Positions 1 to 33,711 of a stretch of 33,711 bases of DNA are shown piece after piece (position 1 is the first letter of the stretch; each line of letters starts with the position of its first letter). A program made the position numbers and the translations under genes. The notes beneath the pieces are model-generated. The model was not told the origin of the DNA and ran no database searches. It saw nothing but the letters and a program-made list of their open reading frames with translations. Origin of the DNA: a virus; IMG/VR virus record IMGVR_UViG_3300042465_004636, positions 1-33,711 of that record; one strand, 5' to 3'.

Positions 1-1
1 G

Positions 2-433
2 GATTTGACCAAGATCAAAGAAGGTGAGGACAGGCTTTATGAAGCTCAAAACGTTACTGTTATTTCATATTCGAATTTGGAATATGTATTTAATGAAGGC
101 TATCGTGAAGCTAAGAAACATTTGAGTCAAGTAGGTTATCAAATTACTAGAGCTGAAAAAGCACTTAGAGAAGCTAAGTCTAGAGCACTTCTCGACGAGT
201 ATCCAGTCTTTCTTAAAGATAGAAATATTAAAGACAGTGCTCAAATTCGAGACGCCTATCTAGAAACAGTTAGCGACTATACTGAAGCTCAGGATAGAAT
301 TGATATGCTCAAAGCGGTAGACGCTCTTCTTGACGGCAAAGTGAAGATATTTGAAAACACTTGCCGCTACATGAAGAAGCAGATGGATATTGTACTAAGA
401 AGTGGAGTAGATGTTAATAAATATACGAGGTAA
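2..433 (+). CDS. Coiled-coil protein upstream of the recombinase, possible UvsY-like recombination mediator (5' end probably cut by window)
   Basis: The frame is open to the first base of the window. The only internal starts are a TTG at 5 and a Met near residue 101, so the true start is either the TTG or lies outside the window. About 142 residues are visible. They are strongly helical and charged, with an Ala/Lys/Glu-rich segment (about residues 30-62) and a second helical block (about 80-130). It is followed within one short gene by a RecA/UvsX-type recombinase. In T4-like phages the mediator UvsY (137 aa, all-helical) loads UvsX onto single-stranded DNA. Size, helical character and context fit such a role, but sequence identity with UvsY is not evident by eye, so the function is an inference. 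Confidence 0.6.
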   Translation, partial: DLTKIKEGEDRLYEAQNVTVISYSNLEYVFNEGYREAKKHLSQVGYQITRAEKALREAKSRALLDEYPVFLKDRNIKDSAQIRDAYLETVSDYTEAQDRIDMLKAVDALLDGKVKIFENTCRYMKKQMDIVLRSGVDVNKYTR

Positions 434-434
434 T

Positions 435-671
435 ATGAGTGCTAAAACAGCTAAGAAAATGCGAAAAATGCTAGATCTTAAGAATACTGAGAAAAAAGAT
501 CTACGCATCAGACCTAATGAACCATTAGTAGACGGTAAGTTAAAATCTACCTACACCATGATGAACACCGACCCAGCTAAACGTAAGTATAAGGAAGTTA
601 AAAAAATCCTTAAGAATAAAGATTTGTATGATCTTCATATGAAGAAAGCATCGGAGAGAGAAAATGAATAA
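435..671 (+). CDS. Small basic protein of unknown function
   Basis: A 78-residue Lys/Arg-rich protein starting MSAKTAKKMRKML. The start at 435 is preferred over an in-frame upstream ATG at 411, because 435 has a GAGG-type ribosome-binding site (427-430) and sits just after the stop of the previous gene (433); the 411 start would overlap that gene. The last 8 bases overlap the recombinase start at 664, suggesting translational coupling. No domain is recognised. The charge would suit nucleic-acid binding and the location suggests an accessory role in recombination, but that is inference only. Confidence 0.7.
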   Translation: MSAKTAKKMRKMLDLKNTEKKDLRIRPNEPLVDGKLKSTYTMMNTDPAKRKYKEVKKILKNKDLYDLHMKKASERENE

Positions 672-1752
672 GCCAGCCGCGAAAGCACCACTAGCTGAAA
701 AGCCAGTCAAGAACAAGTGGATGAAAGATCTTCAATCTTTGGACGGAGCTGTAAGTAAAGAATACAATCCGTTTCTAAGAGAGAATGTTATTCGTTCGAA
801 CTCCCCAAGCTTGAATTGGATTTTCGGTAAAGGAGCTGGTATTCCTATGGGATATTCAGCCATCTTCTTTGGAGAGCCTAAAGCAGGTAAGTCCCTCATC
901 TCGAATCTTTTCGCAGGAGCTTTGCATCAGCAAGACCCTGAAGCTATGGTTATTAAGTTCAATACGGAAATGCGCGAAGAAGGTCAAATGGCTCCTTATT
1001 GGGGTATTGATCAAAGTCGATACATTGCCTATAACGTTAACCAGCCTGAATTGATTTTCGATCGTATCAAGAAAGAAATCAACGAAATGTGTGAAGACGG
1101 AATGCCTCTTAGAATGATCATTATCGATTCTCTACAAGGTATCCAAGGCGTACGCGAAGGTCAAGCCGAAAGCGTTACACAGCAGCAGATTGGAGACAGT
1201 GCCTTAACTATCCAGAAAGGTCTTAAATCCATTCTTCCTATGCTTCGTAAGCATCGTATTGCACTTATCGCTACTTCGCACGTAAGGGCTAATCTGGACG
1301 CTGGAATGTATGGTCCTAAATTGAAAATGGCTGGAGCATGGGCGCAAAAGCACTTTTTCGAATACTTTGTCGAAGTTAAGCGTGACAACTCCAAAGAAGG
1401 GAAAATGGACGCAATCGGTAAAGCCTTCGTAAACGAAGACGTTAAAGACTTTAAAGGTAATCAAGAACGTACAGGTCATAAGATCTACGTTACAATGGCT
1501 GAGTCTTCTACAGGTGTTGCAGGTCGATCTGGAGAGTTTACATTAAACTATACAGAAGGTCTGGTTAATATCCAAGAGGAAGTATTTAACATTGCTAAAA
1601 ACCTTGGTCTTGTAGAACAACCGAATAATCGGACCTATGTTGTGGATGGTAAAACCTTCACTTCTAAGGCTGATTTTTACAATGCTTTAGAGACAGACCC
1701 TGAAATGGCATCGCAAATAGTTGAAAAAGCGTATGCTAGAGATATGAAATAA
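664..1752 (+). CDS. RecA/UvsX-family recombinase
   Basis: A 362-aa ATPase of the RecA fold. The Walker A motif is GEPKAGKS at residues 70-77 and the Walker B strand is MIIIDS at 151-156. A QQQIGDSA segment (about 173-180) and ATSHVR (203-208) follow, at the positions where RecA proteins carry the catalytic-loop and sensor regions. The length is close to UvsX (about 390 aa). The product should form filaments on single-stranded DNA and catalyse strand exchange for recombination-dependent replication and repair. The start overlaps the upstream gene by 8 bases, so it is probably expressed with the two preceding genes. The unit ends before a hairpin/promoter composite at 1767-1819. Family assignment is firm; whether it is closer to UvsX or to bacterial RecA cannot be decided by eye. 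Confidence 0.9.
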   Translation: MNKPAAKAPLAEKPVKNKWMKDLQSLDGAVSKEYNPFLRENVIRSNSPSLNWIFGKGAGIPMGYSAIFFGEPKAGKSLISNLFAGALHQQDPEAMVIKFNTEMREEGQMAPYWGIDQSRYIAYNVNQPELIFDRIKKEINEMCEDGMPLRMIIIDSLQGIQGVREGQAESVTQQQIGDSALTIQKGLKSILPMLRKHRIALIATSHVRANLDAGMYGPKLKMAGAWAQKHFFEYFVEVKRDNSKEGKMDAIGKAFVNEDVKDFKGNQERTGHKIYVTMAESSTGVAGRSGEFTLNYTEGLVNIQEEVFNIAKNLGLVEQPNNRTYVVDGKTFTSKADFYNALETDPEMASQIVEKAYARDMK

Positions 1753-1766
1753 AGTTAAAATAGTTC

Positions 1767-1795
1767 TTGCAAATTCAAGCCTCCGCCTGTATAAT
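1767..1795 (+). promoter_or_regulatory. Sigma70-type promoter (TTGCAA-N17-TATAAT) nested in an inverted repeat
   Basis: The -35 TTGCAA (1767-1772), a 17-base spacer and a perfect -10 TATAAT (1790-1795) predict transcription from about 1802, giving an 18-base leader to the ATG at 1820. The -10 lies in the loop of the inverted repeat 1777-1785/1807-1815. Confidence 0.85.
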
Positions 1796-1819
1796 CACCA
1801 TATACACGGAGGCTTTCTT
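1777..1819 (+). terminator. Hairpin that may end the recombinase unit and also covers the next ribosome-binding site
   Basis: AAGCCTCCG (1777-1785) pairs perfectly with CGGAGGCTT (1807-1815) across a 21-base loop and runs into TTTCTT, a weak U-tract. In RNA coming from the recombinase gene this is a long-loop terminator-like hairpin. It also pairs the GGAGG Shine-Dalgarno sequence (1808-1812) of the gene starting at 1820. RNA started at the nested promoter lacks the left arm, so its ribosome-binding site is free. The pairing is seen directly; termination or translation control is inference. Confidence 0.55.
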
Positions 1820-2104
1820 ATGACAAATCACAAAATAACTACAACAAATAGAATTTACTTCGTACAGTATGGTTACTTATTCTCTATGACAATTAATGAC
1901 GCTATTAAATTTGCCCAGAACGCTCTTGAAGGTGCTGGTCACGATCTTAGCGATAAAGTATTAACTCCAAGTGTTAAGCAGATTAAATTTAGAGAAATTA
2001 AAAGAGGAACTACCACTATTAAATACGGTAAGAAGTTTGTTGAAGTTTCTCACATCTTAGACTGGACTAATGAAGATTGGAGCTATTTTCTTTCTGGTTT
2101 CTAA
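1820..2104 (+). CDS. Unknown early protein, 94 aa
   Basis: No family is recognised. The product is a mixed-charge soluble protein with no membrane segment and a Trp-rich C-terminus (DWTNEDWSYF). The start at 1820 has a strong CGGAGG ribosome-binding site 7 bases upstream; an internal ATG at 1886 lacks one. It is the only gene between its own strong sigma70-type promoter (1767-1795) and the next promoter (2113-2141), so it is effectively a one-gene early unit. Strong individual promoters of this kind in phage early regions often drive host-takeover or anti-defence proteins, but nothing in the sequence identifies this one. Confidence 0.75.
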   Translation: MTNHKITTTNRIYFVQYGYLFSMTINDAIKFAQNALEGAGHDLSDKVLTPSVKQIKFREIKRGTTTIKYGKKFVEVSHILDWTNEDWSYFLSGF

Positions 2105-2112
2105 AATAACTA

Positions 2113-2141
2113 TTGACTTAGAATTTTAGATCGAGTAGAAT
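2113..2141 (+). promoter_or_regulatory. Sigma70-type promoter (TTGACT-N17-TAGAAT)
   Basis: The -35 TTGACT (2113-2118), an exact 17-base spacer and -10 TAGAAT (2136-2141) lie directly after the stop at 2104. The predicted start near 2148 gives a short leader containing AGGAGA upstream of the ATG at 2161. Confidence 0.8.
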
Positions 2142-2160
2142 TGACGCAACAGGAGAATTT

Positions 2161-2391
2161 ATGAACGAAACACTTAAAACCGCACTGATCAAATACGCAA
2201 ATCAAGACCTAGCACTAGCTCGTAAAAAAGGTAACATGAGCATCGTAGGTACTAAGGGTGGACCTACGCACATATCTTACGATAAGTCTACTAAAACCTA
2301 CGGGATTAGAAACGGATCTAATGTATTTGAAGTTAATCAAGACGAAGCAGTTCAAATAGTTGTTTCCCTTTATAACATTGTGGAGGACTAA
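2161..2391 (+). CDS. Unknown small early protein, 76 aa
   Basis: A soluble 76-residue protein with no recognised domain. The start at 2161 follows an AGGAG ribosome-binding site. A promoter at 2113-2141 drives this gene and the next two (2393-2575, 2584-2733), which follow at 1- and 8-base spacings and so form a three-gene mini-operon of very small products. No signal peptide, cysteine cluster or membrane segment is visible. Confidence 0.72.
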   Translation: MNETLKTALIKYANQDLALARKKGNMSIVGTKGGPTHISYDKSTKTYGIRNGSNVFEVNQDEAVQIVVSLYNIVED

Positions 2392-2392
2392 T

Positions 2393-2575
2393 ATGTTTAG
2401 AATCAACAGAATCAGAAAATTCACAGACGGAAACCTTAAAGGAATTGAGGTTGAAGAGTCGGTAACTGCCGAAACAATCGAAGAGGCTAAAGACAAAGCG
2501 ATGCTATTTAAGTGCGACCATCCAGTAGGTGGTAGTCCATACGAAGTTATTTGGTCTAGAATTACAATCGATTAG
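2393..2575 (+). CDS. Unknown small early protein, 60 aa
   Basis: A 60-residue product starting MFRINRIRKF. The reading frame is open further upstream to an ATG at 2360, but 2393 is preferred: it has a GGAGG ribosome-binding site (2382-2386) and begins one base after the previous stop (2391), whereas the upstream start would overlap by 32 bases. The N-terminus is basic and the middle acidic (EVEESVTAETIEEAKDKA). No family is recognised. Confidence 0.68.
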   Translation: MFRINRIRKFTDGNLKGIEVEESVTAETIEEAKDKAMLFKCDHPVGGSPYEVIWSRITID

Positions 2576-2583
2576 GAGGTTTT

Positions 2584-2733
2584 ATGATTAAGTATTTTGT
2601 AGTAAAATCTGGCGACAAATACAGGATTATCCTAACTGGAGTCCAGAACACTAAAAATTGGGAAAGTTGTATTGTAGCTGCTTTCGATACATATTCTGAA
2701 GCTGAGTTGGAATTATTTAAAAGAAGATCATAA
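2584..2733 (+). CDS. Unknown very small early protein, 49 aa
   Basis: A short reading frame starting MIKYFVVKSG and ending FKRRS. It has a perfect AGGAGG ribosome-binding site at 2574-2579, 4 bases before the ATG, and begins 8 bases after the previous stop. The product is soluble with alternating hydrophobic residues suggesting beta strands. The strong ribosome-binding site and operon position support a real gene despite its length. No function can be assigned. Confidence 0.65.
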   Translation: MIKYFVVKSGDKYRIILTGVQNTKNWESCIVAAFDTYSEAELELFKRRS

Positions 2734-2739
2734 TAGTTG

Positions 2740-2768
2740 TTGCATTTTTTAACGATTTCCTATATTAT
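2740..2768 (+). promoter_or_regulatory. Sigma70-type promoter (TTGCAT-N17-TATTAT)
   Basis: The -35 TTGCAT (2740-2745), a 17-base spacer and -10 TATTAT (2763-2768) start 6 bases after the stop at 2733. The expected start near 2775 leaves a leader with a CGGAGG site before the ATG at 2789. Confidence 0.78.
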
Positions 2769-2788
2769 ATTCCTATACGGAGGCAAAC

Positions 2789-3097
2789 ATGGAAAATAAA
2801 TTACAAGTCGCAAACACAATTTTAGAGCAGCTAGGTGGGAATCGCTTTACTATGATGACAGGAGCTAAGAACTTTGCTGGCGGTCATGACTATCTTTCTT
2901 TTAAGATACCTTCTAATAACATGGCTAGAGTTAGCCACGTAATTGTTAGATACAACGAAGGTCAAGACCTTTACGAAATGAAGTTCTTATCTATTAGAGG
3001 AGTTAAGTCTAAAGACGTAGCTTCGTTCGAAGGTGTATTTTTTGACCAGCTCCAGTCTATTTTTACTAGAGTAACTGGACTGTATACAAAATTGTAA
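2789..3097 (+). CDS. Conserved small phage/plasmid-type protein, 102 aa
   Basis: The N-terminal pattern ILEQLGGNRFTMMTGAKNF (residues 12-30) followed by a DYLSFKIPSNN segment and a C-terminal FTRVTGLYTKL recalls a small conserved protein seen in many phages and plasmids; its role is unknown to me. The protein is soluble with no membrane segment. The start at 2789 has CGGAGG 6-7 bases upstream. It is a single-gene unit between its own promoter (2740-2768) and the promoter of the DUF932 gene (3116-3143). The family recall is from memory and unverified. Confidence 0.75.
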   Translation: MENKLQVANTILEQLGGNRFTMMTGAKNFAGGHDYLSFKIPSNNMARVSHVIVRYNEGQDLYEMKFLSIRGVKSKDVASFEGVFFDQLQSIFTRVTGLYTKL

Positions 3098-3115
3098 AAT
3101 AAAGTAAAATAAGTG

Positions 3116-3143
3116 TTGCAATAGATTTAAAAATCTGTATAAT
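3116..3143 (+). promoter_or_regulatory. Sigma70-type promoter (TTGCAA-N16-TATAAT) with a dyad in its spacer
   Basis: The -35 TTGCAA (3116-3121) and -10 TATAAT (3138-3143) are separated by 16 bases. The spacer carries AGATTT (3123-3128) and AAATCT (3131-3136), a two-fold symmetric pair that could be an operator, though such AT-rich symmetry can arise by chance. The predicted start near 3150 gives a 30-base A-rich leader to the DUF932 gene. Confidence 0.8.
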
Positions 3144-3180
3144 AACTGTAACGAAACAAAAACAAACAAAGGAATTAACA

Positions 3181-4116
3181 ATGGCTCACCAAATTGAAGA
3201 AATGATGTACGTAGGCGCAACTCCTTGGCATAACCTTGGAAACCGATTTGTAGAAGCTCCTAAAACTCTTGAAGAAGCTATGGTAGCTGCAGGTCTTAAC
3301 TGGACTGTATCTACAAAAGAACTTTTCCTAGCTGATGGAACTAAAGCTCCAGCTAATGCAACTGTTCGCGATACCGACCAGTCGATCCTTGGAGTAGTTG
3401 GGTTGAAATATAAACCTCTCCAAAATAAGAATGCTTTTGACTTCTTTAACCCGTTTATTGATTCTGGAGCTGCAACTATCGAAACTGCAGGATCTCTTAT
3501 GCAAGGTAAGCGTGTTTGGGTACAGGCTAAAATTACCTCTGATGTTGACGTAGTTAAAGGAAATGACATTATCGAAAGATACATCCTCCTTTCTAACTCG
3601 CATGACGGAACAATGGCTGTAAGAGCTGGATTCACACCGCAACGTGTAGTTTGCCAAAACACTCTTACAATGGCACACCATAACGGAGAGTCGCAGCTAA
3701 TCCGAATTAAACACGGACAGAATGTTGAGCAGAACGTAGCTGCAGTTTCCCAGATTATGAATCTTGCTAATAACTCTTTTGAGACAACTCTTGAGCAATA
3801 TCGAATGCTTGCTAATAAAGAGATTAACGCTAAAGATCTTGAGAAGTTTGTTAAATTGGTGTTTAAGCTTGATGAAGATAAAGAGAATTCTGGTAAACGC
3901 CTTATGAATAACATTATCCCACTTTTCGAAACTGGTCGTGGAAATGACATGGCTGAGATTAAAGGGACTTATTGGGCAGCTTACAACAGTATCTCTGAGT
4001 ACTTGCAATATGAAAAAGGTACTGATTCTGAAGCTAGACTAAACAACCTTTGGTTTGGAACTTCTAAGACAACTCTTGAAAACGCTCTTGCAATCGCAGT
4101 AAAAATGGCAGCTTAA
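3181..4116 (+). CDS. DUF932-family (TIGR03299-type phage/plasmid-like) protein
   Basis: This 311-aa protein has the DUF932 signature: PWHNLG near residue 15, the EA...AAGLNWTV segment (about 34-44), an ILGVVGLKYKPLQN..AF block (about 68-85), and YILLSNSHDGT..V with VVCQNTL further on (about 134-162). Members occur widely in phages and plasmids near replication and recombination genes; the biochemical role is not established to my knowledge. It is an independent transcription unit with a strong promoter (3116-3143) and an intrinsic terminator (4120-4147), which suggests high early expression. The ribosome-binding site is AAAGGA about 7 bases before the ATG. Confidence 0.88.
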   Translation: MAHQIEEMMYVGATPWHNLGNRFVEAPKTLEEAMVAAGLNWTVSTKELFLADGTKAPANATVRDTDQSILGVVGLKYKPLQNKNAFDFFNPFIDSGAATIETAGSLMQGKRVWVQAKITSDVDVVKGNDIIERYILLSNSHDGTMAVRAGFTPQRVVCQNTLTMAHHNGESQLIRIKHGQNVEQNVAAVSQIMNLANNSFETTLEQYRMLANKEINAKDLEKFVKLVFKLDEDKENSGKRLMNNIIPLFETGRGNDMAEIKGTYWAAYNSISEYLQYEKGTDSEARLNNLWFGTSKTTLENALAIAVKMAA

Positions 4117-4119
4117 AAC

Positions 4120-4147
4120 AAAGTGGGGAGAAATCCCCACTTTTTAT
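4120..4147 (+). terminator. Intrinsic terminator after the DUF932 gene
   Basis: AAAGTGGGG (4120-4128) pairs perfectly with CCCCACTTT (4135-4143) across a 6-base loop, followed by a T-run. The next promoter's -35 begins at 4148, so terminator and promoter abut. Confidence 0.92.
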
Positions 4148-4176
4148 TTGACAGATTTAATAGATTCCTGTAGGAT
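4148..4176 (+). promoter_or_regulatory. Sigma70-type promoter (TTGACA-N17-TAGGAT) for the replication operon
   Basis: A consensus -35 TTGACA (4148-4153), a 17-base spacer and -10 TAGGAT (4171-4176) lie directly behind the terminator. The predicted start near 4183 precedes AGAGAGG and the ATG at 4197. Confidence 0.85.
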
Positions 4177-4196
4177 ACCTAAAAGAGAGGTTTTTT

Positions 4197-4385
4197 ATGA
4201 AAGTTAACTTATATTGGTCAGATAACCACAAATTAGCAGTAGACTCTGAAAACGCCCATCTTTTCGAAGAAGAATACCATTACGAAGTTGATTTAGAAAC
4301 TGTTAGAGAGTTTGAAGAACTTAAACAAAGAAGTAAAGATTTGCAAAAGAAACTATACGCTATTTATACGGCTAAAAACGGATGA
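4197..4385 (+). CDS. Unknown small protein, 62 aa, first gene of the replication operon
   Basis: A 62-residue acidic protein with a coiled-coil-like Glu/Lys/Leu-rich C-terminal half (about residues 33-56). The start has an AGAGAGG ribosome-binding site. Its stop overlaps the next start (ATGA at 4382-4385), so it is translationally coupled to the sigma-like gene. A partner or regulator of that protein is conceivable from the coupling but is not shown. Confidence 0.72.
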   Translation: MKVNLYWSDNHKLAVDSENAHLFEEEYHYEVDLETVREFEELKQRSKDLQKKLYAIYTAKNG

Positions 4386-5356
4386 GCGCAGAACTATTAC
4401 GCTTTCCAGTAAAGGAAATTGAAATGACTAGACAAATGTCTTACGATGATGATTTTGAGATGTTAACGCTCAGGCATGAATATCTCAAAAAAATCAAAGA
4501 TCCTGAATCTATCAATATTAAACCTTTCAAATACTTAGCCAAATCCACGGCTAGAATTATGTATGAAAAATGCCAAGCTAACTTTCAAAAAGTTGGATTT
4601 GATGTTTCAGACATAGAGTCTATTTCGAATGTATATCTTTTTGCTTATTTAGGCGTTTACAGTTTTGAAGTAAATCCAGCATCTAAAGATAGGTTTATCC
4701 AGTCTTTTCTAGATAAAACAGGTAAAGAACCTAACGAGAAAGATATTGAAAAAGCTGAGAAAAATACTATTATTAATTTCCTAAGACAGAAACTCCACCA
4801 TTGTTCTAAAGTGTGTGAGCGTAAGTCTAGGAATATCGTAGGTGCTCGTAGTGTAAAATATGTATTCGCCTATACAAAAGACTCTAAGCCGTCTCACCCT
4901 AGCAATATTGTTCAAGACTATAAAAAACACGGCTATAGAAAAGTAACTCATAAAGAACTGGTGGAAGCTAAGGAAAATAGTAAGAAAAACTCTACGCAAG
5001 ATCTTACAGATAAAGACGGTTTTAAGATTGTAGAAATTCAAGACTACTCTATGAACATGTGCAGTTTCAAAGACATGGAAGCTGAAGATGGATATGGCTT
5101 GGGCTGGGAAGAGTTTGTTCAAAAAGAACCGATGGTTGGATATTACATGGAAGAATGTGCTGAATACTTGTCCGATCCTGAAGAGAATTTAATTAAGAGA
5201 CAGGACGAGATCTTATCGATGAGCGATAAGGATTTCTTTAGTAATTTAGAGGAAAAACAAAAACGCTCTATGCTAAGGAAATTTATAGCATCTAATAAAG
5301 ATAACACTAGACTATCTGAAGAATTAAAAACCGCAAGGTCTTTTCTAAAGAAGTGA
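4382..5356 (+). CDS. Possible divergent sigma factor / phage transcription factor
   Basis: A 324-aa protein. Residues 48-96 (KPFKYLAKSTARIMYEKC.., then DVSDIESISNVYLFAYLGVYSFE) follow the pattern of sigma70 region 2: a helix that contacts RNA polymerase, then an acidic D.eDl...g...la...f block. Residues 128-151 (NFLRQKL..) would be where the promoter-melting helix lies. Near the C-terminus DPEENLIKRQ (265-274) resembles the start of sigma region 4, followed by a Leu/Lys/Arg helical tail. The similarity is a pattern match by eye only. If real, it would be a phage-encoded sigma that switches RNA polymerase to late genes, consistent with its early location and the lack of clear sigma70 promoters for the minus-strand structural genes. 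Otherwise it is an unknown replication-region protein. Confidence 0.45.
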   Translation: MSAELLRFPVKEIEMTRQMSYDDDFEMLTLRHEYLKKIKDPESINIKPFKYLAKSTARIMYEKCQANFQKVGFDVSDIESISNVYLFAYLGVYSFEVNPASKDRFIQSFLDKTGKEPNEKDIEKAEKNTIINFLRQKLHHCSKVCERKSRNIVGARSVKYVFAYTKDSKPSHPSNIVQDYKKHGYRKVTHKELVEAKENSKKNSTQDLTDKDGFKIVEIQDYSMNMCSFKDMEAEDGYGLGWEEFVQKEPMVGYYMEECAEYLSDPEENLIKRQDEILSMSDKDFFSNLEEKQKRSMLRKFIASNKDNTRLSEELKTARSFLKK

Positions 5357-5365
5357 TGGTATAAT
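5357..5365 (+). promoter_or_regulatory. Extended -10 promoter element TGGTATAAT just before the ATG at 5371
   Basis: TGG plus a perfect TATAAT (5360-5365) forms an extended -10; no convincing -35 is visible. Transcription would start at about 5371-5372, which is the ATG itself. Confidence 0.5.
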
Positions 5366-5370
5366 ACAAT

Positions 5371-5793
5371 ATGGATTTTAAAGATATTTTCAACCATCAT
5401 TTAAAGCTGTATATCTCTTCAGGTGCTAAAGTTTCTGAAAGGCTTAGTTTTCTGACACTACTTTTAATAGAACTTAGAAAAAATGGGTTTGATGTAGAAG
5501 AAAGTAGAAGAGCCGTATGTTCTAATCTTAAGTTGAGTTTTACTAGTGAATTAATAGATCGAGTGTATGAGCTATGTTTTCTTAGAGATATCGATAAAGC
5601 TATTGAACTAACCGTGGAAGAAGAAGTAAATATTGAGACGGTAGAAGATACTCAGGTCGTCTCTAATCCTATAGAGTCAGATCCTGACCATGCTCAACCT
5701 GACGACGTTCCAAATGTTGATCGAGAAGTTTACAAGAATAGAAAAGCCGTTATAGATTATGAGTTTTTAAAATCTGTAGGATATGAAGAATGA
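5371..5793 (+). CDS. Unknown protein preceding the helicase, possibly translated from a leaderless mRNA
   Basis: A 140-aa protein. The N-terminal half (about residues 1-75) is helical with conserved-looking Leu/Ile positions; the middle (about 78-115) is acidic and low-complexity and ends in a KNRKAVIDYEFLKSVGYEE tail. No Shine-Dalgarno sequence precedes the ATG, and an in-frame TAA at 5362-5364 rules out any start upstream of 5365. An extended -10 ends only 5 bases before the ATG, so a leaderless transcript is possible. The stop overlaps the helicase start (ATGA at 5790), so the two are coupled. A helicase-loader or accessory role is suggested only by the neighbour; no loader motif is seen. 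Confidence 0.65.
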   Translation: MDFKDIFNHHLKLYISSGAKVSERLSFLTLLLIELRKNGFDVEESRRAVCSNLKLSFTSELIDRVYELCFLRDIDKAIELTVEEEVNIETVEDTQVVSNPIESDPDHAQPDDVPNVDREVYKNRKAVIDYEFLKSVGYEE

Positions 5794-6899
5794 GTGAACC
5801 AGTAAAAACCAATTCCCTCACGCTTGCTCTTGAAAAGGCGTTAATCCAGTCTAATGAATTAGACGTTAAAACTCATAAGATCAAAGAATCTAGAACAAAC
5901 GCTCAATTTGAAAAGATCACACAAAACGAAGCTAAAAAACAGGCAATGGATAACCTAAACCTGTTTAGTAAGTCTCCTGAATACTATGAAAATTTAGGTA
6001 AGGAAAATGATGAATATTTGGATGACGCAGCGGTTAGTCCTGAATTTCTAACTGAGGATTTTGGTGATGTAGTTCCTTTCTTTAGGAAAAACCTTATCCT
6101 TATAGGAGCTAAGTCTGGAGACGGTAAGTCTACAATTGCTGCAAATATTGCTTTGGGAGTTATCCAACAGAATAAGCATTGTATAATGATTACGAATGAA
6201 GAAGTTGATACAGACGTTTTTAACCGTATTACATGCTTACTTAAAGGTTGGGCATATAATAACCATAAGAAGTTCACTAAAGATCAGGCTAAAATATTTA
6301 AAGATAACTATGCTTTATTAGGTAATAGACTCTCTGTAATTAACGATATGAGTAACGGTACTGGTGGAACTACCACTACAATGCAGGGTTTAAAAGGTAT
6401 TTTAGATAAAGTCGTAGCTTCGACACTAAAACCGGGGTGCATAATCATCGACTATTTCCAGAACGTCAGTGAAGACATGGATTCCATCGGAGATAGTGAA
6501 TACTCTGTTCTTAAGAAAGTATCCTCTATGCTGGATAAATACCGTAAATATGTTGGATGTCCAATTGTAATCATGGTGCAACTTAAAGCTCAATCAGAAG
6601 AAGGTTCGGACTTTAAGTTTAGAATTGAACATTGTAAGGATATTTTTACCAGATCTACGTGTGCAATGGAAGTGAAAGCAGATAGAGAAAATAGAAGAAC
6701 TATATTTACCGTCCATAAAGCAAGATTTGCCGAATCGCTTGGAAAGGATATTCACGTAGGTTTTGATAGAGGAAGATATGTGAAATACGACCACGCTTTC
6801 AGAACTAAAGCTAGACTGGACATGGATAAGAAAAAACAAGAGAGTATAACAGCCAATGTCTTTAACACAAATAAAGAATATGAAAAAGCCAGCACATGA
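5790..6899 (+). CDS. DnaB-like replicative helicase ATPase domain
   Basis: A 369-aa RecA-fold ATPase. Walker A is GAKSGDGKST (residues 106-115). The strand CIMITNEE (131-138) supplies the acidic residues found at the catalytic-Glu position of DnaB. Walker B is CIIIDYFQ (217-224), closely matching the DnaB IDYLQ pattern, and MVQL (262-265) fits the following sensor strand. Residues 1-95 are a charged helical region, not an obvious DnaB N-terminal collar domain, and the total is shorter than DnaB (about 470 aa). It probably unwinds DNA at the phage fork together with the primase encoded next. A recombination ATPase of the same superfamily is a less likely alternative. Confidence 0.8.
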   Translation: MSEPVKTNSLTLALEKALIQSNELDVKTHKIKESRTNAQFEKITQNEAKKQAMDNLNLFSKSPEYYENLGKENDEYLDDAAVSPEFLTEDFGDVVPFFRKNLILIGAKSGDGKSTIAANIALGVIQQNKHCIMITNEEVDTDVFNRITCLLKGWAYNNHKKFTKDQAKIFKDNYALLGNRLSVINDMSNGTGGTTTTMQGLKGILDKVVASTLKPGCIIIDYFQNVSEDMDSIGDSEYSVLKKVSSMLDKYRKYVGCPIVIMVQLKAQSEEGSDFKFRIEHCKDIFTRSTCAMEVKADRENRRTIFTVHKARFAESLGKDIHVGFDRGRYVKYDHAFRTKARLDMDKKKQESITANVFNTNKEYEKAST

Positions 6900-7752
6900 T
6901 CTTTTTCTAGATCTATTTTTTAATAAAGGAGAGGAGATTTGCGTCTCTCCTAATAAATTTGGCTACTACAGCGTAAGCCAAGACGAACTATTAAAAGATA
7001 GTTTTACGATCGTAAGCTGCGGTGAGAAAATGTATACAAATGAGATATCTAAGAAAGATATAAATCTTTGCAGTATTAATCCTGTAATGGGCGCTCGTCG
7101 AGATGAAAACGTAACAGCATATAGATCTTTTCTGGTTGAGATCGATTTTGGAAGTTTAGCTGAACAGAAAGCATATATCGATGCAATTGAAATGCCTTAT
7201 TCTATATGTACTTTTTCAGGTAATAAATCACTACACTACGGAATAGTTTTAAGCGAAGACTTGTCTCCATCAGTATGGAAAAACACGGCTGCATGGATTT
7301 TAGCTATCGCCAATAAAGCAGATCAGCAAACTAAGAATCCTACGCGGTGTATTAGATTCCCAGATAACGTCCGTAAAGACGGTAAAATGCTTAATCAGTC
7401 TTTGGTTGACTACAAGGGTAGGGTCAATCCTGAAGATCTGTTTACGTGGCTTTCTAGGTGGTCTCATCTTAATCCAGCTCTCAAGAAGAAGGTTAGAAGT
7501 ACCGTAACTATCCAAGTTGGAGATCTAAATATCCCAGAATGGATTGTCGATAAGATTAAAAATGGTTTCGACGAAGGCGGAAGAAATAAAGGCTGGTTTT
7601 GTATATCGATTGGACTAGCTAAACTAGGATGGTCTGAAGACCAAATACTAGATACTTTAGGTGGATATTTTATCGAAGACAGGGATTTTAAAGAAAAAGA
7701 ATGGGAGCTTGCTATTAAAAGCGGCTGCAAGTTTATAGAGAGGATGGGATAA
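6856..7752 (+). CDS. Archaeo-eukaryotic-type primase (AEP/PrimPol-like) with PriCT-like C-terminus
   Basis: Up to 298 aa. AEP-type motifs are visible: the acidic strand FLVEIDFG with E95 and D97; SGNKSLHYGI (121-130), matching the sGxKSxH motif; and TRCIRFPD (163-170), typical of the third motif area. Residues 235-298 (GGRNKGWF..., then EKEWELAIKSGCKF) resemble the PriCT helical domain found behind AEP primases. The product should make primers for replication at the fork set up by the adjacent DnaB-like ATPase. Start choice is uncertain: 6856 has GAGAG 11 bases upstream and overlaps the helicase gene by 44 bases, while an in-frame ATG at 6880 gives a smaller overlap but has a weaker site. Confidence 0.72.
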   Translation: MSLTQIKNMKKPAHDLFLDLFFNKGEEICVSPNKFGYYSVSQDELLKDSFTIVSCGEKMYTNEISKKDINLCSINPVMGARRDENVTAYRSFLVEIDFGSLAEQKAYIDAIEMPYSICTFSGNKSLHYGIVLSEDLSPSVWKNTAAWILAIANKADQQTKNPTRCIRFPDNVRKDGKMLNQSLVDYKGRVNPEDLFTWLSRWSHLNPALKKKVRSTVTIQVGDLNIPEWIVDKIKNGFDEGGRNKGWFCISIGLAKLGWSEDQILDTLGGYFIEDRDFKEKEWELAIKSGCKFIERMG

Positions 7753-8330
7753 TGAAAGAGTTAAACGCCAGAAAAGTCAACCACGATAATAGTTCGTTAT
7801 TCGTTGACGACGGTATTAATATTAAAGATAGGATTATCCATCTATTTGACGATATTGATTCTGACAGTGTAGGCAAGGTTATTAAAGGTGTACAGCTTAT
7901 GCTAGCTGCTAATAAAGAACCTATCGATATTTTCATTAGTAGCTTAGGTGGAGATCCTTATTCAGCTTGGGGAGCTGCTAATTTCATCACTTTACAGAAA
8001 GACGTATTGATCAGAACTCATGCTATGGGACCAGTGATGTCAGCCGCTACTATTGTATTCTTATCTGGAGATGAAAAGATTTGTTATGAAAACTCTGTAT
8101 TTATGTTCCATACAGTGAGCGATTCTACTGCTGGAAAATTTACTGTAGAAATAAAAGATTGTTATGATGAATGCAAGCGAATTCACGAAGATATCTGCGA
8201 ATTCTATGGAAAATATACAAAAACAACATCTAAAGAATGGGCTAAGCTATTGAAAGCTAACGACCTATATATTAGACCAGAACAAGCTCTTGAAATGGGG
8301 ATAGTTGACAAAATTTTAAAATCCATGTAA
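7752..8330 (+). CDS. ClpP-like serine protease (family S14)
   Basis: A 192-aa protein of ClpP length. The sequence IDIFISSLGGDPYSAWG (58-74) matches the ClpP oxyanion-loop region. The nucleophile is Ser97 in GPVMSAAT, the base is His120 in VFMFHTV, and Asp171 in NDLYIRPEQALEMGIVDKI completes the triad in the same arrangement as bacterial ClpP. No chaperone (ClpX/A) gene is nearby. It overlaps the primase stop by one base (TAATG) and so belongs to the replication operon. Possible roles: working with host Clp chaperones to degrade host or defence proteins, or as a phage maturation protease. The replication-operon location favours a non-capsid role, but this is inference. Confidence 0.85.
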   Translation: MKELNARKVNHDNSSLFVDDGINIKDRIIHLFDDIDSDSVGKVIKGVQLMLAANKEPIDIFISSLGGDPYSAWGAANFITLQKDVLIRTHAMGPVMSAATIVFLSGDEKICYENSVFMFHTVSDSTAGKFTVEIKDCYDECKRIHEDICEFYGKYTKTTSKEWAKLLKANDLYIRPEQALEMGIVDKILKSM

Positions 8331-8333
8331 CAT
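8305..8333 (+). promoter_or_regulatory. Candidate sigma70-type promoter (TTGACA-N17-TAACAT)
   Basis: A consensus -35 TTGACA (8305-8310) and a weaker -10 TAACAT (8328-8333) lie 17 bases apart in the last codons of the ClpP-like gene. The predicted start near 8340 leaves a leader with CGGAGG before the ATG at 8358. The -35 overlaps coding sequence, so it could be coincidental. Confidence 0.5.
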
Positions 8334-8357
8334 ACCATCAACACCACGGAGGTTTTT

Positions 8358-8546
8358 ATGAAATTGGATTCTGCGATTAATATCCTAAAAGAAGAATATT
8401 CTAAAAACAAAACCTTCGACCTTACTATGGTAAGTGACAGGCTTAAGTTTCTAGTAGCGTTAACTCTTGTTGAGCAAAGTTTAAACAATGGATCTTTAAA
8501 AGAATCTGAATACATTAACCAAGTTACAGGAGCGGTAGCACAATGA
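8358..8546 (+). CDS. Unknown small protein, 62 aa
   Basis: A small helical protein with no recognised domain. It has a CGGAGG ribosome-binding site about 7 bases before the ATG, and the 27-base gap from the ClpP-like gene with a candidate promoter at 8305-8333 suggests a new transcription unit. Its stop overlaps the next start (ATGA at 8543). Confidence 0.7.
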   Translation: MKLDSAINILKEEYSKNKTFDLTMVSDRLKFLVALTLVEQSLNNGSLKESEYINQVTGAVAQ

Positions 8547-8704
8547 GTAAAAAACCAACAGAGAAGCAACTGGCGGCTCGTGCAAAGTTTCGCAAGTCTA
8601 GTAATCTAATACTTAACACTTCGAATCATTTCTGGAATAAGAAAGGCGAAGTTAAAGAAAGAACTTTTGACAACTACGAGAAAAAAGAAAATAGTAAAAC
8701 TTAG
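8543..8704 (+). CDS. Unknown basic small protein, 53 aa
   Basis: A 53-residue Lys/Arg/Asn-rich product starting MSKKPTEKQLAARAKF. The start is coupled to the previous stop by an ATGA overlap, with GGAG (8529-8532) about 10 bases upstream as a ribosome-binding site. It is strongly basic and probably nucleic-acid binding or disordered. No family is recognised. Confidence 0.6.
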   Translation: MSKKPTEKQLAARAKFRKSSNLILNTSNHFWNKKGEVKERTFDNYEKKENSKT

Positions 8705-8713
8705 AAAGGATAT

Positions 8714-9358
8714 ATGGGTAAGCTTAAGATTTGTTGTATTAGTGATACGCACCAACACCATAAGAAAATTATCGTTCCTGCGTGTGATATGATTATCTGT
8801 GCTGGCGACTTTACCTATCATGGTGAAGATGATGAAGTCGATAGATTCCTAAGCTGGTTCGGAGAGCTTCCTATTAAACATAAGATACTTGTTTGTGGTA
8901 ATCACGAAAAAGGTGTAGCTAATAACTACCCTATTTTTAGAGAAAAATGTCGTGATAGGTGTATTACTACGCTTAGGAATGAACATGCCATTATCGAAGG
9001 TTTTACTATATTCGGATCTCCCTATTCTGTAAAATATGGACCGTGGGCGTATGGAATGCCAGATAAGGACTTGATGGATATCTGGAACATGGCTCTACCA
9101 GATACTGATATTTTCATCAGTCACGGTCCAGCATACAAACAGCTTGACTGGTGTCCTAGAGGTGGTCATGTAGGTAGTAAAACACTTGCTAGACGGTTGA
9201 AGCAATTAAAGAAGTTAAAATTACACCAAGCAGGACATATACACGAAAGTAGAGGTATTAAAATTAATAAAAAATACCTTACCGTAAATTCGTCTATCTG
9301 TGGTATACCTTATTCAGATGTTTTAATTAACCCTATAACTATAGAGATTGAAAAATGA
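8714..9358 (+). CDS. Calcineurin-like metallophosphoesterase, MPPED/class III phosphodiesterase type
   Basis: A 214-aa enzyme with all five metallophosphoesterase motifs: SDTH (D11, H13), AGDF (D32), CGNHE (N63, H64), SHGP (H137) and AGHIH (H175, H177). The spacing and the segment CAGDFTYHGEDDEVDRF plus FGELPIKHKILVCGNHE closely resemble the MPPED1/MPPED2 family, which hydrolyses cyclic nucleotides and other phosphodiesters with a two-metal centre. A ribosome-binding site (AGAAAGGA) precedes the ATG. The substrate cannot be read from sequence; cyclic (oligo)nucleotide signals, RNA ends or nucleotides are all possible. The stop overlaps the next gene (ATGA at 9355). Confidence 0.88.
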   Translation: MGKLKICCISDTHQHHKKIIVPACDMIICAGDFTYHGEDDEVDRFLSWFGELPIKHKILVCGNHEKGVANNYPIFREKCRDRCITTLRNEHAIIEGFTIFGSPYSVKYGPWAYGMPDKDLMDIWNMALPDTDIFISHGPAYKQLDWCPRGGHVGSKTLARRLKQLKKLKLHQAGHIHESRGIKINKKYLTVNSSICGIPYSDVLINPITIEIEK

Positions 9359-9549
9359 TTAAAGAAGGTACGAAATTTCTGACATACCACAATGACGAAT
9401 ATACTTTTTTAGGATGGTATGATGAAGGTCGAGACTCTGATTTTATAGCTAAAGATAAAAACGGTCAGTTGAGGAATTTTACAGAAGACATGGTTAAGAA
9501 ATGGTTGGATGATGATATTAAAGAACTTAAAGAAATAGAGGATTTATGA
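9355..9549 (+). CDS. Unknown small acidic protein, 64 aa
   Basis: A 64-residue protein with YHNDEYTFLGWYDEG near the N-terminus (about 11-25) and a charged helical tail (KKWLDDDIKELKEIEDL). It is coupled by overlapping stops and starts to the phosphoesterase upstream (9355-9358) and to the membrane protein downstream (9546-9549). No recognised domain. Confidence 0.7.
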   Translation: MIKEGTKFLTYHNDEYTFLGWYDEGRDSDFIAKDKNGQLRNFTEDMVKKWLDDDIKELKEIEDL

Positions 9550-10058
9550 TTAAACTATCTATATCACTTGAAGAGCTTATTTTAATTCTTTTCGCTGGAC
9601 CTATTCTTCTAGTGGCTATTTTTAACATAGTTGTTTTCGCTAAGAGGAATCTATCTAGAGTGTACACTAAATACCACAATGATTTCATCTTTAGAAGGAA
9701 GATGCGAGAAGTTGATCGTCGTAAGAAAGAAGAGGGTTTTATCCACGAATGGGTAACTATTAAACACCCACTATCTGGTGAAATGCTAGTCTGTAAAGCT
9801 ACTGGATTCTGCCCTAAGCTGTATGGTTTTTTTGAAGTAAAGTGGATAGAGGAATATATTAGAACAAGTGAGAAAACTGGATCTGTATTAAAAGAACGAG
9901 AAGCTTATTTTGATAAAAGATTATATGAGATCGGTCAGGAGTTTGGATTAAGTTCTACAGTTGTCGAAGCGGTAGCGGATAAAGTGTTGGTTATTAGTAA
10001 AGAGTTTACGGTGAAAAAGTTAGAAAGTCTTAAAAACGAACTTAAACCTAAGGGGTAG
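9546..10058 (+). CDS. Single-span membrane protein of unknown function
   Basis: A 170-aa protein with one hydrophobic segment (about residues 10-32, LILILFAGPILLVAIFNIVV) followed by KR and further basic residues. The positive-inside rule therefore puts the C-terminal 135 residues in the cytoplasm. That region contains VCKATGFCPK (two cysteines) and a helical C-terminal end. The topology argues against an inner-membrane spanin. It is coupled to the previous gene by ATGA. It could be a phage early membrane protein, but nothing identifies its target. Confidence 0.72.
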   Translation: MIKLSISLEELILILFAGPILLVAIFNIVVFAKRNLSRVYTKYHNDFIFRRKMREVDRRKKEEGFIHEWVTIKHPLSGEMLVCKATGFCPKLYGFFEVKWIEEYIRTSEKTGSVLKEREAYFDKRLYEIGQEFGLSSTVVEAVADKVLVISKEFTVKKLESLKNELKPKG

Positions 10059-10061
10059 ACA

Positions 10062-10283
10062 GTGGCTAGAAAGAGTAAGAGCGAAGAGGATCTATTTGAC
10101 AATGAGGAATCTGAGACTAGTTCTGAAAGTGCAGAACACTTAGACCGAGTTATGTCTCTAATGGAGGATTCTAATACCGAGTTTATTGTCAAAAAAGTAG
10201 CTAATGGTAAAACACTCACTTTAGAAAACGGTATTGTTTTTAGGTTTAACCACGACAATGAACTACAATCGATTGATAAGTGA
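10062..10283 (+). CDS. Unknown acidic small protein, 73 aa (GTG start)
   Basis: The GTG start at 10062 is preceded by AAGGGG at 10050-10055. The N-terminal half is Glu/Ser-rich and probably disordered (residues 4-32); the C-terminal half (about 42-70) alternates polar and hydrophobic residues like a small beta fold. The stop overlaps the following GTG (GTGA at 10280-10283). No family recognised. Confidence 0.65.
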   Translation: MARKSKSEEDLFDNEESETSSESAEHLDRVMSLMEDSNTEFIVKKVANGKTLTLENGIVFRFNHDNELQSIDK

Positions 10284-10444
10284 AAAAAGAAATAATTAAA
10301 GCTAAAATAGAATCCTTAGAGGATATCAAAACCAAGTCTTTCGGTATCTTAATAGGTGGAGAGTTTGGCGGAGTTGTTGAAGTTGCTGATATAAACGAAG
10401 AGATCAAGAATCTCTATAAAGAACTAGAGGAACTAGATGAATAA
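10280..10444 (+). CDS. Unknown small protein, 54 aa (GTG start)
   Basis: A short frame starting KKEIIKAKIE after GTG at 10280, coupled to the upstream stop by a GTGA overlap and overlapping the next ATG by 8 bases. It has a basic helical N-terminus, a Gly-rich FGILIGGEFGG centre and an acidic helical C-terminus. It fills the only uncovered stretch between its neighbours with no gap, which supports it as a gene. Confidence 0.58.
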   Translation: MKKEIIKAKIESLEDIKTKSFGILIGGEFGGVVEVADINEEIKNLYKELEELDE

Positions 10445-10646
10445 ATTAACGGAAAAAGGCACTCTATTAGTTGCCAGTTTTGTCTTAGGTATTGTTACAA
10501 TGCTAGTGATGTTCGGATGTAGCAGTACCAGTGTAATGAGCTGTGAGAACCTACTTGCAGAGGAAAAGCAAGACTGCCTAGAGAGAGTTAGAAATCAAGA
10601 CAATGCTAGACGATTCCAGATGGAAACAAATGGAAATATGAGATGA
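10437..10646 (+). CDS. Small lipoprotein-like secreted protein, 69 aa
   Basis: The N-terminus is lysine-containing, then a hydrophobic stretch (about residues 9-26) ends in MFGC with Cys28, followed by SSTS. This looks like a lipoprotein signal peptide, although the -3/-2 residues (M, F) depart from the LAGC consensus. The mature part would be only about 42 residues, with two more cysteines (C36, C47) and a charged C-terminus. It lacks the proline-rich character of Rz1-type outer-membrane spanins. Small early lipoproteins in other phages (for example Llp of T5) block superinfection; a similar role is possible but unproven. Confidence 0.62.
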   Translation: MNKLTEKGTLLVASFVLGIVTMLVMFGCSSTSVMSCENLLAEEKQDCLERVRNQDNARRFQMETNGNMR

Positions 10647-10858
10647 TCTTAGACATTACTGATGAATTGCAAATGAAGCGTATTAAGGATAGAAACCTTA
10701 AGAATCAGCGCTATGTAATCAGGAATGAAATGGTTAAGTTTCTAGATATTCTAATTAGTTTTAATCTTGAAAATCACGAACTACTTGGAATGAAAGAAAG
10801 ACTATTGGACGATATTTGTAAGCTTAATACCAAAATAGCTAAGGATAACAATGACTAA
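10643..10858 (+). CDS. Unknown helical small protein, 71 aa
   Basis: A charged protein predicted to be almost entirely helical (heptad-like Leu/Ile spacing through residues 12-65). It is coupled to the lipoprotein-like gene by ATGA at 10643 and overlaps the next start by 8 bases. No recognised family. Confidence 0.68.
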   Translation: MILDITDELQMKRIKDRNLKNQRYVIRNEMVKFLDILISFNLENHELLGMKERLLDDICKLNTKIAKDNND

Positions 10859-11105
10859 ACGAACGTTTCGTTTAATTATAGAAAGGAACGGATCTAAGTT
10901 TAGTGATGATTGCTCTGTTTTTATAGACATACAGACGAGTTTTATTCAAGATGAAAAATACTTTTTATTGAGTATAGAAGTTCCCAAATGGATGAGAGAT
11001 ATGTTAGGAGATTCGGATTATCAACTAGTTAAGAATAAGTTGGATGAAAACGGTAAGGCGTTATGGATAGGTAGAAACGGAATGGAACTTAATATCAAAA
11101 TATAA
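10851..11105 (+). CDS. Unknown small protein, 84 aa
   Basis: The last gene before the hairpin/promoter composite at 11117-11158. A soluble protein with beta-strand-like alternation (FRLIIERNG, CSVFIDIQ, YFLLSIEV) and no cysteine cluster or membrane segment. It overlaps the upstream gene by 8 bases. No recognised family. Confidence 0.68.
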   Translation: MTKRTFRLIIERNGSKFSDDCSVFIDIQTSFIQDEKYFLLSIEVPKWMRDMLGDSDYQLVKNKLDENGKALWIGRNGMELNIKI

Positions 11106-11116
11106 GTAGAAAGTTA

Positions 11117-11145
11117 TTGACTCAATTAAGCCTATGGGATAATAT
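11117..11145 (+). promoter_or_regulatory. Sigma70-type promoter (TTGACT-N17-TAATAT) nested in a hairpin
   Basis: The -35 TTGACT (11117-11122), a 17-base spacer and -10 TAATAT (11140-11145); GATAAT at 11138 with a 15-base spacer is an alternative. The -10 lies in the loop of the inverted repeat 11128-11136/11150-11158, the same layout as at 1767-1815. Confidence 0.7.
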
Positions 11146-11163
11146 GTCTCATAGGCTTTTTAA
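11128..11163 (+). terminator. Terminator-like hairpin enclosing a promoter -10 box
   Basis: AAGCCTATG (11128-11136) pairs perfectly with CATAGGCTT (11150-11158) across a 13-base loop, followed by a T-rich tract (11157-11161). In RNA read from the upstream gene this is a plausible intrinsic terminator. Here the ribosome-binding site (TTGGAGA, 11164-11170) lies outside the stem. Confidence 0.65.
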
Positions 11164-11174
11164 TTGGAGAACAC

Positions 11175-11489
11175 ATGACAATTTACAAATCTGCAGATCT
11201 TCTAAAAATGAAATCCGTGATCGATACAGCTAGAGAAATGTGGTTAGAAGCTTCTAGAAAGGAATTCCAAAAAACTGGCGATAGAGGATCTTGTATCGTA
11301 GGTGACGGAATTACTGTTTACTTTATCCCTCCAAAATGTCGCAAGCCTGTAGAATTCTTTATTATCCGTAGTAACAGCGTAGCTTTTGCACAAGGAAGCT
11401 TACATTATGAAGCTACTATGCAGATCGCTCTTGACTATTTAAAAGCAAACGGTGTAGAATGTCGTTATAACCACGGGAGAATGGATTAA
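11175..11489 (+). CDS. Unknown protein, 104 aa
   Basis: A soluble protein starting MTIYKSADLLKMK, with a ribosome-binding site GGAGA before the ATG and its own promoter at 11117-11145. It has a helical N-terminal third, a central beta-like part (SCIVGDGITVYFIPP) and two cysteines near the middle plus one at the C-terminal end. No family recognised. It begins the last early unit before the convergent terminator. Confidence 0.7.
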   Translation: MTIYKSADLLKMKSVIDTAREMWLEASRKEFQKTGDRGSCIVGDGITVYFIPPKCRKPVEFFIIRSNSVAFAQGSLHYEATMQIALDYLKANGVECRYNHGRMD

Positions 11490-11490
11490 T

Positions 11491-11835
11491 ATGACAACAA
11501 CATACATAATACACGAAAGCGTAAAAGATAAATTTCCAGAATCTAGACTAGAGACTCTTGTTGATCACCAGACTCAAGAATGGTGGGGAGTTGGAATGGA
11601 GTCTGTTAGGGAAATGAAGCCTTGGTATTTAGATAATGGTAAGAACCATAAGATCGAAAATGGTGTATTAAGTAGAGACATGGAAGTTGACCACTTCGTA
11701 TATGATCTCAGTGACTTAGGATATGTTCTAGATAAAATAGGAATAGACGTAACTATTATAATTACTTGCTTGACGTATAATGGAAAAAAGCTTAAGATGA
11801 TTATGTCACCAGAAAACTACGCGGAGGGATTCTAA
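11491..11835 (+). CDS. Unknown protein, 114 aa
   Basis: A soluble, acidic protein with HQTQEWWGVGMESV in the middle (about residues 26-39) and a hydrophobic strand VTIIITCLTY near the C-terminus. It starts one base after the preceding stop and overlaps the next ATG (TAATG at 11835). No family recognised. Confidence 0.68.
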   Translation: MTTTYIIHESVKDKFPESRLETLVDHQTQEWWGVGMESVREMKPWYLDNGKNHKIENGVLSRDMEVDHFVYDLSDLGYVLDKIGIDVTIIITCLTYNGKKLKMIMSPENYAEGF

Positions 11836-11936
11836 TGGATGAGTTTATTGAAAATGAAGTTTCTTCTCAAGACATTGAGGAGTTTTATCGTGGATTAGAA
11901 AACTGGCTAGATGCTACACAAGTGCAGGGAGAATAA
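11835..11936 (+). CDS. Very small acidic protein, 33 aa
   Basis: A 33-residue acidic product (MDEFIENEVSSQDIEEFYRG...), coupled to the upstream stop by TAATG, with GGAGG at 11823-11827 as ribosome-binding site. The next gene starts 1 base after its stop. It is plausible because it fills the space exactly and has a good ribosome-binding site, but such a short frame could be chance. Confidence 0.5.
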   Translation: MDEFIENEVSSQDIEEFYRGLENWLDATQVQGE

Positions 11937-11937
11937 T

Positions 11938-12045
11938 ATGACGTTTGAAGAAGCTAAATATGTAATAGGGATGTTCTCATTTTTCATGGTAGGTTTACCT
12001 ATGATGATAGCTGGAATTGTAGCTTACAGAAATCGGGTGAAATAA
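11938..12045 (+). CDS. Very small single-span membrane protein, 35 aa
   Basis: A 35-residue protein: acidic start MTFEEAK, a hydrophobic segment (about residues 9-29, GMFSFFMVGLPMMIAGIVA), then a basic tail YRNRVK. The charge distribution predicts N-out/C-in orientation. It has an AGGGA ribosome-binding site (11927-11931). It is the last plus-strand gene and ends next to the convergent terminator. It could be a small membrane effector; it is too short for a typical holin. Confidence 0.6.
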   Translation: MTFEEAKYVIGMFSFFMVGLPMMIAGIVAYRNRVK

Positions 12046-12071
12046 AAAAGGGAGCGCTTGCTCCCTTTGTT
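12044..12071. terminator. Bidirectional intrinsic terminator between early and late gene sets
   Basis: AAAGGGAGC (12047-12055) pairs perfectly with GCTCCCTTT (12060-12068) across a 4-base loop. The minus-strand RNA meets a long U-tract (A-run at 12044-12049), and plus-strand RNA a shorter one (TTTGTT). It lies between the convergent stops at 12045 and 12078. Confidence 0.92.
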
Positions 12072-12077
12072 GGTTTG

Positions 12078-12386
12078 TTAAATAGAAGCTGCTGCTTCAG
12101 ATCTTAGAGCTTCTAAGGCTAAGTACTCTTCTGGACTTAAAGAAGGAGTTTCGCCTAGAGCAAGCTGTCTAATATGTCTCATTACTTTCCAGTCCGTATC
12201 GACTAAAAATTGTTTAGCAGTAGCTTTTGCTGAATCAGCCTGTGTAGCAGCTTCAATCTCAGTAATAGCTTCAGGAAGCTCACTAGCAAGACCTAGCACT
12301 GACCAGCCTTCAGGAAGTTGTGGGATGGAAGATATCACTTCCATTGTCATTTTTTTACTATTTTCATCTTGAACTATGTATTTCAT
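12078..12386 (-). CDS. Tail-fibre assembly/chaperone-like protein
   Basis: A 102-aa protein. The C-terminal part DTDWKVMRHIRQLALGE (about residues 63-79) followed by TPSLSPEEYLALEALRSEA matches the pattern common in phage tail-fibre assembly proteins (D-W-K-x-x-R-H-x-x-Q, then L-x-x-x-E-Y-x-x-L-x-x-x-R). It lies directly downstream of the 700-aa fibre gene, the usual position for its dedicated chaperone. The start follows AGGATAA, the ribosome-binding-site type seen before many late genes here. It is the last gene of the late operon. Confidence 0.68.
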   Translation of the reverse strand: MKYIVQDENSKKMTMEVISSIPQLPEGWSVLGLASELPEAITEIEAATQADSAKATAKQFLVDTDWKVMRHIRQLALGETPSLSPEEYLALEALRSEAAASI

Positions 12387-12396
12387 ATTTTATCCT

Positions 12397-14499
12397 TTAT
12401 TGTTCGTCTTGAAGTTCGCCGAAAAAGATTAAACTTGCGTAACCCGTATCGGTAGGTGTTCCAGTACTTCCATTAACCGTTACTCTAGTCGAATTAGCGG
12501 TAGCTGAGTTAATGGTCATTTCCATAACTCCACTGAAACCTCCAATAGAGTACGAACTATTTTTAAAGGGTTTTTCAAAAAACACTTGAAAAGATCCTGC
12601 GGATACTCTAAGAACAGCACTGATGTTAAAGCTACTACTAATTTTTTGATTAGTTATGTCAAAATTTACCCACGCCTTCGCCTTACTTAAATCAGGTCCA
12701 GCATTTGAAATACTCTTTTCTGGAGAGTATTTAGTTACAGATTTAAGAGAATTAGATCCTACTTTAAAGCTAGACTCTTGAGCATGAATTGGAGTGATAA
12801 TGTCGAGAGCGTGAAGAAAAAAACCACCTACGTTAGTGGTTATAGTTATTTTTATTGTATGTGTACCTAGCGATAATCCAGATATACGTAATCTCCCACC
12901 ATTTGTAGTACCCATAGTCCAAACAGGTTGAGACCAAGTTCCTACACTAGGAGTAGCAGCTCCCGAATAGTTTACGCCGTCTATATTAATAGTTACTGTT
13001 CCACTAGTGGCTACGTTTGCCATAATATCTACGCCCGTTCCGAAAAACGTATACTGACAATAGTTAGCTGCTGTACTTGAGCTAACATACATACCGTTTC
13101 TGACAGAAGTGTTAACGGCGGTAGTCCAAGTCCCTACATAAACAATTTCCCTCATAGAGGTTTTAGCTAAAGTACCTGCGGAAATACCTTCTGCTGATAT
13201 TAAAGATGTTCCTACGTAATCAGCCATCAAATTATAAGGAGCAACTGCAAAAGCTCCTGCTGGAATAGCTGGTTTTTTTGGTTGATAAATAATGAAGTCG
13301 TAATAAAATGTTGCAGCTCCGGCTGCTGTATTTCTATTAAATTTTACAGTATGAGTTCCATAAGGAAGACCAGATACTATTTTTACTAATCTTACTGTAG
13401 TGTCTCCTGTTCCACTTAAGCTCCCAGTAGATACGCCATCAACCGTTATTGCAATTACATCCATTGCAGAAGCGGTGGATTGACTTAAGATGACATCAAG
13501 ACCGCAGCCAACAAAAGTTAAAGTTATAAAAGCATTGACAGCTTGAGTGTTAAGAGGTTCACCTGTCGTAGCTATATCATTACCAACTAAAGTAGTAGTA
13601 CCGTCATCTAGAGTAAAAGCTCTGTCTGAAACAACACCAGCCAATGTACTAAAATCATCTGCTCTATTTGCACCAAATTCTCTAAAGTTAATTCTGCGAA
13701 CAACTTCTTCATTTGTATGATCTGCAAGAGTTAAGTATTTAGATGTAGCATCAACTTCTTGAACGGCTTGAGAAACAACTCCGCCCTGAATGTATTTGAC
13801 AACACGAGCACCACGAGTACCTGATACTCCAGCATTAAAAGCAGAAGTAGTTAGAGCAGATAGACCTTGACTTGAACCGTTTGAAATACCTTGACCAGAG
13901 TAAACTGCAAGGTTAGTTCTTTCGTTAAGGATTTCGAAGCCGTAAAAAGGCAGACCTGCAGTATTAGCTTCTCTAATTTTAACATGATGCCAGCCAAGAG
14001 TAAGTCCTGCAACTATAGGAAAGATTGTATTGTTTCCATAATTTCTAGCGTTTAATATATCTGAAAGAGTGGCTGGAATAATATTAGACCCTTCAGCTCC
14101 ACCATCAACAGTAGCTCTAATGTCGATAGTATTCGACACATTTATCATAATATTCAAACCAGTACCGTAAAAGACCGTTTCTACGTAGTCGTTCACTGTT
14201 ATGGTTACTGGTCGTGAACCTTGTGTGTTAGAATTACTATACCAACCGCTCCCCACAAATCTAACTCTAGAATCTTTATCTGAAGACTCCCAAACTTGCT
14301 CACCATTTGGACCAAACTCGTTAGGAAGAGAGTTAATCCCTTTACACATAATTCTTTCTACGCCAGCAATAGCTTTAAGTGAACGAACTACTTTTGCTCT
14401 ATTTTGAATAGTAGAGAATGGAGCAGCTTCGTATGAAGGAATAATGAAATCCTCAAATCCTGCTTTTAGAAATTCCTGTAATGCTATTGGACTACTCAT
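12397..14499 (-). CDS. Tail fibre/adhesin with three tandem beta-domain repeats
   Basis: A 700-aa protein. Three related domains occupy residues 105-191, 324-405 and 480-570. Each opens with FxGxG(L/V)(N/D)(I/V) (110-117, 329-336, 485-492), continues with a TVDGG/ITVDG/INIDG strand and closes with GLxxGxHxVKI-like strands (165-175, 377-387, 541-551). This resembles galactose-binding-like beta sandwiches. The C-terminal region (about 608-700; KAWVNFD at its start, a VFFEKPF strand and FFGEL at the end) matches a frequent phage-fibre tip domain. It is probably a receptor-binding protein acting at the tail tip. A chaperone-like gene follows immediately. Confidence 0.78.
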   Translation of the reverse strand: MSSPIALQEFLKAGFEDFIIPSYEAAPFSTIQNRAKVVRSLKAIAGVERIMCKGINSLPNEFGPNGEQVWESSDKDSRVRFVGSGWYSNSNTQGSRPVTITVNDYVETVFYGTGLNIMINVSNTIDIRATVDGGAEGSNIIPATLSDILNARNYGNNTIFPIVAGLTLGWHHVKIREANTAGLPFYGFEILNERTNLAVYSGQGISNGSSQGLSALTTSAFNAGVSGTRGARVVKYIQGGVVSQAVQEVDATSKYLTLADHTNEEVVRRINFREFGANRADDFSTLAGVVSDRAFTLDDGTTTLVGNDIATTGEPLNTQAVNAFITLTFVGCGLDVILSQSTASAMDVIAITVDGVSTGSLSGTGDTTVRLVKIVSGLPYGTHTVKFNRNTAAGAATFYYDFIIYQPKKPAIPAGAFAVAPYNLMADYVGTSLISAEGISAGTLAKTSMREIVYVGTWTTAVNTSVRNGMYVSSSTAANYCQYTFFGTGVDIMANVATSGTVTINIDGVNYSGAATPSVGTWSQPVWTMGTTNGGRLRISGLSLGTHTIKITITTNVGGFFLHALDIITPIHAQESSFKVGSNSLKSVTKYSPEKSISNAGPDLSKAKAWVNFDITNQKISSSFNISAVLRVSAGSFQVFFEKPFKNSSYSIGGFSGVMEMTINSATANSTRVTVNGSTGTPTDTGYASLIFFGELQDEQ
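12790..14187 (-). repeat. Three tandem adhesin domains in the 700-aa fibre
   Basis: Protein-level repeats encoded at 13927-14187, 13285-13530 and 12790-13062. Each carries FxGxG, a V/I-DG strand and GLxxGxHxVK motif. They have diverged, so they are not near-identical at DNA level. Confidence 0.72.
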
Positions 14500-14510
14500 A
14501 TTTTATCCTA

Positions 14511-14972
14511 TTATGGTTTTGTTGGGAAGATAAATTCAGATGGAACCAGAGATTCACAGCTTATTTTTGCAAATCCGTTAACTTTCTTTAAATCGTCGGT
14601 ACATTCTCTTAAAGCTTTACGGTAAGCTCTCATTGCTGTTGCATCTACAGAATCATCTTCCATAGTGTTAATCTCATGATCTGCTTCATCTAGAAGAGGT
14701 TGTCTTAATGCACGAATAGCATCTAGATTAGATTGAGCTGTTGTATTGCGTTTAGCTAATACGAGATCAGGATCAACTAGAGGTGTTTGTGTAGATTGTT
14801 CTACAGTTACACAATCTTCATCTGCACCTTCAGGAAGTTCCAGATGCATAGCATTAGGTTCAGCTAAAAGATAAGAACGACTCTTTGAAGAATCATCTTT
14901 CGGACCTTCGTAAGAGCCTAGTTTAGCTCCAAGAGATCCATCTTCATTTCGTTTGTAAATTAAAAATTTCAT
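14511..14972 (-). CDS. Tail-fibre assembly-like protein
   Basis: A 153-aa protein. Residues about 85-135 (ALRQPLLDEADHEIN, then AMRAYRKALRECTDDLKKV) match the R-x-x-L-L-x-E-A-D ... Y-R-x-A-L-R pattern typical of tail-fibre assembly proteins. It lies immediately downstream of the 339-aa carbohydrate-binding fibre gene, suggesting it folds or trimerises that fibre. AAGG lies before the start (14977-14980). A TATAAT-like element sits just upstream (14983-14988, minus strand). Confidence 0.65.
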   Translation of the reverse strand: MKFLIYKRNEDGSLGAKLGSYEGPKDDSSKSRSYLLAEPNAMHLELPEGADEDCVTVEQSTQTPLVDPDLVLAKRNTTAQSNLDAIRALRQPLLDEADHEINTMEDDSVDATAMRAYRKALRECTDDLKKVNGFAKISCESLVPSEFIFPTKP

Positions 14973-14996
14973 ATATTACCTTATTATACTATAAAT

Positions 14997-16016
14997 TTAG
15001 AGTTCTGCGTCAAATTCTATATAGTTTCCTGCAACTGTCATAAAAATAATTAATCCATTTCCACTTGTATATGTTGAATTGAATCGAAGACTCGCCATTT
15101 TCGTATCTAGAGATGATCCTGCCGCATTATATGTAGCCGCAAGACCTGGAGCTTGAAATGTAGCAGAAAACCCAAAAATGGGAGATGCTCTTTTTTCTGC
15201 TAAATAATACACTAATACGTTTCCAGAGCCAGCTCCTTGATAACCAGTCCCAACACTACCTGCAACATCTTCTCTAACTTTTCTCTCATAATATCTATAA
15301 CATAAATCTCTTTCCTCAAAGTAATCTCTTCCAGCATACATAAAGTCTGGCACTCTTGTTTGACCTTCATTGTCTTCAACCAAACAAATATCTGATAGTT
15401 GAAAAGTATTGCTAACACTGTCTACACCATTCACTTGATTTGCAGTAGCAAAATATTGACCATTCTGCCAAGTTCCAGCAGTTGTATTAAATGTCGATCC
15501 AGAAGCTTGTACAAAAACTACTGTCATACCAATTGCAGTATCATAAGACCAAGTTCCAGAAGCATCATGAGTAAATCGTACGGTTTTCTTTTCCCAAGTA
15601 TTAGAAGCATTTACAGTGTATTCTAACACTAATGATCTAGTTGCAGTTCCATTTCTTATAGAGATACAATAAGTACCTGCTTTAAAAGCTTTTACCCAAA
15701 ACGTCATTACCATTTTCTTAGATTTGAAACTTCTAAGAACATTCCCTTCAATATGCTGAAGAATCCCTGTATAGTCACCTGCTGCAATAGAAGCGTCGAT
15801 AGTTGTTACTGTAGCTTGTAATGAATAAGTTGAACTAGAAGTTGTTGGAACATCAGTTGAACGAGCAATAGTTTGAACCATTGCTCCAGTTTTAATATAA
15901 TGAAATCTATCTGCGTGATAGATGTTATTTGCAATCGCAGCAAAAGAAGTGTTTCTTTGCCAGAACGAAAATCCACCATTAATCAATTTATTTTTAAGAT
16001 CTAGTTTTACGCTCAT
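14997..16016 (-). CDS. Tail fibre/spike with carbohydrate-binding-module-like fold
   Basis: A 339-aa protein. The N-terminal LINGGFSFWQRNTSF (11-25) followed by YHADRFHY is the hallmark of a large family of phage fibre proteins with a CBM-like jelly-roll domain. The strands MTFWVKAFKAGTYCISI and the later WEKKTVRFTH continue that fold. The C-terminal part (about 235-339) is a separate beta domain. It probably binds surface glycans. It overlaps no gene and is followed by a chaperone-like gene at 14511. Confidence 0.78.
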   Translation of the reverse strand: MSVKLDLKNKLINGGFSFWQRNTSFAAIANNIYHADRFHYIKTGAMVQTIARSTDVPTTSSSTYSLQATVTTIDASIAAGDYTGILQHIEGNVLRSFKSKKMVMTFWVKAFKAGTYCISIRNGTATRSLVLEYTVNASNTWEKKTVRFTHDASGTWSYDTAIGMTVVFVQASGSTFNTTAGTWQNGQYFATANQVNGVDSVSNTFQLSDICLVEDNEGQTRVPDFMYAGRDYFEERDLCYRYYERKVREDVAGSVGTGYQGAGSGNVLVYYLAEKRASPIFGFSATFQAPGLAATYNAAGSSLDTKMASLRFNSTYTSGNGLIIFMTVAGNYIEFDAEL

Positions 16017-16017
16017 A

Positions 16018-16551
16018 TTATGACACCCTTATTACAAAATAAACGTTTGCGTTTTTAGGACGAGTTTCAGTTCCGCCTGATGACTCACCGATATAAGTAC
16101 CAGTATCAAAAGTATTAGATACTGCTACGTTTGCTGTACCGCCTCCAGCTAAAGATACTGTTGGTCTTGATAAGTGTACGTGTGTATGAGCTTCATTCGA
16201 ATGACTTTGAACTGAACCCACATTATCACCAGTAAGTCCACCAGCATTAGGATTAGTTCTCCCTGCTCTATCTGGATCGTTTGCAGCACCGCCATCAACA
16301 CCACGAGGAAACTTACCTCTTAGATCAGGAATATTCAAATTCCCACCAGACGTACCCCAAGCTCCACCTAAATTCTCATTAAGTTTAGCAAATGAAGTAA
16401 TTGCCAGTGTACTATTGTCACACACTCTACAATTAGATGGGATTTTAGTTATTAATCCAAACCACATGAATCCACCACCGATTGGACATCCAGTGAAATA
16501 TTCACTGTTACCTTCGTCTTGTGATCCTCTACGTAATGCTGTTTGTGACAT
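16018..16551 (-). CDS. Phage tail-collar domain protein
   Basis: A 177-aa protein. PIGGGFMWFG (23-32) followed by CRVCDNSTL..., LNENLGGAWG, NLNIPDLRGKFPRGVDGG and the C-terminal ETRPKNANVYFVIRVS are the conserved blocks of the tail-collar family (PF07484), including the HTHVH metal-binding-like cluster (about 121-127). Such domains form fibre tips or short tail fibres, as in T4 gp12. AAAAGGAT precedes the ATG. Confidence 0.9.
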   Translation of the reverse strand: MSQTALRRGSQDEGNSEYFTGCPIGGGFMWFGLITKIPSNCRVCDNSTLAITSFAKLNENLGGAWGTSGGNLNIPDLRGKFPRGVDGGAANDPDRAGRTNPNAGGLTGDNVGSVQSHSNEAHTHVHLSRPTVSLAGGGTANVAVSNTFDTGTYIGESSGGTETRPKNANVYFVIRVS

Positions 16552-16563
16552 ATTATAATCCTT

Positions 16564-17805
16564 TTATGCAACCCATGTTGGTTTAGAAGCTAATTCCACA
16601 TCACCAGAGAAGGAGTATCCTGCAGTGGTTAGTGATGCGTGATCGATAAACATAGTATTAACACCTGATAAGGCAAAACCTCTTACAGCAGTGCTATTGC
16701 CATCCATGGCTGCTGATATTGCTTGCCCATTCAGTCCACTGACTGACTTGAAAACCACACCTGTTAAGGTTAACGTGCATCCTAAACGAGAAGCTGAAGT
16801 AACTAGATTGCCGATATTAAATCTCATCCTCCAAGTACCATTGATTGTTTTATACGGAACAGCAACGGCAGTTGAGAAAGATCCACCAATGGAACTACTA
16901 ATACCTGTTGATGTAAGATCATATTGCCTATGCTGTGATAAACCTTCCAGTGCAGATAAAAGATTTGAAACTAAAAGTCTGTCCTCATGACTTAGAACCA
17001 TATCACCAAAAGTTCTACGCTCAATTTCACTTGGACTTGCGCTGTAATAGTCGCTTTCACTTGTTCCAGCTACGTCAGCTAAATCAACAGCAATCTTCTT
17101 AATCGCACCAGCAAGATTTTCAATAGTACCAATAGCATCATTATCTGTGATAGACATTACACCAAAATCTACAGCTACACTATAAGGAAGACTTACTGGA
17201 GCTGTGTAGAAACCAATTGTAGTTCCCCATCCAGAACCTGCGTCAATTTCATAATAGTCTGTATCTCTATGAGCAAGTACTCCGTTTACGAATACTTTTA
17301 TAGAACCAATATCATCATTAATATTCTGACCTGTTTGATATTCTCTACCTAAATTTAAGATAGTTTGACCAACAGCGAGTGTATATGTTTTATCTACGCT
17401 TCTTGCACTTGCTACAACTAAATCAGAGACGGGAGCTGAGTTAATAGTACCTGTAAAGATTTCATCTATTTCCGCACCAGCTAGTGCATATAAACCGATT
17501 AGGTTGATAGTTGTTGAAGATGTTACTACATAGTCGAGACCTTGCTGTAGCACTCCATTAGATGAAGATTGAAGAGATAGATTCTTTTTATTGATAGCAA
17601 GTTGAGCACCTGAAATCTCAGCTACTGTAGCTTGTACGTTTGTAGGCATTTCACTAGGCATGGAAAGAGCAAGTAGATCAATACTTAATTCTCCGCCAGA
17701 AGTCTTATGATAGAAAGTTACATTACGGGATGCAACAAGAGGTATTCGGGATTTTGTCAAATCCTTCTTACTTAATGAAATCCCTGATTTAGCTATTGAA
17801 CTCAT
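16564..17805 (-). CDS. Virion/fibre-region structural protein, 413 aa
   Basis: Beta-rich, Ser/Thr/Gly-rich and low in cysteine, as is typical of fibre proteins. The segment about residues 132-220 (YTLAVGQTILNLG, IKVFVNGVLAH, YSVAVDFGVMSI) resembles the IT-LPL...V-x-LNGV module seen in neighbouring genes at 21324 and 24731. The C-terminal third is a separate beta domain. The exact role (fibre shaft or baseplate attachment) cannot be told. GGGAA precedes the start. Confidence 0.7.
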   Translation of the reverse strand: MSSIAKSGISLSKKDLTKSRIPLVASRNVTFYHKTSGGELSIDLLALSMPSEMPTNVQATVAEISGAQLAINKKNLSLQSSSNGVLQQGLDYVVTSSTTINLIGLYALAGAEIDEIFTGTINSAPVSDLVVASARSVDKTYTLAVGQTILNLGREYQTGQNINDDIGSIKVFVNGVLAHRDTDYYEIDAGSGWGTTIGFYTAPVSLPYSVAVDFGVMSITDNDAIGTIENLAGAIKKIAVDLADVAGTSESDYYSASPSEIERRTFGDMVLSHEDRLLVSNLLSALEGLSQHRQYDLTSTGISSSIGGSFSTAVAVPYKTINGTWRMRFNIGNLVTSASRLGCTLTLTGVVFKSVSGLNGQAISAAMDGNSTAVRGFALSGVNTMFIDHASLTTAGYSFSGDVELASKPTWVA

Positions 17806-17817
17806 ATATTAATTCCC

Positions 17818-18570
17818 TTAATTCTTTTCTATTGAAAAATGGTTTGCACCAGCCGTTGTCAATAATGTTACCCCACCAGAATTAGTATTAACTCCTACTA
17901 TAGATACATTTTCTCCTTGAGTTAAATATACTATTGATGATCCAACAGAAGATCCCGATTGAGCAATAGTTTGATACGCCTCACATCTATTATAAGACCC
18001 TGCGGCATAATTTACCCCATTCTTCCTTAGGTAAGAATACCAAACATCTCCTTGAGCATACGCTATGGAGGTGAAAGTTATTGCCCAACAAGCAGTATAG
18101 AATCCATCTTCTGGAGCTACAAAAACCCCTGTGGCAGATGTTAAGGCGTTGTGAGTATCAAAATTTTTAATAGTATCAAAAGGAATGATAGTTGTTGTAA
18201 CGTTAGTACCTATAGTATTTATTCCGCTGGCAGCTACAGCATCTTGCTTACAAATTCCAACAATCAAACTTCCAGAATCTGTATAAAATGCACCAACTTT
18301 CTTATATCTTGTAAATCCAGTAGGAGATGTCACACTTAAACTAGCAACAATTCCAGTGTTTGTTCCGTTATAAACAGCATAAACATAGTAGAAAGATGAA
18401 GCAGCAATCGCTCCAGTATCAATCCCACCAATTCCAGAAACACTTGTTAAAAGTGTTGGAGATACTAAAGACCTTTGCTGTCCACCAAGTTTAATAATAC
18501 TAGAGCCAGTCAACTGGACTTGAGTTGTACTTGTAGCAGTAAGCGTTCCAATTTTTTCTGTAAAAGCCAT
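17818..18570 (-). CDS. C1q-like fibre/adhesin
   Basis: A 250-aa protein starting MAFTEKIGTL. An in-frame start at 18615 exists but would overlap the gene at 18579-18746, so 18570 is preferred. Residues about 145-250 contain VFVAPEDGFYTACWAI, SYLRKNGVNYAAG and YLTQGENVSIVG, the pattern of C1q/TNF-like jelly-roll domains (aP.dG.Y, kNG, l..Gd.v.v) often found at phage fibre tips. The N-terminal half has a YYVYAVYNGTNTGIVASLS repeat type common in phage structural proteins. Confidence 0.72.
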   Translation of the reverse strand: MAFTEKIGTLTATSTTQVQLTGSSIIKLGGQQRSLVSPTLLTSVSGIGGIDTGAIAASSFYYVYAVYNGTNTGIVASLSVTSPTGFTRYKKVGAFYTDSGSLIVGICKQDAVAASGINTIGTNVTTTIIPFDTIKNFDTHNALTSATGVFVAPEDGFYTACWAITFTSIAYAQGDVWYSYLRKNGVNYAAGSYNRCEAYQTIAQSGSSVGSSIVYLTQGENVSIVGVNTNSGGVTLLTTAGANHFSIEKN

Positions 18571-18578
18571 ATATACTC

Positions 18579-18746
18579 TTAGTTTGAAGGATCTGTAAAG
18601 ATCCCATCTATACAATTAAAACCAATTAATACTGATGTTTCTTCTGGAATCAGAACTGCAACACCTTCTGAAGGAGACCAGTCTGAAATTCCATCCCAAA
18701 CAACAATATTAGTAACAACATCATTTAAAACTACTGCGTAGTTCAT
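18579..18746 (-). CDS. Small fibre-assembly-like protein, 55 aa
   Basis: A short gene starting MNYAVVLNDVVTNIVVWDG, with W23 and P25 in SDWSPSEG, and ending NCIDGIFTDPSN. This pattern (Y-A-x-x-x-N-x-V-V-x-N-I-V-V-W-D, then W-x-P ... IG, then a D-G-x-F-x-x-P end) recalls the small N-terminal unit of many tail-fibre assembly proteins. AGG (18751-18753) before the ATG serves as ribosome-binding site. It follows the glycine-rich adhesin gene, making a third fibre-chaperone pair. Confidence 0.65.
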   Translation of the reverse strand: MNYAVVLNDVVTNIVVWDGISDWSPSEGVAVLIPEETSVLIGFNCIDGIFTDPSN

Positions 18747-18759
18747 ATTATCCTACCTT

Positions 18760-19353
18760 TTAAGCGTATTCGTAAATCACTACATATCCTGTTCCACCTG
18801 CACCACCAGCTCCAGCTCCCCAACCACCACCACCACCACCACCGCTATTTGCACTACCAGCAAAACCAGCAGTACTACTACTAGTTGCACCTCTACCAGC
18901 ACCGCCAAAGAGGGTATTACCAGCACCAGTACCACCAGTAGTACCAGCACCACCACTACCATAATTCCCTTTTATATTTTCATCACCAACTATACCGACA
19001 CCACCATTACCACCAGCACCACCAGTACTAGCAGCACCAGCACTACCTGCACTACCTCCAGTAGCGGAAGCAACTGTAATTAAAGTACCTACGGTAACGA
19101 CAGAAGAAGTTCCTCCTGCTGCACCAACTGTGATAGTCATGTTTGTAGTAGCAAGATAAAAAGCTATAGACGATCCACTAGCACCACCTCCACCGCCCCA
19201 ACCACTTCCACCAGCAGCACCGTTACCACCACCGCCAGCAAGCTTAACCATAATATTATTACAGTCTGCTGGTTTAATCCATGTTCCAGAAGAAGGAAAG
19301 GTAGTTACTCTAAGAAGTTTTTTACCCGTTGTACTTACTAAAACTCGTGCCAT
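18760..19353 (-). CDS. Glycine-rich tail-tip adhesin
   Basis: A 197-aa protein. The start region FPSSGTWIKPADCNNIMVKLAGGGG (residues 19-43) is the usual entry to glycine-rich phage fibre tips. It is followed by long Gly-Ala-Ser tracts (about 39-60, 96-125, 131-190) and a short conserved end TGYVVIYEYA. Glycine-rich tips of this sort (compare the S16 gp38 polyglycine sandwich) carry variable receptor-binding loops. Codon repetition gives GGT/GGA runs prone to slippage, which may aid diversification. AGGATAA precedes the ATG. Confidence 0.8.
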   Translation of the reverse strand: MARVLVSTTGKKLLRVTTFPSSGTWIKPADCNNIMVKLAGGGGNGAAGGSGWGGGGGASGSSIAFYLATTNMTITVGAAGGTSSVVTVGTLITVASATGGSAGSAGAASTGGAGGNGGVGIVGDENIKGNYGSGGAGTTGGTGAGNTLFGGAGRGATSSSTAGFAGSANSGGGGGGGWGAGAGGAGGTGYVVIYEYA

Positions 19354-19365
19354 ATATTTATCCTA

Positions 19366-21312
19366 TTAAACGCTATAAACTACAATATTATCAAAATCAT
19401 CTATACAAATTTCTCTAAGAGTTCCATCTGGACGTCTTAGGAAAATACCTCTCCCAACAACACTTTTATCAACCGCACCATCTGTTGAACCAAGATGATT
19501 CGTTGCCAATAAGTTTGCATTAGCATCTGCATTATCAAATCCAGATCCTTCACTTTGATCAAAAATTAGTACAATTGTTTCATTTGGAGTTAAAAACGTT
19601 CCAGATGCAAACGTAATATTGTGTCCATCAATATTGAAAGCAGGATATTTGTACACCTGTCCAGTATTAATATCATATGCTTTTAAATGATTTGGATCAG
19701 GAAGAAATTGTGTAATTGCAAATGTTGTTGTATCTAAGTTTCCACTGAATGTAAATCTTTGTAATGCTTGAACACCAGTTACTACATCGCCAGTAGATTC
19801 ATCATAGAAAATACCGTATGCTTTAAGTTTTTTACCAGAAGCTGAAGAAGTTACTCTTACTCTTAAATCATATCCGTGACCAGATAATGTATATTTAAGA
19901 TCAGTTGTTCCAGCAGACCAAACCGCTCCGTTATAAACTAAGTCATTACCACCAGTATTTGTATTAAGTCTAATACTATTTACACCAGCACTAAAACCAG
20001 ACTTATAAGTGGCGTCTGTTTCAATCTTAATATGGTATGTTCCAATCGGTAGAACACTTCTAAAATTATTTAATGTGATTACGTTTGTACCAGCACTTAA
20101 AGTAGATACTAAAGCAATAGTACTATAAAGAGTAGCGTCAGGAACTCCTGCATTATCTGTACAAAGAGAAATAATATAAGATCCAACTGGAGCACCTAAT
20201 TTATCAATTTCTAAAACAATTTGTCTAGCTGCTGTTTTAGTAGCTAAAACTATTGGAGCTGAAAATGATTGAACAGTTGTTGCATTAAGTTCTGTAGTTC
20301 CATTTGTACTTGCTTGAGTTGAAAGAGTAGAGTTTGCAGGAACAGCCAATAATTTACTACCTGTAAACTTCTGAGAAAGACCTTGACGAGTCATCGTGAT
20401 CGTTTCATATGCAGAAGCATTAATCGATGCTTCATAAATCGCGGCATCATCCCTAGATGCACTATCGAACCATTCAGCGTGAAGTTCTACCTGTAAACTA
20501 TCATCATCATTTGCTAAGAATTCAGCATCAAACATTTGCTTAGAAAGAAAGTTTTGACCACCTGCAGTATAACTATAAACACCATCGACAAGATCATACG
20601 TAGCTGTAGCTGAAGTAGTTAATGTCTCTTCATCAATCTCAAATACAACTGGAGTTACAAATTCATAGAAAGAAGAAACTAGTCTATGCTTTAAGTTTTC
20701 AGTAAAGCTATTAGCATCTCCTGTAGCACTTCCACCGCCAGCACCAGATCCAAAACGAAAAATCTTAGCGTTTTCAATAATACTTGTGGCAGAACCTGCT
20801 GTTTTAAAATAGCCAGCAACGTTAGTACACTCTAAAGTTATATAACCAATTGGAAGTCCACCGTTTACAAAATAACCACCAGCATTAGCCAGCGCACCTT
20901 CTGTAGCAACTTCTGGAGAGAAAATAGCTTTAATCTTACCAGATCCGATAAGAGTAAAACCTACGTGGCGAAAATACCCTACTGTACTGGCAGGAAAAAC
21001 GATATCAAAATGAGCGGCGTTACTTAACGCTTGAGTTTGAAAATTGATTGTAGGAGTTGTAAGTGTAGAGAAGATCTGTTTCTTAACTGGAGAAACAACT
21101 TCTTTAGCCGAGTCTGCAGCAGAGATGCTAGAAGATGCGAAGTTTAAAACTGCGTTTGCTACTGGAAACGTAGCAGCCATTTTAAGTGGCGATTCAAATT
21201 CTTGATCTACTGCGTCGAGGATTTCCGATAAATACTTATCAGCAACTTGACCTAGTTGTTTTAAATTGGTTCGCTGTTTAAGTTGCGACGTCCGTGGATT
21301 ATTTGCTGACAT
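19366..21312 (-). CDS. Large virion/fibre-region protein, 648 aa
   Basis: No catalytic motif. The N-terminal 45 residues are helical (QLKQRTNLKQLGQVADKYL...), as expected for attachment to the baseplate. The rest is beta-rich: a central part with VGSYIISLCTDNAGVPDATLYS and LPIGTYHIKIETDA (about 375-430), which resembles a short beta-sandwich carbohydrate-binding-like domain, and a C-terminal domain with FLPDPNHLKAYDINTG. It is probably a long side fibre or baseplate fibre. AAGGTAA precedes the ATG. Confidence 0.72.
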   Translation of the reverse strand: MSANNPRTSQLKQRTNLKQLGQVADKYLSEILDAVDQEFESPLKMAATFPVANAVLNFASSSISAADSAKEVVSPVKKQIFSTLTTPTINFQTQALSNAAHFDIVFPASTVGYFRHVGFTLIGSGKIKAIFSPEVATEGALANAGGYFVNGGLPIGYITLECTNVAGYFKTAGSATSIIENAKIFRFGSGAGGGSATGDANSFTENLKHRLVSSFYEFVTPVVFEIDEETLTTSATATYDLVDGVYSYTAGGQNFLSKQMFDAEFLANDDDSLQVELHAEWFDSASRDDAAIYEASINASAYETITMTRQGLSQKFTGSKLLAVPANSTLSTQASTNGTTELNATTVQSFSAPIVLATKTAARQIVLEIDKLGAPVGSYIISLCTDNAGVPDATLYSTIALVSTLSAGTNVITLNNFRSVLPIGTYHIKIETDATYKSGFSAGVNSIRLNTNTGGNDLVYNGAVWSAGTTDLKYTLSGHGYDLRVRVTSSASGKKLKAYGIFYDESTGDVVTGVQALQRFTFSGNLDTTTFAITQFLPDPNHLKAYDINTGQVYKYPAFNIDGHNITFASGTFLTPNETIVLIFDQSEGSGFDNADANANLLATNHLGSTDGAVDKSVVGRGIFLRRPDGTLREICIDDFDNIVVYSV

Positions 21313-21323
21313 AGTTTACCTTA

Positions 21324-21644
21324 TTAAGCATTTCTATCGATAAAAAAGTTGATCTGATCTGTTACTATCAATCCAAACGTGAAATTAATTTGAGTACTGT
21401 TTGGAGTGTTAAAATCGAATAATACAGTTTGTAGAACACCGTTTAGAGAAACTCGTAGTTCATCGCCCGTATATGTTTGACCTAGAGGAAGAGTGATATT
21501 AGTTCCAGCTATGATAGGTCCGTTGATTTCACCTGCACCAGCACCTGAAGCTACTACCGTAAGGGTTTGGTTATAGATAACAGGTGAGCTTGATTCTGTA
21601 AATGATCTTGCAACGCCTGATGATAATCTAAGAAACTTCCCCAT
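21324..21644 (-). CDS. Small structural protein sharing a module with the 927-aa fibre
   Basis: A 106-aa beta-rich protein starting MGKFLRLSSGVARSF. Residues about 40-106 (GPIIAGTNITLPLG, LRVSLNGVLQ, INFTFGLIVTDQINFFID) closely follow residues about 692-767 of the protein encoded at 24731-27514 (GPVTIGTNITIPL, LGVYLNGVRI, TQFALIVGDVLTFKA). It is thus probably a stand-alone copy of a fibre/baseplate attachment module. AAGGCAT precedes the ATG. Confidence 0.72.
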   Translation of the reverse strand: MGKFLRLSSGVARSFTESSSPVIYNQTLTVVASGAGAGEINGPIIAGTNITLPLGQTYTGDELRVSLNGVLQTVLFDFNTPNSTQINFTFGLIVTDQINFFIDRNA

Positions 21645-21705
21645 CTTTATGCCTTATATATACTGTGATGTTATAAGTATAATACCACAATATTATAATA
21701 TTTTA

Positions 21706-24051
21706 TTAGTTCACACCTATTACTTGAATTTGTACTTCGATAATATTTGCAGTTTTAGCAAATCCAACTCTTACTACTGCCATGTTTGCAGCACTAGGAG
21801 CTGTAGCTGTAACAGCTCCAGAAGCATCTAAGAATAGTGGAGCACCAATTGTAAAACCATGACCTGTTACAGTGATTGGTCCAACCTTAGTAGCTGTAAT
21901 AGCTCCGCCAGCAGAAGCTGCAGAATTTACCAATCCAACTACGTAAAAATTATCATTAACAGAAGCGTCGATATCTGATTTATATACACGACCAGCTACG
22001 AAACCAGCGTCAGCAGCTTTAGCATATCTTACTGCGAATAAGCTTGCAGCAAAAGATTCTCCAGCAACTTCAGATCCTTTAAGAACTGGAGCGTGATCGA
22101 CACTAAGAGCTGTACCGTTTCCACCAACAATTGTCGATTGATCAGCTACGCCTGTTGTGATATCGGCATTTGTAATGCTGTTTGAAAGAGCTAGTTTAGA
22201 ATAAGCAATTGCAGCGCCAGTAGCGATATCTGCATTGACAATAGAAGATGAAAGATTTAACTTAGAATAAGCAATTGCAGCCGATCCGTTAATATCACCG
22301 TTTACAATAGAAGTAGAAAGATTTAACTTAGAATATGCAATAGCTGCAGAAGCTGAAACTTCAGCGTCTGTAATTCCTAATGCTGCAACTTTAAGACCGC
22401 TAGCTCCTTTAGATAAAGTGCTTCCATCTAATTTAACAGCAAGTTGAGCTGCTGTAGCAGTACTAGAAGAACTGTTGTCAACAGTGGTCATTAAACCACC
22501 GTCAGCGTGAACGTCAACACCGACTTCATCAGAAGGTAGTTGAACAATACCAGCACCCATGTTTACACTTAAAGTATTTCCAGTTAAGAGTAAACCAATA
22601 CCAGAAGTAATAGCGTCTAGTCCACCAAACTCTACCCATGAAGTACCGTTAAAGTTATATTGGTGTCCAGAGTGATGAGAAGTAGGTTCATTAACATATA
22701 TTGCTTTATTGGCAGTAGGTATTGTGAATGAATAAGCGGTTGCAATACCAGAAGCAAGAGTTGCAGTACCTGCGGCAGGAACATAAGATCCAGCCTGTCC
22801 AGTAAATGAAACAGTATCGTTAGGGTTTGCAGAATTCCAAGCATTTACTACTGTATCAAGATCATCAATACCATCGAACACTAGAGCAATACTATTACCA
22901 GAAGTACCAGTAGCGTCAGCAGTAAATGTTACAGTATCGTAAACGATCGTAGCTTTTGCAGCAACGGTTGTAATTTGAGCAATTTGATTATCTTTTGCAG
23001 ATAATCCACCAGCGCCAGAAGTTGGAGTCTCCATACTAACACCGAAACGGTCTCCAACAATAACAGCTCTACCTAATAGATCTGTCCATGTAGTACCTGA
23101 GTCAAGTGAGAAATATGCACGATTGACTGTCCAATCACCAGCGGTTTTTGTAGCAATATATAAATCACCATAAGCTGGTGAAACTGGTTGAGTAAGTAAA
23201 CTATCATCAACTAGATCTGGATCTTTAATAGGATCTAACCACACTACACCAGCAGCTATTGCTGTAAGTTGTGCGTAGTTTACAGCATCGTTATTTGCTG
23301 AGCCAGCAAATAGACCAGTGACTTTGTTATTGCCCATGGCGATGTTGCCAGACATCGTTCCACCAGCAAGAGCTAGTTTAGCTCCTAGCTGAGATTGAAT
23401 AGAAGAAGTAACGCCAGAAACATATCCGATTTCAGTATCGGTAGTTGTTGAAGCTGTAGCGTATCCAGAAGCGTCAGAAACTAAAGCTCTATTAGCAGTT
23501 ACTGCAGCTAGTTTCGAAAGAGCGATTGCAGCAGAAGCTGAAATATTTGAATTTGTCAAAGCACCAAGATCTACGTTAGCATCTGGCATTGTAACTGTAC
23601 GAGTGGTTGATGTAGAAATTCCAGAAGCTTCGAATTTAATTTTCTTACTAGGTGTAGTGTTGTCAACAATCTCAAAAGAAGCATCTGAAAAAGAAGATCC
23701 GCCAGCACTTAATAATGCAGCGTCAATACTATCAAAATAACCTTGTGCATCTGGAGTAGCTGGAGTATGATTAGTTGGAGTACCTTTAACGCCTACTAGC
23801 TGAGCACCTGAAGTACCAGAAGTAGAAGACATTTCCGTTTCTGTATTATAACGAGTATCATGTGTGTGGTAAGACGAGTTTACATCAGAACCGTTTTGAA
23901 GAGACACTAATCTATCTAAGATAGCTTTTGTAAGCTCGGTAGGAGAGGTCGCCCCAACCTTAAGAGATCCTACAACTAGTGAATTTTGTTGAAGATCTAT
24001 GTCTCTGTGTATTCCAGCGATTAAACGGGAAACGATCCTAATATCAGCCAT
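21706..24051 (-). CDS. Long modular tail fibre with 22-residue repeats
   Basis: A 781-aa protein with typical tail-fibre motifs. SSYHTHDTRYNTETE (59-73) is followed by NSNISASAAIALSKLA (168-182), EIGYVSGVTSSIQSQLGAK (207-225) and GGTMSGNIAMGNNKVTGL (230-247). Three 22-aa repeats (AAIAYSKLNLSxSIVNxDI type) lie at about residues 565-635. The C-terminal 90 residues (VTVTGHGFTIGAPLF, VRVGFAKTANIIEVQIQVIG) resemble the C-terminus of the protein at 24298. A sheath-like module occurs at about 370-435 (VTFTADATGTSGNSIAL). It is probably a trimeric long fibre. CGAGGGC precedes the ATG. Confidence 0.82.
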   Translation of the reverse strand: MADIRIVSRLIAGIHRDIDLQQNSLVVGSLKVGATSPTELTKAILDRLVSLQNGSDVNSSYHTHDTRYNTETEMSSTSGTSGAQLVGVKGTPTNHTPATPDAQGYFDSIDAALLSAGGSSFSDASFEIVDNTTPSKKIKFEASGISTSTTRTVTMPDANVDLGALTNSNISASAAIALSKLAAVTANRALVSDASGYATASTTTDTEIGYVSGVTSSIQSQLGAKLALAGGTMSGNIAMGNNKVTGLFAGSANNDAVNYAQLTAIAAGVVWLDPIKDPDLVDDSLLTQPVSPAYGDLYIATKTAGDWTVNRAYFSLDSGTTWTDLLGRAVIVGDRFGVSMETPTSGAGGLSAKDNQIAQITTVAAKATIVYDTVTFTADATGTSGNSIALVFDGIDDLDTVVNAWNSANPNDTVSFTGQAGSYVPAAGTATLASGIATAYSFTIPTANKAIYVNEPTSHHSGHQYNFNGTSWVEFGGLDAITSGIGLLLTGNTLSVNMGAGIVQLPSDEVGVDVHADGGLMTTVDNSSSSTATAAQLAVKLDGSTLSKGASGLKVAALGITDAEVSASAAIAYSKLNLSTSIVNGDINGSAAIAYSKLNLSSSIVNADIATGAAIAYSKLALSNSITNADITTGVADQSTIVGGNGTALSVDHAPVLKGSEVAGESFAASLFAVRYAKAADAGFVAGRVYKSDIDASVNDNFYVVGLVNSAASAGGAITATKVGPITVTGHGFTIGAPLFLDASGAVTATAPSAANMAVVRVGFAKTANIIEVQIQVIGVN
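22150..22360 (-). repeat. Three in-frame 66-bp tandem repeats in the tail-fibre gene
   Basis: The segment TTAGAATAAGCAATTGCAGC starts at 22196 and recurs at 22262, with a diverged copy at 22328: an exact 66-base (22-codon) period. It encodes the SAAIAYSKLNLSxSIVNxDI repeats. Confidence 0.85.
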
Positions 24052-24094
24052 AAGCCCTCGTAATTACAATTAATTGAATGATTGTTGATATATG

Positions 24095-24301
24095 TTAAAG
24101 ATTACTTTTTTTAGCTTTTTTAGCTTTTTTGACAGTGAAACCAATCTTAACTTCCATTCCATAAATGTTAAGTATTTTATTAGCTTCTTTTGCTGCATTT
24201 TCAAGTATTTGCGTAAGTTTAGCCGATAGTTGTTTCTGTAAAACATCAGCTTGATTGATATCCATTTTCTCTACGTCGATCTTTCTTTCTCTGTCTATCA
24301 T
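24095..24301 (-). CDS. Small helical protein with a lysine-rich tail, 68 aa
   Basis: A helical, charged protein (coiled-coil-like from about residue 8 to 45) ending in VKKAKKAKKSNL. Its start overlaps the stop of the upstream gene (ATGA at 24298-24301), so it is translated with that fibre-module protein. It sits between two structural genes and could be a minor virion or assembly protein. No family recognised. Confidence 0.65.
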   Translation of the reverse strand: MIDRERKIDVEKMDINQADVLQKQLSAKLTQILENAAKEANKILNIYGMEVKIGFTVKKAKKAKKSNL

Positions 24302-24729
24302 AATTGACCTACTAGTTGAATATCTAATACAATATCTTTTAATATAGGATTTGTTTCATTTTTAACAATTACACCAACTCTTAAGACGAAGTCTAAAGCT
24401 AGGAATCCATCTACTCCGATTTCAGGCTTGGTTGTAGTGAGAGATCCTGTTTTAGAAATGTAAAGACAATCCCCAAAACTACCTGTAACAGTTACGTCTT
24501 CTACTCTTCCGTTTGTAGCTACTGGACCTTTTAATAGATTTGAAATATTAGATCCAGCAATTCCCATAAAACCAAAAGCGTCAGATTCTACAGACACGTT
24601 TACAAAATCTATCGAGCCAGTGTTTTTTTGACAAACTGGAGTTCCTTTAGATATAGTAGTTCCAGAACCATTCGCATAGTTAATTTGTATTCCAGAAGTT
24701 TTAAGATCTTTATATGGTCTGTAGCTCAT
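24298..24729 (-). CDS. Structural protein with a fibre C-terminal module, 143 aa
   Basis: Starts SYRPYKDLKTSGIQINYANGSG-type, then GFMGIAGSNIS (53-63), VEDVTVTGSFGDCLYISKTG (76-95) and FVLRVGVIVKN through DIQLVGQL (114-143). The second half parallels the last 90 residues of the 781-aa fibre at 21706. It resembles small phage virion proteins that follow fibre genes. Probably a fibre-tip or baseplate decoration protein. Confidence 0.72.
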   Translation of the reverse strand: MSYRPYKDLKTSGIQINYANGSGTTISKGTPVCQKNTGSIDFVNVSVESDAFGFMGIAGSNISNLLKGPVATNGRVEDVTVTGSFGDCLYISKTGSLTTTKPEIGVDGFLALDFVLRVGVIVKNETNPILKDIVLDIQLVGQL

Positions 24730-24730
24730 A

Positions 24731-27514
24731 TTAGATTATGTACCAGTTTATTCCATCTGAAATAATTGTAATGTTTTCGAACTGAACTGTAATAGCTAAT
24801 GGAGCTGCATCGATATCTACCGAGTCTAAAGTTTGACTAAGTACAGATTTAATAAATAAACTATTACCTGCGTCAATTTTTTTAATGTTATATACTTTAC
24901 CTTCTACCGCCGTAGCGTCTGGTAAAGTTATAGTAACATCAGATCCGCTATTTGCGACTAAAGCTACATCTTCAACACTTGTTAAAGTGTAGTTTGCAGA
25001 GTATGTATCTATTTGACTAGATCCAACCCCTGAAGTTGAAGAAATAATTACACTATCGGTAGTTTCAGTTACAGATATATTACTACCTGCCTGAATTCTT
25101 CTAAATTGAAATTGATTGGCAACTAAGGTTTTAAATACGTTTGCATCTTTAACCGTACCTAAGTTTGTACCAGTATATGAAGATCCTCCGCCAATACTTG
25201 CAGAGGCAGGAGGTTCTGCTTTAAACGTTAAAACATCTCCAACAATTAAAGCAAACTGAGTTTGAATAGTTAAACTTGCAGTTGCAATAGTTCCAACTTC
25301 TGTATAGTCTGAAGGATTGTTTATTCTAACACCGTTAAGATAAACACCTAAACTTCCAGCTCCAACAGTATATTGCTGTTGAATATCTGAGTTTCTAGCA
25401 TTGAGAGGAATTGTAATATTTGTACCGATCGTAACTGGACCAGTAAATTCATTATCATTCGCTGGAGCACCTGAAACAATAGTAATTATTTCATCATAAG
25501 AAGGGTCATCAAGTCCTGCAAGTACAGCACCGATAGCGTCATCTAGGCGTTTAATAGATCTAGTTAAATTTTCACCGTCTGCTACGATATGGTTTGGAGA
25601 ACCAGCACCTTGAGTATTAACTACTGCAGAGAAAGCTCCACCGATATTTACGTTAGCTGCATCAGTAGTTGTTCCAACTAAATTATTAGTTACAACAATA
25701 GTTCCATTTAAATTATCTACAACAGAGAAATCACTTATAGCATTAATCGCTACAGCCGCTGCCGTAGCGTTTTGAGTAGCTGTGTTACCTGTAACAATAG
25801 CTACTTCAATAGAAAACTTACCACCAATTAAAGGATCTCCGCCTAGTCCGTCTTTATTAAACCAAACATAGTATTCTGAAGAATCATTAGAAGCGTTTAA
25901 AGTATGTGCTTGTCCTGAAGTAATAGAAGCTGCTGCAGGATATGTAAATGTAGTTGCTTCTGCAACTCCAGTTCCATTAGCGTTTGTATAGTCAGGACTG
26001 TCTATATGTTCGGCAGGTGAACCAATATATGTTAAAACATCACTACTTTGATTATCTGAAATCTCTCTATCTTCACCTTGCTCAAGCTCTCCACCAGCAG
26101 CACCGCGAATATAAACACGAGCTAAGCTTCCGCCATTATCTTGACGCAAGAACAACCAAAGAATATCTTCGTTAAAAGGAACTGACTCTCTAGTTGCGAT
26201 TTTTACATGACGATCGGTACTAGGAGCTGCATTTGTTTGATAGGTTCCCCAAGCGTATTGAGACTGTGCTCCGCCCGAACCTGTAGAAGCATAAGGATAG
26301 ACTTCTGTTAATGTAACTTGAGATGCAGAGTCTACTGATAGGATTTTGAAATAACGAGTATCTAGATCAGAAGCTAGTTTAATATAATCGCCAGCGATTA
26401 CGTTAGTTGTCCAAGATACAGCTCCGACTGAAACTACAACGCTAGATGCGTTAACATAAATCAAACTTGGAATAATATTTACTCCACGAATAAGTTTAAT
26501 ATATGCTACTTGATTATCAGAAAGAGTAACATGAGTAGAAACAGAGTTAGCTAATAGTTTATAGCTAATTCTAGATGCAATAGTATTAAAGAGAATATCC
26601 GAATCCCAATTTAATCTACCACCTATAGAACTAGAATGGAAAATAGATCCATTACCAGTCATCATTGTATTAGCAAGATCTAGTCTTAACTTAACAATAG
26701 ATCCACCAGCATTAATATCATACCAATAAGGAGTGCCTTTGATCTCCTTAATCATAGACATTACGGCGTCTTTCCATTCCTTTTCATTTTTAATTTGCTT
26801 ATCACCGCCTCGGAAAGGAGATGTTGAAGAAGTACTCTTCCAGAAGTTTTCAGAACGACCTTCAGCGTGGTTCGTCCATGGATAAACATATGTAGGGTCT
26901 GGAGTCGCAGATCCTGCAGTACCAAGCCTGTTTAATAGAGGTCTGTGATCTTCGACCGAAAGAACGTTATTGGCGGCGTCTGTTTCAATAACAGCTAGCG
27001 GAAGTACGTTTAATGCCCAAATAGAAGACGTGATGATGAATTTATATTTAAGGATAATGGCGGCTGGAACAGTTTTCGTTAATTCTGATTTACTCGATGG
27101 ATTCCAGAAATATGCCTGACTGGTAGTTGTAGGGTCAATAACTCTTTCGTATTCTAAACCAACATAGTTTAGGGCGCCGGGGACGAATGAACCTGAAACT
27201 CTAGTATTGGTATTTGAGTTTAATGTTTCGTTAGCTGTTCCAACTGGAACTGTATAGAAAGTGCCTGATTCTAATGAGTTACCGTGTAATACTGCTGAGT
27301 CAGCTACAAGTACTTGTAATCCCGTAGCAGAAGAGCCTACGGCTCCTGTCATATTTAACTCAAAACCATTGATGAAATATGATTTACCTTGACCAGTAAC
27401 GAGACCTTTTAAGAGTTCGTCAAAGTCAGCACTTACAGCAGATTCTAAAGCCTTAATATCAGGTACATTCAATCTTTGTTGGTTTAAAAAATTTTGTTTT
27501 CTACGAACAGACAT
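24731..27514 (-). CDS. Large baseplate-proximal fibre protein, 927 aa
   Basis: The N-terminal SVRRKQNFLNQQRLNVPDIK with a helical region to about residue 40 suggests baseplate attachment. The central part has beta modules: AGDYIKLASDLDTRYFKILSV-type (about 375-395) and a DAAN/VNIGG-type module (about 600-650). Residues about 692-767 repeat the small protein at 21324. The C-terminal 90 residues (ANYTLTSVEDVALVANSG, VYNIKKIDAGNSLFIKS, NITIISDGINWYII) form a knob domain common at phage fibre ends. Stop and start overlap the HNH gene by 14 bases. AGGAT precedes the ATG. Confidence 0.8.
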   Translation of the reverse strand: MSVRRKQNFLNQQRLNVPDIKALESAVSADFDELLKGLVTGQGKSYFINGFELNMTGAVGSSATGLQVLVADSAVLHGNSLESGTFYTVPVGTANETLNSNTNTRVSGSFVPGALNYVGLEYERVIDPTTTSQAYFWNPSSKSELTKTVPAAIILKYKFIITSSIWALNVLPLAVIETDAANNVLSVEDHRPLLNRLGTAGSATPDPTYVYPWTNHAEGRSENFWKSTSSTSPFRGGDKQIKNEKEWKDAVMSMIKEIKGTPYWYDINAGGSIVKLRLDLANTMMTGNGSIFHSSSIGGRLNWDSDILFNTIASRISYKLLANSVSTHVTLSDNQVAYIKLIRGVNIIPSLIYVNASSVVVSVGAVSWTTNVIAGDYIKLASDLDTRYFKILSVDSASQVTLTEVYPYASTGSGGAQSQYAWGTYQTNAAPSTDRHVKIATRESVPFNEDILWLFLRQDNGGSLARVYIRGAAGGELEQGEDREISDNQSSDVLTYIGSPAEHIDSPDYTNANGTGVAEATTFTYPAAASITSGQAHTLNASNDSSEYYVWFNKDGLGGDPLIGGKFSIEVAIVTGNTATQNATAAAVAINAISDFSVVDNLNGTIVVTNNLVGTTTDAANVNIGGAFSAVVNTQGAGSPNHIVADGENLTRSIKRLDDAIGAVLAGLDDPSYDEIITIVSGAPANDNEFTGPVTIGTNITIPLNARNSDIQQQYTVGAGSLGVYLNGVRINNPSDYTEVGTIATASLTIQTQFALIVGDVLTFKAEPPASASIGGGSSYTGTNLGTVKDANVFKTLVANQFQFRRIQAGSNISVTETTDSVIISSTSGVGSSQIDTYSANYTLTSVEDVALVANSGSDVTITLPDATAVEGKVYNIKKIDAGNSLFIKSVLSQTLDSVDIDAAPLAITVQFENITIISDGINWYII

Positions 27515-28175
27515 ATTTAATCCTATTGCCTTTTTTAAGATTATCTTCAGCTTTTAAAAATTGTAAGTTACTGTAATGATTTAATTTTATTAGATCATTC
27601 TCACTCTTAGCAAAAGACACTGGTATTTTATGATCAATATGAACTACGTATTTACCATGTTCATAAACTTCTCCATAATTATTATAGAAAGTTATAATTA
27701 GATGATCGTATAATTGTTTCCAATTTTCTACACCTAGTATTTCCTTAGTCTTAGACGACCTTATCAGTTGTTTATTTTCAAAACCTCTCTGAATCAATCT
27801 TCTGATATTTTTACTTAGCTTATAGATAGGATCTTTAACTATCCTATCTGTGTGGTATTTTTTAAAATAAGCATTTACACTATCATTTTCATCTAATCTT
27901 CTTTGTCTTCTGTATAAATTAACCTTATCTTTATTTTTTCTTTGATAATCTAAGCGTTTTTTATTAATAATTACTTTATTTTTTAAATATTTTATATTGT
28001 TACAGTTTATACATGTCTTAGCTTTAACATCCCACTCTCTTCTGCTAATTCCGAAATTATCTAGTAATTTCCAAGACTTACAGGTACAGCATTTTTTATA
28101 TTCACAACTCTCAAAAAAAATATGTAAAACTCTTCTATTTTTCGGTGTAGTTGAGATTTGTAATTGAATTTCCAT
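27501..28175 (-). CDS. Free-standing HNH endonuclease
   Basis: A 224-aa protein. A zinc-ribbon-like cluster CCTCKSW (29-35) with CINCNN (55-60) precedes a basic helical region (60-140). The HNH core is VHIDHKIPVSF (178-188) followed by NLQFLKAEDNLKKGNR (203-218), the order expected of HNH homing endonucleases. It lies inside the late operon between structural genes, with a 14-base overlap onto the next gene. No Shine-Dalgarno site precedes the ATG, but a TATAAT lies at 28183-28188. Its Lys/Ile/Asn-rich composition differs from neighbouring fibre genes, consistent with a mobile gene. Confidence 0.88.
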   Translation of the reverse strand: MEIQLQISTTPKNRRVLHIFFESCEYKKCCTCKSWKLLDNFGISRREWDVKAKTCINCNNIKYLKNKVIINKKRLDYQRKNKDKVNLYRRQRRLDENDSVNAYFKKYHTDRIVKDPIYKLSKNIRRLIQRGFENKQLIRSSKTKEILGVENWKQLYDHLIITFYNNYGEVYEHGKYVVHIDHKIPVSFAKSENDLIKLNHYSNLQFLKAEDNLKKGNRIKYVCS

Positions 28176-28182
28176 ATTACTA

Positions 28183-28195
28183 ATTATACTATAAA
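28183..28195 (-). promoter_or_regulatory. Candidate promoter element TTTATAGTATAAT upstream of the HNH gene
   Basis: The 13-mer TTTATAGTATAAT (minus strand) ends 7 bases before the HNH ATG. The same 13-mer occurs at 14983-14995 on the minus strand upstream of the gene at 14511. No good -35 is visible, so it might be a phage late-promoter core. Confidence 0.4.
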
Positions 28196-28249
28196 TGATG
28201 GGATTTAATTAAGAAAATAGTCTAAGATAGTTTAAAGATTACTTTTTAG

Positions 28250-28277
28250 TTGATCTAAATTCAAGATGTGGTATAAT
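28250..28277 (+). promoter_or_regulatory. Sigma70-type promoter (TTGATC-N16-TATAAT) with extended -10
   Basis: The -35 TTGATC (28250-28255), a 16-base spacer and -10 TATAAT (28272-28277) preceded by TGG. The predicted start at about 28283-28284 coincides with the ATG of the next gene. It faces the HNH gene divergently. Confidence 0.7.
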
Positions 28278-28283
28278 CATATT

Positions 28284-28508
28284 ATGAATGTAAGAGAACT
28301 AATAGCTATTTTAAACAAACACGATCCAGAAGCTAATATTTACATAGACTTAGGTGATCAATTAGAGCAGCCTTGGAGTTTTAGTGTGAAGGATTTTAAC
28401 ATCATACTGGCAAAAGAACGTGTAGATCATGAGCTTAAAAAAGTAGCTGGTAGACCTTGTAAAGAAACTTCAAACTCTGAAAAGGGAATTATAATCTATG
28501 TCAAATAA
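28284..28508 (+). CDS. Small protein of the reverse-oriented cassette, 74 aa, possibly leaderless
   Basis: Starts MNVRELIAILNKHDPEANIYIDLGD, a pattern (helix, then D-P-x-A-x-I-x-I-D) seen in small phage and plasmid accessory proteins. An in-frame ATG at 28266 would overlap the promoter -10, so 28284 is preferred. No Shine-Dalgarno site lies before 28284, and transcription from the adjacent promoter would start at the ATG. It overlaps the next gene by 11 bases. The function is unknown. Confidence 0.68.
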   Translation: MNVRELIAILNKHDPEANIYIDLGDQLEQPWSFSVKDFNIILAKERVDHELKKVAGRPCKETSNSEKGIIIYVK

Positions 28509-28920
28509 CGATAAACACTACACAGACGCTTTAAGGTATTTAATCTGCAATATTCAAGGCAATATGAAGAATGATGAAACTCCTAAGTGGATAGGAAGTT
28601 TTGAAAGTCATTGGTCTTACCTAGAAGGAACGTCTTCTTGGAGAACCCCTATAATTACAATGTCCGATGACGAAGACGATGATTTTGGGACTTTCAATCC
28701 ATGTGCTAAAATCGATCTATCTAGTATATGCCATTCTTTAAATAATATCTCCGATGAAGAAGTAGATAAAGTAAGAGCTGCTTTTGATAAAAATTGGAAA
28801 AAATGTGAAGGTCAACCGCTAGGTAGCTATAAGCTTCCGTGTTCACATAATATGAACAAAAAATGGCTTCTCACAAGTTTCTATTTTAAATGCGACAAAT
28901 GCGGATACGAAGAAGGTTAA
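28498..28920 (+). CDS. Unknown protein with C-terminal zinc-ribbon-like motif, 140 aa
   Basis: An acidic protein with DDEDDDFGTF in the middle (about residues 57-66) and a C-terminal CSH(N)...CDKCGYEE cluster (about 114-139) that could bind zinc. AAGGGA upstream of the ATG serves as ribosome-binding site. It is the second gene of the plus-strand cassette and ends by overlapping the stop of the convergent tail gene by 4 bases (28917-28920). The function is unknown. Confidence 0.72.
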   Translation: MSNNDKHYTDALRYLICNIQGNMKNDETPKWIGSFESHWSYLEGTSSWRTPIITMSDDEDDDFGTFNPCAKIDLSSICHSLNNISDEEVDKVRAAFDKNWKKCEGQPLGSYKLPCSHNMNKKWLLTSFYFKCDKCGYEEG

Positions 28921-29342
28921 CGAAGATCGAATCCTGTATAAGGAATAATTCCTTTAAACGACAAGCTTACTTTTACAGTACCTTTAGCCGAGATTGACAT
29001 AGATTCTTGAGAAAACATACACTGTGGTAAGAATAATAGATCTTCACCGTTTTTAACGTCTTTAATTCTAAGAGCTACATATGGCTGATAAAGAACTTCA
29101 TTTATCTTAGCTCTTGCGTCTGCACCTTGAGGACCGCCAGTAGCTCCAACATAAACAGCTTGGATAGTCCCTTGAACAGACACTCTTGTAGTTCTGATTT
29201 CCTGAGGAAGATAGCTATCAACTCCATAGATAGATTCTTGACCTAAATCAATTACATAACTAACTGACTGAACGGCAGAATAAACATTCCCACCGATATA
29301 CACCTTAACTTGAGATCCTGCTAATACCATTGATTGTGCCAT
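28917..29342 (-). CDS. Tail-tube-like or baseplate structural protein
   Basis: A 141-aa beta-rich protein: VKVYIGGNVYSAVQSVSYVID at the start (13-33), TTRVSVQGTIQAVYVG (50-65), and SMSISAKGTVKVSLSFKGII (113-132) at the end. The pattern of short beta strands, a central G-P-Q-G loop and the size fit myovirus tail-tube or inner-tube-like proteins. Its place next to baseplate genes agrees, but a minor baseplate role is equally possible. The start overlaps the upstream stop by one base (TAATG at 29342). Confidence 0.62.
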   Translation of the reverse strand: MAQSMVLAGSQVKVYIGGNVYSAVQSVSYVIDLGQESIYGVDSYLPQEIRTTRVSVQGTIQAVYVGATGGPQGADARAKINEVLYQPYVALRIKDVKNGEDLLFLPQCMFSQESMSISAKGTVKVSLSFKGIIPYTGFDLR

Positions 29343-30961
29343 TATTCTTCACTTTGTCCAAAATCTGGACCCCATACATAAGTTTTATCGTCAGATTCAG
29401 TTCCCCATTTAGAAAGACCTTCTGAACTTGGATATAACACTGTCATTACAACTGTAATACCCGTAGCTGCCACCAGATTGATTAAATCGCGAGCATAAAT
29501 TCTACCGCTCACTACGTCTGTTAAAAACACTGGAAAGTCACTACCGTCAGAAGCTGGATCATATGTTGAAAACTTAGAAACTAAAGAGATATTAGTTCCG
29601 ATATTGTGGACGTATTTAAATTTATATGATGGAGAAATAAGTAAGCTATTAGACGACGGTCTTCCAATATAAGGAACTGGACCTTCTTCTTTAGGACCGC
29701 CAAAATCAAATATTAAATACCCTGTATTATCTGGTATTGTAGTTGAATTGTCTACACTAAGAACAAGCCCTAAATTAGCATCGACTTTCTGAGTAGTGTT
29801 ACACTCTTCCTCTCCGATCAAATAACCTTTTGAAATATCCCAAAGATATGGACCGTATTCATCAACAGTTGACGGTCCAGAATCTATAATATAAGACGCC
29901 CCAATTCTATCTCTCTTAACTACTTTAGTTACGGCTGGAAGGAAAATTTCAAGCAGTCTTTCTTCAGTTTGATACGCTGTAGCGAAAGTGAAGTTACTAG
30001 AAAGAGTTTTACGAGCTGGATTGAAAAAAAGCATTCCATCAATAGAGCCTTGGTTTACTATTTCGGAAACTCCGTTTGGATTAGCAAACTCTACATATGC
30101 ATCTCCAACTAATCCACCTTTAACTTTGGTTACGGTAAAGGTTCCTCTATTGTTAACATTAAAACCAGTTCCGTAAATATTAACATAATCATTAGTTCTA
30201 ACTTTACCGACAGAAGGGTTTGTTCCTCCAGACCAAGTAGCTCTAACTACTCCGCCAGCTTCTAGAGACATTGTCCATTGAGTAAGAGGTTGACCAGTTG
30301 TCGGTCTAATGGCTGGGAATTTAAGTACGTTATTGGACTTTCCTCCATAGACTCTTATAGCAGAAGACGGACCAGAAGTTCCAGATATTAACAATACATA
30401 TGGTCCTAGACCGTCATCTTTAACAAAAGCCGCTCCACGTCTACCGAGCTTTCTAATTTGCTTAGTAATTGTATCTGCAACTTCTTGTGCTGTAGTGGTG
30501 TTGATATTGGTGAAATCAGACGATTCGAAAATTACTTCTAATTCAGATTCGTCATCGAAACCTATTTTTAAAGTATCTCCGTCAAATAATTGATACGGTT
30601 CCACATTGGTAGACGCAACTGAAGCTCTTGTAAGTTCCTCTCCATACACTACTTCTAGAATCTGAAGAATCAAATCTCTAACTTGCTTACGGTTAACAAC
30701 TTGAATACCTAGTTTTCTAAATACTTCATCAGAAAGACCTACGCTGTCTGGTCTTACGATATCTCTATCTGCAAGTCTTGAATCGAGATATTTATCTTCT
30801 GCTTTAACAATATAAAGACTGTCGTTTACAGCTTCTACGTTGTTGATTAAGTGAAGAGAACCTTGAGCAAGAGAGTTTAAGATAGCGTCAGTATTCCGAC
30901 CTCGAATTGCAGGATTTAAATAAGATCTAAGTCTTTTATATTCTTTATCTTGATCTGACAT
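29342..30961 (-). CDS. Baseplate structural protein, 539 aa, sharing a repeat with the wedge protein
   Basis: The helical N-terminus (about residues 1-110) begins MSDQDKEYKRLRSYLN. A beta domain with TAQEVADTITKQI and VLLISGTSGPSSAIRVYG (about 157-206) follows. Residues 257-280 (NDYVNIYGTGF then NRGTFTVTKV) repeat the GD...NqGxF unit found four times in the adjacent wedge protein. The remaining beta-rich part includes YLIFDFGGPKEEGP. Located directly after the Baseplate_J gene, it is probably a wedge partner or a fibre-attachment protein. Confidence 0.72.
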   Translation of the reverse strand: MSDQDKEYKRLRSYLNPAIRGRNTDAILNSLAQGSLHLINNVEAVNDSLYIVKAEDKYLDSRLADRDIVRPDSVGLSDEVFRKLGIQVVNRKQVRDLILQILEVVYGEELTRASVASTNVEPYQLFDGDTLKIGFDDESELEVIFESSDFTNINTTTAQEVADTITKQIRKLGRRGAAFVKDDGLGPYVLLISGTSGPSSAIRVYGGKSNNVLKFPAIRPTTGQPLTQWTMSLEAGGVVRATWSGGTNPSVGKVRTNDYVNIYGTGFNVNNRGTFTVTKVKGGLVGDAYVEFANPNGVSEIVNQGSIDGMLFFNPARKTLSSNFTFATAYQTEERLLEIFLPAVTKVVKRDRIGASYIIDSGPSTVDEYGPYLWDISKGYLIGEEECNTTQKVDANLGLVLSVDNSTTIPDNTGYLIFDFGGPKEEGPVPYIGRPSSNSLLISPSYKFKYVHNIGTNISLVSKFSTYDPASDGSDFPVFLTDVVSGRIYARDLINLVAATGITVVMTVLYPSSEGLSKWGTESDDKTYVWGPDFGQSEE

Positions 30962-30964
30962 ATT

Positions 30965-33711
30965 TTACTCTATTTTAGAAACTGAAATATCGTTAATAAT
31001 ATCAATCACTCTAGGTTTTTCAATTGCATTAACTGTAATAATATCGTTATTAGCATCATATGCTGGAGAGCTAATAGATACGGCAAAAACACCCGGAATT
31101 ATATTAACCGCCGCTACGATATCGGAAATTGCTATTGCTTCTCCGATCTTAGTTGAGTTAATTAAAGCTGCTACGTTGTTTCTGACTTGTTCAGCTACGC
31201 GACTGAAAGGAATCCCTGTTCTAACTCTAACATTAATAGAAACCTTAATTCTCTTAAATAGAGGTGGTTTAATGTAGATCTCAGCTCCTGCCGCTGCTAC
31301 GCCGGGGAATGTCACACTATCTCTAGGATCTCCGTAAACGATTTTATTAGCTTGAGCAATTAAACCTGTATGGTATCTATAAGAATCCAGACCTTTTTTA
31401 ATTAAAGTAGGAAAGCTTAATTTACCTACTCCTTCAACAGTGATCGATCCAATAGAGTTAATTTTTTCAAACTGACTGATAGAATCCGTTACAATTAATA
31501 AATTATCTGAATTTGAAGGATCTACCACTGTGTATTCAATTTTCTTATATCCAGTATAAAGAGAGCCTTCTTGGACATAAATCTGAACAGAGTTTCCAGA
31601 TAATGAAACTTCGGTTTTAACTACTAGAAGATTTGAAATTAGAATACGTCTTCTATCTAACACTTCTTGAACGGAATAAGATCCTTGATTACTATCTCCA
31701 AGAACCGAGCTAGAGATAACAAAAGAATCTCCAGATCTAGTATTTTCGTAAGGAGAGAAAACCATAGAAGTAATGTGGGATTTAAGAACGTTACCGCCAA
31801 CTCCATTTACCGATATTCCAGACTGTACGGTAGCTTTAGCATTAGCACACTCAACGTAAGATTTAGATCCCTGCTCTATAATTGTAATAGTTAATTCGTT
31901 AACGTCGATATTTACAGCGTTTGTAGCTGGACCGAAATCATCGAAAGCTACCGTTACGATACTTCCGTTTACAGTAGCTGAAATTCCAGAAATTAGATTT
32001 AGATCAGCGGCTACTATAATAGCTATTGCGTCTGCAGATTCAATTCCTGTATAGTTATGTTCAACTCCAGTCTTACCGAAAATGGCAGGATCTGAAGATG
32101 TGTTGTTTAAATCGAACCAGTTATAATAAGAAGTTCCACTATTTGGAAGATCCCATTCGAATCTAGTTCCACCTGCAATTTGAGATCCAGAAGGACACTG
32201 TATTGTAAACTTACCAGTTTCAGCTTTGTTGGATTTAGTTACCATAAACTGACCTTGGTTTGCAGCATTAAAAGCTGTCCCAACGATTAGTGTATCTCCA
32301 AGCTTAGCGTTTTCAAACGTAGGTTGAACTCCAGTTCCATTCCATTCAATTCTCATATCTCCATTGATCTTAACGTCAAACTGTGTCGTTACGTTAAATC
32401 CTAGAGATCTTAAACTTTCAGAAACTACTATTCTTTCTTCTACTGCTGAAGGATTGTCAATATAGAAACTATTTGCATATTTTCTAATTAATCTAAATTT
32501 TCCTTGGTTGAGACTTGCGAATGGTCCGACAATTTCGACTGTGTCGTTTTCCTGTACTTCAGTAGTAATAATAAGATCACCACTGGCGACGGAAGCAGAA
32601 GTAGCGTCGATACCTTCAAAATTGTCTGTCGCGATGGTTTTTTTGTCTTCAGATATTCCAACGACTTTGAAAGTTCCGTTGTTGCCGACGTCAGTAAGGT
32701 TTTGAATCGTAAATAAGTCTCCAACTTGTACCTCTGAAAAATTTCTAACGCCTGAAGTTACAATATAATTAGTTAATGAATTTGTTCCATCCCAATCTAC
32801 TTGTATGTTACCAGAATCTGAATTTATTTCAACTGTTTTATTAAATAAAGGATTAGAACCTGTAGTTCCATCCCAGCTAATACAAACAAGATCTCCATGT
32901 TTTTCTACGTGGAAAGCTCTTGAAAGATCCTTAAAGGCAGATCTAGGTTGTCCGAAAAAAGTCTGGTCTGGTTGTTTATTACCAAGCTCTATAACAGTTC
33001 CGTTTGGAATTACAGTATTAGGATGAGTAGTTACACTGGTTAAGTCTGTAATATCTGTGTGTTTCTTCTGTAGTTCAGCCGCTGAAAGACTAATCCACTG
33101 ACCGCCTTGGAATCCTCCAGAAGATGATCTAGGAATAGTAATTTGAAGAAGCGTATTGTTTGCAATAGGGATAGATTGATTAATAACTAATGCTGCAGCT
33201 TCGTTTGCTGATCCACCAGTTACTTGTACGGCTCCGCCAGAACCTAACACTTGACTTGAAAGTTGTAGTTTAGATTCTCTGTTTGAAAGACTGACACTAC
33301 CTAAAGTTGTAAATCCAGAAACAGCTAAAACAGAGATTAATTCAGAAACCTGTTTGTATGTTGTAGGGATAAATCTAATCTCTTCGCCAGAATTAAAAGT
33401 ATAAGCATTTGCTGTGTTTGTACTAAAACTAGGAAGTGATAGAGAAGATTTAAAAGTAAACTGTGGATTAGGAGCTATAGCAGATAAGTTAGAACTAGCA
33501 ATCCAGTTAATTCCATCGACTAAAGATACGTATTCGTTTACATAATCTGTATCTTCATAGGTAGAGAAAGAAATCGTTCCAGCTCCAGTAAGACCGCTAT
33601 CGTTAATAAGTTCGGCTGTTAAGAAATCTGAAATATCAGAAGTAATATACGCTACAATTTCCTGAGCTGTAGTGGCACTACTATTATAAAGAGAAATAGT
33701 GTTGGTAACTA
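30965..33711 (-). CDS. Baseplate J-like wedge protein with internal repeats (N-terminus beyond window)
   Basis: The frame has no stop from 30965 to the right edge, so the gene is cut by the window; about 915 residues are visible. The C-terminal 200 residues show the Baseplate_J pattern: GDPRDSVTFPGVAAAGAEIYI, a KVSINVRVRTGIPFSRVAEQV strand-helix, then INSTKIGEAIAISDIVAAV and ending YDANNDIITVNAIEKP. This corresponds to wedge proteins of contractile tails (P2 gpJ/T4 gp6 relatives). Four copies of a GD...NqGxF unit lie in the N-terminal two thirds. Its GTG/ATG internal starts are not needed because the frame stays open upstream. Confidence 0.82.
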   Translation of the reverse strand, partial: VTNTISLYNSSATTAQEIVAYITSDISDFLTAELINDSGLTGAGTISFSTYEDTDYVNEYVSLVDGINWIASSNLSAIAPNPQFTFKSSLSLPSFSTNTANAYTFNSGEEIRFIPTTYKQVSELISVLAVSGFTTLGSVSLSNRESKLQLSSQVLGSGGAVQVTGGSANEAAALVINQSIPIANNTLLQITIPRSSSGGFQGGQWISLSAAELQKKHTDITDLTSVTTHPNTVIPNGTVIELGNKQPDQTFFGQPRSAFKDLSRAFHVEKHGDLVCISWDGTTGSNPLFNKTVEINSDSGNIQVDWDGTNSLTNYIVTSGVRNFSEVQVGDLFTIQNLTDVGNNGTFKVVGISEDKKTIATDNFEGIDATSASVASGDLIITTEVQENDTVEIVGPFASLNQGKFRLIRKYANSFYIDNPSAVEERIVVSESLRSLGFNVTTQFDVKINGDMRIEWNGTGVQPTFENAKLGDTLIVGTAFNAANQGQFMVTKSNKAETGKFTIQCPSGSQIAGGTRFEWDLPNSGTSYYNWFDLNNTSSDPAIFGKTGVEHNYTGIESADAIAIIVAADLNLISGISATVNGSIVTVAFDDFGPATNAVNIDVNELTITIIEQGSKSYVECANAKATVQSGISVNGVGGNVLKSHITSMVFSPYENTRSGDSFVISSSVLGDSNQGSYSVQEVLDRRRILISNLLVVKTEVSLSGNSVQIYVQEGSLYTGYKKIEYTVVDPSNSDNLLIVTDSISQFEKINSIGSITVEGVGKLSFPTLIKKGLDSYRYHTGLIAQANKIVYGDPRDSVTFPGVAAAGAEIYIKPPLFKRIKVSINVRVRTGIPFSRVAEQVRNNVAALINSTKIGEAIAISDIVAAVNIIPGVFAVSISSPAYDANNDIITVNAIEKPRVIDIINDISVSKIE
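31661..32722 (-). repeat. Four diverged GD...NqGxF protein repeats in the baseplate gene
   Basis: The 24-residue unit occurs at 32651-32722, 32477-32548, 32228-32299 and 31661-31732. Each has G/N-D, two hydrophobic strands, N-x-G-x-F/Y-x-V/L. A fifth copy lies in the next gene (30122-30193). Confidence 0.7.

Follow-up and report, generated by a model that had tools for sequence, protein, structure and literature searches.

Two short segments of the 33.7-kb virus record analyzed here (the window) probably each represent a compact, insulated gene start, in which a promoter of the sigma70 type is interleaved with an RNA hairpin. According to this interpretation, which draws on the sequence and on folding models, the left arm of the hairpin would be located ahead of the transcription start, in the spacer between the –35 and –10 elements, and the right arm would fall within the leader. 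RNA arriving from the upstream genes would carry both arms and form the hairpin, which would hide the Shine-Dalgarno sequence of the downstream gene (strongly at site 1, weakly at site 2) and would also cause termination where a good U-run follows it (site 2; doubtful at site 1). RNA initiated at the nested promoter would be devoid of the left arm, could not fold in this way and would be translated. With the read-through RNA locked or ended and the promoter's own RNA translated, both the timing and the strength of the gene's expression would be set solely by its own promoter.

Site 1 (1767–1822; the features of both sites lie on the plus strand) follows a UvsX/RecA-like recombinase gene (664–1752; PHROG 97 UvsX-like recombinase, E = 4.8e-27). 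Only 14 nt separate the stop codon of this gene from the –35 element, and the recombinase transcript would enter site 1. The promoter is sigma70-like, TTGCAA-17-TATAAT, and is interleaved with the hairpin AAGCCTCCG...CGGAGGCTT; the –35 element (1767–1772), the left, anti-Shine-Dalgarno arm within the promoter spacer (1777–1785), the –10 element (1790–1795) and the right arm (1807–1815, followed by TCTT) were all found at the coordinates given in the initial annotation. The hairpin (1777–1815) was predicted to have 15 base pairs, a 2-nt bulge, a 7-nt loop and a free energy of –18.4 kcal/mol (z = –6.75), and none of 200 shuffled sequences folded as well. The –10 element had been assigned to the loop of the hairpin. 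While it does lie between the arms, it is not simply in an open loop, because an inner stem, TGTATA (1788–1793) paired with TATACA (1801–1806), takes in part of it; the expected start, at about 1802, falls within the right strand of the inner stem. This inner stem had been overlooked, as had the role of the right arm as ribosome-binding site of the next gene (1820–2104; 94 aa, ATG at 1820–1822), whose Shine-Dalgarno sequence GGAGG occupies 1808–1812.

The claim that the same layout occurs again at 11117 proved correct, as promoter and hairpin are nested at site 2 in the way they are at site 1. The site 2 promoter, TTGACT-17-TAATAT, spans 11117–11145 (–35, 11117–11122; –10, 11140–11145), with a start expected at about 11151. 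Its hairpin (11128–11158) was predicted to contain 14 pairs, including G-U, around a loop of 3, with a free energy of –18.3 kcal/mol. In the predicted fold, the lower stem extends to 11121–11169, so that the left strand CTCAATTAAGCCTATG covers 11121–11136 and the right strand CATAGGCTTTTTAATTGGAG, whose main arm ends at 11158, covers 11150–11169. The U-run (11157–11161) is contained in the latter strand, and the foot of the stem reaches the Shine-Dalgarno sequence GGAG (11166–11169) of the downstream gene (11175–11489; 104 aa, ATG at 11175). At both sites the left arm is located upstream of the –10 element and would thus precede the start position that we infer, and the two sites have AAGCCT/AGGCTT in common. 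The 94-aa and 104-aa products gave no Pfam or PHROG match, hence no transposase was seen downstream, and homologs of the two genes were found neither among the viral contigs nor among the phages. Because the 1820 and 11175 genes are not similar to each other, a copied gene-plus-leader module was ruled out.

We compared the two sites with the rest of the window. Other promoters of the window look alike in having TTGACA or TTGCA preceded by an A/T-rich stretch, and this shared appearance speaks for the reality of the promoters at sites 1 and 2; promoter use, a start near 1802, repressed translation and some termination are what we infer from sequence and folding models. Among the 16 inverted repeats of the window (arms of at least 8, with at least 3 G/C), sites 1 and 2 are the two most stable, and they are the only ones that sit in intergenic gaps with a promoter across them. 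When the whole leaders were shuffled with preservation of dinucleotides, 2 of 2000 shuffles folded as well as the native leader in each of the two cases; the count was between 187 and 1915 of 2000 in five further promoter-led leaders taken from the window. It would be hard to reconcile these values, the presence of two sites in one genome and the recurrence of the layout elsewhere (see below) with an AT-rich promoter that adjoins an accidental inverted repeat, an explanation to which we attach hardly any weight, even though the lack of conservation at the site 1 locus in relatives would suit it. The initial judgment that the arrangement is unlikely to be due to chance is therefore supported.

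To which extent the hairpins would act on translation or on transcription appears to differ between the sites. Opening of the site 1 Shine-Dalgarno sequence was calculated to cost 15.3 kcal/mol in read-through RNA versus 4.8 kcal/mol in the promoter's own RNA (from 1802). The corresponding costs for the ribosome site of site 2 were 4.9 and 3.1 kcal/mol, which means that its hiding amounts to only about 2 kcal/mol. A provisional terminator score was –11 at best for site 1 and +13 for site 2, as compared with +31 and +11 for the hairpins of the window at 4120 and 12047, respectively. The sequence after the site 1 stem, TTTCTTAT, has an interrupted U-run; the stem of site 2 passes directly into TTTTT and thus combines the GC-rich stem and the U-run that a terminator requires. 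Site 1 would accordingly be a weak terminator at best, and site 2 a plausible one. Taken together, the opening costs and the scores make site 1 look chiefly like a lock, and site 2 chiefly like a terminator; either way, the gene that follows each site would be shielded from transcription arriving from upstream. Of the proposal that one piece of DNA ends the recombinase transcript and starts the next, the nested promoter is thus retained, whereas termination is, for site 1, the less well supported part. There, the identity of the right arm with the ribosome-binding site offers a second and stronger explanation, in which this site would be hidden in read-through RNA.

The segment 4120–4176 of the window contains a classical terminator, with a 10-bp stem and TTTTT, whose T-run almost touches the next –35 element (TTGACA, 4148); it is a side-by-side counterpart of the nested layout. 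Another hairpin (12047–12068) is terminator-like and readable from both sides; it separates the genes of the rightward block from the tail genes, which run leftward. A gene for a DUF932 protein (3181–4113; E = 3e-55) has a consensus-like promoter, and its leader is long and weakly structured.

None of 50,697 phage records matched the initial 12 kb of the window at the DNA level. The gene order of the window from 664 to 8330 (RecA/UvsX-like recombinase, primase/helicase, Clp protease, and then opposed tail genes) resembles that of Myxococcus phage Mx1, and the recombinases of the two are 42% identical; the window phage appears to be a low-GC relative of Mx1. A structural gene of the window used as bait yielded only short, weak domain matches. 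An Endonuclease VII-like gene (27501–28172; PHROG 1035) is present among the leftward structural genes. Relatives of the recombinase were found in L002 (74%), L003 and L004, in none of which was the site 1 element present at the same locus. In the nearest of them, L002, this place is taken by a classical terminator and, after it, a promoter distinct from it, an arrangement suggesting that insulation is called for at this position. A search of the 104.7-kb L002 contig for nested cases, defined by GC-containing arms of at least 8 bp and a gene-strand promoter, found none. Thus, the conservation of paired arms in relatives, on which the initial annotation had made its proposal depend, is lacking at the locus itself in L002–L004, but paired arms do covary strongly in a dCMP-deaminase family that has the same layout.

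This family was represented by three groups of the viral pattern matches described below, all of which encode the same phage dCMP deaminase. We compared 45 distinct homolog leaders having a recognizable promoter, which in nearly all cases consists of TTGACA/T, a 17-nt spacer and TATAAT, TATACT or TATATT. Most of the 45 leaders (L205–L284, upstream of the match) contain a spacer arm complementary to the ribosome site; L266, L268, L271, L272 and L276 are homologs without the hairpin. The stems vary widely in sequence with the pairing kept, as exemplified by CCTCCTAAACG/CGTTTAGGAGG, CCCCCTCAA/TTGAGGGGG, AAGCCCTTCCT/AGGAAGGGCTT and CCTCCCGATCGGTTA/TAACCGATCGGGAGG, and up to four types of base pair occur at one stem position. 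In 23 leaders with dissimilar spacers, the mean pairing between a spacer and its own ribosome site was 6.0, as against 4.40 (sd 0.23) after swapping, and none of 20,000 permutations was as good, although these permutations overstate independence because the homologs share ancestry. It is nevertheless clear that the arms underwent change on many occasions. The part of the loop that follows the –10 element is also fitted to pair, with 20 of 34 hairpins falling in the best 10% of shuffles; such inner pairing is common to the deaminase hairpins and site 1. In all 32 of 32 hairpin cases, a co-directional open frame ends just upstream, at a median of 7.5 nt before the –35 element.

That arms vary while their pairing is maintained suits base pairing rather than recognition by a protein. 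This bears on the idea that the palindromes are DNA operators, bound across the –10 element by a repressor or an activator. The palindromes do cover the –10 element, and AAGCCT/AGGCTT is found in both sites; however, the outer spans are 39 and 31 bp, which one dimer could hardly both read, and in other phages the arms vary freely with pairing kept. We regard the operator explanation as very improbable, and an operator common to sites 1 and 2 was rejected, as the spacing of the arms differs.

The layout recurs outside the window. The pattern GCCTCC..TATAAT..GGAGGC occurred in 27 distinct sequences among the viral contigs, as compared with 10 when the left arm was permuted as a control; with a –35 element and an ATG added, the numbers were 6 and 1. 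Small as all these numbers are, the matches include near-copies of the site 1 layout in unrelated phages (for instance, L030, L045 and L061). An unbiased sample comprised 80 consensus promoters with GGAGG downstream. In 5 of them, versus 0.59 expected, the spacer contained an arm of at least 6 complementary to the ribosome site. Among the matches to the same pattern in bacterial genomes, the stem extends inward by at least 3 pairs in 15 of 73 cases, versus 1.3 expected; some of these may simply be terminators of the ordinary kind whose loop includes TATAAT by accident. Genes in the bacterial assemblies L319, L353, L323 and L365, mostly of the Clostridia type, carry the layout with long pairing, as exemplified by L365 (GCCTCCTGATTTGTC...GACAAATCAGGAGGC). 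A 221-kb phage (L029) has two nested sites, 574–604 and 3536–3564 (minus strand), both with an extended –10 element (TGGTATAAT) and no clear –35 element.

U-runs are enriched after nested hairpins. The 8 nucleotides following the right arm contain 5.8 T in the deaminase hairpins versus 2.5 after ordinary ribosome sites, and those following the pattern matches contain 4.3 T for the longer stems versus 2.5 for the minimal ones (p = 8e-5). Therefore, termination probably contributes. It could even be argued, in line with the initial annotation, that each element serves first and foremost as an intrinsic terminator that ends the upstream operon and happens to contain the next promoter, with the overlap of the ribosome site as a by-product of compaction. 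This would account for both enrichments, for the 14-pair stem, TTTTT and positive score of site 2, and for the terminator and promoter that L002 has at the same place. We nevertheless think it unlikely, since the score of site 1 is negative, the deaminase clades L217/L218 and L253 keep a long hairpin without a good U-run, and gene e of phage T4 has the layout without one. The enrichment, together with the clades that lack a U-run, suggests rather that both functions, termination and locking, probably occur in varying proportion within insulated gene starts of the type we propose.

We lean, by a modest degree, toward considering these elements a widespread class, as yet without a name, of gene starts that insulate themselves, occurring in phages as well as in some bacteria, with an anti-Shine-Dalgarno sequence in the sigma70 spacer and the –10 element in an inner stem, so that about 50 bases would serve as promoter, ribosome site, lock and, often, terminator. 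Phage genes are arranged head to tail and usually share transcripts, which makes the independent expression of single genes a practical question. If the proposal is true, a promoter, a ribosome site and a lock combined in one short segment, recognizable from sequence alone, would answer this question for some genes. The spacer sequence would then be fixed by the ribosome site, a constraint that predictors of promoters and ribosome sites ignore, and synthetic constructs that require insulated expression would gain a useful part.

In the literature, we found nothing specific worded as a promoter within a terminator or in terms of read-through, although subscription papers were largely outside the search and absence is thus unproven. 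Several known systems share part of the design. In cluster K mycobacteriophages, some of the non-structural genes have SAS/ESAS inverted repeats next to their ribosome sites; these repeats have a fixed consensus, with 17-bp repeats upstream of the ribosome site (PMC3203893). In contrast, the arms vary here, and at site 1 the ribosome site itself is an arm; the 13-bp ESAS sequence GGGATAGGAGCCC is absent at sites 1 and 2. The terminator-then-promoter arrangements at 4120–4176 and in L002 likewise end one unit and start the next, but do so side by side, whereas hairpin and promoter occupy the same bases at sites 1 and 2. IS10 is protected from outside transcription by hairpins. The same applies to IS200, in which hairpins stop impinging transcripts and hide the ribosome site of the transposase (cited in PMC3196728). 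Unlike these elements, sites 1 and 2 are without a transposase gene; moreover, IS200 forms its terminator and the hairpin over its ribosome site as structures apart from each other (PMC3196728).

Gene e of T4, with which soc and gene 49 have been grouped as having an initiation hairpin of this type, is the system that the window sites would resemble in function. Early transcripts that extend into gene e hide its ribosome site, reducing lysozyme synthesis about a hundredfold, and RNA made from late promoters a short way upstream lacks the 5′ strand of the helix (PMC3014915). In the e leader sequence, a –10-like TATAAATA lies between the arms AATACCTTCT and AGGAGGTATT, which include one G-U pair. 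As in gene e, the ribosome site is predicted to pair with an upstream arm in long transcripts, strongly at site 1 and weakly at site 2, and at both sites the nested promoter is placed so that its own RNA would be without the left arm. Unlike gene e, whose late promoter is TATAAATA with no –35 element and is used by a phage sigma factor to make an early/late switch, sites 1 and 2 have promoters resembling those of host sigma70, with a –35 element; they also have the –10 element in an inner stem, followed by a U-rich run. Given these differences in promoter, inner stem and U-run, the window sites would work like T4 gene e without being a case of the T4 late promoter.
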